From the NCBI RefSeq assembly GCF_001874645.1, contig NZ_CP017886.1:744001-808000 (forward strand): a stretch of DNA of 64,000 bases, given 5' to 3'. The notes beneath the pieces were generated by a model. That model ran no database searches, was not told the DNA's origin, and was given only the letters and a program-made list of their open reading frames with translations. The position numbers and the translations under genes are program-made. This DNA is from Pseudomonas frederiksbergensis. Its GTDB lineage: Bacteria; Pseudomonadota; Gammaproteobacteria; Pseudomonadales; Pseudomonadaceae. Positions within the stretch are counted from its first letter, which is position 1, and each line of letters begins with the position of its first letter. This document shows positions 1-64,000 of the stretch, piece by piece.

Positions 1-122
1 TTCATGACCAGCGCGACTTTAGGTTTTTCAGTGTCGGCGAAGGCCGAAGAGAGGGGCAAAGCAGCGGATGCGGCAGCCAGCATAGCGACAGCGAGAAGAC
101 GTCCAGCGAATGGCAGCTTCAT
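1..122 (-). CDS. rbsB: Ribose/sugar ABC transporter periplasmic binding protein, N-terminal part
   Basis: This is the first 40 codons of a minus-strand gene that runs off the left edge. The start is ATG at 120-122 with GGAGTG just upstream. The protein begins with a classic Sec signal peptide (KLPFAGRLL, a hydrophobic Ala/Leu stretch, then SAFA-D as the cleavage site), followed by EKPKVALVMK, the first beta strand of a type I periplasmic sugar-binding protein. From memory this matches the RbsB family of Pseudomonas. It would bind a sugar, probably ribose, in the periplasm and deliver it to an RbsAC permease. The LacI-type operator upstream (254-267) fits control by an RbsR-like repressor. The sugar assignment is inference because only the N-terminus is visible. 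Confidence 0.75.
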   Translation of the reverse strand, partial: MKLPFAGRLLAVAMLAAASAALPLSSAFADTEKPKVALVM

Positions 123-253
123 GAGTTCACTCCGATCTTATGATTATTCTGAGCAACGCTTGCGCTGCATACGCTTCAAATCCGTTCACCAGCGCCTTGA
201 CACGCGGGAACGAGGATCGTCGTGTCAACGAAGTCAAACCGTCGACAGGGTCG

Positions 254-267
254 CGCAAACGTTTGCG
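254..267. promoter_or_regulatory. LacI-family (RbsR-like) operator
   Basis: CGCAAACGTTTGCG is a perfect 14-bp palindrome with the central CG of LacI/PurR/RbsR operators. It lies directly downstream of a predicted -10 for rbsB, so a bound repressor would cover the transcription start. Which LacI-family protein binds is inferred from the sugar gene it precedes. Confidence 0.7.
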
Positions 268-275
268 TAGGCCAG

Positions 276-304
276 ACTATGCGAACCCTGCTGACATTTG
301 TCAA
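276..304 (-). promoter_or_regulatory. Predicted sigma-70 promoter of rbsB
   Basis: On the minus strand TTGACA (299-304) and CATAGT (276-281) are separated by 17 bp and lie immediately upstream of the palindromic operator. Position, spacing and the operator make this the likely rbs promoter; the transcript leader would be about 145 nt. Confidence 0.55.
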
Positions 305-356
305 CGGTCAGAAAAAACCGCTTTGTGGTCTGGCTGGCAAAAAACGGCAATGCCAA

Positions 357-812
357 TTATGCCGTGGTGTTGACCATCGATCCGCTACTGGAGCCCTTGG
401 CCAGCTCCTTGACCAGGCTGCTGGCCACCTCCATCAGCGCACCGTTGGTCTCAGCGATCTGCCCCTGAATCGCCATGACCGCCGTGGTCTTGGCTTCCGG
501 CGTCGGATATGACGCGGCCTGGGCGGCAGCCAGTTGCTGTTGTTGCTGGCGCAGTTGTTCTTGCAGTTCCTTCATGCGCTGAAGCAGCATCTTCACCGTG
601 ACGCTGACGTTACCACCGTCATCCGCTTTGGCCTCCGTCTCCGGGTTTTGCCCCACCGGGCCTGTCCTGACTTGCTTGCTGTCACCCTCCTTGCTACCCA
701 CCAATTGCGTCGAAGCGTCTGTCGTCGCGTCGCTCAATGCGCTGACCGTAGCGAGCGAATTGCCACCAATAGTGATGCCGCCCGCGTTTGGAAAGCCGAC
801 TGAAATGGACAT
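357..812 (-). CDS. Hypothetical protein with Gln-rich coiled coil
   Basis: This 151-residue protein is not one I can name. The start ATG (810-812) follows CAGGAGCTC, a good ribosome binding site. There is no signal peptide or membrane segment. The N-terminal third is Gly/Ser/Thr-rich, and residues about 70-100 form a heptad-like coiled coil (VKMLLQRMKELQEQL followed by five Gln). The C-terminus is Ser/Gly-rich (GSSSGS). Similar short coiled-coil proteins occur in pseudomonads, but no function is claimed. It stands alone, divergent from ansB, with no convincing terminator seen on its 3' side. Confidence 0.7.
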   Translation of the reverse strand: MSISVGFPNAGGITIGGNSLATVSALSDATTDASTQLVGSKEGDSKQVRTGPVGQNPETEAKADDGGNVSVTVKMLLQRMKELQEQLRQQQQQLAAAQAASYPTPEAKTTAVMAIQGQIAETNGALMEVASSLVKELAKGSSSGSMVNTTA

Positions 813-926
813 ATGAGCTCCTGCACAAAAAATGATCCTGAAAGGACCATCGACCTCTGAGCGGTTTTCTTTAGCGCTAATGCCCCCTCTAAATGTGGGA
901 AATCATCGACTTGCAGTGTAGGCATT

Positions 927-971
927 TTCGGACATCCGAACGCGCCCGTTAAACATATTCGGAAACCCGGA
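927..971 (+). promoter_or_regulatory. Two AauR-type boxes upstream of ansB
   Basis: TTCGGACATCCGAA (927-940) is a perfect match to TTCGG-N4-CCGAA, the site I recall for AauR, the response regulator for acidic amino acid use in P. putida. A second copy, TTCGGAAACCCGGA (958-971), has one mismatch. The starts are 31 bp apart, three helical turns, and lie about 90-130 bp upstream of the sigma-54 promoter, the usual place for an enhancer. Confidence 0.7.
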
Positions 972-1010
972 CGGCGATCGCCTTCAGCGCTGCGCCAATT
1001 AAACAATAAA

Positions 1011-1024
1011 TTGATATAAATCAG
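1011..1024 (+). promoter_or_regulatory. ANR/FNR-type box
   Basis: TTGATATAAATCAG matches the FNR/ANR consensus TTGAT-N4-ATCAA at 9 of 10 positions. It lies about 35 bp upstream of the sigma-54 element of ansB. E. coli ansB is known to be FNR-controlled, so low-oxygen control is plausible here, but it is inference. Confidence 0.45.
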
Positions 1025-1056
1025 ATAGTTAAGATAATTTTCAATCCGAAGTATGA

Positions 1057-1073
1057 CTGGTACAGATCCTGCT
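1057..1073 (+). promoter_or_regulatory. Predicted sigma-54 promoter of ansB
   Basis: CTGGTACAGATCCTGCT has the invariant GG-N10-GC of -24/-12 promoters and fits YTGGYACG-N4-TTGCW with few mismatches. Together with the AauR-type boxes upstream it indicates RpoN-dependent activation by an enhancer-binding protein. Confidence 0.6.
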
Positions 1074-1121
1074 CTTACTGGGTACCCCGGCGACAGATCT
1101 GCTTGGGGTGTTTCTAGATGA

Positions 1122-2249
<1,128 letters not shown>

Positions 2250-2291
2250 TTGATTGCGTCCGGCCCGATCCGGTCGGACGCTTGCCACCCC

Positions 2292-2313
2292 CACTCGCCC
2301 GCTCGGGCGAGTG
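2292..2313 (+). terminator. Hairpin after ansB
   Basis: CACTCGCCC and GGGCGAGTG form a strong stem about 40 nt after the ansB stop. No clear U-tract follows, so termination is likely but not certain. Confidence 0.45.
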
Positions 2314-2417
2314 AACTACCCTCCCGCCTTCCCCGCTATTTCTTCTGAATAATCTCCAACCGGTTTACACCAAACGGAAAAAATCGCTGTCAGAGGATTT
2401 TCTTGAATCTTAAGCAG

Positions 2418-2458
2418 TTGCGAAAATGCCCACAGTTAAATACTGTATGCACGTACAG
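2418..2458 (+). promoter_or_regulatory. Promoter with overlapping LexA box
   Basis: CTGTATGCACGTACAG (2443-2458) fits the gamma-proteobacterial LexA pattern CTG-N10-CAG with a TA-rich, near-palindromic centre. A possible promoter, TTGCGA (2418-2423) and TACTGT (2441-2446) 17 bp apart, overlaps it, so LexA would block RNA polymerase. The genes driven are the DUF1654 gene and the endonuclease I gene. Confidence 0.65.
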
Positions 2459-2476
2459 CTTAATAAGGATTACTCC

Positions 2477-2728
2477 GTGGCCACGACCTCTTCAGCAGCG
2501 ACTAACCCTCCAGGCACCTACGAACGACTCGGTTTGCGCATTCAAAAAATCATCAACTCCCCGACCGCCCAAAAAGCCAAGGCCGCCTTGATCTTCCGCC
2601 TCCCCGACGAACCAGTAGATGAATGGGAGCGCTTGCTCGAGGAAATCGCCGAGAACGACAACGTCACCCTCGCTTATCGCGACGATGGCGGCGTGCAGAT
2701 TTTCTGGGTTGTGCCGAAGGAAGACTGA
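2477..2728 (+). CDS. DUF1654 family protein, probable SOS gene
   Basis: This 83-residue protein belongs to DUF1654, a small family largely restricted to Pseudomonas. The chosen start is GTG at 2477 because TAAGGA lies 7 nt upstream; an ATG at 2426 would place the LexA box inside the coding region. The core TYERLGLRIQKIIN, the acidic DEWERLLEEIAEND and the C-terminal VQIFWVVPKED are family features as I remember them. It has no signal or membrane segment. The LexA box upstream suggests damage-induced expression, and its stop is 4 nt before the endonuclease I gene. The molecular function is unknown. Confidence 0.8.
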   Translation: MATTSSAATNPPGTYERLGLRIQKIINSPTAQKAKAALIFRLPDEPVDEWERLLEEIAENDNVTLAYRDDGGVQIFWVVPKED

Positions 2729-2732
2729 TTCA

Positions 2733-3422
2733 ATGATTGTTCGTTGTTTTGCTTTGCTGTTGCTCTTCGTTGTTGCCTGCGCTCAGGCGGATGCGCCACG
2801 CACCTTCAATGAGGCGAAAAAGGTCGCCTGGAAACTCTACGCCCCACAGTCCACCGAGTTCTATTGTGGCTGCAAATACACGGGCAATCGGGTCGATCTG
2901 AAAGCCTGCGGGTATGTGCCACGTAAAAACGCCAACCGCGCTGCACGTATCGAATGGGAGCACATCGTTCCTGCGTGGCAGATCGGTCACCAACGCCAGT
3001 GCTGGCAACAGGGCGGCCGCAAGAACTGCACACGCCACGACCCGACCTATCAGCGCGCCGAGGCCGATCTGCACAACCTCGTGCCCAGCATCGGCGAGGT
3101 GAACGGGGACCGCAGCAATTTCAGCTTTGGCTGGCTCCCTGTGCAATCCGGGCAATACGGCTCGTGCCTGACCCAGGTCGACTTCAAAGCCAAGAAGGTC
3201 ATGCCCCGCCCGTCTATTCGCGGGATGATCGCTCGCACTTATTTCTACATGAGCAAGCAATACGGTTTGCGACTGTCCAAACAGGATCGACAACTCTACG
3301 AAGCCTGGAACAAGACTTACCCGGTACAAAGCTGGGAGCGCCAACGCAATCAGAGCGTGGCGTGTGTGATGGGGCGCGGCAATGAGTTCGTCGGCCCCGT
3401 AGACATGAAGGCTTGTGGTTAA
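2733..3422 (+). CDS. endA: Endonuclease I family secreted DNase
   Basis: This 229-residue protein has an N-terminal signal peptide (FALLLLFVVACAQA-D) and the endonuclease I fold: an EWEHIVPAW motif near residue 75 (the His/Glu metal site of the beta-beta-alpha-metal nucleases), ADLHNLVPSIGEVNGDRSN near residue 112, and many paired cysteines typical of periplasmic family members. It would cut double-stranded DNA in the periplasm or outside the cell. The start ATG at 2733 is preceded by AAGGAAG and lies 4 nt after the DUF1654 stop, so both genes probably share the LexA-controlled promoter. An SOS-linked extracellular nuclease is unusual and noted as a finding. Confidence 0.9.
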   Translation: MIVRCFALLLLFVVACAQADAPRTFNEAKKVAWKLYAPQSTEFYCGCKYTGNRVDLKACGYVPRKNANRAARIEWEHIVPAWQIGHQRQCWQQGGRKNCTRHDPTYQRAEADLHNLVPSIGEVNGDRSNFSFGWLPVQSGQYGSCLTQVDFKAKKVMPRPSIRGMIARTYFYMSKQYGLRLSKQDRQLYEAWNKTYPVQSWERQRNQSVACVMGRGNEFVGPVDMKACG

Positions 3423-3436
3423 TCAAGTGGAGTCAA

Positions 3437-3802
3437 TTATTGAGCCGCGCCGTGCTCAACGACCATTGATTCGATATTCATCTTCTTCGCCTTGGCCAAG
3501 GCTGCGGTCAGCTCGACCTGCCTTGCCTCGGCTTCGGCTTTGGAGCTGAACGGCCCGACCAGCACGCGCTGTTTACCGTCTTGCGTGACCACGTAGGAAA
3601 CAAAACTGTGTTCGATCAGCCAGCCGGTGAGATCACTGATCGCCTGCACGGTCTCGCCCTGAACCAGAACATCCCATTGCGGTGCTGCAGCCACTGCGGG
3701 TGCAGAGACAACCGGCGCCTGAGGCTTTTTCGACTCCCCGGCCTTTTCCTGACCGCACCCAGCCAGTACCAATACCGCGACCACCAACGCCATTTTGCGC
3801 AC
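3437..3802 (-). CDS. SPOR-domain lipoprotein
   Basis: This 121-residue protein begins with a lipoprotein signal (MRKMALVVAVLVLAGC, lipobox LAGC with Cys16), then a Pro/Ala-rich linker (residues 20-42) and a SPOR-like domain (about 43-115, WDVLVQGETVQAISDLTGWL...QRVLVGPFSSKAEAEA). SPOR domains bind denuded peptidoglycan at septa, so an envelope or division-related role is likely. The start is GTG at 3800-3802 because GAGGGGAAA lies just upstream; an ATG three codons later is the alternative. It is convergent with the endonuclease gene with only 14 bp between stops. Confidence 0.8.
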   Translation of the reverse strand: MRKMALVVAVLVLAGCGQEKAGESKKPQAPVVSAPAVAAAPQWDVLVQGETVQAISDLTGWLIEHSFVSYVVTQDGKQRVLVGPFSSKAEAEARQVELTAALAKAKKMNIESMVVEHGAAQ

Positions 3803-4051
3803 AACTTTCCCCTCTGAATGCCAAAAGCCAGGATTTTATCACCCGAGAATGCCTCACGACCCGGTAATCAGGCCTCAAAACAACGAGAATGATGTTTCTC
3901 GCCTCTGTATAGTCGCACCTTGGGAATTAATGCAGCGTCTGCACGTCAGAAAGAGGCACCCAAACCGTGACACTTCGCACTAATCTATAGGTACTACCGA
4001 CATCTGCATTGTTTGAGTCAGGTGCCCTACAAAGCTATCAAGGAGAAGATC

Positions 4052-4246
4052 ATGCTGATACTCACCCGCAAAGTCGGTGAAAGCATAAACATCGGTGATG
4101 ACATTACCATCACCATTCTGGGCGTTAGCGGCCAGCAAGTCAGAATCGGCATCAATGCCCCGAAAGACGTTGCGGTGCATCGCGAAGAAATCTACCAGCG
4201 TATTCAGGCGGGTCTTACTGCGCCGGACAAGCGCGAAACCCCCTGA
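4052..4246 (+). CDS. rsmE: CsrA-family post-transcriptional regulator RsmE
   Basis: This 64-residue protein is a CsrA homologue: beta-1 [11 protein letters not shown], the central [19 protein letters not shown] with Arg44 that contacts the GGA motif of target RNAs, and a variable tail ([10 protein letters not shown]). Length and tail fit RsmE of fluorescent pseudomonads rather than RsmA. It binds the leaders of secondary-metabolite and biofilm mRNAs and is titrated by the RsmX/Y/Z RNAs of the Gac/Rsm cascade. The start is set by AAGGAG 7 nt upstream; the site CAAGGA resembles an Rsm target, so autoregulation is possible (inference). It stands alone with a 200-bp upstream region. Confidence 0.95.
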
Positions 4247-4262
4247 GCCGTCAGCAATCAGT

Positions 4263-4295
4263 AGCCAGCCTTTCCTCTCACAGCAACGGCTGGCT
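4263..4295 (+). terminator. Weak hairpin after rsmE
   Basis: AGCCAGCC (4263-4270) and GGCTGGCT (4288-4295) can form an 8-bp stem with a 17-nt loop shortly after rsmE. No U-tract follows; low confidence. Confidence 0.3.
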
Positions 4296-4519
4296 AAAGA
4301 TTCTGCGCGCGACCTCCCGCCTCCTTTCGCCATGACAACGGCGCACGCCAAAATCGCTACCATCACCGACCAACGCCAGCAGCCCCACTACAACAGCACC
4401 CCCCGCCGATGATACTAACGACATCGCCATGAGCCTTGCTGTCAGACGATTCGGATTCAGCCCGGTGAAAACCTCACAGCCGGCCTGGGCGCTCCAATCC
4501 TTAGCGCAACGTCAGCCGA

Positions 4520-4975
4520 CTATCCAAACGTCATACCTCGCGCCATGCCTGTCGCGGCCACGACCATCAAGATAATCAACAGCGCCTCGATATGACTGAT
4601 ACGCGCGAAGAGACTGACTCGCCCGACATCAATCGGCGCACTTCGGCTCAAAGCGATCCGCCATTTGATCAAGGCCACCATCGGGGCAATCTCGAGCAGC
4701 AGGATGATGACGAATAAAGTCATTTTCAGATGGAACAGCGGCTGATGCAGGTAATAGTCCGCCCCCTTTTCGTACCCGCCAAAGGCACGGAGCCCGCCGC
4801 TAATCAGAAGAATCAATGCAGAGATCCCCCAGAAGTTATCTGCCAGCAAAACACTACGAGCCCCCACACCATCCGAGGCCACTCGACGAAAAGCCATACC
4901 ACGCGTCAGTACTCCCCAGAGCGCCAGGGCATAAGCCAAGAGATGGACCGCTGCGAGAAACCAGTGAACCAGCAT
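4520..4975 (-). CDS. DUF2214 family membrane protein
   Basis: This 151-residue integral membrane protein has four predicted helices: about 2-22 (VHWFLAAVHLLAYALALWGV), 45-62, 82-105 (FHLKMTLFVIILLLEIAPMVAL) and 127-147. The spacing and the conserved DNFWGISALILLISGGLRAFGG segment match DUF2214 as I remember it. The start is placed at ATG 4973-4975 because GGGGAG lies 7-8 nt upstream; an in-frame ATG five codons earlier would put that site inside the gene. The function is unknown. It stands alone between rsmE and small genes. Confidence 0.75.
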   Translation of the reverse strand: MLVHWFLAAVHLLAYALALWGVLTRGMAFRRVASDGVGARSVLLADNFWGISALILLISGGLRAFGGYEKGADYYLHQPLFHLKMTLFVIILLLEIAPMVALIKWRIALSRSAPIDVGRVSLFARISHIEALLIILMVVAATGMARGMTFG

Positions 4976-5178
4976 CGAATTGCTCCCCATTCAAGACGAA
5001 AAAATGTCGGTCTGTCAGTAGTAGCCCAAAACGCCTGGCTTCGCGCACAAGACAAGCAACCATCCCGCTCCCGCTCCCGCCTTTTTATTTTGGCGTTTCG
5101 TCGCCATTCGGTTGATTGGGCTTGAGCCGCAGAGCACACTTGCGCGAGTTGAAGGATCAACGCCCCTATCGATAAAAG

Positions 5179-5203
5179 GCCCGCCCACCTGCGGGTTTTT
5201 TTT
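5179..5203 (+). terminator. Strong plus-strand terminator without an obvious gene
   Basis: CCCGC-N6-GCGGG is followed by eight or nine T residues, a textbook intrinsic terminator reading rightward. The only plus-strand frames upstream are antisense to the DUF2214 gene and look spurious, so it may end a small RNA or act on antisense transcription. Confidence 0.5.
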
Positions 5204-5237
5204 CGCCTGCGCATCGCTCATTGCCCCATGCAAATGA

Positions 5238-5263
5238 AGAGCCCAGCGCAATGGCTGGGCTCT
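5238..5263 (-). terminator. Terminator of the 66-residue gene
   Basis: AGAGCCCAGC and GCTGGGCTCT form a perfect 10-bp stem 3 nt after the stop of the small minus-strand gene, followed on that strand by TTCATTT. Confidence 0.6.
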
Positions 5264-5265
5264 GT

Positions 5266-5466
5266 TTATTGCCGGTGCTCCATCATCTTGTCAGCAAGAA
5301 CTTTGGCTCTATCAACCAATAGATTCTGCCTGTCTTCGTGATTCGATTTTGGGCCCCCTACCGTCGGTGCCGTGAGATTGCTTTCCGCGATCAGCGCAGC
5401 ACAAAAATACTGATCCCAAACGACTCTTTCTCCAGCCGTCCGTTTGTTCATTTGGTCGGAGTTCAT
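5266..5466 (-). CDS. Small hypothetical protein
   Basis: This 66-residue protein starts at ATG 5464-5466, eight nucleotides after AAAGGAG, a strong ribosome binding site; longer in-frame extensions lack one. It has no membrane segment or signal. It contains WDQYFCAALIAESN and a C-terminal charged helix (RAKVLADKMMEHRQ). A terminator hairpin directly follows. I do not recognise the family; good translation signals and the terminator make it a likely real gene. Confidence 0.65.
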   Translation of the reverse strand: MNSDQMNKRTAGERVVWDQYFCAALIAESNLTAPTVGGPKSNHEDRQNLLVDRAKVLADKMMEHRQ

Positions 5467-5670
5467 AGTTGGCTCCTTTTGATGAAGTAGCCCAGCCATT
5501 TTACGCCTGAACCGCACACACGCCGCACTTGAGTCGGTAGTCGGCACGCGCCGCCCCAGCGACCGTGGCGCGATCCGGGTGGGCTGCCTGATTGTCATGG
5601 CCTATCTCGGGGGTAGAATCGGTGATGGACTGCCGGCATCAGTCAGACTGAGTCCTTCGAGGGCAACACG

Positions 5671-5853
5671 ATGCCAACGACTGAAGATTCGATCATTGCA
5701 GCAGCAAGACTGCGCGCTGCACACCGGGGAGAAAAAGAGGTCCTGGCTGCCGCTTCAGCACTCGAAGCCATGGAAGCTCTGAAAAAGTCTTTAACAGGAG
5801 ACAAGTACCAAGAGGCTCTCGAAAGGCTGTATCTCGAGTACGCAGCCTCTTGA
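5671..5853 (+). CDS. Small hypothetical helical protein
   Basis: This 60-residue protein is Ala- and Leu-rich and mostly helical (EDSIIAAARLRAAHRGEKEVLAAA, then EALKKSLTGDKYQEALERLYLEYA). ATG at 5671 is preceded by CGAGGGC about 7 nt upstream. It has no signal or membrane segment. It is convergent with the phosphatase gene, 16 bp between stops. The family is not recognised. Confidence 0.55.
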   Translation: MPTTEDSIIAAARLRAAHRGEKEVLAAASALEAMEALKKSLTGDKYQEALERLYLEYAAS

Positions 5854-5869
5854 TCTACCCGCCACTCAC

Positions 5870-6592
5870 TCACCTGCTGCACAGCTCTGGATTGACCGGC
5901 GGGAAGCACTCGAGAGTGGCCAGATCAATCAGCGTGAAGTGGCCGCCCCTCCATCCGCCCGTGTCGATGTGGTAGACGTTGCCCAGCACTGTCGGCTGAA
6001 GGACCACCGTGTGGCCGACGAGCACCGCCCTGATGCCACTGACGCCAGTGTCGTTTTCGCTGGTAATGCGTGCGCGCGACCACTGGCAGATTGTCTGGAC
6101 ACTCCGCTGCATCGCGCCTTGCTCCTGTTCGAGGACGCCAAGCATTTGCGCCCAATCATCGAACGGGCAATCGGCATGCACGATCCCCACCAGACCAATA
6201 GGTGTCATGACTTCAATAGCGATAGGCAGCACGGCGAACAGATCGACATAGAAGGCCTGTTCAACGGTGGACAGACCGTACAGCCAGGCGCCACCGTTGA
6301 TCATGTGTATGTAGCTGGCCTGGCCTTTATGGCTGAGCCGATGGGCATCGACCGCCATTTGCTCATGATTGCCCTGCACGGCAAAGAACCATGGCTTGGC
6401 CAGCCACACGTCAACGTCAGTAGATTCGGGGCCGCGGTCAACCATATCGCCAACACTGAAGAGGCGGTCGGTTGCGGGGTTGAAGCCAACAGCATCAAGC
6501 GCAGCCTGAAGTTTGGTGAAATGGCCGTGAATATCACCCACGGCAAAATCGCGGCCGACGGTGTTGATTGTGAAACGCTGAACCTGGGTCAT
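5870..6592 (-). CDS. PPP-family serine/threonine protein phosphatase (PrpA/lambda type)
   Basis: This 240-residue metallophosphoesterase has the three PPP signature motifs in order: GDIHGH (residues 19-24), GDMVDRGPES (about 47-56) and GNHEQM (about 74-79), plus a distal metal histidine in the VGHTVV stretch. The size and motifs match the small bacterial phosphatases of the phage lambda/PrpA/PrpB group, which remove phosphate from Ser, Thr and sometimes Tyr and His with manganese. It is cytoplasmic. It stands alone, with tRNA-Val upstream in the same orientation beyond a terminator. The in vivo substrate cannot be inferred. Confidence 0.9.
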   Translation of the reverse strand: MTQVQRFTINTVGRDFAVGDIHGHFTKLQAALDAVGFNPATDRLFSVGDMVDRGPESTDVDVWLAKPWFFAVQGNHEQMAVDAHRLSHKGQASYIHMINGGAWLYGLSTVEQAFYVDLFAVLPIAIEVMTPIGLVGIVHADCPFDDWAQMLGVLEQEQGAMQRSVQTICQWSRARITSENDTGVSGIRAVLVGHTVVLQPTVLGNVYHIDTGGWRGGHFTLIDLATLECFPPVNPELCSR

Positions 6593-6810
6593 GCTGCCAC
6601 CCCCGGCACCTTCATAAGGCCCTTTTCAATCCAGTGCAGTTGGGTTTAGGCCAGTGCGCGGATCAAATCGCGGTCAGTGTATTCGCCTCGCTTGCGACTC
6701 TTATGCTACCCCCTTGAACGCTTCGAACTCAGCCATTTCCGAAGGTAAATACCGACTTGAAGGTGCAGTGCGCTGGAGGTTTTGCAAAAGCGTTGAAAAT
6801 CGCCAAGCAC

Positions 6811-6840
6811 AAAAAAGGGCCCACCTTTCGGTGAGCCCTT
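6811..6840 (-). terminator. Terminator of tRNA-Val(GAC)
   Basis: On the minus strand GGGCTCACC-GAAA-GGTGGGCCC is followed by six T residues, about 30 nt after the tRNA 3' end. This is a strong intrinsic terminator. Confidence 0.85.
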
Positions 6841-6869
6841 CTAGACCGCCCAGCAGAGCGGATTTTGTT

Positions 6870-6946
6870 TGGTAGGCGCGATTGGACTCGAACCAACGAC
6901 CCCCACCATGTCAAGGTGGTGCTCTAACCAACTGAGCTACGTGCCT
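6870..6946 (-). tRNA. tRNA-Val (anticodon GAC)
   Basis: This 77-nt cloverleaf reads from AGGCACG to an encoded CCA. The anticodon stem is CCACC/GGTGG around TTGACAT, giving GAC (valine, GUC/GUU codons). D-arm GCTCAGTTGGTTAGAGC and T-arm GTTGG-TTCGAGT-CCAAT are normal. One A-C mismatch is seen in the acceptor stem at the fifth pair. Confidence 0.95.
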
Positions 6947-7130
6947 GCTGTGAGGCGGCATTCTACGGAATTCCGGAGGGGTGTCAACACCTTTTTTTCA
7001 CCTAACCCTATGAATATGCAAAATATTTAATTTTGGTACTGCAAAGAAGGTATCCGGGGTAGCTGGCAGTCGATTTTTAACTCAGGTAGGATCGGAGCAC
7101 TCGTAAAATATATTAAACAGAGGCTGCAGG

Positions 7131-8414
7131 ATGGCGAACACCCCTTATCCGGAATCCTATTACGCCGCGTCGGCCAACGCCGCCCCCTCGCGCCCATTAC
7201 TACAGGATGACGTAGAGACAGATGTCTGCGTCATTGGCGCGGGCTATACCGGCCTGTCCAGCGCACTGTTTCTGCTGGAGAACGGGTTTCGGGTGACGGT
7301 CCTGGAGGCCGCCAAAGTCGGCTTCGGCGCCTCGGGTCGCAACGGCGGTCAGATCGTTAACAGTTACAGCCGCGATATCGATGTAATCGAACGCAGCGTT
7401 GGCCCCAAGCAAGCGCAAATGCTCGGTCAAATGGCGTTCGAAGGCGGCAAGATCATTCGCGACCGCGTGGCCAGATACCAGATCCAGTGCGACCTGAAGG
7501 ACGGTGGTGTGTTTGCAGCCATTACCAGCAAGCAGATGAGCCATCTGGAATCGCAGAAGCGCCTGTGGGAACGCTACGGCCACACCCAGCTGGAACTCCT
7601 GGACAAGCGCCGCATACGCGAAGTCGTCGCCTGTGATCAATACGTGGGCGGCATGCTCGACATGAGTGGCGGCCACATCCACCCACTCAACCTCGCTCTG
7701 GGCGAAGCCGCGGCCGTCGAGTCGCTGGGCGGGAGCATTTACGAACAGTCGCCAGCCATACGCATCGAGCGTGGCGTCAATCCAGTGGTTCACACACCTC
7801 AAGGCAAGGTCAGGGCGAAGTTCATCATCGTCGCCGGCAACGCCTATCTGGGCAATCTGGTTCCAGAGCTGGCCGCCAAATCAATGCCGTGCGGCACCCA
7901 GGTGATCACCACCGAACCCCTGAGCGATGAACTGGCAAAGACCCTGCTGCCTCAGGATTACTGTGTCGAGGACTGCAACTACTTGCTCGACTACTATCGC
8001 CTTACTGGTGACAAGCGCCTGATCTTCGGCGGCGGCGTGGTGTACGGCGCTCGGGATCCGGCCAACATCGAAGCGATCATTCGACCGAAGATGCTCAAGG
8101 CCTTCCCGCAGCTCAAGGATGTGAAGATTGACTACGCCTGGACCGGCAATTTCCTGCTGACCTTGTCGCGCCTGCCGCAGGTCGGCCGCCTGGGCGACAA
8201 CATCTATTACTCCCAAGGCTGTAGCGGCCATGGCGTGACTTACACGCACCTGGCAGGCAAAGTTCTGGCCGAGGCCTTGCGCGGTCAGGCAGAGCGTTTT
8301 GATGCCTTTGCCGACTTGCCGCACTACCCTTTCCCCGGCGGCCAACTGCTGCGCACACCATTCGCCGCGCTGGGTGCCTGGTATTACGGCCTGCGAGACA
8401 AGTTCGACTTTTGA
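7131..8414 (+). CDS. FAD-dependent oxidoreductase, PuuB/gamma-glutamylputrescine oxidase family
   Basis: This 427-residue flavoprotein has a Rossmann FAD-binding motif VCVIGAGYTGLSSALFLLENG (around residues 31-51), the linker VGFGASGRNGGQI typical of the DAO/PuuB group and a C-terminal FAD motif (YYSQGCSGHGVTYTHLAGKVLAEAL, about 360-385). It fits oxidases of gamma-glutamylputrescine or related amines that make aldehyde, ammonia and peroxide, as in putrescine catabolism. ATG 7131 follows AGAGGC. No other polyamine gene lies beside it, so the substrate is inferred from family only. An IS1111-type insertion starts about 20 bp after its stop and has probably separated the gene from its terminator. 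Confidence 0.85.
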   Translation: MANTPYPESYYAASANAAPSRPLLQDDVETDVCVIGAGYTGLSSALFLLENGFRVTVLEAAKVGFGASGRNGGQIVNSYSRDIDVIERSVGPKQAQMLGQMAFEGGKIIRDRVARYQIQCDLKDGGVFAAITSKQMSHLESQKRLWERYGHTQLELLDKRRIREVVACDQYVGGMLDMSGGHIHPLNLALGEAAAVESLGGSIYEQSPAIRIERGVNPVVHTPQGKVRAKFIIVAGNAYLGNLVPELAAKSMPCGTQVITTEPLSDELAKTLLPQDYCVEDCNYLLDYYRLTGDKRLIFGGGVVYGARDPANIEAIIRPKMLKAFPQLKDVKIDYAWTGNFLLTLSRLPQVGRLGDNIYYSQGCSGHGVTYTHLAGKVLAEALRGQAERFDAFADLPHYPFPGGQLLRTPFAALGAWYYGLRDKFDF

Positions 8415-8448
8415 TTGATCGCGAATACAAAAATCTATGGTCACCCCC

Positions 8449-8690
8449 GTTTTTGCAATACTGATTAATGGGTGAAGTGGTTGGCTTGCTTAAATCTATC
8501 CGGCGTCTGTTTGGGGCATGCCCCGCGCCACGATGAGAGTCGCGCCTGACGATCCTGAAAAAACCGACGGCTTTCTAAAGCCGATTTTTGTGCCAGGTTG
8601 TTCGTCAGGCCGGTGGGCCGTTCACGTCATCCGTTGTTCAGCTATCGCAAAACCTGAAGGGTGGTTCGTGGTACTGCAACAACCGCAGGG
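8449..8690 (-). other. Non-coding 3' end of the IS, candidate bridge-RNA region
   Basis: These 240 bp between the transposase stop and the inverted repeat hold no gene. On the transposase strand there is a hairpin with loop (CGGCTTT/AAAGCCG) followed by a T-rich tract at about 8556-8585. IS1111-type elements are reported to encode their guide (bridge) RNA in this downstream end, as I remember. No RNA structure was computed. Confidence 0.35.
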
Positions 8691-9716
8691 TCAGGCGTTC
8701 AGCGCGTCTGGCCCTGCTTCATACTGCGTATGGTGGGCCGCTAGCGCCCACGCGATCCGCGCCAGCTTGTTAGCCAAGGCACAGGCCACCACGTTCGAGT
8801 GGCGTCGCGTCAGCATTGAGCGTACCCAGTCGGCCAAACGGCCGCGCTGGTAGTCCAGCCTTTGCATGTAGACCCGAGCACACTGCACCAGCAATTGCCG
8901 TAGGTGCTTGTCACCGCGCTTGCTGATGCCGAGCAAATTCGCCTTGCCACCGGTGCTGTATTGTCTGGGCACCAGACCCACAGACGCGGCGAAGTCGCGA
9001 CTGCACTTGTACTGTTGGCCGTCGCCCATTTCGACAGCCAACAGGCTGGCGGTGATCGGGCCGACACACGGCATGCTCAGCAGGCGACTGCCCAGATCAT
9101 CGGCGGCCAGTTGGCTTGCCAGCTCTTTATCCAGTTCCTTGATCTGCTCATCCAGGCAAACGAAGTGATCGTGCAGTTGTTGCAACAGCCCGGTGAGCCG
9201 AACCGGCAACTCATGCTCGGCCAAGATACTCGCCAAACGTTTCATGATCGCCAGACCTTTGGGCAGGCTGATACCAAACTCCAACAGGAAACCGTGCATC
9301 TGATTGGCGGCTTTGGTGCGGTCGTGCACCAGCGATTCGCGCAGGCGGTGCAGAACGGAAAGAGTCTGCTGGGCCTCGGTTTTAGGCGAGACGAAGCGCA
9401 TCGACGGACGTGAAGCGGCTTCGCAAATGGCCTCGGCATCCACGAAGTCGTTTTTGTTGCCCTTGACGAAGGGCCGGACGAACTGCGGAGAAATCAGTTT
9501 GGCCTGATGCCCCATGGCGATCAGCTGACGAGCGACAAAATGCGCGCCGGCACACGCCTCCATCACCACGGTACAGGCCGGTAGGTTGCCGAAGAACTGC
9601 ATCATCTGTGGGCGCGAGAGCTTCTTGCGAAACACCTCTCGCCCGGATTTGTCCTGGCCGTGCAGATGGAAACTGTGTTTACCGAGATCGATTCCGATCA
9701 GCGCTGACTCGCTCAT
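8691..9716 (-). CDS. IS110-family DEDD transposase/recombinase
   Basis: This 341-residue protein has the RuvC-like DEDD domain: Asp10 in IGIDLGKHSFHLHG, Glu53 in VVMEACAGAH, Asp90 and Asp93 in NKNDFVDAEAI. The C-terminal transposase_20 domain carries CVGPITASLLAVEMGD and GLVPRQYSTGGK with the conserved serine. The start ATG (9714-9716) follows GGAGG; the frame continues upstream without a better start. It is full length and shows no frameshift, so it may be active. Confidence 0.92.
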   Translation of the reverse strand: MSESALIGIDLGKHSFHLHGQDKSGREVFRKKLSRPQMMQFFGNLPACTVVMEACAGAHFVARQLIAMGHQAKLISPQFVRPFVKGNKNDFVDAEAICEAASRPSMRFVSPKTEAQQTLSVLHRLRESLVHDRTKAANQMHGFLLEFGISLPKGLAIMKRLASILAEHELPVRLTGLLQQLHDHFVCLDEQIKELDKELASQLAADDLGSRLLSMPCVGPITASLLAVEMGDGQQYKCSRDFAASVGLVPRQYSTGGKANLLGISKRGDKHLRQLLVQCARVYMQRLDYQRGRLADWVRSMLTRRHSNVVACALANKLARIAWALAAHHTQYEAGPDALNA

Positions 9717-9789
9717 GATGATGGCCTCCGAAAACAAAACACCCTGCGAAAGCGTAGCCCTCGCAGGGTGTGGGGGTGACCATCTCATT

Positions 9790-9813
9790 AAACCGCCAAC
9801 AGGCGGTTTTTTT
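9790..9813 (+). terminator. Plus-strand terminator right of the IS
   Basis: AACCGCC-AAC-AGGCGGTTTTTTT is a compact stem followed by seven T residues, reading rightward and starting 7 bp beyond the IS inverted repeat. No plus-strand gene other than the interrupted oxidase transcription unit could use it. Confidence 0.75.
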
Positions 9814-9870
9814 GAAGTGAACTTAGTCACCACCTTGACATGGCGGGGGCTCAAATCCAAATTCCAGACA

Positions 9871-9900
9871 CAAAAAACCCCGGTCTTTCGACCAGGGTCT
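9871..9900 (-). terminator. Terminator of the tRNA-Val/Asp/Asp cluster
   Basis: On the minus strand ACCCTGGTC-GAAA-GACCGGGGT is followed by TTTTTT, about 70 nt after the last tRNA-Asp. Confidence 0.85.
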
Positions 9901-9972
9901 TTGCTATCGACTCGAAGTAGCCAGTGGCTTTCTTCGTAGCTTCAAGGCGTTCAGTGGGCCTTGAGGCAGATA

Positions 9973-10049
9973 TGGCGCAGCGGACGGGACTCGAACCCGC
10001 GACCCCCGGCGTGACAGGCCGGTATTCTAACCGACTGAACTACCGCTGC
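9973..10049 (-). tRNA. tRNA-Asp (anticodon GTC), copy 2
   Basis: This 77-nt tRNA has acceptor GCAGCGG/CCGCTGC, anticodon loop CTGTCAC giving GTC (aspartate) and an encoded CCA. It is identical to the copy at 10145-10221. Confidence 0.97.
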
Positions 10050-10144
10050 GTATCGCTCAGACTTGCGTCTGTGTGAACCGTTGTCGGATTGAAAATCTTG
10101 TAAGCTTTTCAATCTCAAACCGGGAAAACCCGATCTGGAAAATA

Positions 10145-10221
10145 TGGCGCAGCGGACGGGACTCGAACCCGCGACCCCCGGCGTGACAGGCCGGTATTCT
10201 AACCGACTGAACTACCGCTGC
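10145..10221 (-). tRNA. tRNA-Asp (anticodon GTC), copy 1
   Basis: This has the same 77-nt sequence as the downstream copy, with anticodon GTC and encoded CCA. The two copies are separated by 95 bp, so this is a tandem duplication. Confidence 0.97.
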
Positions 10222-10275
10222 GCGTCGGTGGAGGCTTTTTACAGCTTCCTTCTTGCTTTCACAAGACTCAAGAAG

Positions 10276-10351
10276 TGGTGGGTGATGACGGGATCGAACC
10301 GCCGACATTCTGCTTGTAAGGCAGACGCTCTCCCAGCTGAGCTAATCACCC
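10276..10351 (-). tRNA. tRNA-Val (anticodon TAC)
   Basis: This 76-nt tRNA has acceptor GGGTGAT/ATCACCC, anticodon stem TCTGC/GCAGA with loop CTTACAA giving TAC (valine) and an encoded CCA. It leads the Val-Asp-Asp transcript. Confidence 0.97.
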
Positions 10352-10511
10352 TTTGCTTCTCTGAGGCCGCGAAATTTACGCAGATACCGAAGCTAAGTCA
10401 ATAGCCCGCTTGAAGTTTTTCTAAAAAAGACAAATTCATGTCATCTTCCAGGGCGCCAACCAGCAACACCCCCAACTTCAAGCCACATCCATCGCGGCCC
10501 CAGCGCAACGG

Positions 10512-11288
10512 TTACTCGCTATAAATCATTTTCTTGGTCATGCCACCGTCGACCACAAACTCCTGGCCCGTGACAAACCCGGCATTCTTCGACAGCAGCC
10601 AGGCCACCATCGCCGCTACGTCCTCGACGTTCCCTACCCGCCCCGCCGGATGCTGAGCATGATCCGCATCGCTCAGCGGCTCGGCACGTCGCGCCGCCGG
10701 ATCACGCGTATCGATCCAGCCGGGACTGACCGCATTGACCCGAATCTCCGGCCCCAGGCTGATAGCCAACGCATGAGTCAATGCCAGCAAACCGCCCTTG
10801 CTCGCCGCGTAAGCCTCGGTGTCCGGCTCTGACTGCGCGGCCCGGGTTGAGGCCAGATTGACGATGGCGCCGCTGTGAGCGCGCAAATAAGGCGCGCAGT
10901 GCTTGGCCAACAGCATCGGCCCACTGAGGTTCACCGCCAGCACTCGATTCCAATACGCCAGATCGAGGCTTTCCAGCGTGATGTTGTGCGGATCAGCGAC
11001 CGCCGCATTGCACACCAGCGCATCAATGCGACCGAACTGCCCAAGCACCTCGGCAACGCCCTGCGCCACCTGCTGTTCATCGGCCACGTCCATGCTGATG
11101 AACCAGGCGCTGTCACCCAGCACCTTGGCAACCTTCGAGCCGCGCACCCGATCAAGATCGGTCAGCACCACCTGCCAGCCTTCGCTGATCAGCCAGGCGG
11201 CAATCCCCAGACCTATGCCGCGCGCAGCCCCCGTGACCAGTGCAACCCGGCCATTAGCGCCACTCGCAGGCGTGGACAACTCGATCAC
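10512..11288 (-). CDS. SDR-family NAD(P)-dependent oxidoreductase
   Basis: This 258-residue classical short-chain dehydrogenase has cofactor motif [11 protein letters not shown] (residues 18-28), structural CNAAV near residue 93, catalytic Ser in NLASTRA and the YAASK active site near residue 161, and ends [15 protein letters not shown]. Asp after the second strand (LTDLDR) suggests NAD preference. The start is GTG at 11286-11288 and overlaps the metZ stop by 4 nt, so the two are co-transcribed and translation is coupled. The position after metZ is conserved in pseudomonads as I recall; the substrate is unknown. Confidence 0.88.
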
Positions 11289-12496
11289 AAGGCAGCCAGC
11301 CCGCGCGCCAGATCCGCTTGCAGGTCAGCCACATCTTCCAAGCCGACCGCAATCCGGATCAAACTGTCGCGGATCCCAGCAGCCTCACGCTCTTGCGGCG
11401 CCAGGCGACCGTGAGAGGTGGTGCTCGGATGGGTAATGGTGGTCTTGCTGTCACCGAGGTTGGCGGTGATCGAAATCAAACGCGTGGCATCGATAAAGCG
11501 CCAGGCGCCGTCTTTACCCCCTTTGACCTCGAAACTCACCACTGCGCCAAAACCCTTCTGCTGGCGCTGAGCCAACTCATGCTGCGGATGGCTCTTGAGG
11601 CCGGCATAATGAACTTTCTCGATGCCGCCCTGCTGTTCCAGCCACTCGGCCAGCTGCTGAGCATTGGCGCAATGCGCCTTCATGCGCAAGCTCAAGGTTT
11701 CCAGGCCCTTGAGGAAGATCCAGGCGTTGAACGGACTCAAGGTCGGCCCGGCAGTGCGCAGGAAGCCAACGATTTCTTTCATCTGCTCGCCGCGACCGGC
11801 CACTACGCCACCCATGCAACGACCCTGTCCGTCGATGAACTTGGTCGCCGAATGCACCACCACGTCCGCACCGAGCTTCAGCGGTTGCTGCAAGGCCGGC
11901 GTGCAGAAGCAGTTGTCGACCACCAGCATCGCGCCCTTGGCATGAGCGATTTCCGACAGCGCGGTGATGTCCACCAGTTCGGCCAGCGGATTGGACGGCG
12001 ACTCGACAAACAGCAATTTAGTGTTGGCCTTGATCGCCGCGTCCCAGCCGGACAGTTCCGCCAGGGGCACGTAATCGACTTCGACGCCAAAACGCTTGAA
12101 GTACTTTTCGAACAGGCTGATGGTCGAGCCGAACACGCTGCGCGACACCAGCACATGATCGCCAGCACTGCACAGGCTCATCACCACCGCAAGAATCGCT
12201 GCCATCCCGGTGGCCGTTGCCACTGCCTGCTCAGCACCTTCGAGGGCGGCAATCCGCTCTTCGAACGCGCGAACGGTCGGGTTGGTGTAGCGCGAGTAAA
12301 CGTTGCCCGGCACTTCGCCAGCGAAGCGCGCCGCCGCATCGGCAGCGGTACGGAACACGTAGCTTGAAGTGAAGAACATCGGATCACCGTGCTCGCCTTC
12401 CGGCGTGCGGTGCTGACCGGCGCGTACGGCCAGGGTATCGAACGCTACACCATCGAGGTCGCTGTCCAGCCGACCGGCATCCCAATCCTGACTCAT
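11285..12496 (-). CDS. metZ: O-succinylhomoserine sulfhydrylase
   Basis: This 403-residue PLP enzyme of the Cys/Met metabolism family condenses O-succinylhomoserine with sulfide to homocysteine, the direct sulfhydrylation route of methionine synthesis used by Pseudomonas. It shows the PLP lysine in [14 protein letters not shown] (near residue 217), the phosphate-binding ATGMAAI stretch near residue 95 and the N-terminal [11 protein letters not shown]. It lies downstream of purF beyond a terminator and overlaps the SDR gene. That context matches the known purF-metZ neighbourhood and distinguishes it from metB/metC homologues. Confidence 0.95.
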
Positions 12497-12549
12497 GCTG
12501 TCACTCCTTGCCCCGTTTTTGATAGATAAAAGTTCTTTATGGGTAGATA

Positions 12550-12573
12550 CAAAACCGGCCCCTCAGGGCCGGT
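12550..12573 (-). terminator. Terminator after purF
   Basis: On the minus strand ACCGGCCC-TGA-GGGGCCGGT is followed by TTTGT, 7 nt after the purF stop and upstream of metZ. Confidence 0.7.
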
Positions 12574-12579
12574 AGAAAC

Positions 12580-14085
12580 TCAGTTGTTGTACAGATCAAT
12601 GATCGCACTGACTGCCTGCGTCTTGACCTTGGAGGCATCGTTACGCGCCTGCTCGATCTTGTTCAGGTAAGCCTCGTCGACGTCGCCGGTGACGTACTTG
12701 CCGTCGAACACCGCGCAGTCGAAGTTCTCGATCTTGATCTTGCCCCCGCCAACCGCTTCGATCAAGTCCGGCAGGTCCTGGTAGATGAGCCAATCAGCGC
12801 CGATCAAATCAGCCACGTCCTGAGTCGTGCGATTGTGAGCGATCAGCTCGTGAGCGCTCGGCATGTCGATGCCGTACACATTCGGATAACGCACGGCTGG
12901 CGCTGCCGAGCAGAAGTAGACGTTTTTGGCGCCGGCTTCGCGAGCCATCTGGATGATCTGCTTGCAGGTGGTGCCGCGAACGATCGAGTCGTCCACCAGC
13001 ATCACGTTCTTGCCGCGGAATTCCAGCTCGATGGCGTTGAGCTTCTGGCGTACGGATTTTTTCCGTGCAGCCTGGCCCGGCATGATGAAGGTCCGACCGA
13101 TGTAGCGGTTCTTCACGAAGCCTTCGCGAAACTTCACACCCAGGTGGTTCGCCAGCTCCAGAGCCGCAGTCCGGCTGGTATCCGGAATCGGGATGACCAC
13201 GTCGATGTCGTGTTCTGGACGCTCGCGCAGGATCTTCTCGGCGAGTTTCTCACCCATGCGCAGGCGGGCCTTGTAAACCGAAACGCCGTCAATGATCGAG
13301 TCCGGACGCGCCAGGTAGACGTGTTCGAAGATGCATGGAGTCAGCGATGGATTGGTTGCGCACTGACGGGTGTGCAACTTGCCGTCTTCAGTGATGTAGA
13401 CCGCTTCGCCCGGCGCCAGGTCGCGAATCAGGGTGAAACCGAGCACGTCCAGGGAAACGCTTTCGGAAGCGATCATGTACTCGACGCCTTCGTCGGTGTG
13501 ACGCTGACCGAAGACAATCGGGCGGATGCCGTGCGGATCACGGAAACCGACGATGCCATAACCGGTCACCATTGCCACGACCGCATAACCACCGACGCAA
13601 CGGTTGTGCACGTCAGTGACGGCCGCAAACACGTCTTCTTCGGTTGGCTGCAACTTGCCGCGCTGGGCCAGCTCGTGAGCGAACACGTTGAGCAGCACTT
13701 CCGAATCGGAGTTGGTGTTGACGTGGCGCAGGTCAGATTCGTAAATCTCCTTGGCCAGTTGTTCAACGTTGGTCAGGTTACCGTTGTGCGCCAGGGTGAT
13801 GCCATAGGGCGAGTTGACGTAAAACGGCTGAGCCTCGGCCGAAGTCGAGCTGCCCGCAGTCGGATAACGCACATGGCCAATGCCCATGTGGCCGACCAGG
13901 CGCTGCATGTGACGCTGATGAAAAACGTCACGAACCAGACCATTATCCTTGCGCAGGAATAACCGGCCATCATGGCTGGTCACGATACCGGCAGCGTCCT
14001 GGCCGCGGTGCTGGAGGACGGTTAGCGCGTCATACAGCGCCTGATTGACGTTCGACTTACCGACGATACCGACGATGCCACACAT
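12580..14085 (-). CDS. purF: Amidophosphoribosyltransferase
   Basis: This 501-residue enzyme makes 5-phosphoribosylamine from PRPP and glutamine, the first step of purine synthesis. The start is the ATG at 14083-14085 because the next residue must be the catalytic N-terminal Cys (MCGIVGIVG); a longer frame begins three codons upstream. The Ntn glutaminase domain covers about 1-230, with [16 protein letters not shown] and NSDSEVLLN. The phosphoribosyltransferase domain has the PRPP loop [13 protein letters not shown] near residue 365. It follows cvpA by 41 nt, the well-known cvpA-purF order. A terminator follows. Confidence 0.98.
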
Positions 14086-14126
14086 GCGACGCAACCCCTA
14101 CTTAATGAAACTGAACTGAACACATC

Positions 14127-14687
14127 TCACTGCGGCGTTTTGGCCGTCGGCAAGAGGTGCTCCTTGAACGGTATGTCAACGGGTACGCTGATACCGCTGG
14201 CCAGCCACTGACTGCTCCACCCTAATATGAGGTTTTTGGACCAGTCTGCAACTAATAGAAATTGTGGCACGAGCCTTGACTCCCGCCACCATGGATCTTG
14301 CTGTACCGGGCCGAGACTCAAGAGCCCGACCGCAGTGACCACCAGCAGCGCGCCACGCGCCGCGCCGAAGGCCATACCAAGAAAACGATCGGTCCCGGAC
14401 AGGCCGGTGACGCGAACCAGTTCGCTGATAAGGTAATTGATCATTGCGCCCACCATTAAGGTGGCGACAAACATGATGGCACAGCCCGCGATCACGCGAG
14501 CCGACGGCGTTTCGATGTATCCGGCGAGGTACTCGGACAGTGAGCCACCGAACATCCAGGCAACGACCCCTGCGATGATCCAGGTCAGCAGCGATAAGGC
14601 TTCCTTGACGAAGCCGCGGCTCAGACTGATCAAAGCGGAGATGGCGACGATCGCAACGATCGCCCAGTCAACCCAGGTAAATGGCAC
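14127..14687 (-). CDS. cvpA: CvpA family membrane protein
   Basis: This 186-residue inner membrane protein has four hydrophobic helices (about 6-22 WVDWAIVAIVAISALIS, 33-49, 66-88, 106-124) and the family motif SRGFVKEALSLLTWI. CvpA is needed for colicin V production in E. coli and for envelope stress resistance in other bacteria; the exact activity is not known. It lies between the dedD-like gene and purF, the conserved arrangement folC-dedD-cvpA-purF. Confidence 0.95.
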   Translation of the reverse strand: MPFTWVDWAIVAIVAISALISLSRGFVKEALSLLTWIIAGVVAWMFGGSLSEYLAGYIETPSARVIAGCAIMFVATLMVGAMINYLISELVRVTGLSGTDRFLGMAFGAARGALLVVTAVGLLSLGPVQQDPWWRESRLVPQFLLVADWSKNLILGWSSQWLASGISVPVDIPFKEHLLPTAKTPQ

Positions 14688-14785
14688 AGTGCAGCCTACA
14701 GACGGATAAGGCGGCGCATTTTAGCAGAGCCCATGGCTGTCGGTAAGCTGCGATTGCAAGTGCATTTTAAATCAGTCAGTTAGCG

Positions 14786-15448
14786 TCAGCCGCGCTCAGG
14801 CTGGAAGCGAACGACAAAGCCTTTGAGATTCTGCTGACGACCTAACAGGTCACGCAGCCGATCAGCTTCTGCACGCTCGATCAACGGCCCGACAAACACC
14901 CGGTTCTTGCCATCGGCGGAACGGATATAGGCGTTATAACCCTGGCTACGCAGGGTTTTCTGCAAGCTTTCGGCACTTTCGCGACTCGACAGACTGGCCA
15001 GCTGCACCGACCAACTGACCGATAGGCCATTGGCGTCGACGCGGCTCTGGCTGGTATCAGGCTTGCTCGGCGCCACAGCGACCGGCTGCGCGGCAGCAGG
15101 TGCAGGTGCAGGTTTCGGCGCAGGAGGCGGCGTTACCGGCTTGGCGACAGCCGGGGCCGGTGTGATAGACGCGCCAGGGGCAACCGGTTTCGACGGTGTT
15201 TGCTCCGCGGCAATTTCGTCATCAGTTGGAACCGGCTCCTGCGGCAGCGCTTGCGGCTCCGGCACCACCACGGGCTCGACCTGCACTTGCGGCATTGCCG
15301 GGGCCTGAGGTGCAGCCGGGGCGTGAACCACCACCTGGCGCTGCTCATCTTGTCGGGAAAACAGCATCGGCAAGAAAATCACCGCCAATGCCACCAGAAC
15401 CAGAGCTCCAACCATCCGCTGCTTGTACGCGTTATCCAGCAAAGCCAT
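14786..15448 (-). CDS. dedD: DedD-like SPOR-domain protein
   Basis: This 220-residue bitopic membrane protein has a short cytoplasmic N-terminus, a membrane segment (residues about 12-30, MVGALVLVALAVIFLPMLF), a long Pro/Ala-rich linker with PAPAPAAA repeats, and a C-terminal SPOR domain (about 140-220, WSVQLASLSSRESAESLQKTL...VFVGPLIERAEADRL). SPOR domains target septal peptidoglycan, and DedD helps cell division in E. coli. The start ATG (15446-15448) has GGAGGAAG upstream and lies 17 nt inside the end of folC. The linker is much richer in Pro than that of enteric DedD. Confidence 0.88.
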   Translation of the reverse strand: MALLDNAYKQRMVGALVLVALAVIFLPMLFSRQDEQRQVVVHAPAAPQAPAMPQVQVEPVVVPEPQALPQEPVPTDDEIAAEQTPSKPVAPGASITPAPAVAKPVTPPPAPKPAPAPAAAQPVAVAPSKPDTSQSRVDANGLSVSWSVQLASLSSRESAESLQKTLRSQGYNAYIRSADGKNRVFVGPLIERAEADRLRDLLGRQQNLKGFVVRFQPERG

Positions 15449-16739
15449 GTGCAGCTTCCTCCGTGGAGCGCCGAGCCAACCATTCGAGGGCCTCGGCAAC
15501 ACAATAAAATGATCCGAACAGCAGAATTTCATCTTCCGCCGTCGCCAGCGCACATTGCCCTTCCAGGGCATCCGCAACACTTGCATAGGATGTTACCGAC
15601 GCCCCAAGGTTCTGCAACGCAGCCTGCAAATCCGCAACCGGACGTGCGCGCGCAGAATCGAGCGGGGCGACAGCCCAATGCTGGACACTACCACTCAATT
15701 CGCCGACAACTCCATCGAGATCCTTGTCGGCCAACAAGCCAAATACCGCCAAACGTCGACCCGCCACTGGCCGCCGAGCCAAACGCTGAGCCAGATACTC
15801 GGCGGCATGGGGGTTATGGCCCACATCCAGCATCAGGTTCAGACGCTTGCCGTGCCAGTTGAACTGACGGCGATCCAGACGCCCTATCACTGTCGTTGCT
15901 TTCAATGCAGCGACAATTTGCTCAGCCTGCCATGGCAAACCCAGCAGCGCATAAGCCTGCAACGCCAGCGCGGCGTTTTCCATCGGCAGATCGAGCAGCG
16001 GCAAATCGTGCAATTCAATCGCACACCCTTTGAGATCGACGCCCCGCCACTGCCAGTTCTGCTCGGTGACACCCAAATCAAAATCACGACCCCGCAGGAA
16101 GAACGGGCAATGGAGTTCGCGCGCTTTATCCAGCAAAGGTTGAGGCGGGTTGAGGTCACCACAAAGCGCAGGCGCGCCCTGACGGAAGATGCCGGCCTTT
16201 TCGAAGGCGACGGATTCGCGGGTATTGCCGAGATAATCTGCGTGGTCAACACCAATGCTGGTGACCAGCGCGATATCGGCATCCACCAGGTTGACGGTAT
16301 CCAGACGCCCGCCGAGGCCGACCTCCAACACCACCGCATCGAGACCTGCACGCTGAAACAGCCAGAACGCTGCCAGAGTGCCCATCTCGAAGTACGTCAG
16401 GGAGATTTCACCGCGCCCGGCGTCGACCGCAGCAAAGGCTTCGCACAGTTGCGCATCAGTGACTTCGACGCCGTTGACCTGCACCCGCTCGTTGTAACGC
16501 AGCAGGTGCGGAGAATTGTAGACACCGACCGTGAGCCCTTGCGCTCGCAGCAATGACGCCACAAACGCACAGGTAGAGCCCTTGCCATTGGTGCCGGTGA
16601 CCGTAATCACCCGAGGCGCCGGCTTGCCTAATCCCATCCGGGACGCTACCTCTTGCGAGCGCGCAAGCCCCATGTCGATGGCTGACGGATGCAACTGCTC
16701 AAGGTAGGCGAGCCAATCGCCAAGGGTACGTTCGGTCAT
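15432..16739 (-). CDS. folC: Bifunctional folylpolyglutamate/dihydrofolate synthase
   Basis: This 435-residue Mur-ligase-family enzyme adds glutamate to dihydropteroate and to folates. It has the P-loop [16 protein letters not shown] (about residues 46-61), the folate loop [15 protein letters not shown] (near 76) and [14 protein letters not shown] (near 156). It overlaps accD by 4 nt and dedD by 17 nt, so accD-folC-dedD-cvpA behave as a translationally coupled operon. Length and motifs are normal. Confidence 0.97.
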
Positions 16740-17656
16740 AGGTTTGCAGGCACCGGCGGAACAATGATTGGCTCGACTGGCGCAGCCACGAACTCAGGCG
16801 TCGGCAGGCCCATCAGTTGTGCTAGCAGGTTACCCAGACGCGGGCGCAGCTCCTGACGCGCAATGATCATGTCGATCGCGCCGTGCTCCAGCAGGAACTC
16901 GCTGCGCTGGAAGCCTTCCGGCAGCTTTTCACGCACGGTCTGCTCGATAACACGCGGACCGGCAAAGCCGATCAGGGCTTTCGGCTCACCGACGATGACG
17001 TCGCCGAGCATCGCCAGACTGGCGGAAACACCGCCGTAGACCGGGTCGGTCAGCACGGAGATGAACGGAATGCCTTCTTCGCGCAGACGCGCCAGTACCG
17101 CAGAGGTCTTGGCCATTTGCATCAGCGAGATCAGCGCTTCCTGCATCCGCGCACCACCGGAAGCGGCGAAGCAGATCATCGGGCAACGGTTTTCCAGCGC
17201 GTAGTTGGCCGCACGCACGAAGCGTTCGCCGACGATCGCGCCCATCGAACCGCCCATGAAGGAGAATTCGAATGCCGACACCACAACCGGCATGCCCAGC
17301 AGGGTACCGCTCATGGAGATCAGCGCGTCTTTTTCACCGGTCTGCTTCTGCGCAGCGGTCAGGCGATCCTTGTACTTCTTGCCGTCGCGGAACTTCAGAC
17401 GATCAACCGGCTCCAGGTCAGCGCCCAGTTCGGCACGGCCTTCGGCGTCAAGGAAGATGTCGATCCGCGCACGTGCGCCGATGCGCATGTGGTGGTTGCA
17501 CTTGGGGCAAACATCCAGGGTCTTTTCCAGCTCCGGACGATACAACACCGCCTCGCAGGACGGGCATTTGTGCCACAGACCTTCAGGCACCGAGCTTTTC
17601 TTCACCTCGGAACGCATGATCGAAGGGATCAGTTTGTCTACTAACCAGTTGCTCAT
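16736..17656 (-). CDS. accD: Acetyl-CoA carboxylase carboxyltransferase subunit beta
   Basis: This 306-residue subunit transfers the carboxyl group from biotin to acetyl-CoA, the committed step of fatty acid synthesis, in complex with AccA. The N-terminal zinc ribbon is complete (Cys31, Cys34, Cys50, Cys53), and the crotonase-fold core has [15 protein letters not shown] and [17 protein letters not shown]. The start ATG (17654-17656) follows GGAGAAAG; an extension upstream lacks the family N-terminus [13 protein letters not shown] 209-bp gap separates it from trpF and presumably holds its own promoter. Confidence 0.98.
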
Positions 17657-17865
17657 GCTTTCTTTCTCCAGTACCGGCGACTCGAACGCTTTGGTTCGCA
17701 GCCCCGCGTATGCCCTTGAGCTAAATTCATGTGTGCGGCGATGATCGGTGGATGGCCGGGTCAGCAAGACTGACCTTCGTACAACCCAATAACCCTCAGC
17801 CATGCCTGCCTTATGCAGTACACCTGTTTTGTACAGTGCAGTGGACGGCGGCAGTCTGCCAGCCG

Positions 17866-18492
17866 TCACATCAAGCTACTGCGAACCGCCTGTATAAATG
17901 CGCGAATCTTCGCGTGATCCTTAATGCCCTTGCTCTGCTCTACCCCACCGCTGACGTCTACCGCGTAAGGGTGAACCCGGGCAATGGCCTCGACCACATT
18001 GGCCGCCGACAGCCCACCTGCGAGGATGATCGGCTTGCTCAATCCTTGCGGTATCAATGACCAGTCAAAGGCCTCGCCGGTTCCGCCGGGAATACCTTCG
18101 ACATAGGTATCGAGCAAAATGCCGCTGGCTTTGGCATAGGCATCGCAACTGGCAGCGATGTCATCGCCCGCCTTGACCCGCAATGCCTTGATGTACGGCC
18201 GATGGTAACCCTCGCAATCGGCCGGGGTTTCGTCGCCATGGAACTGCAACAGATCCAGCGGCACCGCATCGAGAATCTCACCGAGCTCGCAGCGGCTGGC
18301 ATTGACGAACAAACCCACGGTGGTCACGAACGGCGGCAACGCGGCGATGATTGCCCGGGCCTGCTGCACTGTCACCGACCGCGGGCTTTTGGCATAGAAC
18401 ACAAAACCAATGGCATCCGCCCCGGCATCAACCGCTGCCAACGCATCTTCAATGCGGGTAATCCCACAAATTTTGCTGCGAACGGCTGACAT
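17866..18492 (-). CDS. trpF: Phosphoribosylanthranilate isomerase
   Basis: This 208-residue TIM-barrel enzyme performs the third step of tryptophan synthesis. It has the catalytic Cys in [12 protein letters not shown] (residue 9) and the catalytic Asp in VDVSGGVE near residue 178, plus LQFHGDE in the middle. It lies 63 nt after truA in the truA-trpF-accD order, away from trpA/trpB, as is usual in Pseudomonas. Confidence 0.97.
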
Positions 18493-18555
18493 GTCGTTTG
18501 AACCTCAGGGCAAATCCGGGAAAGTCCCGGATGGTAGCAAATGCATTCGAGGCCG

Positions 18556-19380
18556 TCAGCCGTCAAGTTCCGAGAAACCGGTCAGGAAGTGCGGACCAAT
18601 GTAACGTTCAGGCAACTCGAACTCATCGCGATACTCGACTTGCACCAGGTACAACCCGAATGGATGAGCCGTGACACCGCCGGTACGGCGAATCCGGCTT
18701 TCCAGCACTTCCTTGGCCCACTCCACCGGACGCTCGCCGGCACCAATGGTCATCAGCACGCCGGCGATATTGCGCACCATGTGATGCAGGAACGCACTGG
18801 CGCGGATATCCAGCACGATCATCTTGCCGTGCTGGGTGACTCGCAGGTGATGGATTTCCTTGATTGGCGACTTGGCCTGACACTGACCGGCGCGAAAGGC
18901 GCTGAAATCGTGGGTGCCCACCAGATGCTGCGCCGCCTCGGCCATGCGCTGGACATCCAGCGGTCGGTGATTCCAGGTGACCTCTTCGTTGAGGTGCGCC
19001 GGGCGGATCTGATCGTTGTAGATCACATACCGATAACGACGGGCAATCGCCTTGAAACGCGAATGAAAATGCGCCGGCATGACCTTGGCCCAACTGACGC
19101 TGATGTCGTGGGGCAAGTTGATGTTGGCCCCCATGACCCAGGCCTTCAATGAACGGTCGACTTGAGTATCGAAATGCACCACCTGACCACAGGCGTGCAC
19201 GCCGGCATCGGTGCGACCCGCGCAGTGCAAAGACACCGGCGAGTCCGCGACCTTCGACAGGGCCGTTTCAAGGGTTTGCTGCACAGTGGCCACACCGGAC
19301 GCCTGACGCTGCCAGCCGCGATAGCGCGAGCCTTTGTATTCAACGCCCAACGCGATCCGGAAAAAGCCGTCGGCCGCCAT
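18556..19380 (-). CDS. truA: tRNA pseudouridine(38-40) synthase
   Basis: This 274-residue enzyme isomerises uridines 38-40 in the anticodon stem of many tRNAs. Catalytic Asp lies in CAGRTDAGVHACGQVVHF, with VEYKGSRYRGWQRQ near the N-terminus and FLHHMVRNIAG near residue 200. I choose ATG at 19378-19380 (AADGFFRIALGVEYKG). The open frame continues to a TTG at 19437, but that extra stretch is not family-like and overlaps the intergenic region. A terminator lies upstream after fimV. Confidence 0.95.
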   Translation of the reverse strand: MAADGFFRIALGVEYKGSRYRGWQRQASGVATVQQTLETALSKVADSPVSLHCAGRTDAGVHACGQVVHFDTQVDRSLKAWVMGANINLPHDISVSWAKVMPAHFHSRFKAIARRYRYVIYNDQIRPAHLNEEVTWNHRPLDVQRMAEAAQHLVGTHDFSAFRAGQCQAKSPIKEIHHLRVTQHGKMIVLDIRASAFLHHMVRNIAGVLMTIGAGERPVEWAKEVLESRIRRTGGVTAHPFGLYLVQVEYRDEFELPERYIGPHFLTGFSELDG

Positions 19381-19526
19381 TTCGGCGGCCGGGTTATCTA
19401 TATTTGCCAAGGAGTGACAGCCTGCTGATATACGCAAAGGCGGGCATTATAAGGCCGCAGGGCCGGGACGCCATGTTCACGGTGTTTTTTGTTCATGCTC
19501 CGGCGAACCCATAATGCCCCTGAAAC

Positions 19527-19558
19527 AAAAACGGCAGCCCCAATGGGGCTGCCGTTTT
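19527..19558 (-). terminator. Terminator after fimV
   Basis: AACGGCAGCCCC-AAT-GGGGCTGCCGTT is a perfect 12-bp stem flanked by A and T runs on both sides, about 20 nt after the fimV stop. It separates fimV from truA. Confidence 0.85.
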
Positions 19559-19578
19559 CGTTATGCGTTATCGGTCAA

Positions 19579-22203
19579 TCAGGCCATACGCGCCAGCATT
19601 TCCTTGGCTTCGCTCTTCTGACCGTCATTACCCTCGCTGATTACCTCGCCGAGGATGTCCCGCGCGCCTTCGTTGTCACCCATGTCGATGTAAGCCTGCG
19701 CCAGGTCCAGCTTGGTAGCGACCTCGTCAGTGCCCGAGAGGAAATCAAACTCAGGCTCATCCATCCCCACCGCAGCCTCTTCAGCAGTGAAGCCTGGCTC
19801 GGCGATAGGCGGATGCTCCAGGCTACCGGACAAACGATCCAGCTCAGCATTGACGTCGTCCAGCTCGGACATGAAGCCGTCCGGCTCAGGCTTGGCGTGA
19901 GCATCGACTTCATCCGCCAGGGACAGGTCGAAATCAGCTGGCAACTCCAGATCATCCAGCGCCGCTTCAGTGACCGCAGGCGACTCAACCGCAGGCAGGT
20001 CTTTCAGATCGTCGTCGAGGTTGAGCAGGAACTCGTCGTCGGCCAGGGTCGAATCAGGCACGTCACCGCCCAGATCAAGGTCGAAATCCGACAGATCATC
20101 CAGACTGTCCTTGGCTTCGGCCTGCTGTTGCAGAACAGATTCGAAGCTCAGATCATCGTCGAGCGGGAAAGCGTCCAGTTCCAGCGCTGGCTCTGGCTCT
20201 GGCTCTGGAGCGACGACCGCTGGCGATGCCGCTTCCAGATCGTCCAGACTCAAGTCGAAGGCGCTGTCGAAGTCATCATCGACAGGTGCCGGGGCGGGTG
20301 CAGCTTCAGGTGCCGGAGCGGGCGCCTTAGGCTCCTCGTGCAGCAGGTCCTTGACGTATTGCGCATCCAGCTCGGCGGCAGCCGCTGCGGCGGCGATGCC
20401 GCCAACAGCTGCCACGGCAACCATTGCCGGGAAGCGGCTTTTCAGTTGTTCAACGTCAGCATGATTTTGGCCATTGGCAACCAACTGACGCTCTTGCGCC
20501 ACGAACGCGCTGCGATCGCCCTGCTGGCCATAGACTTCCATCAGTTTCAAGCGCAGGTCGCTGCGTTGCGGTTCTTGCTTGATACCTTCCTCGAGCAGGC
20601 TGGCGGCCTGATTCAGACGTCCGGCATTGATGTGCGACTGGGCTTGCGCCAGAACATCGTCCGAACGCTCGGCCGCTGGCGATACCAATGGCGCAGCAAT
20701 CGGCGGCGTCACGACTACCGGCGCCACAACTGGAGCTGGAGGCGTTGCAAGCTTGACGACTGGCGGTGGCACTTCAAGGCCTTCGAAGCTGCTTTCCGGC
20801 AGATCGAGGTCTTCCGTCAAGTCCGACTCTTCAGCCAACGCCTTCGCCATGCGCTTGTGCTTCTCGGCTTCCTGTTGAGCCTTGCGCCGACGCGCCAGCA
20901 ACAACAGCAGCAACAGCACCACCACGGCACCGCCACCCACCAGACCCAGGAGCACCGGATTGGTCAGCAGTTCGTTGTACTTTTGCTCGTCACTCGCCGC
21001 TGGGGTTGCCTGAATCGGCGCCTCAGCAGGCACTGCGGCCGGCGTTGCGTCTGGCGCTACCACGGGCGCAGGCGCCGCAGCAGGCTGGGCAACCAGCCCG
21101 GCCGACATCGCCGCCGAAGGCTGAGCAGCAGCATCTGCCCCCTTGCCTTCTGCCTGAATCTTGGCCAGTTGATTACTCTTCAGCTCGATCAAGCGCTGGA
21201 GTTTGTCCAACTGACTCTGCAAGTCAGTCATGCGGCTTTTCAGCTCGGCATTGTCGCGACGGGTCGTATCAAGGCTTTCCTGGGTCACCGCCAGCTTGTT
21301 GCTGATGGCTTTGCTATCACCCGCCGCGCCCTTGCCACCTTTCTTGCCAGACTCGGCCGACACCAGACTCAGAGTGTCCTTGGCGGCACCTTGCGGCGCA
21401 ACAACATCACGCCCGTGCCTGGTTGCGTCGAGCTGTTGCACTTGCGCCCGGTGAACCGAGCGACGACCCTGTCGCCAGGCCGTGTTCTGCGCGGCAACCT
21501 CGGCAATGGCTTTAGGCTGTGCCAGGCCGGTGCTTTGTGCGGCGTCTGGCAAGCGCAAGACCTGACCGGTTTTCAGTCGGTTGATGTTGCCATCGATAAA
21601 GGCGTCCGGGTTCAGTGCCTGAATCGCCAGCATGGTTTGCTGGATCGAGCCGCCATTACGCGCCTTCGCGGCGATTTCCCACAAGGTGTCGCGCGGCGTC
21701 GTGATGTGCTGTGCTGGCTTGCTCGCGCCAGTCACCGGCGCGTTGACTGCTGGCGCTTGAGACGGTGCGGGTTGCGCAGCAGCGTCAGCCGTCTGTGGCG
21801 AGAACTTGGACGGATCGAGCAGCACGCTGTAGTCGCGCAGCAGTCGGCCGTTTGGCCACATCACCTGAACCAGGAATTTCACCATAGGCTCGGAGAGTGG
21901 TTGACTTGAAGTCACCCGCAGGATGCTCTTACCACTGGCATTGAGCACTGGCGTGAACGTCAGGTCATTGAGGAACGCTTGACGATCAACCCCGGCCTTG
22001 GCGAAATCGTCGGCCGAAGCCAGGCTCGGCACCACTTCGGCAGCGGTGAGGTCCTTGACGTCGAGCAACTCGATTTCTGCCACCAAGGGCTGGTTCAGGG
22101 TCGACTTCAGGGTCAATTCCCCGAGCCCGAGGGCATGCGCCATACCGGAGGACAGCGCCGAGGCGGCCGCTATTGCTAACACCAGTTTGCGAACTTGAAC
22201 CAT
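19579..22203 (-). CDS. fimV: FimV/HubP family polar hub protein
   Basis: This 874-residue inner membrane protein contains, in order: a signal peptide (about 1-25), the FimV N-terminal domain (LGLGELTLKSTLNQPLVAEIEL), a LysM peptidoglycan-binding segment (about 165-220, ITTPRDTLWEIAAKA), a coiled coil (about 300-345), one membrane helix (about 412-434, LVGGGAVVVLLLLLLLA), a long acidic cytoplasmic part with TPR-like repeats and the C-terminal FimV motif (TKLDLAQAYIDMGDNEGARDIL). FimV localises to the poles and supports type IV pilus assembly and twitching. The start ATG at 22201-22203 follows AAGGATGAGG. Acidic Asp/Leu repeats are normal for the family. Confidence 0.95.
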   Translation of the reverse strand: MVQVRKLVLAIAAASALSSGMAHALGLGELTLKSTLNQPLVAEIELLDVKDLTAAEVVPSLASADDFAKAGVDRQAFLNDLTFTPVLNASGKSILRVTSSQPLSEPMVKFLVQVMWPNGRLLRDYSVLLDPSKFSPQTADAAAQPAPSQAPAVNAPVTGASKPAQHITTPRDTLWEIAAKARNGGSIQQTMLAIQALNPDAFIDGNINRLKTGQVLRLPDAAQSTGLAQPKAIAEVAAQNTAWRQGRRSVHRAQVQQLDATRHGRDVVAPQGAAKDTLSLVSAESGKKGGKGAAGDSKAISNKLAVTQESLDTTRRDNAELKSRMTDLQSQLDKLQRLIELKSNQLAKIQAEGKGADAAAQPSAAMSAGLVAQPAAAPAPVVAPDATPAAVPAEAPIQATPAASDEQKYNELLTNPVLLGLVGGGAVVVLLLLLLLARRRKAQQEAEKHKRMAKALAEESDLTEDLDLPESSFEGLEVPPPVVKLATPPAPVVAPVVVTPPIAAPLVSPAAERSDDVLAQAQSHINAGRLNQAASLLEEGIKQEPQRSDLRLKLMEVYGQQGDRSAFVAQERQLVANGQNHADVEQLKSRFPAMVAVAAVGGIAAAAAAAELDAQYVKDLLHEEPKAPAPAPEAAPAPAPVDDDFDSAFDLSLDDLEAASPAVVAPEPEPEPALELDAFPLDDDLSFESVLQQQAEAKDSLDDLSDFDLDLGGDVPDSTLADDEFLLNLDDDLKDLPAVESPAVTEAALDDLELPADFDLSLADEVDAHAKPEPDGFMSELDDVNAELDRLSGSLEHPPIAEPGFTAEEAAVGMDEPEFDFLSGTDEVATKLDLAQAYIDMGDNEGARDILGEVISEGNDGQKSEAKEMLARMA

Positions 22204-22384
22204 AGCCTCATCCTTTGTTGAACTTTCCTCGGCAAGCGAGAAGGTGTTGATACCGCTGCCGTAAGGCATTGCGCGCTTATTTCACTTATGCCCTTGGAAG
22301 CCCCTGATGGTGGCTCGCCTCCAGCATTCAGGCCTAGCATAGCGCTCGACTAGAATCATTCTGCAAATTGTTGCCAAGTATCTT

Positions 22385-23395
22385 TTACACAAGGTCTTTT
22401 ATCAACAACTCAGCCACCTGCACTGCGTTGAGTGCCGCGCCTTTACGTACGTTATCTGACGTCAGCCACAGATCAAGTTCCGTCGGGTCGTCGACACCGC
22501 TGCGAACCCGACCCACGTAGACCACATCCTGCCCTACCGCATCACCTACCGGCGTCGGGTAATCACCCGCCTCGACCAGCTCGACACCAGGCGCCGCCTC
22601 AAGCGCTGCATTCACCGCCGCCAGGTCGATAGCCTTGGTTGACTGCAAGGTCACGCTAAAGCTATCGCCGAAAAACACCGGGGCTTGAACGCAAGTGGCA
22701 GAAATCTTTAATAAAGGCTGCGCCATGACCTCGCGCAGCTCTCGAACCAGGCGCTTTTCCAGCAGCGTATGACCCTGAGCATCCGGTGTGCCGACTTGTG
22801 CCAGCAGGTTGAAAGCCATTTGCCGATCAAAGAAACGCGGCTCCAGTGGGCGAACATTCAGCAGCTCTGCGGTCTGCCGGGCCAGCTCGGTGACCGCTTC
22901 GCGGCCTTGGGCGGAAACGGCCAGGCTCGCAGTGACGGTCACTCGCTGCAAGTCGAGCACATCGCGCAACGGTGCCAGCACCACGGCCAGAGTGGTGGCC
23001 GATGCACTTGGGCTGCTCACCTGAAACGGCTTTTTCAAGCCGGCCAGCACTGAGCTGTTGGCTTCCGGCACCACCTGCGGTGCTTGTTCCGCTGGCAAGG
23101 CGCCGGACAAATCGATCAGCGCGCAACCGGCGGCCGTCGCTCGCGGTGCAAAGCTCAGGGTGACCGCAGGGCCGGCGGCGAAGAACACCAACTGGACCTT
23201 GCTGAAATCAAATTCGTCGACTTCCCGCACCCGTACGTTCTTGCCGCGAAACGGCACTGAGTGCCCTGCCGATTCACTGCTGGCGAGCAGGTGCAGGTTG
23301 GCAACCGGGAAGTCGCGCTCTTCAAGAATCTGGACGAGGGTTTCGCCGACAGTACCGGTGGCGCCGACGACGGCGATATCAAAGGACTGGCTCAT
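22385..23395 (-). CDS. Usg-like aspartate-semialdehyde dehydrogenase paralogue, probably inactive
   Basis: This 336-residue protein has the ASADH fold: NADP motif VVGATGTVGETLVQIL (residues 9-24) and VTASLAVSAQGREAV in the dimerisation domain. At the place of the catalytic Cys of the NPNCST-type motif it reads SPSASATTL, so the nucleophile is replaced, apparently by Ala131. The same loss is known for the Usg proteins beside leuB/truA in other gamma-proteobacteria as I recall. It therefore probably does not make aspartate semialdehyde and may be structural or regulatory. It lies between fimV and the true asd, separated from asd by a REP pair and a terminator. Confidence 0.88.
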   Translation of the reverse strand: MSQSFDIAVVGATGTVGETLVQILEERDFPVANLHLLASSESAGHSVPFRGKNVRVREVDEFDFSKVQLVFFAAGPAVTLSFAPRATAAGCALIDLSGALPAEQAPQVVPEANSSVLAGLKKPFQVSSPSASATTLAVVLAPLRDVLDLQRVTVTASLAVSAQGREAVTELARQTAELLNVRPLEPRFFDRQMAFNLLAQVGTPDAQGHTLLEKRLVRELREVMAQPLLKISATCVQAPVFFGDSFSVTLQSTKAIDLAAVNAALEAAPGVELVEAGDYPTPVGDAVGQDVVYVGRVRSGVDDPTELDLWLTSDNVRKGAALNAVQVAELLIKDLV

Positions 23396-23463
23396 GGTTT
23401 TACCTCAGGCGAAACGGGGGAGCGGCACTTTACCGGGTGGTTGGCGGTTCGGCAATTTAGAGC

Positions 23464-23548
23464 AAAAGATCGCAGCCTTCGGCAGCGCCTACATTGGTCG
23501 CGTGTAAACCCGATTCTGTAGGAGCTGCCGAAGGCTGCGATCTTTCAA
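23464..23548. repeat. REP pair (BIME)
   Basis: Two REP units in inverted orientation (AAAGATCGCAGCCTTCGGCA and GTAGGAGCTGCCGAAGGCTG) are separated by about 25 bp, between asd and the usg-like gene. They belong to the extragenic REP class seen at five other places in the window. Confidence 0.85.
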
Positions 23549-23554
23549 GGGAAC

Positions 23555-23587
23555 AAAAAACCCGCACCCCTTTCAAGGCACGGGTTG
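23555..23587 (-). terminator. Terminator after asd
   Basis: On the minus strand AACCCGTGCC-TTGAAAGG-GGTGCGGGTT is followed by TTTT, about 20 nt after the asd stop. Confidence 0.8.
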
Positions 23588-23605
23588 TTTCATTGCATCA
23601 GCGAA

Positions 23606-24718
23606 TCAACGCTCCAGCAGAATCCGCAGCATGCGACGCAGCGGTTCGGCCGCGCCCCACAGCAGTTGGTCGCCAACGGTGAACGCACCCAGGTACTGGG
23701 TGCCCATGTTCAGCTTGCGCAGACGGCCAACCGGTACGTTCAGAGTGCCGGTGACCTTGGTCGGGCTCAACTCCTGCATGCTGATCTCGCGCTGGTTCGG
23801 CACCAGTTTGACCCACGGGTTGTGCTGGCTGATCAGCCCTTCGATATCGGCGATCGGCACATCTTTGTTCAGCTTGATGGTCAGCGCCTGGCTGTGGCAA
23901 CGCATGGCACCGATGCGCACGCAGATACCGTCCACCGGGATCGGGCTCTTGAAACGACCGAGGATCTTGTTGGTCTCGGCCTGGGCCTTCCACTCTTCGC
24001 GGCTTTGACCGTTCGGCAGTTCTTTGTCGATCCACGGGATCAGGCTGCCAGCCAATGGCACGCCGAAGTTTTCGGTCGGGTAGGCGTCACTGCGCATGGC
24101 TTCGGCGACTTTACGGTCGATGTCGAGGATAGCGCTGGCCGGATTGGCCAGTTCATCCGCAACAGCGGCGTGGGTCGCGCCCATTTGCTTGATCAGCTCA
24201 CGCATGTTCTGCGCGCCGGCACCGGAGGCTGCCTGATAGGTCATGGCACTCATCCACTCCACCAGACCGGCTTCAAACAGACCGCCCAGGCCCATCAGCA
24301 TCAAGCTGACGGTGCAGTTGCCGCCGATGTAGTTCTTGGTGCCTGCGTCGAGCTGCTGGTCGATGACCTTGCGGTTGACCGGGTCCAGAACGATCACCGC
24401 GTCATCCTGCATGCGCAGGCTGGAAGCGGCGTCGATCCAGTACCCCTGCCAGCCGGCTTCGCGCAGTTTCGGGAAGACTTCGCTGGTGTAGTCGCCACCC
24501 TGGCAGGTCAGAATCACGTCGAGGGTTTTCAGCTCTTCAATGCTGTAAGCGTCCTTGAGCGGAGCAATGTCCTTACCCACGGACGGGCCTTGGCCACCCA
24601 CATTGGAAGTGGTGAAAAACACCGGCTCAATAAGATCGAAATCCTGCTCTTCCAGCATCCGCTGCATGAGCACGGAACCGACCATACCGCGCCAACCGAT
24701 CAGACCTACACGTTTCAT
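23606..24718 (-). CDS. asd: Aspartate-semialdehyde dehydrogenase
   Basis: This 370-residue enzyme reduces aspartyl phosphate to aspartate semialdehyde for lysine, diaminopimelate, threonine and methionine synthesis. The NADP motif is [17 protein letters not shown] (residues 5-21), and the catalytic Cys135 is in [17 protein letters not shown]. The E. coli-type length and the [11 protein letters not shown] motif near residue 273 confirm the subtype. It follows leuB by 67 nt in the leu cluster. The catalytic Cys shows it is the active enzyme, in contrast to its neighbour. Confidence 0.98.
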
Positions 24719-24785
24719 CGCAACTACACCTTTTACAAAAAGTGGGCTCGCTTGCCAGCATCAGCGACAAGCGGGGCCAGAGAGA

Positions 24786-25868
<1,083 letters not shown>

Positions 25869-25927
25869 GCGTTCCTCATGTCATCAGTCGGCGAGCCCGC
25901 AGGCTCGCGGGTTCACCGGAAAAAGTT

Positions 25928-26695
25928 CTAGCGTTCAGCCCAAAGCACCAGCACATCGGTGCTGAACGAACCATCGGCCTCAATCTCGAAATACTCGCGC
26001 ACTTCATTGCCCATTGCCTGCTGCAACTCGCGGATCGCCACGCGCAACGCTTGGGGTGTGCGCATGCGCTCGACCCAGGAGTTGTACTCCAGACGCAGCC
26101 GCTGGCGCGTGGTGCTACGGGTATGCAACCCCGCCTCACTGACCTGACGCAACCACTCCCCGGCGGAATAATCACGCACGTGGCTGGTGTCGCGCAGGAC
26201 TTCAACGCTTTGCAGGTAAGTGTCGAACAATGGACTGCCCGGCGACAAGACATCAATGAACGCTGCCACCCCACCCGGCTTGAGCACTCGGCGCACTTCA
26301 CGCAGGGCCAGGCCAAGATCGCTCCAATGGTGCGCCGAATAACGGCTAAACACGAAATCGAACTCACCCTCGGCGAACGGCAGACGCTCCGCTGCACCTA
26401 GCACGGTGGTCACGTTGTTCAGGCCACGATCAGCCGCAGCACCTGCCACCACGTCGAGCATCTGCTGCGACAGGTCGTAGGCGACCACTTCCTTGACCAG
26501 CGGAGCCACATGAAAACTCACATGACCGGCGCCGCAGCCCAGGTCCAGCACCCGCGCCTCACTGCGACCTGCCAGTTCGGCCTGTAGCAGCGCGAATTCG
26601 GTGCCCTGGGCGTGTACTGCGCTGCTCAGGTAGGCCGAGGCCTGCTCACCGAATTGCTTTTGTACTACGTCGCTGTGCTGGGCAGTGCTGGTCAT
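25928..26695 (-). CDS. Class I SAM-dependent methyltransferase
   Basis: This 255-residue Rossmann-like methyltransferase has motif I VLDLGCGAGHVSFHVA (near 49-64), the acidic end of strand 2 VVAYDLSQQML, post-I VTTVLGAAERLPFAEGEFDFVFSRYSAHHW and REVRRVLKPGGVAAFID. It resembles the UbiE/Methyltransf_11 group. It sits between leuD and leuB, a placement I recall as conserved in Pseudomonas, so it probably belongs to the same transcript. The substrate is unknown; trans-aconitate or another leucine-pathway acid is a guess only. Confidence 0.88.
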   Translation of the reverse strand: MTSTAQHSDVVQKQFGEQASAYLSSAVHAQGTEFALLQAELAGRSEARVLDLGCGAGHVSFHVAPLVKEVVAYDLSQQMLDVVAGAAADRGLNNVTTVLGAAERLPFAEGEFDFVFSRYSAHHWSDLGLALREVRRVLKPGGVAAFIDVLSPGSPLFDTYLQSVEVLRDTSHVRDYSAGEWLRQVSEAGLHTRSTTRQRLRLEYNSWVERMRTPQALRVAIRELQQAMGNEVREYFEIEADGSFSTDVLVLWAER

Positions 26696-26731
26696 GGAGA
26701 TGTCCTTGTGTGTTGCCAGGCTGGAAGATCA

Positions 26732-26808
26732 AACGATCGCAGCCTGCGGCAGCGCCTACAGGTGTATGCCATTCCATGCAGGAGCTGCCGCAGGCTGCGA
26801 TCTTTTCA
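26732..26808. repeat. REP pair (BIME)
   Basis: Two inverted REP units (GATCGCAGCCTGCGGCAGCG and GCAGGAGCTGCCGCAGGCTG) lie between leuD and the methyltransferase gene, inside the presumed leu operon. Confidence 0.85.
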
Positions 26809-26813
26809 AAACA

Positions 26814-27458
26814 TCACGCGTCGCGGAACAACCATGGCTGGCTGGCGCGGTGTTTGGCTTCGAACGTGGCTATCGCATCGCCGTCCTGCAAGGTCAGGCC
26901 GATATCGTCCAGGCCATTGAGCAGGCAGTGTTTGCGGAAAGCATCGATTTCGAAGCTCAGGACCTTGCCGTCAGGGCGGGTCACGGTCTGGGCCTGCAAG
27001 TCGATCTGCAGCTGGTAACCCGGATTGGCTTCCACTTGCGCAAACAACTCGTCGACTTCAGCGTCGCTCAAGATGATCGGCAGCAAGCCGTTCTTGAAGC
27101 TGTTGTTGAAGAAGATGTCGGCGTAGCTCGGCGCGATGATGCTGCGAAAGCCGTACTCTTCCAGGGCCCACGGCGCGTGCTCGCGGCTCGAACCGCAGCC
27201 GAAGTTTTCCCGGGCGAGCAACACGCTGGCACCTTGATAACGCTCGGCGTTGAGCACGAAGTCCTTGTTCAACGGACGCTTGGAGTTGTCCTGATACGGT
27301 TGACCCACATCCAGATAACGCCACTCATCGAACAGGTTCGGGCCGAAACCGGTGCGTTTGATCGACTTCAAGAACTGCTTGGGAATGATTTGGTCGGTGT
27401 CGACGTTGGCACGATCCAAAGGCGCGACAAGACCAGTGTGCTGGGTAAAAGCTTTCAT
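26814..27458 (-). CDS. leuD: 3-isopropylmalate dehydratase small subunit
   Basis: This 214-residue subunit pairs with LeuC to isomerise 2- to 3-isopropylmalate. It carries [17 protein letters not shown] [19 protein letters not shown] near residue 17 and the swivel-domain motif [20 protein letters not shown] near 79 (substrate-binding loop). It starts 11 nt after the leuC stop. Full length. Confidence 0.98.
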
Positions 27459-27469
27459 GCTGCGCTCCT

Positions 27470-28888
27470 TCAGATCAATTCACGGACGTCGACGAAGCGA
27501 CCGTTGACAGCGGCGGCGGCGGCCATTGCCGGGCTCACCAGATGCGTACGGCCACCGGCGCCCTGACGACCTTCGAAGTTACGGTTGGAGGTCGATGCGC
27601 AATGCTCACCGGACTCCAAACGGTCCGGGTTCATTGCCAGACACATCGAGCAACCTGGCTCGCGCCATTCGAAACCGGCCTCGAGGAAAATCTTGTCCAG
27701 CCCTTCAGCTTCGGCTTGAGCTTTCACCAGGCCCGAACCCGGCACCACAATGGCTTGCTTGATGGTCGAAGCCACTTTACGGCCCTTGGCGATCACTGCC
27801 GCAGCGCGCAAATCTTCGATCCGCGAGTTGGTGCAGGAGCCAATGAACACGCGGTCCAGTTGAATGTCGGTGATCGCCTGATTGGCGGTCAAACCCATGT
27901 ATTTCAGGGCACGGACGATAGAGTCGCGCTTGACCAGATCCATCTCTTTAGCCGGATCCGGCACGTTCTGATCGACGGCGAGGACCATTTCCGGGGACGT
28001 GCCCCAGCTGACTTGCGGCTTGATCTGCGCGGCATCGAGCTCAACGAGGGTGTCGAACTTCGCATCCACGTCGGAAACCAGGTCTTTCCAGGCTTCGACG
28101 GCCAACTCCCACTCAGCGCCTTTCGGTGCGAACGGACGACCTTTGACGTAGGCAACGGTTTTTTCATCGGCGGCGACCAGACCTACACGCGCACCGGCTT
28201 CAATGGACATGTTACAGATGGTCATGCGGCCTTCGACCGACAACTCACGAATCGCGCTACCGGCGAATTCGATGGCGTGGCCGTTACCGCCGGCGGTGCC
28301 AATCTTGCCGATGACCGCCAAGACGATGTCCTTGGCGGTCACGCCGAACGGCAAGGTGCCTTCGACGGAAACCCGCATGTTCTTCATTTTCTTGGCGACC
28401 AGGCACTGGGTGGCGAGCACGTGCTCGACCTCGGAAGTGCCAATACCGTGAGCCAACGCGCCGAAAGCGCCGTGGGTCGACGTATGGGAGTCACCGCAGA
28501 CCACGGTCATGCCCGGCAAGGTAGCGCCCTGCTCCGGGCCGATAACGTGGACGATGCCTTGACGCACGTCATTCATCTTGAATTCGACGATGCCATATTC
28601 GTCACAGTTGTCATCGAGGGTCTGAACCTGCAAACGCGAGACTTCGTCAGCAATGGCGGCAATGCCGCCCTTGCGCTCTGGAGTCGTCGGTACGTTGTGG
28701 TCCGGGGTCGCGATGTTGGCATCGATGCGCCACGGCTTGCGCCCGGCCAGACGCAGACCTTCGAAGGCTTGCGGCGAGGTCACTTCGTGAATGATGTGAC
28801 GATCGATGTAGATCAGCGCCGAACCATCGTCGCGCTGTTTGACCAAATGCGAATCCCAGAGCTTGTCGTAGAGCGTTTTGCCGGCCAT
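27470..28888 (-). CDS. leuC: 3-isopropylmalate dehydratase large subunit
   Basis: This 472-residue aconitase-family subunit holds the 4Fe-4S cluster through Cys residues in [16 protein letters not shown] (near 347) and [13 protein letters not shown] (near 407-410). The start is ATG at 28886-28888 ([15 protein letters not shown]), preceded by AGGAAACG; an 18-codon in-frame extension is unlike the family. It is the first gene of the leu cluster and is divergent from a LysR gene, with 149 bp between the starts. Confidence 0.98.
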
Positions 28889-29037
28889 CAGACGTTTCCT
28901 CATCAGCTTGTTTCTATGCCCTGGATTTTTGAAGCGACTCAATAACCCCTTGGCTTGTGAGGTCGATCCTATGGCGTTACATTAAATAACTCAAATTCAT
29001 ATTTTTTATGCTTTGGATAACCAACTGGAATACAACC

Positions 29038-29928
29038 ATGGACCTGGCCAACCTCAATGCCTTTATAGCCATCGCCGAGACCGGCAGCTTCTCCGGCGCC
29101 GGCGAACGACTGCATCTGACCCAGCCGGCCATCAGCAAACGCATTGCCGGGCTGGAACAGCAGCTCAATGTGCGGCTGTTTGATCGACTGGGTCGGGAAG
29201 TCAGCCTGACCGAGGCCGGACGCGCCCTGCTGCCGCGCGCCTATCAGATTCTGAATGTGCTGGATGACACGCGCCGGGCGCTGACCAACCTGACCGGCGA
29301 AGTGACCGGTCGTCTGACACTGGCGACCAGTCACCACATCGGCCTGCACCGCCTGCCGCCCTTGCTGCGGGCGTTCACCCGGCGTTATCCCGAGGTTGCG
29401 CTGGATATTCAGTTCCTCGATTCGGAAGTCGCCTACGAAGAAATTCTTCACGGCCGCGCCGAACTGGCAGTCATTACCCTGGCACCCGAACCCCACACAC
29501 TGGTGAAAGCCACGCCAGTGTGGGACGACCCGCTGGACTTCGTGGCGGCCCCGGAACACTCGCTGATCAGCAACGGCGCCGTCAGCCTGGCCGACATTGC
29601 CCGCCATCCGGCGGTTTTCCCCGGTGGAAACACCTTTACCCACCACATCGTGCAACGGCTGTTCGAAGCCCAGGGCCTGACGCCGAACATCGCGATGAGC
29701 ACTAACTATCTGGAAACTATCAAGATGATGGTTTCCATTGGCCTGGCTTGGAGCGTGTTGCCGCGCACCATGCTCGATGATCAAGTGGCACGCATTCCTT
29801 TACCGGGCATACAGCTCACTCGCCAGCTAGGCTATATCGTGCACACCGAACGGACGCTGTCGAATGCTGCACGGGCTTTCATGGCCTTGCTGGATGCACA
29901 AATCGATCTGCCACGGATTCATGGCTAG
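29038..29928 (+). CDS. LysR-family transcriptional regulator
   Basis: This 296-residue regulator has the N-terminal winged helix-turn-helix (residues 1-60, LNAFIAIAETGSFSGAGERLHLTQPAISKRI) and a C-terminal periplasmic-binding-like effector domain. ATG at 29038 gives the standard LysR N-terminus. Divergence from leuC suggests it controls the leu genes, perhaps with isopropylmalate as signal, as LeuO-type regulators do elsewhere; this is inference. The intergenic region is AT-rich (TTAAATAACTCAAATTCA) and could hold LysR sites. Confidence 0.88.
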   Translation: MDLANLNAFIAIAETGSFSGAGERLHLTQPAISKRIAGLEQQLNVRLFDRLGREVSLTEAGRALLPRAYQILNVLDDTRRALTNLTGEVTGRLTLATSHHIGLHRLPPLLRAFTRRYPEVALDIQFLDSEVAYEEILHGRAELAVITLAPEPHTLVKATPVWDDPLDFVAAPEHSLISNGAVSLADIARHPAVFPGGNTFTHHIVQRLFEAQGLTPNIAMSTNYLETIKMMVSIGLAWSVLPRTMLDDQVARIPLPGIQLTRQLGYIVHTERTLSNAARAFMALLDAQIDLPRIHG

Positions 29929-29996
29929 GTTGTGCTAATCCTGTAAGACCGCAAACCCCAGTGCCAAACGCCCAATTCAGCCAAGGCCTGTTGCCA

Positions 29997-32900
29997 ATGC
30001 CTAAATCTGTTGACCGCTCTCGCTCACGCACACCCCCAATGCCGCGCATTCAGGCGCTCGACCCGCGCACCTCGGAGCAGAGTTGGGAGAGCGCGCCACA
30101 ACTGCTCGCCGCCTTGAACGGCGCACGCCTGGGCGCCTGGTACTGGGACATTGAACGCGGGCTGATCAGTTGGTCACGGGGGACTCAAGCCCTGTTCGGG
30201 TTTGACCCAAGAAAACCGCTGCCGGCCGACCTTGAGTACCTGGATTTGTTACCGGCGGAAGATCGCGCAAAAGCGCTGCGGGCCTTTAACGCCGTGGTGG
30301 CCGGCGCGCCACTGGAAACGGCAATGCATCACCGGATCCGCTGGCCCGACGGCAGTTTGCACTGGCTGGAGATCACCGGCAGCCTGCTGCCGGACAAACA
30401 CGGCCGACCACGGATGATCGGGGTCATCCGCGAGATCACCCATCAACGCCAGCGTGAACAGGCCCTGAGCAGTTCGGAGAAACGCTTCGCAACACTCTTT
30501 CATCTATGCCCGAACATGGTGCTGCTGACCCGCCAGGAAGACGGCCTGATCAGCGAAGCCAATCAATACTTCGAAAGCCTGTTCGGTTGGCCGGTGCAAA
30601 GCGTGATCGGCCGCACGACGCTGGAACTGGGCCTTTGGGTGCGCCCGGAACAACGCGCCAAACTGGTCAAGGCAACCAAGGCCAAGGGCGATCTGGTCAG
30701 CATGGAGGTGCAGTTTCGCGCCAGCAACGGCCTGGTCCACGATGGCATTCTCAGCGCGCAAAAGGTTGAGCTCGAAGGCCAGGCCTACCTGCTCAGCACG
30801 TTCCTGGACACCAGCGAAAGCAAACTCGCCGAGCAAGCGCTCAAGGACAGTCAGGAGCGCCTGGACCTGGCCCTCGACTCGGCGCAACTCGGCACCTGGG
30901 ACTGGCACATTCCCAGTGGCATGCTTTACGGCTCGGCCCGCGCCGCGCAGTTGCATGGTCTTGACCCGGTGCCCTTTCACGAACCCTTCGATGCTTTTTT
31001 CGAAGGCGTGCCAGACGATGAGCGCGACAGCATGCGCGACGCCTACCGCAGCTTGCGCGAAGGCCCCGCCGGCAATTATCAACTGACCTACCGCGTGCAA
31101 CTGCCCGACGGCAGCTCGCGCTACCTGGAAAGCCGCGCACGGCTTTATCGCGATGAGTCTGGCGCGCCACTGCGCATGGCCGGCACCCTGCTCGACATCA
31201 CCGACCAGGTGGAGCGTGAACAGCGCCTGATCACCTCCGAAGAAAAGTTCGCCAGCCTGTTCCAGGTCAGCCCGGACCCGATCTGCGTAACGCGCCAGGA
31301 CACCGGCCAGTTCATCGAGATCAACTCCGCCTTCACTCAGACCTTTGGCTGGACTGCCAGCGACGTCATCGACCGCAGCGCCGACGAAATCGGCCTCTGG
31401 GACGCCTCGGTGAAGCGTCAGCAACGCATCGAACAGGTGATTCGCGAACAAGCGCTGAACAACGTTGCGATCATCGTTTACCACAAGGACGGGCAACCCT
31501 TGACGTGCGTGATATCCAGCCGACAAATCAGCGTCGGCAACGAGCCGTGCATCGTCACCACCTTGCGCGACATCACCCAGCAGCAGCGCTCCGAGGCTGC
31601 ACTCAAGGCCAGTGAAGAGAAATTCGCCAAGGCGTTTCACTCCAGCCCCGACGCCATCACCATCACCGAGCGCGACAGCGGACGCTACCTGGAGGTCAAC
31701 GACGGTTTCTGCCGTTTGACCGGCTACCGAGCTGATGAAGTGATTGGTAAAACCGTGTATCAGATCGGCATCTGGGCCGAAGAAAAACAACGCTCAAACC
31801 TGCTGGCCCAGTTGAAGGTAAAAGGCCGGGTGCATCACCAGGAAATGCTCGGTCGCAACAAGCGCGGCGAAATTCTCACGGTCGAGGTGTCTATCGAACC
31901 CATCACCCTGAACGAAACCGCCTGCCTGCTGCTGACCGCACGGGACGTCAGCCTGCTGAAAAATGCCGAAGCGCAAATCCGTCACCTCGCCTACCACGAC
32001 CCGCTGACCAACCTGCCCAACCGTGCCCTGCTGATGGATCGCCTGAGCCAGCAAATCGCCCTGCTCAAACGCCATAATCTGCGCGGCGCCTTGCTGTTCC
32101 TCGATCTCGACCACTTCAAGCACATCAACGACTCGCTCGGTCACCCGGTGGGCGACACGGTGCTGAAAATCATCACTGCGCGCCTCGAAGCCAGCGTGCG
32201 CATGGAAGACACCGTGGCGCGACTGGGTGGCGATGAGTTCGTGGTGCTGCTGAGCGGCCTGGAAGGTACGCGCAACGAAGTCAGCGAACAGGTTCGCGAG
32301 CTGGCCGACACGCTGCGCGAGCTGCTGTCCGAACCGATGTTCCTCGACGGTCAGCGCCTGCAAGTCACACCGAGCATCGGCGTGGCACTGATTCCCGATC
32401 ACGGCTCGACCCCGACCGACCTGCTCAAGCGCGCCGACATTGCCCTGTACCGGGCCAAGGACTCGGGGCGCAATACCACGCAGATGTTCCACAGCACCAT
32501 GCAAAAAGCTGCCAGTGAACGCCTGCGGATGGAAACCGACCTGCGCCTGGCCCTTTCGCGAGGCGAATTCAGCGTGCACTACCAACCTCAGGTGGATGCG
32601 CAAGACGATCGAATCATCGGCGCTGAAGCCTTGGTACGCTGGCACCACCCGCAGCTGGGCGCGCAATCGCCCACCGAGTTCATCAAGGTGCTGGAAGACA
32701 GCGGACTGATTCTGGAGGTCGGTGCCTGGATCCTTGATGAAGCCTGCCAGGCATTCAGGCAACTGATCGATAGAGGCCTGATCGACCCGCTGAACTTCAG
32801 TCTCTGCGTGAACATCAGTCCACGGCAATTCCGCCAGAACGACTTTGTCGAACGGATTGAACACAGCCTGAGCAGCCATGCGCTGCCGTACTCGCTGCTC

Positions 32901-33287
32901 AAACTGGAGATTACCGAAGGCATCGTGATCCAGAACCTGGACGACACCATCAACAAGATGCGCCGCTTGAAGAAACTCGGCGTCAGCTTCGCCATGGACG
33001 ACTTTGGCACTGGCTACTCGTCGCTGACTTACCTCAAGCGCCTGCCGGTGGACACCCTGAAAATCGACCAGTCCTTCATCCGCGATGCGACCAGCGATCC
33101 GAACGACGCAGAAATCATCCGCGCCATTGTGGCCATGGCCCTCAGTCTTGAGCTGACGGTGATTGCCGAAGGCGTCGAAACCCCCGAACAGCTTGAGTTT
33201 TTGCTGGGGTTGGGCTGCCATTTGTATCAAGGCTACCTGCACAGTCAGCCGCTGCCGCTGGAGGGCTTCCTGAAACTGCTCAAATGA
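29997..33287 (+). CDS. Cytosolic PAS(x5)-GGDEF-EAL c-di-GMP protein
   Basis: This 1096-residue protein has five PAS repeats (about residues 40-655; each starts like LGAWYWDIERG or FASLFQVSPDPICVTRQDTG), then a GGDEF domain and an EAL domain. The GGDEF motif (RLGGDEFVVLL, near 743) and the inhibitory I-site RMED five residues upstream are intact. The EAL motif (GAEALVRWHHP, near 874), DDFGTGYSSL and ESxE-like residues are intact too, so both cyclase and phosphodiesterase activity are possible. No membrane segment is seen. I chose ATG 29997 (AAGG upstream); a GTG at 29961 adds 12 residues. Confidence 0.92.
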   Translation: MPKSVDRSRSRTPPMPRIQALDPRTSEQSWESAPQLLAALNGARLGAWYWDIERGLISWSRGTQALFGFDPRKPLPADLEYLDLLPAEDRAKALRAFNAVVAGAPLETAMHHRIRWPDGSLHWLEITGSLLPDKHGRPRMIGVIREITHQRQREQALSSSEKRFATLFHLCPNMVLLTRQEDGLISEANQYFESLFGWPVQSVIGRTTLELGLWVRPEQRAKLVKATKAKGDLVSMEVQFRASNGLVHDGILSAQKVELEGQAYLLSTFLDTSESKLAEQALKDSQERLDLALDSAQLGTWDWHIPSGMLYGSARAAQLHGLDPVPFHEPFDAFFEGVPDDERDSMRDAYRSLREGPAGNYQLTYRVQLPDGSSRYLESRARLYRDESGAPLRMAGTLLDITDQVEREQRLITSEEKFASLFQVSPDPICVTRQDTGQFIEINSAFTQTFGWTASDVIDRSADEIGLWDASVKRQQRIEQVIREQALNNVAIIVYHKDGQPLTCVISSRQISVGNEPCIVTTLRDITQQQRSEAALKASEEKFAKAFHSSPDAITITERDSGRYLEVNDGFCRLTGYRADEVIGKTVYQIGIWAEEKQRSNLLAQLKVKGRVHHQEMLGRNKRGEILTVEVSIEPITLNETACLLLTARDVSLLKNAEAQIRHLAYHDPLTNLPNRALLMDRLSQQIALLKRHNLRGALLFLDLDHFKHINDSLGHPVGDTVLKIITARLEASVRMEDTVARLGGDEFVVLLSGLEGTRNEVSEQVRELADTLRELLSEPMFLDGQRLQVTPSIGVALIPDHGSTPTDLLKRADIALYRAKDSGRNTTQMFHSTMQKAASERLRMETDLRLALSRGEFSVHYQPQVDAQDDRIIGAEALVRWHHPQLGAQSPTEFIKVLEDSGLILEVGAWILDEACQAFRQLIDRGLIDPLNFSLCVNISPRQFRQNDFVERIEHSLSSHALPYSLLKLEITEGIVIQNLDDTINKMRRLKKLGVSFAMDDFGTGYSSLTYLKRLPVDTLKIDQSFIRDATSDPNDAEIIRAIVAMALSLELTVIAEGVETPEQLEFLLGLGCHLYQGYLHSQPLPLEGFLKLLK

Positions 33288-33293
33288 TGGGTA

Positions 33294-33322
33294 CAAAAAA
33301 GGGCGCCAGTGGCGCCCTTTCT
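33294..33322. terminator. Bidirectional terminator
   Basis: AAAAAAGGGCGCCA-GTGGCGCCCTTT has a 9-bp GC stem with an A run on the left and a short T run on the right. It serves the convergent GGDEF-EAL gene and ibpA. Confidence 0.8.
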
Positions 33323-33334
33323 CATCGCGATGAC

Positions 33335-33781
33335 TCAGTGCTGCAACGCTGGTTTTTGCGTCCCGTTGATCGGGATGCGTTTGGCTTTTGCTTCTTCCGG
33401 CACGATGCGCAGCAGGTCGATGTTCAACAGACCGTTGCGCAGGTCGGCAGCCTTGACTTCGATGTGGTCAGCCAGGCGGAACGACAGTTTGAACGCACGC
33501 TGGGCAATGCCCTGATGCAGATAGGTGACGCCTTCATGGGCATCGCGTTTACCGCCACTGACGGTCAACACACCTTTTTCGACTTGCAATTCCAGGTCTT
33601 CTTCCTGGAAGCCGGCCGCCGCGATGACAATACGGTATTCATCGTCGCCGTGCTTTTCGACGTTGTACGGGGGGTAGGTGCTACCTGGCTCATTGCGCAG
33701 CGCTGACTCGAACAGATCGTTGAAACGATCGAAGCCCACCGAGGAACGGAACAGTGGAGCCATGGAAAATGCAGTACTCAT
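33335..33781 (-). CDS. ibpA: Small heat-shock protein IbpA
   Basis: This 148-residue alpha-crystallin family chaperone binds unfolding proteins. The crystallin domain spans about residues 38-130 (YNVEKHGDDEYRIVIAAAGFQEEDLEL...LTVSGGKRDAHE...AFKLSFRLADHIEVKAADLRNGLLNI, in parts), with a short N-terminal arm (APLFRSSVGFDRF). The C-terminal IPI-type motif is present as KRIPINGT. It is preceded by a sigma-32 promoter and a ROSE-like leader, as in other pseudomonads, so heat would raise both transcription and translation. Confidence 0.97.
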   Translation of the reverse strand: MSTAFSMAPLFRSSVGFDRFNDLFESALRNEPGSTYPPYNVEKHGDDEYRIVIAAAGFQEEDLELQVEKGVLTVSGGKRDAHEGVTYLHQGIAQRAFKLSFRLADHIEVKAADLRNGLLNIDLLRIVPEEAKAKRIPINGTQKPALQH

Positions 33782-33847
33782 GATTCAAATCTCCTGAAAA
33801 CAATCAGCAAGTTTTTTGTCTCCGCGACCCGAATTCGGCATCGCGTA
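33782..33847 (-). promoter_or_regulatory. ROSE-like RNA thermometer in the ibpA leader
   Basis: The roughly 65-nt leader on the minus strand has a first hairpin around CCGAATTCGG (flanked by GCGA/TCGC) and a second in which CTTGCTG can pair with the ribosome binding site CAGGAG 8 nt before ATG. The UUGCU motif opposite AGGAG, with non-canonical pairs, is the hallmark of ROSE elements; short ROSE-like elements upstream of Pseudomonas ibpA are published as I recall. An 18-codon frame lies within it (see findings). Confidence 0.75.
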
Positions 33848-33852
33848 CTCCT

Positions 33853-33881
33853 TAGATAAGGACCGCCGATTGCATTTCAAG
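33853..33881 (-). promoter_or_regulatory. Sigma-32 heat-shock promoter of ibpA
   Basis: On the minus strand CTTGAAA (33875-33881), 13 bp, then CCTTATCTA (33853-33861) match the sigma-32 consensus CTTGAAA-N11-16-CCCCATNT well. The start would lie near 33846. Confidence 0.75.
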
Positions 33882-33911
33882 AGATTATTTTCTGTTTTTT
33901 CAAAAAAGGTT

Positions 33912-34871
33912 TCAGGCCGCTTCAGACACCTGCAGACCCAGTAAATGCGAGACCCGATCCAGCTCGGTTTCACGGCGCAGGACGGTGAATAGCTCAACTG
34001 CTTCGGGATAATTGCGGGTCAGCATCGCCAGCCACTGTTTCAAGCGACCCGGCGATTGGCGTGGCGTCATCTGCGCCTTGGCTTGCAGCCAGAAATCCTG
34101 AAGCAGCGGCAGCAGCTCGGCCCAGGTCATCTCGACGACGTCCTCACCCGCCCGTGCGGCAGCGATTTGCCGCGCCAGGTCGGGACGCGAGACCAGACCA
34201 CGACCGAGCATGATGTCTTCTACGCCGCTGATTTCGCGGCAACGGCGCCAGTCTTCAACGCTCCAGATATCGCCATTGGCGAACACCGGCACCTTGACCA
34301 CCTCCTGCACCCGCGGGATCCATTCCCAATGGGCCGGCGGCTTGTAGCCATCAGTCTTGGTCCGTGCGTGTACCACGATGTGCGCAGCACCGCCCTCGGC
34401 CAGGGCCGTGGCACAGACCAGCGCGCCGTCGGGACTGTCAAAACCCAAACGCATCTTGGCGGTCACCGGGATGTGCGCCGGCACTGCGCGGCGCACATGT
34501 TCGACGATTTCGTTGAGCAGCTCTGGCTCTTTGAGCAGTACTGCACCGCCGCGCGACTTGTTAACGGTCTTGGCCGGACAACCGAAATTCAGGTCGATCA
34601 CTTCAGAGCCCAGCTCGCAGGCCAGCGCGGCGTTTTCCGCCAGGCACACCGGATCGGACCCCAGCAACTGCACGCGCAACGGCACACCGGCAGCGGTTTT
34701 GGCGCCGTTCAGCAGTTCAGGGCCGAACTTGTGGAAATAGGCAGGCGTGAGCAGTTGATCGTTGATCCGAATGAACTCGGTCACGCACCAGTCGATACCG
34801 CCAACACGGGTCAGCACGTCCCGCAGGATGTTGTCGACCAACCCCTCCATGGGCGCCAAAGCAATTTGCAT
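33912..34871 (-). CDS. dusC: tRNA-dihydrouridine(16) synthase
   Basis: This 319-residue flavin enzyme reduces uridine 16 in tRNA D-loops. It begins [18 protein letters not shown], has the catalytic Cys in [21 protein letters not shown] (in part, near residue 98) and the FMN site [20 protein letters not shown] and the shorter length separate DusC from DusA/DusB. I chose the ATG at 34869-34871; a GTG three codons upstream is possible. It stands alone after the thioesterase gene. Confidence 0.92.
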
Positions 34872-34933
34872 GGAAAACACTCAACGAAAAACGTGCGGCA
34901 GTTTACTGGATTTGCGCAACGCAGGGGACCGTG

Positions 34934-35371
34934 TCAGCTCACGACGTGCAACGCCGAGCCGTAGCCTTCGATGAACTCCGCCGGCATGCGCTTGGGCTTG
35001 CCGCTGGTCAGCTCGATGCAGACAAACGTGGTTTGCGCCCGCAACAGCGTGGCGTTGTCGCTGGGGCGGATCAACTGGAAGTGCCGGGTCATCTTCAGGC
35101 GCTGATCCCAGTCGACGATCCAGGTCGCCAGCTGCAACTCATCGTCCTCATAGGCGGCGGCCAGGTAATCGATTTCGTGGCGCACCACCGCCATCGCCCG
35201 GTCCAGCCGCCGATATTCGGTCAGATCCAGACCAAGGCGCTGCGAGTGACGCCAGGCGCAGCGCTCGAGCCAGGTGACGTACACCGCGTTATTGGCGTGC
35301 CCTAGCCCGTCAATGTCCTCGGCAGCCACCTGCAGGTCAATGATAAATGGCGTTGCCCGATCCCAGCCCAT
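34934..35371 (-). CDS. Acyl-CoA thioesterase, 4HBT/YbgC-like
   Basis: This 145-residue hotdog-fold protein resembles 4-hydroxybenzoyl-CoA thioesterases: VAAEDIDGLGHANNAVYVTWLERCAWRH contains the catalytic Asp region and the HANNAVY helix start, followed by MAVVRHEIDYLAAAYEDDEL. It would hydrolyse acyl-CoA or acyl-ACP thioesters in the cytoplasm. It is downstream of the TetR-hydrolase pair by 48 nt, so it may share their transcript. The substrate cannot be inferred. Confidence 0.85.
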   Translation of the reverse strand: MGWDRATPFIIDLQVAAEDIDGLGHANNAVYVTWLERCAWRHSQRLGLDLTEYRRLDRAMAVVRHEIDYLAAAYEDDELQLATWIVDWDQRLKMTRHFQLIRPSDNATLLRAQTTFVCIELTSGKPKRMPAEFIEGYGSALHVVS

Positions 35372-35418
35372 GCCCCACTCCCGGTCAAATTAATCGACCG
35401 GGGCAGTGTAACGGATGA

Positions 35419-36252
35419 TCAGGCCGATTGGTGCGCCTGCAAGCTGCGACCGGACAGCAGCAACAGCACGCCTTCGATCAAGCGCGGATCAGCCAGCACT
35501 CGCTGATGACCACCCTCTTCCAGGCGCAACAGGCGACTGTCGAACCAGGCGTCGTGAATCAATTGCGACTCATTGACCGAAACAAAGCCGTCGTCTTCGG
35601 CGTGTACGATCAACCCTGGCATATCCAGTTGATAGTGGGCGACGTCGAGCCGTGAAGCCTGAATACCCACATCCTGTTCGACCTTGCGGATAAACGCCGA
35701 ACGCGCCTTGGGCGGCATACGAACGTGGCGGGCAAAACCGCGCAACACAGCGAGAATCCGCGCCGGCGCAGCGATACTGACCAGGGTTTCAGTGCGCAAA
35801 CCCAATTGAACAGCAAGCATCGCACTGGCACCGCCCATGGAGTGACCGATGACGGCTTGCAAGGGTGGCAACTCCGCCGCCGCTTCAAGCATGGCCCGCG
35901 CAAACAGCACCACATTGGCCTCGCGACCAGGAGAGCGACCGTGAGCCGGACCCTCCAGCGCGACCACGGTATAGCCGGCATCTACCAGCGCTGTGATCAG
36001 GCTGGCGAATTGTGTCGGCCGGCCTTCCCAGCCATGCATCAGCAGCACCGTCGGGCCCTGCCCCCAGCGCAACGCTGAAAGACCGAAGCGCAAGGTGATC
36101 CGCTCGGACTTCGCCAGCAGCGGCATTTCCCAATCACGCGGTGGCCGCTCGCGCGGCGTCATGAACACCGAACGCATCTTGCTCGCCACCCACTGAGGTG
36201 CAACCCAGCCCAAGGTGCCATTAACGCCACGAACCCAACTTAACGCGCTCAT
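35419..36252 (-). CDS. Alpha/beta hydrolase
   Basis: This 277-residue hydrolase has the oxyanion region LLMHGWEGRPTQFASL (near 69), the nucleophile elbow VIGHSMGGASAM (Ser near 137), an acid in GLIVHAEDDGFVSVNE (near 217) and the final His in LEEGGHQRVL (near 246). No signal peptide is present, so it is cytoplasmic. It follows the TetR gene by 29 nt, which suggests the regulator controls it. Probably an esterase; substrate unknown. Confidence 0.87.
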   Translation of the reverse strand: MSALSWVRGVNGTLGWVAPQWVASKMRSVFMTPRERPPRDWEMPLLAKSERITLRFGLSALRWGQGPTVLLMHGWEGRPTQFASLITALVDAGYTVVALEGPAHGRSPGREANVVLFARAMLEAAAELPPLQAVIGHSMGGASAMLAVQLGLRTETLVSIAAPARILAVLRGFARHVRMPPKARSAFIRKVEQDVGIQASRLDVAHYQLDMPGLIVHAEDDGFVSVNESQLIHDAWFDSRLLRLEEGGHQRVLADPRLIEGVLLLLSGRSLQAHQSA

Positions 36253-36281
36253 CGCTCATCTCCAAAGGCTTGTGCTTCAGG

Positions 36282-36821
36282 TCATAGCACCGCCGACTTG
36301 GCGGCACGCAATAATCGATCGGACAAGTCACCGGCACCCAGCGCCCGCGCCAGGGCCAAACCACCGACCATCAGCGCCAAGTCAGCCAACGCTTTATCGG
36401 TGTCTTCCGGGCTGGCGGCCAACTGCGCGACCATCAACTCGATGTGCTCATTCAAGGCCAGACGGAAATCGTCCGGCAGGCGCCCCAACTCCCCAACCGA
36501 CGCCGGAATCGGGCAGGCGTGCTCGGTGGAATCGCGGTGTTTGCGTGACAGGTAAAACGCGGCGACCAACGCACGGCGCTCCTCGCCCGTCAGCGAGGCG
36601 TCCATTTCAGCAATCATTGCCCGGCGCTGGTCGAGCAATTGCGTGAAGGCCTCCAGCATCATGGCGTCCTTGCTTTCGAAGTGCGCGTAGAAACCACCGA
36701 CGGTGAGGCCGGCAGCGCCCATCACTTCACCCACGCTAGGCTCTGCCGGGCCACGTTGAATCAGCGCAGAGCTGGCGGCCTGGAGAATGCGTTCACGGGT
36801 TTGAGCTTTTTTGTCGTTCAT
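36282..36821 (-). CDS. TetR-family regulator
   Basis: This 179-residue repressor has the N-terminal helix-turn-helix (residues 8-55, RERILQAASSALIQRG...VGEVMGAAGLTVGGFYAHFESKDAM in parts). The C-terminal ligand domain is helical. It heads the hydrolase-thioesterase group and has a near-palindromic AGAAT-ATT-ATTCT upstream, so it likely represses its own operon. The ligand is unknown. Unlike the two TetR genes of the island it has no HHHFPTKE recognition helix. Confidence 0.87.
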   Translation of the reverse strand: MNDKKAQTRERILQAASSALIQRGPAEPSVGEVMGAAGLTVGGFYAHFESKDAMMLEAFTQLLDQRRAMIAEMDASLTGEERRALVAAFYLSRKHRDSTEHACPIPASVGELGRLPDDFRLALNEHIELMVAQLAASPEDTDKALADLALMVGGLALARALGAGDLSDRLLRAAKSAVL

Positions 36822-36844
36822 CGTTGCCTCCGAATATTACGATT

Positions 36845-36857
36845 AGAATATTATTCT
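36845..36857. promoter_or_regulatory. Candidate TetR operator
   Basis: AGAATATTATTCT is a near-perfect palindrome 24 bp upstream of the TetR start, in a very AT-rich stretch. Position suggests autoregulation; no footprint data. Confidence 0.4.
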
Positions 36858-36946
36858 CATAATAATTTTTCGCAAGTCGTTGATGTGACCGTTGGTCAGA
36901 AGAACAGTGTTGGGAGAATGAGGGGATTGGCCAAACGCCAGACAAA

Positions 36947-36979
36947 CAAAAGGGCCATTCAATAATTGAATGACCCTTA
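36947..36979 (-). terminator. Terminator of the tRNA-Ala/Glu array
   Basis: On the minus strand AAGGGTCATTCAAT-TATTGAATGGCCCTTTTGTT is a long stem with a T-rich tail, about 25 nt after the last tRNA-Glu. Confidence 0.75.
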
Positions 36980-37003
36980 TAAATCCCGCAGAGCGGGTAA
37001 TCG

Positions 37004-37079
37004 TGGCGTCCCCTAGGGGACTCGAACCCCTGTTACCGCCGTGAAAGGGCGGTGTCCTAGGCCACTAGACGAAGGGGAC
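37004..37079 (-). tRNA. tRNA-Glu (anticodon TTC), copy 2
   Basis: This 76-nt tRNA has acceptor GTCCCCT/AGGGGAC, anticodon stem CCGCC/GGCGG with loop CTTTCAC giving TTC (glutamate) and an encoded CCA. It is identical to 37289-37364. Confidence 0.97.
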
Positions 37080-37159
37080 GCAAACCCTTCTATACAACTG
37101 ATCAGCGCTGAGTACTGATCGATTCAAGGCCGGTGTGGCCAGACCTTGAACTGTAAAAT

Positions 37160-37235
<76 letters not shown>

Positions 37236-37288
37236 GGATTTTTCGCCTCGCGGCGGAGCGACATTTTTCAACATCACTTCTGTAAAAC

Positions 37289-37364
37289 TGGCGTCCCCTA
37301 GGGGACTCGAACCCCTGTTACCGCCGTGAAAGGGCGGTGTCCTAGGCCACTAGACGAAGGGGAC
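37289..37364 (-). tRNA. tRNA-Glu (anticodon TTC), copy 1
   Basis: Same sequence as the downstream copy, anticodon TTC, encoded CCA. It lies in the upstream half of a duplicated Ala-Glu unit. Confidence 0.97.
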
Positions 37365-37443
37365 GCAAACCCTTCTATACAACTGATCACCGCGATGCGT
37401 TGATCGCTTCAAGACCGGTGTGGCCAGGCCTTGAAGTGTAAAT

Positions 37444-37519
<76 letters not shown>

Positions 37520-37651
37520 TCATCGCTGAGGACGGGGCGAATCTTAATGGCGCATCGGAAAGCTGTCAAACTTATTTTTAACAATTTCCAAAAATTTTTG
37601 CCGCCATAACAATCACTTACCGCCCTCCCCCCGAAAAACAAGGGCTTTTGG

Positions 37652-37784
37652 AAAGATCGCAGCCTTCGCCAACGCCTACGCGGCGGCGTTCTTGCGCACC
37701 CCGTGCAGGAGCTGGCGCAGGCTGCGATCTTTTCGGTCGCCGAAAACCACGATCAAAAGATCGCAGCCTGCGGCAGCTCCTACG
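37652..37784. repeat. Three REP units
   Basis: Three REP copies (37653-37679, 37703-37733 inverted, 37755-37784) fill most of the 280-bp gap between gltX and the tRNA array. The first two deviate (TTCGCCAACG and CTGGCGCAGG) from the usual core. Confidence 0.8.
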
Positions 37785-37799
37785 AGGAAATGCATCAAA

Positions 37800-39281
37800 T
37801 CAGGCGATAGCGCCCAAGAGCTTTTCCCACTCTTTGTTTTCTTTCTTCGACACGCCACCGAGCAAGTCGATCGCCTGGCGCAGACGGAAACGCGTCAGGT
37901 CCGGGCCAAGGATTTCCATCGCATCCAGTACCGAGACCGAACTGGCCTGACCGGTGATGGCTGCGAACATCAGCGGCATGGCATCACGCAACTTCAGTTC
38001 CAGGGACTCGACCACCGCTTGAATGGTCGCGGTGATGCTGTCCTTCTCCCACTGACGCAGGCTTTCGAGCTTCCACAGGATCAACTGCATCAGCTGACGA
38101 ACCTGATCGCCGGACAACTTCTTGGACTCGAACAACCTGGCATCCGGGTTCACGCCACCGGCGAAGAAGAACCCGGCCAACGGTGCGACCTGGCTGAAAA
38201 TTTCAACCCGACCCTGCACGTGCGGCGCGATCTTCATCATGTATTCAGGGTTCAGCGCCCAGGTCTGCAGGCGGCTGGCGAACTCTTCCACCGGCAGATC
38301 ACGCAACCATTGGCCGTTGAGCCACGACAGCTTCTCGATGTCGAAAATCGGTCCGCCGAGGGAAACGCGCTTCAGGTCGAAGTGGTCGACCATCTCCTGC
38401 AGCGAGAACTTCTCGCGCTCGTCAGGCATCGACCAGCCCATACGACCGAGGTAGTTGAGCATCGCTTCCGGCATGAAGCCCATGCGCTCGTAGAACGTTA
38501 CTGAAGTCGGGTTCTTGCGCTTGGACAGCTTGCTCTTGTCCGGGTTACGCAGCAGCGGCATGTAGCACAGCTCTGGTTGTTCCCAGCCAAAGTACTCGTA
38601 AAGCAGGATCAGCTTCGGCGCCGATGGCAGCCACTCTTCACCGCGCAATACGTGGGTGATGCCCATCAGGTGGTCGTCGACCACGTTGGCGAGGAAGTAG
38701 GTCGGCAGGCCGTCGGTCTTCATCAACACTTGCATGTCCATGCGATCCCACGGGATCTCGACGTCGCCACGGAGCATGTCCGGCACCACGCAGACGCCCT
38801 CGGTCGGCACCTTCATGCGGATGACGTGCGGCTCGCCAGCGGCCAGACGGCGCGCGACTTCTTCCTTGGAGAGCAACAGCGCACGGCCGTCGTAACGCGG
38901 GGTTTCGCCGCGGGCCATTTGCTCGGCGCGCATCTGATCCAGCTCGTCGCTCGTGCAGAAGCACGGGAACGCGTGCCCCAGATCGACGAGTTGCTGGCAG
39001 TACTTCTGATAGATGTCGCCACGCTCGCTCTGGCGATACGGACCGTGCGGGCCGCCCACATCCGGGCCTTCGCTCCAGTTGATGCCCAACCAGCGCAAGG
39101 CATCGAAAATCTGCTGTTCGGACTCGCGGGTCGAACGCAATTGGTCGGTGTCTTCAATCCGCAGGATGAACTCACCGCCATGCTGCTTGGCAAAGCAGTA
39201 GTTGAACAAAGCGATGTAAGCGGTGCCGACATGGGGATCGCCGGTAGGCGATGGCGCGATGCGAGTGCGGACGGTGGTCAT
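37800..39281 (-). CDS. gltX: Glutamyl-tRNA synthetase
   Basis: This 493-residue class I synthetase charges tRNA-Glu. The HIGH-type motif is [14 protein letters not shown] (near residue 9) and the KMSKS-type motif [12 protein letters not shown] (near 250); [19 protein letters not shown] is also typical. The start is ATG 39279-39281 ([13 protein letters not shown]); an upstream extension is not family-like. It lies on the same strand as, and upstream of, the two tRNA-Glu genes that encode its substrate. Confidence 0.98.
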
Positions 39282-39512
39282 GGCATGTCTCGAAAGAATA
39301 TAAAAAGCGGAGATGAAACAAAGGACGAATGGTAACAGGCGTTGCCCGCCCGGCTCCAGTGAGCAGGGCATTTAAGCCAACGTTGGGGCTACAAAAGGCT
39401 CTGGCACCGCTCAATGGCTGATTATCAATAAGTGGCATTTACCGCTTGTCGGCTATATGACAGATTCAAGCATTGATAAATCTCCTTACACTCTCTCGAC
39501 TACAGTCTGCCC

Positions 39513-40559
39513 ATGCCTGCCCAACTCAAGCGTCGCCTGTTTACTTTTCTGTTTATCGTCCTGCTGATTGCCGGGGGCTTCTTTGCTCAATGGTTCTTCA
39601 AGGGACGCTTTTACGAAAGCACCGATAACGCTTATGTCCAGGGTGAAATTACCCGCGTCTCCAGCCAGTTGGGCGCGCGCATTGAGGAAGTGCTGGTACA
39701 AGACAACCAACATGTCGAAAAAGGCCAGCTGCTGATCAAACTCGAAAGCGATGACTTTCATCTCGCCGTCGACCGCGCTAACGCCGCCCTCGCCACTCGC
39801 GAGGCCGAGCGCCTGCAAGCCCAGAGCAAACTGACACAACAAGCCAGCCTGATTGCCGCCAGCGAAGCCCAGGTCGCCTCGAGTCAGGCCACCCTCGGCC
39901 GCTCGCAAGTCGATTTGTCCCGCGCACAAACCCTGCGCAAGCCGGGTTACGTCTCGGAAGAACGGGTGACCACCCTCTCCGCCGACAACCATATCGCCCG
40001 CTCGCAAGTCGCCAAGGCCCAGGCTGATGCCCAAGGCCAGCGCCAGCAGGTCAACGCCTTGACGGCCGAGATCAAGCGCCTGGACGCCCAGATCGCCAAT
40101 GCCAAAACCGATCTGGCGCAGGCCCAACTGAACCTGACCCGCAGCGAAATCCACGCACCGATCAGTGGCCTGATCGGCCAACGTGCAGCCCGCAATGGTC
40201 AATACGTACAAGCCGGCGCTTACCTGCTGTCGATCGTCCCGGACCAGGACATCTGGATTCAGGCCAATTTCAAGGAAACCCAGATTGGCCACATGCAGCC
40301 AGGCCAGAAAGCCGAACTGACCTTCGATGCCTACAGTGACACACCGATCGAAGCCCGGGTCGACAGCCTGTTCGCCGCCTCGGGCGCGCAGTTCAGCCTG
40401 CTGCCACCCGACAATGCCACCGGCAACTTCACCAAAGTCGTCCAACGGATTCCGGTGAAACTGACCTTTGCCGCCGACAATCCGCTGCACAGCAAGATCC
40501 GCCCAGGCATGTCGGTCACCGTCAAAGTCAACATCAAAGACCCGGTCGATGGCCGGTGA
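39513..40559 (+). CDS. EmrA/HlyD-type membrane fusion protein
   Basis: This 348-residue periplasmic adaptor has an N-terminal anchor (about 8-28, LFTFLFIVLLIAGGFFAQWFF), two lipoyl half-motifs (ESTDNAYVQGEITRVSSQLGARIEEVLVQDNQHVEKGQLL, in parts; and APISGLIGQRAARNGQYVQAG), and a long alpha-helical hairpin with many Gln/Ala heptads between them (about 85-195). It links an inner membrane pump to an outer membrane channel. It overlaps the next gene by 11 nt, so the two form one unit; no outer membrane partner is adjacent. Confidence 0.92.
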   Translation: MPAQLKRRLFTFLFIVLLIAGGFFAQWFFKGRFYESTDNAYVQGEITRVSSQLGARIEEVLVQDNQHVEKGQLLIKLESDDFHLAVDRANAALATREAERLQAQSKLTQQASLIAASEAQVASSQATLGRSQVDLSRAQTLRKPGYVSEERVTTLSADNHIARSQVAKAQADAQGQRQQVNALTAEIKRLDAQIANAKTDLAQAQLNLTRSEIHAPISGLIGQRAARNGQYVQAGAYLLSIVPDQDIWIQANFKETQIGHMQPGQKAELTFDAYSDTPIEARVDSLFAASGAQFSLLPPDNATGNFTKVVQRIPVKLTFAADNPLHSKIRPGMSVTVKVNIKDPVDGR

Positions 40560-42099
40560 TCAACTGATCCGCCCGGTCGGCGAACCGACCCGGCGGGACT
40601 GGATTGCGGTGATGAGCGTGATGCTCGGCGCCTTCATGGCAGTGCTCGACATCCAGATCACCAACGCTTCGCTCAAAGACATTCAGGGCGCGCTGTCAGC
40701 GACTCTGGAAGAAGGCTCGTGGATTTCCACCTCGTACCTGGTGGCGGAAATCATCATGATCCCGCTCACTGCGTGGCTGGTGCAGTTGCTCTCGGCACGA
40801 CGGCTGGCCGTGTGGGTTTCGTTGGGCTTTCTTGGCGCGTCACTGCTCTGCTCGATGGCCTGGAGCCTGGAGAGCATGATCGTCTTCCGCGCCTTGCAGG
40901 GTTTCACCGGCGGCGCGCTGATCCCGCTGGCGTTCACCCTGACGCTGATCAAACTTCCCGAACACCATCGCGCCAAAGGCATGGCAATGTTCGCCATGAC
41001 CGCGACCTTCGCCCCCTCCATCGGCCCGACCATTGGTGGCTGGCTGACGGAGAACTGGGGCTGGAAGTACATTTTCTACATCAACGTACCGCCCGGACTG
41101 ATCATGATCGCCGGCCTGCTTTATGGCCTGGAGAAGAAAGAGTCGCACTGGGAGTTGCTGAAAAGCACCGACTACATGGGCATCCTCACGCTGGCGGTCG
41201 GCCTCGGTAGCTTGCAGGTGTTTCTTGAGGAAGGCCATCGCAAGGACTGGCTGGAGTCAAACCTGATCGTGACGCTGGGCTGCATCGCCCTGTTGAGCCT
41301 GATCACCTTTGTGATCGTGCAGGTGTCCAAGCCCAATCCGCTGATCAATCTGGGCATCTTGCGCAACCGCAACTTTGGCTTATCGAGCATTTCCAGCCTG
41401 GGCATGGGCGTGGGGCTGTACGGCTCGATTTATCTGCTGCCGCTGTACCTGGCGCAAATCCAGAACTACAACGCCTTGCAGATCGGCGAAGTGATCATGT
41501 GGATGGGCGTGCCGCAGTTGTTCCTGATTCCGCTGGTGCCGAAACTGATGAAGTTCATTTCACCGAAGTTACTCTGCACCCTCGGTTTTGGATTGTTTGG
41601 TTTCGCGAGCTTTTCTTCAGGCGCACTCAACCCGGACTTTGCCGGACCGCAGTTCAATCAGATCCAGCTCATCCGGGCGCTGGGCCAGCCGCTGATCATG
41701 GTGACCATCTCGCTGATCGCCACCGCCTACATCCTGCCGCAGGACGCCGGGTCGGCGTCGAGCCTGTTCAACATCCTGCGTAACCTTGGCGGCGCGATTG
41801 GCATCGCCCTGCTCGCGACCCTACTGGATGCGCGGACCAAGACCTACTTTGATTATTTACGGGAGTCGATCGTGCCGACCAACCCGCAGGTGGCTGAGCG
41901 CATGGCGAGCATGACCGATCGATTTGGCAGTGAGACGGCGGCGCTGGGCAAGCTCAGTGAGATTGCCCATCAGCAGGCCTCGATCATGGCCTACAACGAT
42001 GCGTTTCACTTTGTCGGGATTGCGCTGGGGGTGAGCATGCTGGCGATCTTGCTGACCAAGGCGTTGCCGGCGGGATTGAAAGCCGGCGAGGCACACTAG
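40549..42099 (+). CDS. EmrB-type DHA2 MFS multidrug transporter
   Basis: This 516-residue drug:proton antiporter has about 14 membrane helices. The DHA2 motif in helix 1 is MLGAFMAVLDIQITNASL (near residue 25); motif C-like GFTGGALIPLAFTL and FAPSIGPTIGGWL follow. The start ATG 40549 lies inside the end of the adaptor gene. Together they form an EmrAB-like tripartite efflux system for hydrophobic drugs or metabolites. Convergent with uvrB. Confidence 0.93.
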   Translation: MAGDQLIRPVGEPTRRDWIAVMSVMLGAFMAVLDIQITNASLKDIQGALSATLEEGSWISTSYLVAEIIMIPLTAWLVQLLSARRLAVWVSLGFLGASLLCSMAWSLESMIVFRALQGFTGGALIPLAFTLTLIKLPEHHRAKGMAMFAMTATFAPSIGPTIGGWLTENWGWKYIFYINVPPGLIMIAGLLYGLEKKESHWELLKSTDYMGILTLAVGLGSLQVFLEEGHRKDWLESNLIVTLGCIALLSLITFVIVQVSKPNPLINLGILRNRNFGLSSISSLGMGVGLYGSIYLLPLYLAQIQNYNALQIGEVIMWMGVPQLFLIPLVPKLMKFISPKLLCTLGFGLFGFASFSSGALNPDFAGPQFNQIQLIRALGQPLIMVTISLIATAYILPQDAGSASSLFNILRNLGGAIGIALLATLLDARTKTYFDYLRESIVPTNPQVAERMASMTDRFGSETAALGKLSEIAHQQASIMAYNDAFHFVGIALGVSMLAILLTKALPAGLKAGEAH

Positions 42100-42108
42100 C
42101 CTCACCCC

Positions 42109-42205
42109 GTAGGAGCTGCCGCAGGCTGCGATCTTTTCAATGGATAATGTGGCCGCCCGGATGGACGCCAAGATCAAAAGATCGCAGCCTTCGGCAGCTC
42201 CTACG
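42109..42205. repeat. REP pair (BIME)
   Basis: GTAGGAGCTGCCGCAGGCTG and an inverted copy ending GGCAGCTCCTAC are 38 bp apart, between the convergent emrB-like gene and uvrB. The position suits a role in mRNA 3' end protection or termination. Confidence 0.88.
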
Positions 42206-42223
42206 CTGACCCTATCGAATGCA

Positions 42224-44239
42224 TCAGACGGTCAACAACCGCTCGCGCATCTTGGCGATTTCGTCGCGTGTCTGCGCAGCGGCTTCGAACTCCAGGTCGC
42301 GGGCGAGCTGGTACATCTTCTCTTCCAGCTGACGAATGCGCTTGGCGATTTCGCTCGGCGAACGCCATTCGTTTTCGTACCTGGCGCTTTCCTCGGCAGC
42401 CTTGGCCATGCCCTTGCGCTTCTTGCTGCGCGAGCCCGGCACGACGGCGCCTTCCATGATGTCGGCAACGTCCTTGAACACGCCTTTGGGGGTAATGCCA
42501 TTCGCCAGGTTGAAGGCGATTTGTTTGTCGCGACGACGCTCGGTCTCGCCAATCGCCCGCTCCATCGACCCGGTGATCCGGTCGGCATACAGAATCGCCC
42601 GGCCATTGAGGTTCCGCGCCGCGCGGCCGATGGTCTGGATCAGTGAACGCTCGGAACGCAGGAAACCCTCCTTGTCCGCATCGAGAATCGCCACCAGTGA
42701 CACTTCCGGCATGTCCAGACCTTCACGCAGCAGGTTGATCCCCACCAGCACATCGAAGGTGCCCAGACGCAAATCGCGGATGATCTCGACCCGCTCCACG
42801 GTATCAATGTCCGAGTGCAGATAACGTACCCGCACACCGTGGTCGGCGAGGTAGTCGGTCAAGTCTTCGGACATGCGCTTGGTCAGCGTGGTCACCAGCA
42901 CCCGCTCCTCCAGCGCCACCCGCTTGGTGATTTCCGAGAGCAAGTCGTCGACCTGAGTCAGCGCCGGACGGATTTCAATTTGCGGGTCGACCAGACCGGT
43001 CGGCCGCACCAACTGTTCGATCACTCGACCGGCGTGTTCCGCTTCGTAATTGCCCGGGGTCGCCGAGACGAAAATCGTCTGCGGACTGATGCTTTCCCAT
43101 TCATCAAAACGCATCGGCCGGTTGTCCAGTGCCGACGGCAGCCGGAAACCGTATTCGACCAGCGTCTCTTTGCGTGAGCGGTCGCCCTTATACATCGCAC
43201 CGACCTGCGGTACGCTGACGTGAGACTCGTCGATCACCAGCAAGGCATCGGCTGGCAGATAGTCAAACAAGGTGGGCGGCGGCTCACCGGACTCACGGCC
43301 CGACAAGTAGCGCGAGTAGTTTTCAATACCGTTGCAGTAACCCAGCTCCAGTATCATCTCGAGGTCAAAACGGGTGCGCTGCTCCAGCCTTTGAGCTTCC
43401 ACCAGTTTATTGTTGGAGCGCAGGTATTCCAGACGCTCCTGTAGCTCAACCTTGATCCCTTCGATGGCCCCCAGCAGGGTTTCTCGCGGCGTTACATAGT
43501 GGCTCTTCGGATAGAAGGTGAAACGCGGCAGCTGGCGAATCACTTCGCCGGTCAACGGATCGAAAGCAGAAATTTTCTCCACTTCATCATCGAAGAGTTC
43601 AATACGGATCGCTTCAAAATCGGATTCCGCCGGGTGGATATCAATCACATCGCCGCGCACGCGGAAGGTCGCTCGGGCAAAATCCATGTCATTGCGGGTG
43701 TATTGCAGGTCGGCCAACCGGCGCAGCAAGGCGCGCTGATCGAGCTTGTCGCCCCGATCGACGTGCAGCACCATTTTGAGATAGGTTTCCGGGCTGCCCA
43801 AACCGTAAATGCACGACACCGTGGTGACGATGATCGCGTCCTTGCGCTCCAGCAACGCTTTGGTTGCCGACAGACGCATCTGCTCGATATGGTCGTTGAT
43901 CGAGGCATCTTTCTCGATGAAGGTGTCGGAGGACGGCACGTAGGCTTCGGGCTGGTAGTAGTCGTAGTAGGAAACGAAGTACTCCACCGCGTTGTTCGGG
44001 AAGAACGCCTTGAACTCGCCGTACAGTTGCGCGGCCAGCGTCTTGTTCGGCGCCAGCACCAGCGTCGGCCGCTGTACCTGGGCGATCACGTTGGCGATGC
44101 TGAAGGTCTTGCCCGAACCGGTCACACCGAGCAACGTCTGGTGCGCCAGCCCGGCCTCGATGCCCTCGACCATCAAACGGATGGCTTCCGGCTGATCGCC
44201 GGCGGGCTCGAAACGGGTGACTAGCTGGAATTCAGACAT
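42224..44239 (-). CDS. uvrB: Excinuclease ABC subunit B
   Basis: This 671-residue DNA repair helicase-like protein loads UvrC at lesions. It has Walker [14 protein letters not shown] (near 38), the beta-hairpin region [21 protein letters not shown] (in part), the [17 protein letters not shown] motif, helicase motifs [21 protein letters not shown] (in part) and the C-terminal UVR domain ([21 protein letters not shown]). The start ATG 44237-44239 gives the family N-terminus [16 protein letters not shown]. No convincing TA-rich LexA box is seen upstream. Confidence 0.98.
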
Positions 44240-44588
44240 ATCGTACCTATTGGTTTCCAGGGAGAGGCTCACTTCGGCGCGAGCAAGCGCGCCAGAACGG
44301 TGAAGACCGCTCACGACGAATGTCGCAGGGAAAAATCATGATAACCGTTGATGTGGTGCCGAATACCTCTAGTTTCAAGGCAATCGTCCTACATACCCCT
44401 CAGCCATTGACGTGACAATAAGGCGAACGGCCGAAAAATAATCCGAAAAAACCTGCCCAAAAAGCGGAAACGCCTGTCGCCGCGCCCAGTGTTGGCCTCT
44501 ATACTAGCTCCCCGTTTGTGCACCGCTCTAGTGCATTCGGCTGGAGCGCCACATGTCCCTCCACATTCCATTCAGAGCCGCCGCAATA
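44240..44588. other. Divergent intergenic region uvrB / aminotransferase
   Basis: These 349 bp hold no gene. A TATACT hexamer at 44500-44505 could be a -10 for the aminotransferase, with no good -35. CTG-N10-CAG occurs at about 44474-44489 but the centre is GC-rich, so it is not called a LexA site. Confidence 0.4.
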
Positions 44589-45785
44589 ATGAGCCTCTTC
44601 TCCGCTGTCGAAATGGCACCACGCGATCCAATCCTGGGCCTCAACGAAGCATTCAACGCTGATACCCGTACCAACAAGGTCAACCTGGGAGTCGGTGTTT
44701 ATTGCAACGAGGAGGGGCGAATTCCACTCCTGCGAGCCGTTGTCGAAGCCGAGACGATTCGCGCTGCTCAACACGCTTCCCGTGGCTACCTGCCGATCGA
44801 CGGCATCGCGGCCTACGACCAAGCCGTGCAAAAGCTGCTGTTTGGTAAAGACTCGCCTCTGCTCGCCGCTGGCCGGGTTGTCACCGCTCAGTCCGTCGGC
44901 GGTACCGGCGCGCTGAAAATCGGCGCTGACTTCCTCAAGCAACTGCTGCCGAACGCCGTAGTGGCCATCAGCGACCCAAGCTGGGAAAACCACCGCGCTC
45001 TGTTCGAAACCGCCGGCTTCCCGGTTCAGAACTATCGCTACTACGATGCGGCGACTCACGACGTGAATCGCGCCGGCCTGCTGGAAGACCTGAACGCCCT
45101 GCCGGCTGGTTCGATCGTCGTTCTGCACGCGTGCTGCCACAACCCGACCGGTGTCGACCTGAGCCCGGCCGACTGGAACAACGTGCTGGACGTGATCAAG
45201 GCGAAAAACCACGTACCCTTCCTCGACATGGCCTATCAGGGCTTTGGCGATGGCATCGACGAAGACGCCGCCGCTGTGCGCCTGTTCGCCGAGTCGGGTC
45301 TTAACTTCTTCGTTTCCAGTTCGTTCTCCAAATCGTTCTCGCTGTACGGCGAACGTGTTGGCGCGCTGTCGATCGTCAGCGAATCGAAAGAAGAAAGCGC
45401 TCGCGTGCTGTCGCAAGTCAAACGCGTGATCCGCACCAACTACTCCAACCCGCCGACCCACGGTGCAGCCATCGTTGCCGCCGTGCTGAACAGCCCTGAG
45501 CTGCGCGCCCAGTGGGAACAGGAACTGGCCGAAATGCGTCTGCGCATTCGCGGCATGCGCACGCAGATGGTCGATCTGCTGGCGAAACACGCGCCTGACC
45601 ACGACTTCAGCTTCGTCGGTCGTCAATGCGGCATGTTCTCGTACTCCGGCCTGACGGTTGAGCAAGTCACCCGTCTGCGCAACGAGTTCGGCATTTACGC
45701 CCTCGACACCGGCCGCATCTGCGTGGCCACGCTTAACCAGAGCAACATCGACGTGGTGACCAAGGCCATCGCTCAGGTGATCTAA
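44589..45785 (+). CDS. Aspartate/aromatic amino acid aminotransferase
   Basis: This 398-residue class I PLP aminotransferase of the AspC/TyrB group exchanges amino groups between glutamate and aromatic or acidic amino acids. The PLP lysine is in SSSFSKSFSLYGERVG (near 246), with HACCHNPTGVDLS near 186 and the Arg386-type residue in GRICVATLN. I chose ATG 44589 (SLFSAVEMAPRDPILGLNEAF), the family N-terminus, over an ATG 12 codons upstream. Its position next to uvrB matches PAO1 as recalled. Confidence 0.93.
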   Translation: MSLFSAVEMAPRDPILGLNEAFNADTRTNKVNLGVGVYCNEEGRIPLLRAVVEAETIRAAQHASRGYLPIDGIAAYDQAVQKLLFGKDSPLLAAGRVVTAQSVGGTGALKIGADFLKQLLPNAVVAISDPSWENHRALFETAGFPVQNYRYYDAATHDVNRAGLLEDLNALPAGSIVVLHACCHNPTGVDLSPADWNNVLDVIKAKNHVPFLDMAYQGFGDGIDEDAAAVRLFAESGLNFFVSSSFSKSFSLYGERVGALSIVSESKEESARVLSQVKRVIRTNYSNPPTHGAAIVAAVLNSPELRAQWEQELAEMRLRIRGMRTQMVDLLAKHAPDHDFSFVGRQCGMFSYSGLTVEQVTRLRNEFGIYALDTGRICVATLNQSNIDVVTKAIAQVI

Positions 45786-45801
45786 GCCACACGCGCAACA
45801 G

Positions 45802-45832
45802 AAAAGGGGAAGCCGTTTGGCTTCCCCTTTTC
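45802..45832 (+). terminator. Terminator after the aminotransferase gene
   Basis: AAAAGGGGAAGCC-GTTT-GGCTTCCCCTTTTCG is a perfect 13-bp stem 17 nt after the stop. Confidence 0.88.
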
Positions 45833-45898
45833 GTTGGTGGCCAGATAGTTTCCGGCTTACACGACTTGCGCTCTAAACTGTCAATCGATGTGGCTGCT

Positions 45899-45928
45899 CA
45901 AAGATCGCAGCCTGCGGCAGCTCCTACG
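45899..45928. repeat. Single REP unit
   Basis: AAGATCGCAGCCTGCGGCAGCTCCTAC is a lone copy, 28 bp before the small membrane protein gene; all other REPs in the window are paired or tripled. Confidence 0.8.
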
Positions 45929-45955
45929 GCGCCCCCTTCCCAATTGAGAGATCTT

Positions 45956-46159
45956 ATGAAGAACGATGATTTACGCGCTGACCGCGATGAAGACCTGGAC
46001 CACTTCGTACCACGCAACCAGACCAAACGCAGCAGCGGACTGGTGTGGCAGGTTGCCTTGGGCGTGTTTCTCGGCGGCCTGGCCCTGTGGCTGGTGCAAC
46101 TGGCCGCCACGTCGCTGTATGCCAAGTTCTTGCTCGGCACCTTCACCTTCGGCGGCTAA
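45956..46159 (+). CDS. Small single-pass membrane protein
   Basis: This 67-residue protein has a charged N-terminus (MKNDDLRADRDEDLDHFVPR) and one membrane helix (about 30-52, VWQVALGVFLGGLALWLVQLAA). ATG 45956 follows a weak GAGAG. It is convergent with the next gene, 6 bp between stops. I do not recognise a family with a known function; short proteins of this layout are common near tyrosine aminotransferase genes in Pseudomonas, as far as I recall. Confidence 0.65.
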   Translation: MKNDDLRADRDEDLDHFVPRNQTKRSSGLVWQVALGVFLGGLALWLVQLAATSLYAKFLLGTFTFGG

Positions 46160-46165
46160 GGTCGA

Positions 46166-46399
46166 TCAGCCCGCCAGCTCAGTCGACCGCTGACTGGCGG
46201 CGTCGTCATAAGCCACATACAGCGATTCGGCAACCTGACTTTTGATCGCTTTGGTGCTTTCCAGCCCCAGCACAAACCCTTCGGCCTTGCCGCCAGCACG
46301 ATTCAGCTCGTCAGCGGTGCTCGCCTGAGTGATCGCGTCGAAGAGTTTCTCGGCATGCGGCCCAACGCCTTTGGGCAGGCTGATCTGAGCTATGCTCAT
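46166..46399 (-). CDS. Small hypothetical protein
   Basis: This 77-residue protein starts at ATG 46397-46399, with GAGGTG upstream; longer frames lack a ribosome site. It is soluble, with SIAQISLPKGVGPHAEKLFDAI and a helical C-terminal half (STKAIKSQVAESLYVAYDDAASQ). The family is not recognised. It lies just left of the tRNA-Asn island junction, on the chromosomal side. Confidence 0.6.
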   Translation of the reverse strand: MSIAQISLPKGVGPHAEKLFDAITQASTADELNRAGGKAEGFVLGLESTKAIKSQVAESLYVAYDDAASQRSTELAG

Positions 46400-46651
46400 A
46401 CGAACACCTCGCGCAGCATTGACGAAGTGAACAGTGGTGGGTGAGTCATGACGCGTACCTTTTCGGCTGAGGGCCGGTAGCGCGTGAAACCACTTCCGGG
46501 ACGCCATGGTAGACCTCTGCCACGATTCTGGTAACCGCCAATGGCTGACAGCCCCCTTCTCGCCCCGGAATCACCACCACTCGACTGAAAATGTATCATT
46601 CAAACAATCCAGGCTTGACTTGTTCTTTTTAATCAGTAACATACAGCGCAT

Positions 46652-46727
<76 letters not shown>

Positions 46728-46772
46728 GACAAGGTTCCAGAGAAGGCTTTCAAAATCTCTGAAACCCCCGAA

Positions 46773-46798
46773 AAACCCGCCTTCTGGCGGGTTTTTTC
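46773..46798 (+). terminator. Terminator just inside the island
   Basis: AAACCCGCC-TTCT-GGCGGGTTTTTTCG is a strong plus-strand terminator 45 nt after tRNA-Asn, before the integrase. Confidence 0.88.
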
Positions 46799-46889
46799 GT
46801 TTTGGCGTTCTGTCGGATTCCGGTGGGTACCAGCCATTTTAAGGGTAGAGTTTGGGATAAAGGTCAGTTCGATAAAAGGGAGTACCCTT

Positions 46890-48211
46890 ATGTCGCGCAC
46901 TACTGCTCCACTCTCCGACGCCGCTTGCCGTTCGGCCAAGCCCACAGATGCACCTACAAGCTTTTTGACGGCGACGGCCTTTACCTTCTAGTCCAACCCA
47001 ATGGCCGCAAAGGCTGGCGTCTCAGATACGTCAAACCTGATGGCCGGGAAGGACTGACCTCATTCGGCAACTACCCCATCGTTGGCCTCGCGGATGCGCG
47101 CCGCAAGCGCTTGGAGGTCAAGCGAATGCTGGCGGATGGCATTGACCCTATAGGAGCCAAGAACCAAGCCAAGACGGACGCTCTGATCAAAGGCCGCACC
47201 TTTGAAAGCGTTGCCCTCGGCTGGCACACGGAAATGTCAGCCAAGTGGGCACCGGACTATTCCAAGACAGTGATGAGTCGCCTCAAAACTCACCTCTTCC
47301 CACTGATCGGCGCCCGCGCCATTGTCGACCTTGATACCCACGACCTTATGCGGCCCCTGGACGCGATTAAGAAGCGCGGAACGATAGAGATTGCTTTAAG
47401 GGTACAAAACTACCTGCAGAGCATCATGCGCGAGGCAAAGCGCCTCCGGCTTATCACCGTAAACCCTGCTTACGACCTCGTAGGCTCGATCAAAGCCTCG
47501 CGGGTCGTCCACCGCCCCGCCTTATCCTTATCGCGCTTGCCTGAATTGCAGGAACGGATCGACACCTATAAAGGCCGCGCACTTACCCGGCTGACGGTCT
47601 TGCTGTCGCTGCACGTGTTTGTACGCTCCAGCGAGCTGCGCTTCGCCCGCTGGAGCGAGTTCGACCTCAAACGTGGCGTCTGGGAAATACCCGACACGCG
47701 ACCAGCGTTGGAAGGCGTACCCTTTTCCACAAGGGGTACGAAGATGGCAGGCGATATCCATCTTGTACCCTTATCGCCGCAAGCGGTCGCTTTGCTCGAG
47801 CAGATCCAAGCAATCACAGGCAAATTTGACTTGGTGTTCGCAGGCGATACCAAGTCTTGGAAACCAATGTCCGAAAACACCGTGAACAGCGCGCTTCGGA
47901 AAATGGGGTACGACACCAAAACCGAGATCTGCGGCCATGGCTTTCGTTCGATGGCCTGCAGCGCACTGATCGAGTCGGGTTTGTGGACGGACACAGCCAT
48001 CGAGCGGCAGATGAGCCACAAGGAACGCAACAACGTCCGCGCCGCTTACATCCACAAGGCCGAATTCATCGAGGAGCGCAGGCTGATCATGAACTGGTGG
48101 AGTCGCTACCTTGAGGCCAATCAGCAGGAGCATGTCAGCCCACGCGAATTCGCCAATCAGACCGGTGCGAATGTCTCTCGACTAAAAGCAAAACGTGGCG
48201 CAACTGAGTAA
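46890..48211 (+). pseudogene. P4-type tyrosine integrase, frameshifted near the N-terminus
   Basis: The natural start is ATG 46890 with AAAAGGGAG upstream; it encodes SRTTAPLSDAACRSAKPTDAP, the usual P4 integrase opening. At about 46953-46955 the frame must shift by one missing base to reach YKLFDGDGLYLLVQPNGRKGW, after which the frame is open to 48211. The rest is complete: DUF4102 arm-binding domain, SAM-like core and catalytic Arg (VFVRSSELRFARW), His-x-x-Arg (HGFRSMACSAL) and Tyr (RAAYIHKAEF). An unshifted alternative start upstream would give an unusual N-terminus. Total about 440 residues if restored. Sequencing error is an alternative explanation. Confidence 0.85.
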
Positions 48212-48253
48212 GCGCTCGGTCCTCATATCTCAGTGATCCGCTTGTCCACGCGG

Positions 48254-48296
48254 GTCCATCCAAACAGGGCTGCAAAGCCGCCCTGCTTGGACGGAC
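48254..48296 (+). terminator. Large inverted repeat after the integrase
   Basis: GTCCATCC-AAACAGGGC and GCCCTGCTTGGACGGAC form a long imperfect hairpin about 45 nt after the integrase stop. No T-run follows; it may be a terminator or a recombination-related structure. Confidence 0.4.
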
Positions 48297-49121
48297 CTCA
48301 CTTAAAAAATCTAGAGCCCACGCAATTGTCTGTGGAAAACCACTGATTTCCATTAGTGGATAAGTTCATCTACAGCCGCAGAACTCCCGAAAATTCGAGC
48401 CTTGACCCGAATTCTCCACAGGCGTAGAAAAGGTCGGGCAAAGCGCTGTCGTTGACAGCAACCCAGGTAGCCAGAACCTTTAAGGCTACGCCACGCCGTG
48501 GTGGTTCTCCCAAAGTGCGATTAGCGTCCGGTGGCTCGCACGGTCACTCACCGAGTGATGGATGCCCACTTCAGATCATTGCCATTGCGGCAAATACATC
48601 CCCCTACCCAACTGCCCTGCAGCAACCTATCCGCGTGGCCATTTCATTGCGCCAACCTGCGCCCGTCTCTTTCTCCCGGAAAGAGACGGGCGCTCCTACC
48701 ACTGCTGCAGCCCACCTCGTACAAGGCTTTGCGGCATTTCCCCTCGTGACAATCGGCGTGACAAACACCGAAGTCACCAGCAACAGCGATGCAGATGATG
48801 GTGCCGCAGCCCACGGAATGGACTGCACCTGACTGACAGTCAGGTATGCCCCGGTCATTGCCTCGCTGCCTTCACCCGACTCAGGATCTCGCGGCATTGG
48901 TCTCGTCAGCCAGCGCAGCCTCCACCCGCCCACTTCTTCGGAAGTGTTCAGGAGGCCAGATCATGAGATGCCCAAGCTCCCGGTCGTAAAGAGCCGCCAG
49001 TCCCGCGTTAGTGGACACCCCTCACAGGTCGCAGGGGCCTTGATCCCTGATAACACTCAACATCCTTGGCGGGATGACGTGGGGAAAGTTTCAAAGGTTT
49101 GGCTTCGAGAGGAGTTCGATC
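48297..49121. other. Gene-poor segment of the island
   Basis: About 820 bp without a convincing gene. Open frames here (for example 48452-48832 plus and 48604-48933 minus) have no recognisable domain and odd composition and look like degraded coding sequence. Three DnaA-box-like nonamers lie at 48331-48339, 48356-48363 and 48412-48420. Confidence 0.5.
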
Positions 49122-49494
49122 ATGGCACCAGTGGGCAGGCGAGATGGACGCAATTTTGGCTATGGCCGGCAACTGAGTTATGCCGGGCCGCAGGCATTGC
49201 GCGATCTATTTGGCGGCGGGCATTACGGCACGGTGCAGGCGCACAGTGATCGCTGGCAGGCGTTTGTTCGGTGGTGTCGCTCGGAGGATGGACCAGGGTT
49301 TAACGATGCGCGACAAATTGATCGGCAGACCTTGTTGGACTACGCCGGACATCTGCGTCAGCAAGTTGAATAAGTGCGATATCGGCATCGCCACCGCGCA
49401 AAACCGGTTGTCCAGTGTGAATCGAACCATGACGGCGCTTCGCGGCGATCAGTATGTGAGCGTCTCGACGATGCCTGACAGCAAGCGGTGCTGA
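49122..49494 (+). pseudogene. Remnant of a second integrase (N-terminal part)
   Basis: ATG 49122 has GAGGAG upstream. The product begins RRDGRNFGYGRQLSYAGPQA and continues FGGGHYGTVQAHSDRWQAFVRW and ARQIDRQTLLDYAGHLRQQV, the N-terminal SAM-like domain of integrases known from integrative elements of Pseudomonas, as I recall. It then hits a stop; after a shift of frame near 49370 the expected IATAQNRLSSVNRTMTALRGDQYV follows to about 49494, and the catalytic domain is missing. A decayed fragment. Confidence 0.75.
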
Positions 49495-49610
49495 CAATCA
49501 ACAGCCCAGTAATCGTCATCCCCATGAAGCGATTCCCCTATTGTTCGGGACCAAATTATCAATACCTTCGATTGCGTTGATAGTGAAAATCAGCACGAAC
49601 ACATTGTACG

Positions 49611-49629
49611 CCTACCAACTGGATGGTAG
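49611..49629. promoter_or_regulatory. TetR-type operator upstream of ahpD
   Basis: CCTACCAACTGGATGGTAG contains CTACCA and its reverse complement TGGTAG, 55 bp before the ahpD start. The same CCTACCAACTGG core precedes osmC, suggesting a common repressor, probably one or both island TetR proteins. Confidence 0.65.
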
Positions 49630-49683
49630 TTTGTTAGCAAGTTTTTAGATAACTGTAATTAACACCATCCCTGTGAGAATCCC

Positions 49684-50016
49684 ATGCAAGATTGGAAGCA
49701 AACCCGCAAAGACATCAATACTCGCTTGGTAGAACTAAACGGCCTGTCTCCGGAAACAATGAAAGGCATGGCGGCGCTCGGCGCTGCCGGCGGCAAGACC
49801 AATCACCTGGACGCGAAGACCCGAGAACTGATCTCGCTCGCCGTGGCCGTGACCACCCGCTGCGACGGTTGCATCGCCTTCCACGCCGCCGAAGCCAAGA
49901 AACTTGGCGTCACCAGTGAAGAAGTCGCCGAAGCACTGGGCGTGGCAATCAACATGAACGCCGGTGCCGCGTTGGTGTACAGCACACATGTGCTGGACGC
50001 TTTCGATAAGTCGTAA
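49684..50016 (+). CDS. ahpD: AhpD-like carboxymuconolactone decarboxylase family protein
   Basis: This 110-residue protein has the AhpD-type active site Cys60-Asp-Gly-Cys63 with His67 (TTRCDGCIAFHAAEA) and the family helix LDAKTRELISLAVAV. AhpD-like proteins are thiol peroxidase/disulfide reductase partners; the CxxC pair fits handling of disulfides or peroxides, not ring cleavage. ATG 49684 lies near GTGAGAAT. It is the first gene of ahpD-oye-4ot, followed by oye after 44 nt, and has a TetR-type operator in front. Confidence 0.88.
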   Translation: MQDWKQTRKDINTRLVELNGLSPETMKGMAALGAAGGKTNHLDAKTRELISLAVAVTTRCDGCIAFHAAEAKKLGVTSEEVAEALGVAINMNAGAALVYSTHVLDAFDKS

Positions 50017-50060
50017 ATCAAACGCTGACTTTCAACCTGTTAACGACTTCGAGACCAATC

Positions 50061-51167
50061 ATGAATAAGCTGCTCACCCCTTACGATCTGTCCGGTACTG
50101 CGCTAAAAAACCGGGTCGTTATGGCCCCCATGACCCGCACCCGGACCCTAGACAACATCCCTAACGAGTTCACCGCGATGTATTACGCGCAGCGTGCTTC
50201 TGCTGGTCTGCTGATCACCGAAGGCCTGCCGATTTCCGACGAAGCCCGTGGCTACCTGTACACCCCAGGTATTTATGCCGACGAACACTTGCCAGGCTGG
50301 CGTCAGGTCACCGACGCGGTGCATGCCAAGGGCGGGAAGATCTTCGCGCAGTTATGGCACGTTGGCCGTATGTCCCATATTTCGGTGCATGGCATGGTTC
50401 CGGTTTCTTCGGGTACTCAGCCGGCGGTCGATACCACGGTGTATGCCTGGATCGAGCCTGGCGAATCCGGCGCTGTGCAACCCAGCGTGCCCCGTGCGCT
50501 GGAAACGGAAGAAGTGAAACGTGTCATCGCTGACTTTGTGAAGTCTGCGCGTATGGCGATGGAGGCCGGTTTTGACGGTATCGAAATCATGGCTGCCAAC
50601 GGGTTCCTGTTCGATCAGTTCCTCAGCAGCGCCTTGAACACCCGTACCGACCAGTACGGTGGCTCGATCGCCAATCGCCAGCGCTTTCTGCTGGAAACCA
50701 TTGACGCGATTTCTGCCGAAATCGGCGGCTCGAAGATTGGCGTACGGTTCTCGCCGTTTGGCCGCCTGTATGACTTTGGTGTGTACGAAGGTGAAGCAGA
50801 AACCTGGATGAGCATGGCGGCAGCGCTTAATGAACGCGAACTGGCCTACGTCCACCTGAACTACCAACCGACCATCGTCGCCGCTGAAACGCCGCCGGGG
50901 TTCGGCGCCGCGTTCCGTGAAGCCTACAAGGGTACCTTGATGGCCGCCGGTGGGTTTAACCAAGCCCTCGCTGAGTCGGAACTGGTTAAAGGTGAACTCG
51001 ACTTGATCGCCTTCGGTACGGCCTACATCGCCAACCCCGATTTGGTGGAGCGCATGCAGAACGGCTGGCCACTGGCAGAGGGTGATCGCGCGACTTACTA
51101 CGGTGTCAGCGATCGCATTGCCAAGGGTTACACCGACTACCCGGAATACGTTGCAGCCAAAGCCTGA
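50061..51167 (+). CDS. Old Yellow Enzyme family NADH:flavin oxidoreductase with altered active site
   Basis: This 368-residue FMN TIM-barrel protein of the NemA/OYE family reduces activated C=C bonds of electrophiles. It begins KLLTPYDLSGTALKNRVVMAPMTR (in part) and has AQLWHVGRMSH and QYGGSIANRQRF. In the substrate pocket, OYE1 HSANGY is MAANGF here: His191 is Met177 and the proton-donor Tyr196 is Phe182, while Asn194 is kept as Asn180. This may change substrate range or weaken protonation. It lies in an operon with AhpD and tautomerase, fitting electrophile detoxification. Confidence 0.92.
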   Translation: MNKLLTPYDLSGTALKNRVVMAPMTRTRTLDNIPNEFTAMYYAQRASAGLLITEGLPISDEARGYLYTPGIYADEHLPGWRQVTDAVHAKGGKIFAQLWHVGRMSHISVHGMVPVSSGTQPAVDTTVYAWIEPGESGAVQPSVPRALETEEVKRVIADFVKSARMAMEAGFDGIEIMAANGFLFDQFLSSALNTRTDQYGGSIANRQRFLLETIDAISAEIGGSKIGVRFSPFGRLYDFGVYEGEAETWMSMAAALNERELAYVHLNYQPTIVAAETPPGFGAAFREAYKGTLMAAGGFNQALAESELVKGELDLIAFGTAYIANPDLVERMQNGWPLAEGDRATYYGVSDRIAKGYTDYPEYVAAKA

Positions 51168-51215
51168 TTATTCGCTGTTTCATCACTGTCCACTTCAGAC
51201 GTTAAGGAGCACACC

Positions 51216-51434
51216 ATGCCTCTCGTTACCATCAAAGGCATTGAAGGCGTTTTTACCGACAAGCAGAAAGCCGAAGTCATCCAGAAAGTGACGGACGCCA
51301 TGGTGTCTGTGGAAGGTGAAAACATGCGCGCCCTCACCTGGGTCATCTTCGAAGAGGTCAAAAGCGGAGATTGGGGAATCGCTGGCGAACCCGTGACTGC
51401 GCAGGACATATTGAAACTGCAAGTAGGTAAATAA
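51216..51434 (+). CDS. 4-oxalocrotonate tautomerase family protein
   Basis: This 72-residue tautomerase has the catalytic N-terminal proline after Met removal (MPLVTIKGIEG) and the family pattern FTDKQKAEVIQKVTDAMVSVEGENMRALTWVIFEEV (in parts). ATG 51216 follows TTAAGGAG. It is third in ahpD-oye-4ot. Small tautomerases of this group act on unsaturated keto acids or dehalogenate electrophiles; the physiological substrate is unknown. A very strong terminator follows. Confidence 0.88.
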   Translation: MPLVTIKGIEGVFTDKQKAEVIQKVTDAMVSVEGENMRALTWVIFEEVKSGDWGIAGEPVTAQDILKLQVGK

Positions 51435-51456
51435 AGGGTTCCATCCCCAAAAAGCG

Positions 51457-51506
51457 ACTCTCTGGTCGGTGGGCATCTTCATGCCCAACGACCAGAGAGT
51501 TTTTTC
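51457..51506 (+). terminator. Terminator of ahpD-oye-4ot
   Basis: ACTCTCTGGTCG and CGACCAGAGAGT form a perfect 12-bp stem enclosing a second stem (TGGGCAT/ATGCCCA), followed by TTTTTT. It separates the operon from the kefF-kefC remnant. Confidence 0.92.
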
Positions 51507-51545
51507 GTTCTGAATGAACTCGCGATTTGTCGTGGAATGCTCCCA

Positions 51546-52302
51546 ATGATTCTGATCATTACGCTCACCCTTACCCCGACAAATCCAAGGTTAACGAGGT
51601 GATGCTCAGGCAAGCCTCCAATAACCCGGATGTGGTCATACGCTCCCTTTATGACCTGTACCCGGACTTCAACATCGATGTCCAAGCCGAGCAGCAATCC
51701 CTAGAACAGGCAGAGCTTCTGGTCCTGCAACATCCGCTGTACTGGTACAGCTGCCCGCCGCTGCTGAAATTGTGGATCGATAAAGCCTTCACCCAAGGGT
51801 GGGCCTATGGCAAAGGCGCCACCGCACTCAAAGGTAAGAGCTTGTTGTGGGCCGTGACCACCGGCGGCGAGCACGACCAGTTCGACATGGGTGACCACCC
51901 CCGGGTTTTCGGTGCTTGCCCAACCCCTGCATGCGACCGCGGCCTACTGCCAGATGCGCAGGCTGACGCCTGTGGCTGTCCACGGTGCTTTCAACGCTGC
52001 CCCTCGACCCTGCTTTCGCATTGTCCTTGGGCCGCAGGGCATTGGAGCAACTGGGCATTGGTCGTTACAAAGCCCGCGAACGAGCGGATCGATTCCGTCG
52101 CCTGAACCTGGAGATGCTGGAAGAAATGGCCGCGCAGCCGGTGGATGATACCGAGTTCAAGTATGACGCCTACAAACGGGCCAACGTGCTGTTAACGGAA
52201 ATCTTCAACGAAGACCGCGCTCATCCCATCGATAACTGGTCCGGGGCAAATCCACACCCTAGGGATGAAAAAGAACGCCAGGCTGATCAGCCTGACCGCT
52301 GA
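51546..52302 (+). pseudogene. kefF-kefC deletion remnant
   Basis: The left part is a KefF-type quinone oxidoreductase: after ATG 51546 a one-base loss near 51558 breaks the frame (YAHPYPDKSKVNEVML follows), then flavodoxin-fold residues HPLYWYSCPPLLKLWIDKAFT and TTGGEHDQF, then a further shift near 51895 to FSVLAQPLHATAAYC. From about 52014 the sequence instead matches the C-terminal tail of the KefC potassium/proton antiporter (RRALEQLGIGRYKARERADR, FRRLNLEMLEEMA). So most of kefC and the end of kefF were deleted and fused. The product is surely non-functional as an antiporter. Confidence 0.85.
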
Positions 52303-52316
52303 TGGAGGAGGTTCGG

Positions 52317-52646
52317 TTAAATCGCCTCTTCCAACTCCGCAAGAATGGCTTTTTTCACTGTTCCAACTGAACGGGATCCGGGTATGACCCGCAGCAGCCG
52401 CCCCTCATGGAACACCGCCAAGGATGGCACCACCCGGATACCGTACATTTGCGCGATCGCCGGAGACACCACCACATCAATCTTTGCAAAAGCCGCCAAG
52501 GAGTGAAGCTTTTCTTCCAAAGCATGAAAGACCGGCTTCATCTGCTGACAAGGCTTGCACCAGGACGCTGAAAACAGAACGACGCTGCTGCCTTTGGCCA
52601 CAAAGCGGGCGAACTGCTGAGCACTCAACTCAACGATACGGCTCAT
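52317..52646 (-). CDS. Thioredoxin family protein
   Basis: This 109-residue thioredoxin has the active site Trp-Cys30-Lys-Pro-Cys33 (LFSASWCKPCQQMKPVF) and the cis-Pro segment RVVPSLAVF. WCKPC deviates from the WCGPC of housekeeping thioredoxin. No signal peptide is present. I chose ATG 52644-52646 (SRIVELSAQQF), preceded by GAGCGAG. It is third in tetR-dsbA-trx, convergent with the kefF-kefC remnant, and would reduce disulfides formed by thiol-reactive compounds. Confidence 0.9.
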   Translation of the reverse strand: MSRIVELSAQQFARFVAKGSSVVLFSASWCKPCQQMKPVFHALEEKLHSLAAFAKIDVVVSPAIAQMYGIRVVPSLAVFHEGRLLRVIPGSRSVGTVKKAILAELEEAI

Positions 52647-52709
52647 TTGGATCTCGCTCTCAATATGGATGAAGGACAGCACAACCCAGTGCCGCACCGC
52701 TTCTGCTGA

Positions 52710-53408
52710 TCAAATTTTGCAGCCATCTATGCCGCAGACTTGACTGCTGAATGCGTCATCTTCGACTTTCGACTTCTCCTGCATCTTGTTCAGCGCTTCA
52801 AGAAAAGCAGCCTCAGGCTGAGCACCGGACAATGAGAAGGCATTATCGAATACAAACAAAGGCACGCCCGAACCTAGTTGCGCGGCGATATGTTCGTCTT
52901 CCTCCATCTCTTCGCGCAATTCAACGGATGACCACGCCCGTTGGATTAACGCGTCCGAAACACCTACGGCCTTGGCTATGGCCTCCAGGCTGCCGCGATC
53001 AAACAGCGACTGACCATGGGAGGTGCTTTGCTCATACAGCGCCTCGACCAAGCGTTTTTTAACGACTTCGTCCACAACCGCCTTGACCAGTACATGGGCA
53101 TCTGCGGTATCGCCAAACAGCATGCTGTCAAAGCGGTAATCAAGCCCATCGGCCCGACCATATTTACTGACGGTGTTCATCATCGCGACAGCGGAATCCG
53201 GATTGCCGAGCTTGCGTTTAAGGGCAGCGATCATAGGCTCTGGCGCTTGATTCGCCGCCAGACGATAGGCCTTGACGTTGACTTGTACATTGTCTTTTTC
53301 AGCAAATTTATCGAGCGCCTGCTCGAATCGACGCTTGGCTACCCAGCACCAAGGGCAAACAAAATCAGCCCAGGTATCCACTGCATATTTTTTCGAAGAA
53401 GTTTGCAT
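52710..53408 (-). CDS. DsbA family oxidoreductase, FrnE-like
   Basis: This 232-residue cytoplasmic DsbA-type protein has the active site Cys18-Pro-Trp-Cys21 (ADFVCPWCWVAKRRFE) and the cis-Pro region GSGVPLFVF near residue 180. A second pair, Cys225 and Cys230 (CGIDGCKI), ends the protein, as in FrnE-type disulfide isomerases linked to oxidative stress tolerance. The start is ATG 53406-53408, with AGGACGAG upstream, 23 nt after the TetR stop. It likely acts with the thioredoxin downstream. Confidence 0.9.
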   Translation of the reverse strand: MQTSSKKYAVDTWADFVCPWCWVAKRRFEQALDKFAEKDNVQVNVKAYRLAANQAPEPMIAALKRKLGNPDSAVAMMNTVSKYGRADGLDYRFDSMLFGDTADAHVLVKAVVDEVVKKRLVEALYEQSTSHGQSLFDRGSLEAIAKAVGVSDALIQRAWSSVELREEMEEDEHIAAQLGSGVPLFVFDNAFSLSGAQPEAAFLEALNKMQEKSKVEDDAFSSQVCGIDGCKI

Positions 53409-53431
53409 GACTCGTCCTGTACTCAAAGAAA

Positions 53432-54004
53432 TCAAGACCGCGTTACCAGCGTTTCAAGCAAATGATCGAAGCCTGCCAACGGGTCGGTTGATCGGCCCAA
53501 TGTCCAATCGATAAGGCTCGCGCCCTCCAGGCTGCTCAGCAGCATGAACGCGTAGGTCTCAACGGGTTTGTCCAGCGACCAGTTGCGCTGCCGGACCCCT
53601 GCATTGAGGGTGGCCTGAAGCCAATCGAGCTGGGTTTCAAAGAACGCCCGAGTGAGCCCTTGCAGCGACAGCGGCAGTGCCGCCATTTCTGCCGCCAGGG
53701 CACCACACAAGGGCAGCAGCCCCTCGTTGGCGCTGATGATGAAAAGCCGGGCAAAACCACGAAGCCGCAGCAGCGGATCGACATGCGTTTCTTCGATCGA
53801 ACTGAGGGTCGCATCGAAGCGTTTGATGTAGTCCTTGATCAACTCCGCGCCCAGGCTTTCCTTGGTCGGGAAGTGATGGTGAATACTGGCTTTTCTAATG
53901 CCGATCTGCGCCGCAAGATCGGCATAACTGAACGCGGAATAGCCCTTGGAGCGCATTTGGGTTTCCGCAGCTCTCAACAGCGCTGCTTTTGTCGTGATCG
54001 ACAT
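53432..54004 (-). CDS. TetR-family regulator (NemR-like), first of two in the island
   Basis: This 190-residue repressor has the HTH with the recognition helix KASIHHHFPTKESL (residues about 38-51), typical of NemR-like TetR proteins that sense electrophiles through cysteine. A Cys lies in LLPLCGALAAEM (near residue 101), in both island paralogues. It heads tetR-dsbA-trx. A palindrome (TTCACT/AGTGAA) at 54037-54055 lies just upstream. It is closely related to the TetR at 55934-56509 (shared GYxAFSYADLAxxIGIxKAS). Confidence 0.9.
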   Translation of the reverse strand: MSITTKAALLRAAETQMRSKGYSAFSYADLAAQIGIRKASIHHHFPTKESLGAELIKDYIKRFDATLSSIEETHVDPLLRLRGFARLFIISANEGLLPLCGALAAEMAALPLSLQGLTRAFFETQLDWLQATLNAGVRQRNWSLDKPVETYAFMLLSSLEGASLIDWTLGRSTDPLAGFDHLLETLVTRS

Positions 54005-54036
54005 TGAAGACTCCTGCAGCCAGCATTCAGCCTACT

Positions 54037-54055
54037 TTCACTTGTACTGAGTGAA
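54037..54055. promoter_or_regulatory. Candidate operator of the first island TetR
   Basis: TTCACT-N7-AGTGAA is a symmetric sequence 33 bp upstream of the tetR start. It differs from the CTACCA/TGGTAG operator of ahpD and osmC, so the assignment is tentative. Confidence 0.35.
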
Positions 54056-54060
54056 GGCGT

Positions 54061-54085
54061 GAAAGCTCCCGCGATGGGAGCTTTC
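54061..54085 (-). terminator. Terminator after the SDR gene
   Basis: GAAAGCTCCC and GGGAGCTTTC form a perfect 10-bp stem 25 nt after the SDR stop. The tail is CACGCC, so U-tract support is weak. Confidence 0.55.
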
Positions 54086-54109
54086 ATCAGGCCGCGCTCG
54101 CCACTGTGG

Positions 54110-54883
54110 TCAGGCCCGAACAGCCATAATTCCAGCATCCACGTCCCAGATTGCGCCGGTCACCCAGGACGTCTTGTCCGACAGCAGGAACAGGATGGTG
54201 TTGGCGACGTCTTCGGGAACGCCGACTCGTCCCAGGGGGTGGAAATCGTTCAGCGATTTCATCGCTTCCGGGATCGCCTCTTTGTCCATGAACCCTTCAT
54301 AGATCGAGGTGTGAACGATCCCTGGTGAGACGGCGTTGACCCGGATACCCGAGTGAGCCAATTCAATTGCTAGGTTGCGTGTCAGCGCATGCAGACCTGC
54401 CTTTGCCATGGAGTAGGCAGAGGCCGGTGAACCTGCCAATGCGGCCTGCGCACCGATGGAGCCAACATTGACAATTGCCCCTTCGCGCTTGGCAGCCAGC
54501 ATGTTCTTGACCACTGCCTGGGTGATGAAGAAGGTCGCACGGTTCAGAGACAGGTACATGTCGTACTCGGCCTCATCGTGCTCGGTGAACGGCTTGGGAA
54601 TAAAGATCCCGGCGGAGTTCACCATCAGGCTGATATCGCTATGGTTGGCATTGATTTCCTTGCGAACAAAATTCATGCCTTCTTCAGTCATCAGGTTGGC
54701 GACGATCACCGACACAGGGCCCAGCGGGCTCAGCTCGTTACGCACCGCATCGGCCTTGTCTTGCTTGCTGCCGGTGAGCACCACGCTGCCGCCTGCCTTG
54801 AGCACCATGCGGGCCGTTTCCAGGCCCATGCCACTGGTGCCACCGACAACTAGCAGTTTTTTACCTTTGAAAAAATCGTTCAT
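54110..54883 (-). CDS. SDR-family oxidoreductase
   Basis: This 257-residue short-chain dehydrogenase has [18 protein letters not shown] (cofactor motif, residues about 10-26), catalytic Ser in [10 protein letters not shown] and the YSMAK site near 156, ending [30 protein letters not shown] after strand 2 suggests NADP. It is downstream of osmC by 98 nt and on the same strand, so osmC-sdr may be one unit under the osmC operator. It may reduce carbonyl or quinone electrophiles; substrate unknown. Confidence 0.9.
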
Positions 54884-54981
54884 TGCAGACTCCGGTTATC
54901 CAGAACTAATTAGGGTCGGCACCAAGGCGGCTGGCTGCCTGCTGGTGCACGCAAGGTTTGAATCTCTTTGAAACGAGCGAA

Positions 54982-55536
54982 TCAGCCCTCACGCACTTCG
55001 AGGGTTGGCACCATGCGGATGGCTTTCGAGAAGTTGGCGTAGTTGACCGAGGTTTTGAGCACCACTTTGTGCAGCTCTTCAACGCGCTCACGGGAGGCGT
55101 CGGTGTGCAGTCGAATCACCACACTCACTTCGTCGTAACCTGGGTTGACGCTCTCGTCGAGGCCCAGGAAGCCTCGCAGGTCGAGGGTGCCGTCCGTTTC
55201 GATTTCCAGGCTGTGAATCTTGATACCCATCATTGCGGCGTTGGCGGCATAACCGACCGACATGCAGGCGTTGAGAGCGGCCATCAGCAGCTCTTGAGGG
55301 TTAGGCGCAGTGTTTTGGCCCAGCAATTCATTAGGCTCATCGGCGACGATTTCGAAATCCCGCGGATAGGTTTCACCGGCCAGACTGTAGCGATTGACTT
55401 TGGCCACAGAGCGAGTCTGGCCTTTCCACTGAGTCTTGACGTTGAAGCTCGCGTGGCGCTTGGTCGCATCCTCAGCAACGCTTTGGGCAAACTGCTGGAG
55501 TGCGGCGACATCGATACCATTCAGGTTGTTGCTCAT
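54982..55536 (-). CDS. OsmC-family protein with a single cysteine
   Basis: This 184-residue protein has the OsmC/Ohr fold: PRDFEIVADEPNELLGQNTAPNPQELLMAALNACMSVGY (in parts) holds the peroxidatic Cys91, and the C-terminal half carries LHTDASRERVEELHKVV. The second cysteine, usually in a CPV-like turn, is replaced (KTSVNY), so this is a one-Cys member that needs an external reductant. ATG 55534-55536 follows AGAGGAACG. It lies behind a perfect CCTACCAACTGGTAGG operator. Peroxide or sulfur-compound detoxification is likely. Confidence 0.88.
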   Translation of the reverse strand: MSNNLNGIDVAALQQFAQSVAEDATKRHASFNVKTQWKGQTRSVAKVNRYSLAGETYPRDFEIVADEPNELLGQNTAPNPQELLMAALNACMSVGYAANAAMMGIKIHSLEIETDGTLDLRGFLGLDESVNPGYDEVSVVIRLHTDASRERVEELHKVVLKTSVNYANFSKAIRMVPTLEVREG

Positions 55537-55588
55537 GTGTTCGTTCCTCTTCGGATGGACCGGGCGTTTGGCCCGGAAGAGAAACAAG

Positions 55589-55604
55589 CCTACCAACTGG
55601 TAGG
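55589..55604. promoter_or_regulatory. TetR-type operator upstream of osmC
   Basis: CCTACCAACTGGTAGG is a nearly perfect 16-bp palindrome 52 bp before the osmC start. It shares CCTACCAACTGG with the site before ahpD at 49611-49629. Confidence 0.7.
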
Positions 55605-55933
55605 TTGTCGATCAATAGATTATTATTCTTATAACCAATCGCCAAAAAAAACCAGCTTCGACAGAGTTTTCCTGAATAGGGATAACTCCGATAACAATGC
55701 AGTAATTTCTACTTAATCTTGTACTTCTGGTCACACACCGAAAGTGTAGACATGGGTAGGTATCCGCAACCCAAATGCGAGACTAGACGTACGCTCGTCA
55801 GATTGAGTGCGCGCAAAAAGAATTCAGAGAGCGTGAGCTAAGCGGCTGAAACCACTTACGAGGCGGGAAAACGGACCGAGCCAGCAGGGGCAGAATCGGT
55901 CGTTTTATGACGCAGAAAAAAGCTGATCGAACC
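55605..55933. other. AT-rich intergenic region osmC / second TetR
   Basis: About 330 bp without a convincing gene. The stretch is clearly AT-richer than the core genes; ATTATTATTCTTATAACC at about 55620-55637 may hold the osmC promoter. Nothing else is recognised. Confidence 0.4.
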
Positions 55934-56509
55934 TCAGTGATGCGTTTCGGTAACCCGAAGCCCATCTAAAATGAAATCAAATCCAGAAGACTGTTCGTAA
56001 TTGTCGCTCAGCGCCCAAGATACAAAGCTGCCACCTTCCAACGTATTCAAGATGAACCTGGCAACCTTCACGCCGTCCAGCTCAGCTTTGAGTTCCCCTG
56101 CCGCCTGGCCCAGTGCGATATTGGCCTGAAGCCAATTGAGATGGATTTCGAAAAAGTCCCGCGTCAATTCCTTTAGGCTTTCAGGCAAAGCCAGCAATTC
56201 CGCTGCCAGGGCGCCGCAGAGCGGAAGCATCGCGTTTTTACTGCTTTGCGCGAACATCAGGGCGAAGGCATTGAGCCGATCGATAATGCCGGTATTTTCA
56301 TCATTGATGCATTCCAGCTGATTCTTGAACCGGAACAGATAACTCTCAACGATGGCGATCGCCAGACTTTCTTTGGTGGGAAAGTGGTGGTGAATACTCG
56401 CCTTCTTGATACCGATGTCTTCCGCCAGATCGGCATAGCTGAAGGCTGCGTAGCCCTTGGTACGCAACAGAATCTCAGCGCTGGTCAGGAGGTCGGAACG
56501 TGTACTCAT
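55934..56509 (-). CDS. TetR-family regulator (NemR-like), second of two in the island
   Basis: This 191-residue repressor is a close paralogue of the one at 53432-54004: GYAAFSYADLAEDIGIKKAS and HHHFPTKESLAIAI in the DNA-binding domain and a Cys in MLPLCGALAAELLALPESL. Codon use is more AT-rich than in the core genes. It stands alone with an inverted repeat (AATTTAT/ATAAATT) 14 bp upstream. It may control ahpD-oye-4ot or osmC-sdr through the shared operator. Confidence 0.9.
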   Translation of the reverse strand: MSTRSDLLTSAEILLRTKGYAAFSYADLAEDIGIKKASIHHHFPTKESLAIAIVESYLFRFKNQLECINDENTGIIDRLNAFALMFAQSSKNAMLPLCGALAAELLALPESLKELTRDFFEIHLNWLQANIALGQAAGELKAELDGVKVARFILNTLEGGSFVSWALSDNYEQSSGFDFILDGLRVTETHH

Positions 56510-56522
56510 GATGCCGTTTCCA

Positions 56523-56548
56523 AATTTATCAATGCGGCATCATAAATT
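56523..56548. promoter_or_regulatory. Inverted repeat upstream of the second TetR
   Basis: AATTTAT (56523-56529) and ATAAATT (56542-56548) are 12 bp apart just before the tetR start. Autoregulatory operator is a guess. Confidence 0.3.
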
Positions 56549-56810
56549 AGTACTTCTTCATAAGACAGCGCTCAGGTTGCGCACCTATGAACCACCCACT
56601 GGAATCGGCCACAAGCAGTCAGCCGTTTCACAGCGCTGCATTCTCCTCAGTGAAATAGGCCCAACGTTAGATTATTAATTTTCTACTGTTGCCGCTGCCC
56701 CGCTCATGAGGTACTGAAAGAACTCGCATAAAATACTGGCCTGATTAGGATAATCGTAGGGATAGAGACTTTAGAAATCAGCATGAATTTATTGTAAAAC
56801 AGGTACTTAA
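56549..56810. other. Gene-free AT-rich segment before the IS5-type element
   Basis: About 260 bp with no recognisable gene or repeat; ends in TTAA, the target duplicate of the IS. Confidence 0.4.
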
Positions 56811-58002
56811 GGAAGGTCTGAAGTAGTCAGCGATTTTTGATGCCCTCGTTGGTAGAGGTTCAAAAAACGCTGGCTGGTCAGAAATCAGACCTTTCCTATT
56901 CTTAACTCATCGTTTCACCCTTGAGCGACGCCTTTTCAAGGCGCTTTTCCCGCATTACAGGCGCATCTCTCCCGCGACCAGCAGCCGTTTTCGCATCATC
57001 CACAGGTTCGACAGGGCAAATAGCGTGGCCTGTTGCGCGGTGTTTTTCATCAGGCCGCGAAAGCGCACTTTCGTATAGCCAAACTGACGCTTGATCACTC
57101 GGAATGGATGCTCAACCTTCGCCCGGACTTGTGCTTTCGCATATTCGATTTTGCGCCGCAGGCGCCCGATCAAACTCTTTTTCGCGTGTTTTTTATAGCT
57201 GCTGGGCCGTGCGGCAATCGACCAGATCATCTTGCGATTCTGATGCTCAGGACGCTTGTCCACACCGGTGTAACCGGCATCGCCAGACACGTATGATTCC
57301 TCGCCATGCAGCAACTGATCGACCTGCGTCACGTCCGCCACATTGGCCGCCGTGCCCACCAGGCTATGCACCAAACCCGACTCGGCATCGACGCCGATAT
57401 GCGCTTTCATCCCGAAGAAATACATGTTCCCCTTCTTCGTCTGATGCATTTCGGGGTCGCGTTTACCCTCTTTATTCTTGGTCGAACTCGGCGCATGAAT
57501 GATCGTCGCATCGACCACCGTACCTTGGCGCAACATCAGGCCACGGTCGCCCAGATAACCGTTGATGACCTGCAAAATCCCGCCGGCCAACTCATGTTTT
57601 TCCAACAGACGTCGGAAGTTGAGGATCGTGGTTTCATCGGGAATCCGATCCAGATGCAGCCCCGAAAACTGGCGCAGGATAGTGGTCTCGTACAGCGCTT
57701 CTTCCATCGCCGGATCGCTGTAGCCGAACCAGTTCTGCATCAGATGAACCCGCAACATCGCCATCAATGGATACGCCGGACGACCACCTTCGCCTTTCGG
57801 ATAATTCGGCTCGATCAAGGCAATCAGACCCTTCCAGGGCACGACCTGATCCATCTCGATCAGGAAACGCTCGCGGCGGGTCTGCTTACGTTTGCCGGCG
57901 TACTCGGCATCGGCGAAGGACATCTGTTTCATCGGGGCTCAACCGTCGTGTTCGGATCAGGCGGCTATTTCACCAAATCTGAAAGTCTTTTTCAGAGTTT
58001 CC
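56811..58002 (-). mobile_element. IS5-family insertion sequence
   Basis: The ends GGAAGGTCTGAAGTAGTC (56811 on) and, on the other strand, GGAAACTCTGAAAAAGAC (ending at 58002) are imperfect terminal inverted repeats beginning GGAA as in IS5. A TTAA duplicate flanks both sides (56807-56810 and 58003-58006), as expected for IS5-type YTAR-like targets. The element is 1192 bp with one transposase. The first 89 bp form an imperfect palindrome. It sits 11 bp from attR. Confidence 0.85.
56955..57932 (-). CDS. IS5-family DDE transposase
   Basis: This 325-residue transposase has the IS5-group order: N-terminal DUF772-like part (SFADAEYAGKRKQTRRERFLIEM, in part; YPLMAMLRVHLMQNWFGYSDP), then DDE residues in GTVVDATIIHAPSSTKN (Asp), YVSGDAGYTGVDKR (Asp) and KVEHPFRVIKRQFGYTKVRFRG (in part; Glu). 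No frameshift is seen, so it may be active. ATG 57930-57932. Confidence 0.93.
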   Translation of the reverse strand: MKQMSFADAEYAGKRKQTRRERFLIEMDQVVPWKGLIALIEPNYPKGEGGRPAYPLMAMLRVHLMQNWFGYSDPAMEEALYETTILRQFSGLHLDRIPDETTILNFRRLLEKHELAGGILQVINGYLGDRGLMLRQGTVVDATIIHAPSSTKNKEGKRDPEMHQTKKGNMYFFGMKAHIGVDAESGLVHSLVGTAANVADVTQVDQLLHGEESYVSGDAGYTGVDKRPEHQNRKMIWSIAARPSSYKKHAKKSLIGRLRRKIEYAKAQVRAKVEHPFRVIKRQFGYTKVRFRGLMKNTAQQATLFALSNLWMMRKRLLVAGEMRL

Positions 58003-58013
58003 TTAAGTTTTCA

Positions 58014-58039
58014 TTCGAGTCCAGGTCGTGAGCCAGACA
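58014..58039 (+). other. attR of the tRNA-Asn island
   Basis: TTCGAGTCCAGGTCGTG followed by AGCCAGACA repeats the tRNA-Asn 3' end; one G of the GTGGAG stretch is missing, so 26 of 27 bases match. It lies at the right limit of the island, followed by a terminator. Confidence 0.85.
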
Positions 58040-58048
58040 GCAATATCA

Positions 58049-58085
58049 AAAAGCCCCTGAATCGAAAGATTCAGGGGCTTTTTTG
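58049..58085 (+). terminator. Terminator right of attR, probably original for tRNA-Asn
   Basis: AAGCCCCTGAATC-GAAA-GATTCAGGGGCTT is followed by TTTTG. With no plus-strand gene nearby, it most likely ended the tRNA-Asn transcript before the island inserted. Confidence 0.85.
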
Positions 58086-58101
58086 TGCGTGACGGAAATG
58101 T

Positions 58102-58177
58102 AAAAGATCGCAGCCTGCGGCAGCTCCAGGATTTACACCGACCCAATGTAGGAACTGCCGCAGGCTGCGATCTTTTG
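58102..58177. repeat. REP pair (BIME)
   Basis: Two inverted REP units (AAAAGATCGCAGCCTGCGGC and GTAGGAACTGCCGCAGGCTG) between the island junction and the permease gene. They mark the return to core chromosome. Confidence 0.85.
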
Positions 58178-58207
58178 ATCTTCAAGCTTTATCAGTGAGT
58201 GCTGCGG

Positions 58208-59728
58208 TCAGACATGCTCACTGCTTTTGGCATGTTCGGCACGTTGCTCCGTCGGGCCGTGGGACGAATCCACCACTACCGGGACTTCATTGCCATCACA
58301 GTCATGCAGTTTGCCGTGGCTGAAGTAATCCCCTTCGCGCAGCGCCGCCAGATCCTGGAAGCGCAAGGTGCGCTCAGTGCCGGCAGCAAAGACCGATTGC
58401 TGGTCCGAGTTACCAGCAGTGAAGTGGTTGAAGGTCAGGTTAAGCACGATCGCCATGATCGCCGACGAGCTGATACCGGAATGGAAGATGGTCGCGAACC
58501 AGCTTGGGAAGTGATCGTAGAAGTTGGGTGCGGCGATGGGGATCATGCCAAAACCGATGGAGGTGGCGACGATGATCAGGTTGACGTTGTTGCGGTAATC
58601 AACCTTGGACAACGTACGAATGCCACTCGCCGCCACTGTACCGAACAGCACGATACCGGCGCCGCCGAGGACAGAAGTCGGCACAGCGGCAATTACTCGC
58701 CCCATGACCGGCAACAATCCGAGCACTACCAGGAACACCCCGCCCGTGGCCACAACGTAACGACTTTTGATCCCGGTCACCGCCACCAGCCCGACGTTCT
58801 GGGCAAAGGCACTTTGGGTGAAGGAGCCAAAGATCGGCGCGATCATGCTCGACAGCATGTCGGCCCGCAGACCGTTGCCCAGACGCCTGGAATCAACCTT
58901 GGTACCGATGATTTCACCGACCGCCAGGATGTCCGCAGAGGTTTCCACCAGCGTCACCATGATCACAATGCACATCGACAGAATCGCCGCGAAGTGGAAG
59001 GTCGGCATGCCGAAGTGGAACGGTGTCGGGAAACCAAACATCGGCCCTTGAGTCACCGTCGAAAAGTCGGCCATGCCGAGAAACACCGCAATCACGGTGC
59101 CAATCACCATAGCCAACAGAATCGACAAGCGGGAGATCGTGGCGCTGCCGATCTTGCTCAGCATCAGCACCAGTGCCAGCGTCAATGCCGCCAGCCCGAT
59201 ATTCGACATGCTGCCAAAGCTCTCGGCGTGGCTGTTACCCCCCATGGCCCAGCGCGCTGCCACGGGCATCAGCGTCAGGCCGATGGTGGTGATCACAATG
59301 CCAGTGACCAACGGCGGGAAGAACCTGGTAATTCGAGAGAACACCGGCGTAATCAACAATCCGATCAATGAGGCGGCGATCACTGCCCCCAGAATTGACT
59401 GAAAACCACCCTCACCATCGCTGCTGACAATCGCCACCATGGTCGCGACACCCGAAAACGAAACGCCCTGAACCAGCGGCAACTGACAGCCGAAAAACGG
59501 CAATCCGAGGGTTTGCAGTAATGTCGCCAAGCCCCCCGCAAACAGTGACGCCGCAATCAACAGACCGATGTCTGCCGGAGAAAGCCCGGCCGCCTGGCCG
59601 ATGATCAGTGGTACCGCAACGATACCGCCATACATGGTCAGAACGTGTTGCAGGCCGTAAGCCATATTCGCGCCGACCCCGAGGTTTTCATCCTCAGGCC
59701 GCGGGTGTGAAACAGAGGGCGTTTTCAT
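58208..59728 (-). CDS. NCS2-family nucleobase:cation symporter
   Basis: This 506-residue permease of the uracil/xanthine/urate family has about 12-14 membrane helices. The family motif is QSAFAQNVGLVAVTGIKSRY (near residue 320), with GFPTPFHFGMPTFHFAAI and ETSADILAVGEIIGT (carboxylate for the purine ring) before it. The QNVGLV form points towards purine/urate rather than uracil transport, but the substrate is inference. ATG 59726-59728. A GntR-type palindrome lies upstream. A long polar C-terminal tail (about 50 residues) is unusual. Confidence 0.88.
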   Translation of the reverse strand: MKTPSVSHPRPEDENLGVGANMAYGLQHVLTMYGGIVAVPLIIGQAAGLSPADIGLLIAASLFAGGLATLLQTLGLPFFGCQLPLVQGVSFSGVATMVAIVSSDGEGGFQSILGAVIAASLIGLLITPVFSRITRFFPPLVTGIVITTIGLTLMPVAARWAMGGNSHAESFGSMSNIGLAALTLALVLMLSKIGSATISRLSILLAMVIGTVIAVFLGMADFSTVTQGPMFGFPTPFHFGMPTFHFAAILSMCIVIMVTLVETSADILAVGEIIGTKVDSRRLGNGLRADMLSSMIAPIFGSFTQSAFAQNVGLVAVTGIKSRYVVATGGVFLVVLGLLPVMGRVIAAVPTSVLGGAGIVLFGTVAASGIRTLSKVDYRNNVNLIIVATSIGFGMIPIAAPNFYDHFPSWFATIFHSGISSSAIMAIVLNLTFNHFTAGNSDQQSVFAAGTERTLRFQDLAALREGDYFSHGKLHDCDGNEVPVVVDSSHGPTEQRAEHAKSSEHV

Positions 59729-59795
59729 CGTGGGGGGTTCCCTGGTTTTTTGTTATGCGCACACTGTATTCAATACTCAAGACAAATGTCTATAG

Positions 59796-59809
59796 AGTTG
59801 TATACAACT
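59796..59809. promoter_or_regulatory. Palindromic operator upstream of the permease
   Basis: AGTTGTATACAACT is a perfect 14-bp palindrome, 68 bp before the permease start. The TTGTATACAA core resembles sites of GntR/FadR-type repressors; a purine-responsive regulator is plausible but not shown. Confidence 0.5.
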
Positions 59810-59894
59810 TGCCAGTCACATAATGGACACGCATCCACCTCTGCCCCCTTTGAAGCTAGCTATTACGCACCCCGATGCCTCTAAAGCCCATCCC

Positions 59895-59927
59895 AAAAAA
59901 AAGCAGATCGTTTGATCTGCTCTTTTT
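59895..59927 (-). terminator. Terminator after the acetyltransferase gene
   Basis: On the minus strand AGAGCAGATC-AAAC-GATCTGCTT is followed by TTTTTTT, about 20 nt after the nat stop. Confidence 0.85.
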
Positions 59928-59946
59928 GCTTGACTCCAGCCACTCC

Positions 59947-60774
59947 CTACTTTGGCTCGATCAACCGCGTGATGGCCTCTCTCAGCGTGGGATGCTCAGG
60001 TACTTGAATCCCGAACACCTCCCGGAGCAGTTCGATCAGTACCTCAGGATCGGTCATCTCCCGTCGCTCGCTGGCGCTGCCCATCCGGTGAATGGCATAA
60101 CTGCCGTTGTTGAGTGTGTAGCGTGTCTCTGGCCCGGTACGTGCCACCATCAGCCGCTGGAGAAACGGCGACTCGGGATGGGTCGAGACGTACCAGTTGC
60201 CCATCTCGTAATCGACGCCTTCCTGGCGCTGCAGATCAAACACATACATCGCCTGCCATTCACCGGCGACCTTGGCGCGCAAGGTGTAGCTGTCGCCCTG
60301 CCGAGTAATGCGAAAGGGCTCGTGAGGCGTGCTTTGTTCTTCTTCAGTATCAAGCAACAACGGTGCGGTGGGCACCGTGCCACCGAAGCCTACGTCGGTG
60401 ATGTAACGCACGCCATCCAGGGTCAGCAGGGTCAAGCGATGGGTGCGCGTAGCCCAGATATCCTCAGGGGCATTTATCACCACGCGCCCGGTGATGCCGC
60501 GCACTTCGTAACCCAGGTGCTGCAACAGCGCCATGTAGAGGTTGTTGAGCTCGTAGCAGTAACCGCCTCGCCCCTCGTGCAGCAGTTTGCGCTGGATCGA
60601 TTCAAGATCCAGCGGTACCGGCACCCGGGACAGCGGAGAAAGGTTTTCAAAAGCAAAGGTGCTGGTATGGCGCAGTTGCAACGCGCGAAGGGTGTCGAGC
60701 GTGGGCGGCGGCGGTGCGTCGTAGCCGAGGCGCTTCAGGTAGAGGCCAACATTCGATAGTTCAGGCTGATTCAT
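59947..60774 (-). CDS. nat: Arylamine N-acetyltransferase
   Basis: This 275-residue enzyme moves acetyl from acetyl-CoA to arylamines or hydroxylamines. The catalytic triad is visible: Cys73 in RGGYCYELN, His112 in THRLTLL and Asp127 in ITDVGFGGTVP. Length fits bacterial NAT/NhoA. ATG 60772-60774 follows AAGGAGCC and is 14 nt after the beta-lactamase stop, so the two are probably co-transcribed. Confidence 0.95.
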   Translation of the reverse strand: MNQPELSNVGLYLKRLGYDAPPPPTLDTLRALQLRHTSTFAFENLSPLSRVPVPLDLESIQRKLLHEGRGGYCYELNNLYMALLQHLGYEVRGITGRVVINAPEDIWATRTHRLTLLTLDGVRYITDVGFGGTVPTAPLLLDTEEEQSTPHEPFRITRQGDSYTLRAKVAGEWQAMYVFDLQRQEGVDYEMGNWYVSTHPESPFLQRLMVARTGPETRYTLNNGSYAIHRMGSASERREMTDPEVLIELLREVFGIQVPEHPTLREAITRLIEPK

Positions 60775-60788
60775 CAGTGGCTCCTTGC

Positions 60789-61688
60789 TCAGGACACGTG
60801 CGACATCACCAAACGAGTGGCAGCCGCCAGCACATCACGACGCGCTTCGGCGTCTTTTTGATGTTGCGTGAAGTAAACCGCAAGCACGACAGGCGCACCC
60901 GTCTGTGGCCAAAGTACCGCCACATCATTCGTGGTGCCGTAGTCGCCGCTACCGGTTTTGTCACCCACCACCCAACCCGCTGGCGTACCGGCCCGAATGC
61001 TCGCATCGCCAGTGGTATTGCCCTTGAGCCAGGTCGCCAACTGCTCGCGTTGCGCCGTTGCCAACGCAGCACCCAGCACCACTTTCTGCACACTGGCGGC
61101 CATTGCTGCCGGTGTCGTGGTGTCACGGAGATCATCAGGAATGGCCGTATTCAACTCCGGCTCCCAGCGATCAAGCCGGAACGCCGGATCACCCAGGCTC
61201 TTGGCAAACTGATTAACCGCTGCCACACCACCCAACACCTTGATCAGCAAGTTGGCAGCGGTGTTATCGCTGTATTGCAACGTGGCGGCGCACAACTGCG
61301 CGATGCTCATACCCTGTTTCAGGTTCTGTTTGGCGATGGGGGCGTAAGACAACAAGTCGGCTTCACCATAGGCAATATGCTTCTCCAGCAACCCCGACTC
61401 AGCCATGCTTTTGTGCAACACCGCGGCGGCCAGCATCAACTTGAAGGTGCTGCAGAACGGAAAACGCTCCCCGCCCCGATACTGAATCTCGTGGCCATTG
61501 GCAGTGTTGATCAAAGCAACGCCCAATCGACCTTTTGCACTGCTCTCCAACTCGGCAAGTTTGTTGTACAACTCGGCCAGTGGTTTGTTCGCAGATGAAG
61601 CGTTAGCCCAGGCTGGGCATACCAGCGTGATCAACGGCAGTGTCAGACCTGCCTTCAACAATGAACGTCGCGAGGGTGAATACTTCAT
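60789..61688 (-). CDS. Class A beta-lactamase
   Basis: This 299-residue serine beta-lactamase hydrolyses penicillins and perhaps cephalosporins in the periplasm. It shows the Ser80-Thr-Phe-Lys83 active site ([10 protein letters not shown]), Ser140-Asp-Asn142, Glu176 of the omega loop in EPELN, and Lys244-Thr-Gly-Ser-Gly. A twin-arginine signal (SRRSLLKAG) suggests Tat export, as for several species-specific enzymes of soil bacteria. No AmpR or other regulator gene is adjacent. Complete. Confidence 0.95.
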
Positions 61689-61749
61689 GCCGTGCCTCGT
61701 AAAAAATCAACATTACAGACGGGTCCGCTCTGTAACAGCGCCCCGCCCC

Positions 61750-63351
61750 TTAACAAACTTCTGAATGCACAACCACTTCAGGACTTCCTTCCATCGACAC
61801 CACCACTGTGCGGTTTCGACCAAAATTCTTCGCCTGATACAACGCTGCGTCTGCCCGCTCGATAAACACTTCGACGCTGTCCCCGTCTTCGGGGATAAAC
61901 GCATAACAGCCCAGGCTCACCGTCAGGCTCCCCGACGGCGCGCCTGAATGGATGATGTGCTTGTCCTTGACGCTGTGGCGGATCTGCTCGGCAATCGTAA
62001 AGGCGCCGTGAATGTCAGTGTCGGGCAACAACACCGCAAACTCTTCACCGCCGTAACGCACCGCCAGGTCGGACTTGCGGTGACAACAACTTTTCACCGC
62101 ACGCGCCACTTCTGCCAGGCACTGATCCCCCGCCACATGACCGTAGGTATCGTTGTAGCGTTTGAAAAAATCGATATCGAGCATGATCAGGCTCAACGAA
62201 CTCTGTTGACGAGCACCCCGAGCGAACTCGATGTCCAGTGCCCGTTCGAACAGCCGACGGTTTGCCAACCCGGTCAGGCTGTCATGAGTCGCGATCACTT
62301 CCAGCCGCTCTTGCGCGGTCCGCAAATCCGCCTCGATGAGTTCACCATTGCGAACCTGCAGCACAAACACCCAACCGAACAAGCCCACACCGAGCACCAC
62401 CAGGGCGACGATGACGCTGGATTGATAGGCGTTGGCGTACCAGCCCCGAAGAATCGTTTCCTTCGGGGTCGCCGCCGCAACCACCAGCGGATAGGCGTCC
62501 AGCTGACGATAGCCATATAGCCGGATCACATTATCCACTACCGAACGGATCATCCCATTGCCGAAACTGGCATGGGGCAGGTATTTCTGGAAAATATCCC
62601 CATGCGCCAGCGACTCGCCTATTCGCGCTTCCTCGAACGGTCGCCTGGCCAGCAACGTACCGTCCGACAACGCCAGAAACATCACGCCGTTGTCATCGAG
62701 GCTGAAGCTTTTGAAGAACTGATCGAAGTACGCCAGCTTGATCCCGGCCAGCAGCACGCCCTGGAACTCGCCATGCTGGTCGTTCACCCGCCGGGAAATA
62801 GGAATGATCCACTCGCCATTCTGCCGGCTACGAATTGCCGGCCCAATGTGCGCGAGCAACGTAGGATTCTGCTGATGGAACTTGAAGTAGTCGCGATCAG
62901 CCACACCCCCGCGCCGCGGCAGGTCATCAAACGATGTCACCACCCACTGCCCGTTTTTGTCGAACAGAAACAGCCCGTGCAACTGCTCGAGTGCCTGCAC
63001 CCGCCGCGCAAAGGTCCGCTGCAACCGCGGATTCCGCACCACGCCAAAACCGTCAGCCTGAATCCAGTCAACCAGGCTGGTCATCACCAGATCCGCGCTC
63101 AAAAACGTGTCCTGCGCCTGCTGCGCCATCGCCCGCGTCAGGTTCGACGAGGCCACCTCAGCCAACGACAAATCGTAGCGCCGGGACTGTTCCAGTTGCA
63201 GGTAAAGCAAGCCACACAAACACAGGCAAACCGCCGCAACAAACATCACCGCAGCCTTGCGCAGAGGCAAGCGTTTAAGAGGGCCGCCAGGGGCGTAATG
63301 AGGGTCGTGAATGGGGGTAGGCAAAAGCGTCATCCTTGAAGGGTAAGGCAT
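61750..63351 (-). CDS. Membrane diguanylate cyclase with periplasmic sensor
   Basis: This 533-residue protein has a membrane helix near residues 33-53 (AAVMFVAAVCLCLCGLLYLQL), a periplasmic dCACHE-like sensor (about 54-310, ADRDYFKFHQQNPTLLAHIGPAIRSRQNG in parts), a second helix (about 315-335), and a C-terminal GGDEF domain with intact RYGGEEFAVLLPDTD and I-site RKSD five residues before it. It makes c-di-GMP in response to an extracellular signal. I place the start at ATG 63349-63351; an ATG six codons later is the alternative, as neither has a strong ribosome site. Confidence 0.9.
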   Translation of the reverse strand: MPYPSRMTLLPTPIHDPHYAPGGPLKRLPLRKAAVMFVAAVCLCLCGLLYLQLEQSRRYDLSLAEVASSNLTRAMAQQAQDTFLSADLVMTSLVDWIQADGFGVVRNPRLQRTFARRVQALEQLHGLFLFDKNGQWVVTSFDDLPRRGGVADRDYFKFHQQNPTLLAHIGPAIRSRQNGEWIIPISRRVNDQHGEFQGVLLAGIKLAYFDQFFKSFSLDDNGVMFLALSDGTLLARRPFEEARIGESLAHGDIFQKYLPHASFGNGMIRSVVDNVIRLYGYRQLDAYPLVVAAATPKETILRGWYANAYQSSVIVALVVLGVGLFGWVFVLQVRNGELIEADLRTAQERLEVIATHDSLTGLANRRLFERALDIEFARGARQQSSLSLIMLDIDFFKRYNDTYGHVAGDQCLAEVARAVKSCCHRKSDLAVRYGGEEFAVLLPDTDIHGAFTIAEQIRHSVKDKHIIHSGAPSGSLTVSLGCYAFIPEDGDSVEVFIERADAALYQAKNFGRNRTVVVSMEGSPEVVVHSEVC

Positions 63352-63530
63352 GAGCAAAAGCCCAGATCCCTTAATGCCAGAGAGCTTAGCTTACGGGGTG
63401 ATATGGGGCAATTGTGGGGCGAGTCATAAACTTGCTCGCCTTTTCTCCTGTAATGTTCAACGCGTTCGTTGATGCTCGCTTGAAACATCAATGCCCCCCA
63501 CCGGTACAGCCCTGTGAACGTCCACGGCCA

Positions 63531-63977
63531 ATGAAATACAAAGACAGTACCGCATCGCTGGACACCGCCAGAAAGATTCTCAAGGTGAATCACGCCGGGG
63601 GATGGTTCATGGGTTTTATCTCGGCGCTACCAGGGAAAAACGGCGTCATGGCCTGCACCTTTGCCGTGGAATAGGTCGTGGTGAGCCATCTGAAAGATCA
63701 GCTCTCATACCTTGAAAGCCGGAACGATTCGGCGACCTATGAAACGCTCCAGTTGATTCTGGAGGATGAGGAAAACCACCGCGATACCGGTCGAATCGAA
63801 GGCGCCAGCGCGCTGCTGTATGGGCCGTTCCGATGGATGATCAGTTTGTTTACGGCGCGTGTTATTCGGTTTGGGATGCGGCAGAAACAGGGCTACCCTA
63901 AAACGGCCCGACTCAAACACACCTGCTCTTGTATTCATACACCGCCGCGCGAGCCAATCCATGGAGGAAAAGCATGA
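63531..63977 (+). pseudogene. COQ7-like di-iron hydroxylase, internally deleted and interrupted
   Basis: ATG 63531 begins a frame with DTARKILKVNHAG, the N-terminus of COQ7-type demethoxyubiquinone hydroxylases, but this jumps straight to GWFMGFISALPGKNGVMACT, missing about 50 residues with the first ExxH. After FAVE an in-frame TAG (63672-63674) stops it; the frame goes on with VVVSHLKDQLSYLE, the second ligand helix LILEDEENHRDTG and a C-terminus to TGA at 63975-63977. Without the first half of the di-iron site it cannot be active. It overlaps the next start by 4 nt. Confidence 0.75.
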
Positions 63978-64000
63978 ACGCTCTAAACCACCCGACCACC
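63974..64000 (+). CDS. Start of an unknown gene cut by the window edge
   Basis: ATG 63974 follows GGAGGAAAAGC, a strong ribosome site, and encodes MNALNHPTT before the window ends. The start overlaps the stop of the COQ7-like frame (ATGA), so it was translationally coupled to it. Too short to name. Confidence 0.5.

Follow-up and report, generated by a model that had tools for sequence, protein, structure and literature searches.

The window analysed here (the whole 64,000-nucleotide stretch of the Pseudomonas frederiksbergensis chromosome) carries what is very probably, with a probability of about 0.83, a cluster for tolerance of thiosulfinates (allicin) that follows the gene order of P. fluorescens strain PfAR-1, placed on a small integrase-bearing island in a tRNA-Asn gene. 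The cluster system itself is known as a protection of bacteria against the thiosulfinates of garlic and onion, and what is new is the trimmed mobile package in which it is found here.

Gene content and layout

The cluster genes lie between positions 49684 and 56509 and form two convergent units, not the three divergent blocks described in the initial annotation. The forward strand carries ahpD (49684-50016; CMD family, CDGC motif), oye (50061-51167; Old Yellow Enzyme/alkene reductase), 4-ot (51216-51434; a 72-aa 4-oxalocrotonate tautomerase-like protein with Pro after Met1) and a kefF-kefC remnant (51527-52302). Facing them on the reverse strand are tetR2 (55934-56509), osmC (54982-55536; OsmC-like, with a single conserved cysteine, Cys91), sdr (54110-54883; short-chain dehydrogenase), tetR1 (53432-54004), dsbA (52710-53408; a DsbA/FrnE-like oxidoreductase with CPWC and a C-terminal CGIDGC motif, matching FrnE and SCO1869 in the PDB) and trx (52317-52646; thioredoxin-like, CKPC motif). 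Pfam assigned the expected families to the nine intact proteins (CMD/AhpD, Oxidored_FMN, Tautomerase, Thioredoxin, DSBA, adh_short, OsmC and TetR_N twice), whose frames are open and full length with the catalytic cysteines retained. The gene set named in the initial annotation is accordingly present, except that kefF-kefC is a remnant rather than an intact pair. When this genome was searched for a second copy of the cluster only short, weak matches were obtained. A chance gathering of redox genes was rejected, as the same order recurs in tens of loci.

Comparison with known allicin-tolerance clusters

For comparison we used the best 80 of 89 DsbA matches (79 distinct loci). A 43-row gene table was made from the window, L007-L041 without L015 (the other copy from the L014 genome), L096, L097, L099-L103 and L105, with more distant loci excluded. 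The PfAR-1 regions RE1-RE3 (Borlinghaus et al. 2020, PMC7119367) correspond to L023, L035 and L036, and the proposed resemblance to the PfAR-1 allicin-resistance set was borne out gene by gene. Order and strands are the same, eight of the ten PfAR-1 genes are intact here, and protein identity to L023 is high across the set, at 68-100% (ahpD 100%, sdr 93%, osmC 91%, oye 90%, 4-ot 88%, trx 81%, dsbA 78%, tetR1 77% and tetR2 68%). PfAR-1 clones 1-7, with a cluster order identical to that of the window, conferred resistance to allicin and not to H2O2, CHPO or NEM (PMC7119367). Also shared with PfAR-1 are the ahpD and osmC boxes, the AltR-like TetRs and the location on a genomic island. The two differ in KefF-KefC, which is complete in PfAR-1 and deleted here, and in their islands, as PfAR-1 has its copies on three of them, 79-98 kb in size, against 11.3 kb for the integrase-bearing island in tRNA-Asn of the window. 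Of the PfAR-1 copies, L035 shows no tetR2 up to 9 kb from dsbA, and the tetR2 of L036 lies about 5 kb further off.

The alt clusters of Pseudomonas salomonii ICMP 14252, which is allicin resistant according to published work, and of P. alliivorans 20GA0068, where a published alt deletion gave larger allicin inhibition zones, have the same order as the window (L019, L024 and L029). Unlike the window, all three have an intact KefC (the KefF frame of L029 contains a stop), and the stretches retrieved for them contain no tRNA gene.

The suggested likeness to the alt clusters of Pantoea held only in part. The P. agglomerans onion plasmid (L107) has homologues of tetR, ahpD, trx, oye, dsbA, sdr and osmC, and AltR of P. 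ananatis (PMC13178969) has the same regulatory cysteine and the same half-sites in the core of its box, but L107 is plasmid-borne, differs in gene order, includes gor and other genes, has no 4-ot or kefFC and, for the genes that gave a match, is 36-86% identical (sdr at 86%). Membership in the Pantoea-type arrangement is therefore ruled out by gene order and identity. KefFC is not general to alt clusters; in PMC12306174, kefC is counted twice among the mined alt clusters and altR 41 times. Since only kefFC remnants are present, we classify the locus as a KefFC-less alt cluster with the PfAR-1 gene order and not as the full ten-gene set.

Regulators and AltR-like boxes

Cys100 of Pantoea AltR is essential for sensing (PMC13178969), and an equivalent cysteine was found in 44/44 TetR rows (35 distinct genes), here as Cys100 of TetR1 and Cys98 of TetR2. 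Two putative AltR-like operators were recognised. The one upstream of ahpD (49611-49629, forward strand, 19-bp form) has at most 2 mismatches in 36/36 Pseudomonas loci, and the one upstream of osmC (55589-55604, reverse strand, a 16-bp palindrome) has at most 3 in 37/37 Pseudomonas loci and at most 2 in 35. At the same cut-offs no box was found upstream of tetR1 (29), tetR2 (35), sdr (33), dsbA (37), trx (37), oye (32) or 4-ot (30); boxes were counted in 37 of the 43 loci, and a single mononucleotide shuffle of each promoter served as the control. The core CTAC-N6-GTAG is exact at osmC, where it agrees in half-sites and spacing with that of the Pantoea box CAATCTAC-N6-GTAGATTG, and the ahpD box is more widely spaced. 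Genome-wide, the strict osmC core occurs in one place, as does the backward control pattern. The looser pattern CNACTNGNTGGTAG occurs in 4 places against 6 for its backward control and is therefore uninformative about a wider regulon.

The tRNA-Asn island and its spread

The element extends beyond the 49611-56509 initially annotated, as the cluster lies inside an 11.3-kb island bounded by 17-bp direct repeats, with the tRNA gene, the repeats and the integrase gene given on the forward strand. The attachment site is a tRNA-Asn(GTT) gene predicted by ARAGORN (46652-46727), with attL in its 3' end (46705-46721) and an exact copy, attR, at 58014-58030; the empty site is seen in the relative L111. 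The repeat is also present at both island ends in L008, L010 and L097, and the survey called for in the initial annotation showed that the tRNA-Asn arrangement recurs in other Pseudomonas. Next to the tRNA is a tyrosine integrase gene (46802-48211; Pfam Phage_integrase, Arm-DNA-bind_3), so that integrase, repeats and empty site together identify a tRNA-targeted integrative island. In L008, L032, L096 and L097 the integrase is open from its usual N-terminal start, which is out of frame in the window and in L010. A DUF772-type DDE transposase gene of an insertion sequence (56955-57932, reverse strand; Pfam DDE_Tnp_1) is unique to this island copy, the stretch 56800-58013 that contains it being unmatched in the 9 related loci compared. 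The frame 49074-49370 gave no Pfam match.

Acquisition was horizontal, as shown by the att repeats, the empty site and the contrast in dS, which where comparable was 0.00-0.20 for the island and 0.36-1.22 for flanking genes. Two left-flank frames (left43445 and left44502) were ignored in this comparison, as they have dN > dS, overlap better frames and behave as non-coding. GC content in 2-kb windows gives weak support for a horizontal origin: it is 0.51-0.58 in the island against 0.575-0.620 from 7001 to 46000, but the first 8 kb also have 0.55-0.57 and the DNA beyond the island 0.56-0.58.

Loss of kefF-kefC

In the remnant, an internal deletion has fused most of kefF to the last stretch of kefC, and the two are in different frames. 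What is left amounts to about 74% of KefF and, of the 608 residues of KefC, to 522-597. As the membrane part of KefC is gone, Kef function from the remnant was rejected. The same remnant, at 95-99% identity, is present in six other loci (L008, L009, L010, L032, L096 and L097), so the deletion preceded the spread. Together with an island dS far below that of the flanking genes, this indicates that the trimmed form is what spread, and the island, by then lacking one part of the published gene set, seems to have moved between Pseudomonas species.

Among the loci examined, from the best 80 of 89 matches, kefFC, tetR1 and 4-ot were deleted repeatedly, and ahpD, osmC and trx never. Script parsimony on the best cluster tree gave at least five kefFC deletion events and none for ahpD, osmC or trx. 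The intact/broken kefFC label needs 8 changes on the best tree, and the starred branches force at least five; several branches are weak. Of 22 non-intact kefFC cases in the gene table, 4 with a stop, frame break or insertion only were excluded from the deletion count, as were the affected cells of L034, which ends before oye and ahpD, and of L038, which starts inside the cluster. The 4-ot gap of L034 in the table is a distance-limit artefact, the gene being present, and the 4-ot count takes in a partial match in L101. Since the loci were retrieved through DsbA, loss of dsbA cannot be seen. Stops, frame breaks or insertions also affect osmC (L025), dsbA and tetR2 (L037), trx (L041 and L102) and sdr (L032 and L105), and any of these may be errors where the genome is a draft.

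An insertion in kefC raised the allicin sensitivity of PfAR-1 clone 1 (PMC7119367), so the trimmed cluster could be weaker. Possibly, the lost KefFC is compensated by other KefC-like antiporters in the genome, three at 44, 36 and 35% identity and one partial at 29%.

Selection and alternative explanations

A quite improbable explanation is that the island, once useful, is a relic that has lost kefFC and integrase function and whose remainder is drifting in this strain. The kefFC remnant, the out-of-frame integrase N-terminus and the inserted IS agree with this, as do the differences from L096, the nearest relative among the matches listed. These are amino-acid-changing and never silent in trx (6 vs 0) and dsbA (4 vs 0), with 8 of each kind in the other seven genes combined, which points to relaxed or adaptive change at the trx-dsbA end of this copy. 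In the comparison with L010, inside the close clade, dsbA, trx and tetR1 have dN/dS values of 0.39-0.46. Against loci outside the clade, however, dN/dS is low (ahpD 0.00-0.04, osmC 0.02-0.07, sdr 0.02-0.04; tetR1 values for L012 and L013 were ignored as cross-hits to tetR2). The nine full-length genes and a kefFC deletion older than the spread likewise speak against drift, and of the decay noted in the initial annotation, what is clear is limited to kefF-kefC and the integrase N-terminus.

OYE, tautomerase, SDR and kefFC are typical electrophile genes, and their presence, with kefFC in the ancestor, would fit the broader shield against reactive electrophiles and oxidants that had been proposed, following a NemR/KefFC/OYE logic with thiosulfinates not the target. 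The record titles of carriers, which seldom give the source, also name no Allium source. We nevertheless regard this explanation as highly improbable. It is disfavoured by published specificity data, as the PfAR-1 clones did not protect against NEM, H2O2 or CHPO and neither NEM, diamide nor H2O2 elicits a response from Pantoea AltR, and by repeated loss of KefFC, which is the electrophile module. The dithiol enzymes, in contrast, retain their cysteine pairs in every readable locus, including all four cysteines of the DsbA/FrnE-like protein.

Proposed mechanism and significance

The literature yielded no tolerance assay for the strain studied here or for other trimmed-island carriers. By analogy with the tested relatives, the thiosulfinate tolerance cluster would confer allicin tolerance as follows. 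Bound to the predicted boxes at the ahpD and osmC promoters, the TetR regulators would repress two convergent operons, ahpD-oye-4ot and osmC-sdr-tetR1-dsbA-trx, and would be released when a thiosulfinate modifies their conserved cysteine. In the next step, AhpD (CXXC), DsbA/FrnE (CXXC and CX4C) and thioredoxin (CXXC) would undo the mixed disulfides of proteins and of small thiols. OYE, the tautomerase, SDR and the one-cysteine OsmC would probably assist in some way. The potassium efflux part, KefF-KefC, is lost and was dispensable for persistence and spread of the island.

More tentatively, at somewhat less than even odds, the tRNA-Asn islands may be a streamlined vehicle dedicated to thiosulfinate tolerance, in which the KefFC-less form is the working unit that was selected and spread. 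The repeated natural deletions across Pseudomonas would then point to a minimal tolerance set made up of ahpD, osmC and dsbA, with trx a less certain member, all controlled through two boxes by a single AltR-like repressor, comparable to the 3.5-kb cluster of P. brassicacearum (L039). If so, the system would be a disulfide-repair machine and not an electrophile defence, and would probably also be used against thiosulfinates of non-Allium plants.

The natural deletions provide a test of which cluster genes the system needs, and the pair of conserved boxes could serve as a direct reporter of bacterial encounters with thiosulfinates in nature. Taken together, our results place a known system for tolerance of plant defences on a compact mobile element that seems to have crossed between Pseudomonas species.

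A PfAR-1-type alt cluster without KefFC

The window carries an allicin/thiosulfinate tolerance (alt) cluster that follows the PfAR-1 order, lacks KefFC and lies inside a mobile tRNA-Asn island, and its 6.12-Mb Pseudomonas genome (G000:C1:744001-808000) showed no second copy beyond short weak matches. The gene list of the initial annotation was right; its three divergent blocks are instead two converging units within 49684-56509, with ahpD, oye, 4-ot and the kefF/kefC remnant on the plus strand and tetR2, osmC, sdr, tetR1, dsbA and trx on the minus strand.

PfAR-1 clones 1-7 are described as osmC-sdr-tetR-dsbA-trx plus ahpD-oye-4ot-kefF-kefC (PMC7119367). The three PfAR-1 loci taken from LR782234.1 (L023, L035 and L036) have the window's gene order except for tetR2, which is not found near L035 and lies ~5 kb off in L036. 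The proposed likeness to PfAR-1 was thus borne out gene by gene, with protein identities to L023 of 68-100% (ahpD 100, sdr 93, osmC 91, oye 90, 4-ot 88, trx 81, dsbA 78, tetR1 77 and tetR2 68%). The same order was seen in P. salomonii ICMP 14252 (L019, L024) and in P. alliivorans 20GA0068 (L029); in the second of these strains, alt deletion is reported to enlarge allicin inhibition zones (PMC12724166). The Pantoea alt cluster is less similar: the P. agglomerans onion plasmid (L107) has a different order and lower identities than PfAR-1 (sdr 86, oye 69, ahpD 64, dsbA 39 and osmC 36%).

Catalytic motifs were surveyed in 48 loci. The CDGC of AhpD (47/47 readable loci), the CKPC of thioredoxin (48/48) and the CPWC of DsbA (47/47) were all kept, as was the C-terminal CGIDGC of DsbA (48 and 47), a protein with FrnE and SCO1869 as PDB relatives. 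OsmC has only one conserved cysteine (48/48). Classic OsmC/Ohr peroxidases use two, which makes a classic peroxidase role for the cluster OsmC doubtful.

The tRNA-Asn island and its spread

A 17-bp stretch of the tRNA-Asn end occurs twice, as attL (46705-46721) and attR (58014-58030), and the 11.3 kb island so bounded comprises an integrase gene, the alt cluster and a single IS. An open frame at 49074-49373 resembles by eye the N-terminus of another integrase, with no Pfam match, and 58102-58180 is a short repeat element with many copies elsewhere in the genome and also in some related genomes.

The tRNA-Asn arrangement recurs in other Pseudomonas loci, as the comparison of nine related loci showed. 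L008, L010 and L097 have the repeat at both ends of 9.8-10.1 kb islands from which the IS is absent; L007, L032 and L096 have only the tRNA-side repeat, L009 (a short contig) only the far-side repeat, and L011 a repeat and an integrase piece with no tRNA. L028 carries a PfAR-1-type cluster at tRNA-Asn in the other orientation, with a 417 bp integrase remnant 97.6% identical to the window's integrase. Thirteen permease loci were examined for an empty site. When joined, the flanks of the window's island align as a single piece (79%) across the junction in L111 (genome G011), which marks an empty site, and the alignment to L112 likewise crosses it; the fetched stretches of the other 11 contained no tRNA-Asn, and one of these (L110) matched 94 bases at the junction.

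Comparable flanking genes (left in L007, L008, L010, L032 and L097, right only in L010 and L097) had dS of 0.36-0.77 (NAT 1.2), against 0.00-0.20 for island genes, which places the horizontal spread of the island long after the species diverged. The gene that flanks the window's island on the right did not turn up next to the island in L007, L008, L032 or L096, and the left flank of L096 maps to another place in the window's genome, so that the island there sits in a different neighbourhood. Cluster-type DsbA (E <=1e-30) occurred in 23 of 398 sampled Pseudomonas genomes, own genome included, five of them at >=96% identity.

Horizontal transfer of such clusters has been reported (PMC7119367, PMC12724166), as have alt-like clusters in Klebsiella (PMC12306174, where kefC is counted twice). 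We observed an alt-like tetR, ahpD, trx, oye, dsbA and sdr set, with IS26 nearby, on a conjugative Klebsiella plasmid (L108; NZ_OW969913.1, 3332-7541), and at E up to 1e-5 its DsbA matched 763 plasmid records, of which 278 are from Klebsiella. Among the papers listed from an open-licence library, and as judged by title, opening of the abstract and text passages, there was none on alt clusters in tRNA-Asn islands, on kefFC loss from alt clusters or on the Pseudomonas ahpD/osmC boxes described below; tRNA-Asn in the one alt paper with it (PMC12873547) concerns T6SS loci.

Repeated loss of kefFC

The window retains 74% of KefF and residues 522-597 of the 608 of KefC. As the same remnant is found at 95-99% in six other loci (L008, L009, L010, L032, L096 and L097), the deletion preceded the spread; the same-clade L007 and L011 have less kefFC or none left. 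Of 43 tabulated loci, 21 have an intact kefF and an intact kefC; in 18 the pair is partly or wholly deleted, and in four the sole damage is a stop, a frame break or an insertion. The remnants differ (KefC 334-599 in L012, a C-terminal KefF piece in L014, nothing in L028), which agrees with separate deletion events. With deletions alone counted, the best tree (built from AhpD, OsmC, DsbA and Trx) implies at least five losses for kefFC, seven for tetR1, five for 4-ot, two each for oye and sdr and one for tetR2, and zero for osmC, trx and ahpD. ahpD is intact in 42/42 readable loci; retention of dsbA is no evidence, since dsbA was the bait.

The gene content of four loci (L038, L039, L041 and L102) is limited to osmC, dsbA, trx and ahpD, plus tetR2 where the locus reaches, and trx is a weaker member of this minimal set because its frame contains a stop in L041 and L102. 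In L039 and L041, from P. brassicacearum and P. kilonensis, the minimal cluster (tetR2, osmC, dsbA, trx, ahpD) spans 3.5 kb and keeps both boxes. Elsewhere, the window's genome encodes three KefC-like antiporters with 35-44% identity, plus a partial match.

Over longer distances, all of the retained genes show purifying selection. Compared with the nearest relative L096, trx has 6 amino-acid and 0 silent changes and dsbA 4 and 0, versus 8 and 8 for the other seven genes pooled; compared with L008 the counts are 6 and 2 for trx and 7 and 1 for dsbA. These counts, though small, suggest that change at the trx-dsbA end of the window's copy has been relaxed or adaptive.

Regulators, promoter boxes and predicted tolerance

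Pantoea AltR is described as a thiosulfinate-responsive TetR repressor of alt, with an essential Cys100 and no response to NEM, diamide or H2O2 (PMC13178969). The Cys100 equivalent is present in 44/44 aligned TetR rows (35 distinct genes, nine rows repeating a gene), including both window TetRs; any other cysteine column reaches at most 9/44.

Upstream of osmC lies a 16-bp palindrome (consensus CCTACYAGTTGGTAGG), present in 37/37 Pseudomonas loci at <=3 mismatches and in 35 at <=2; its core matches that of the Pantoea AltR box in half-sites and spacing. The ahpD box has a 19-bp form, CCTACCAACTGGATGGTAG, in 36/36 loci at <=2 mismatches. At the same cut-offs, the regions upstream of tetR1, tetR2, sdr, dsbA, trx, oye and 4ot (29-37 promoters per gene) contained neither box, and shuffled promoters gave a match in 1/37 for osmC and none for the others. 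Genome-wide, the osmC core CTACYANNTGGTAG and its backward control each matched one place, and the looser CNACTNGNTGGTAG matched four places, the ahpD box among them, and its control six; the evidence is therefore conservation and not rarity, because control patterns match as often or more. Both boxes persist in several loci without tetR1 (e.g. L012, L013, L014 and L039), which suggests that TetR2 may suffice as the regulator. Within the tetR2 leader (56510-56600), a stretch around GTACTAATTTATGATGC recurs in many of the Pseudomonas loci compared; it is not an AltR-like box.

In the PfAR-1 work, ahpD alone and dsbA alone are each reported to give resistance, and insertions raised sensitivity when placed in kefC but made no visible difference when placed in kefF (PMC7119367). 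By analogy with these loci, the window's strain is predicted to be thiosulfinate tolerant.
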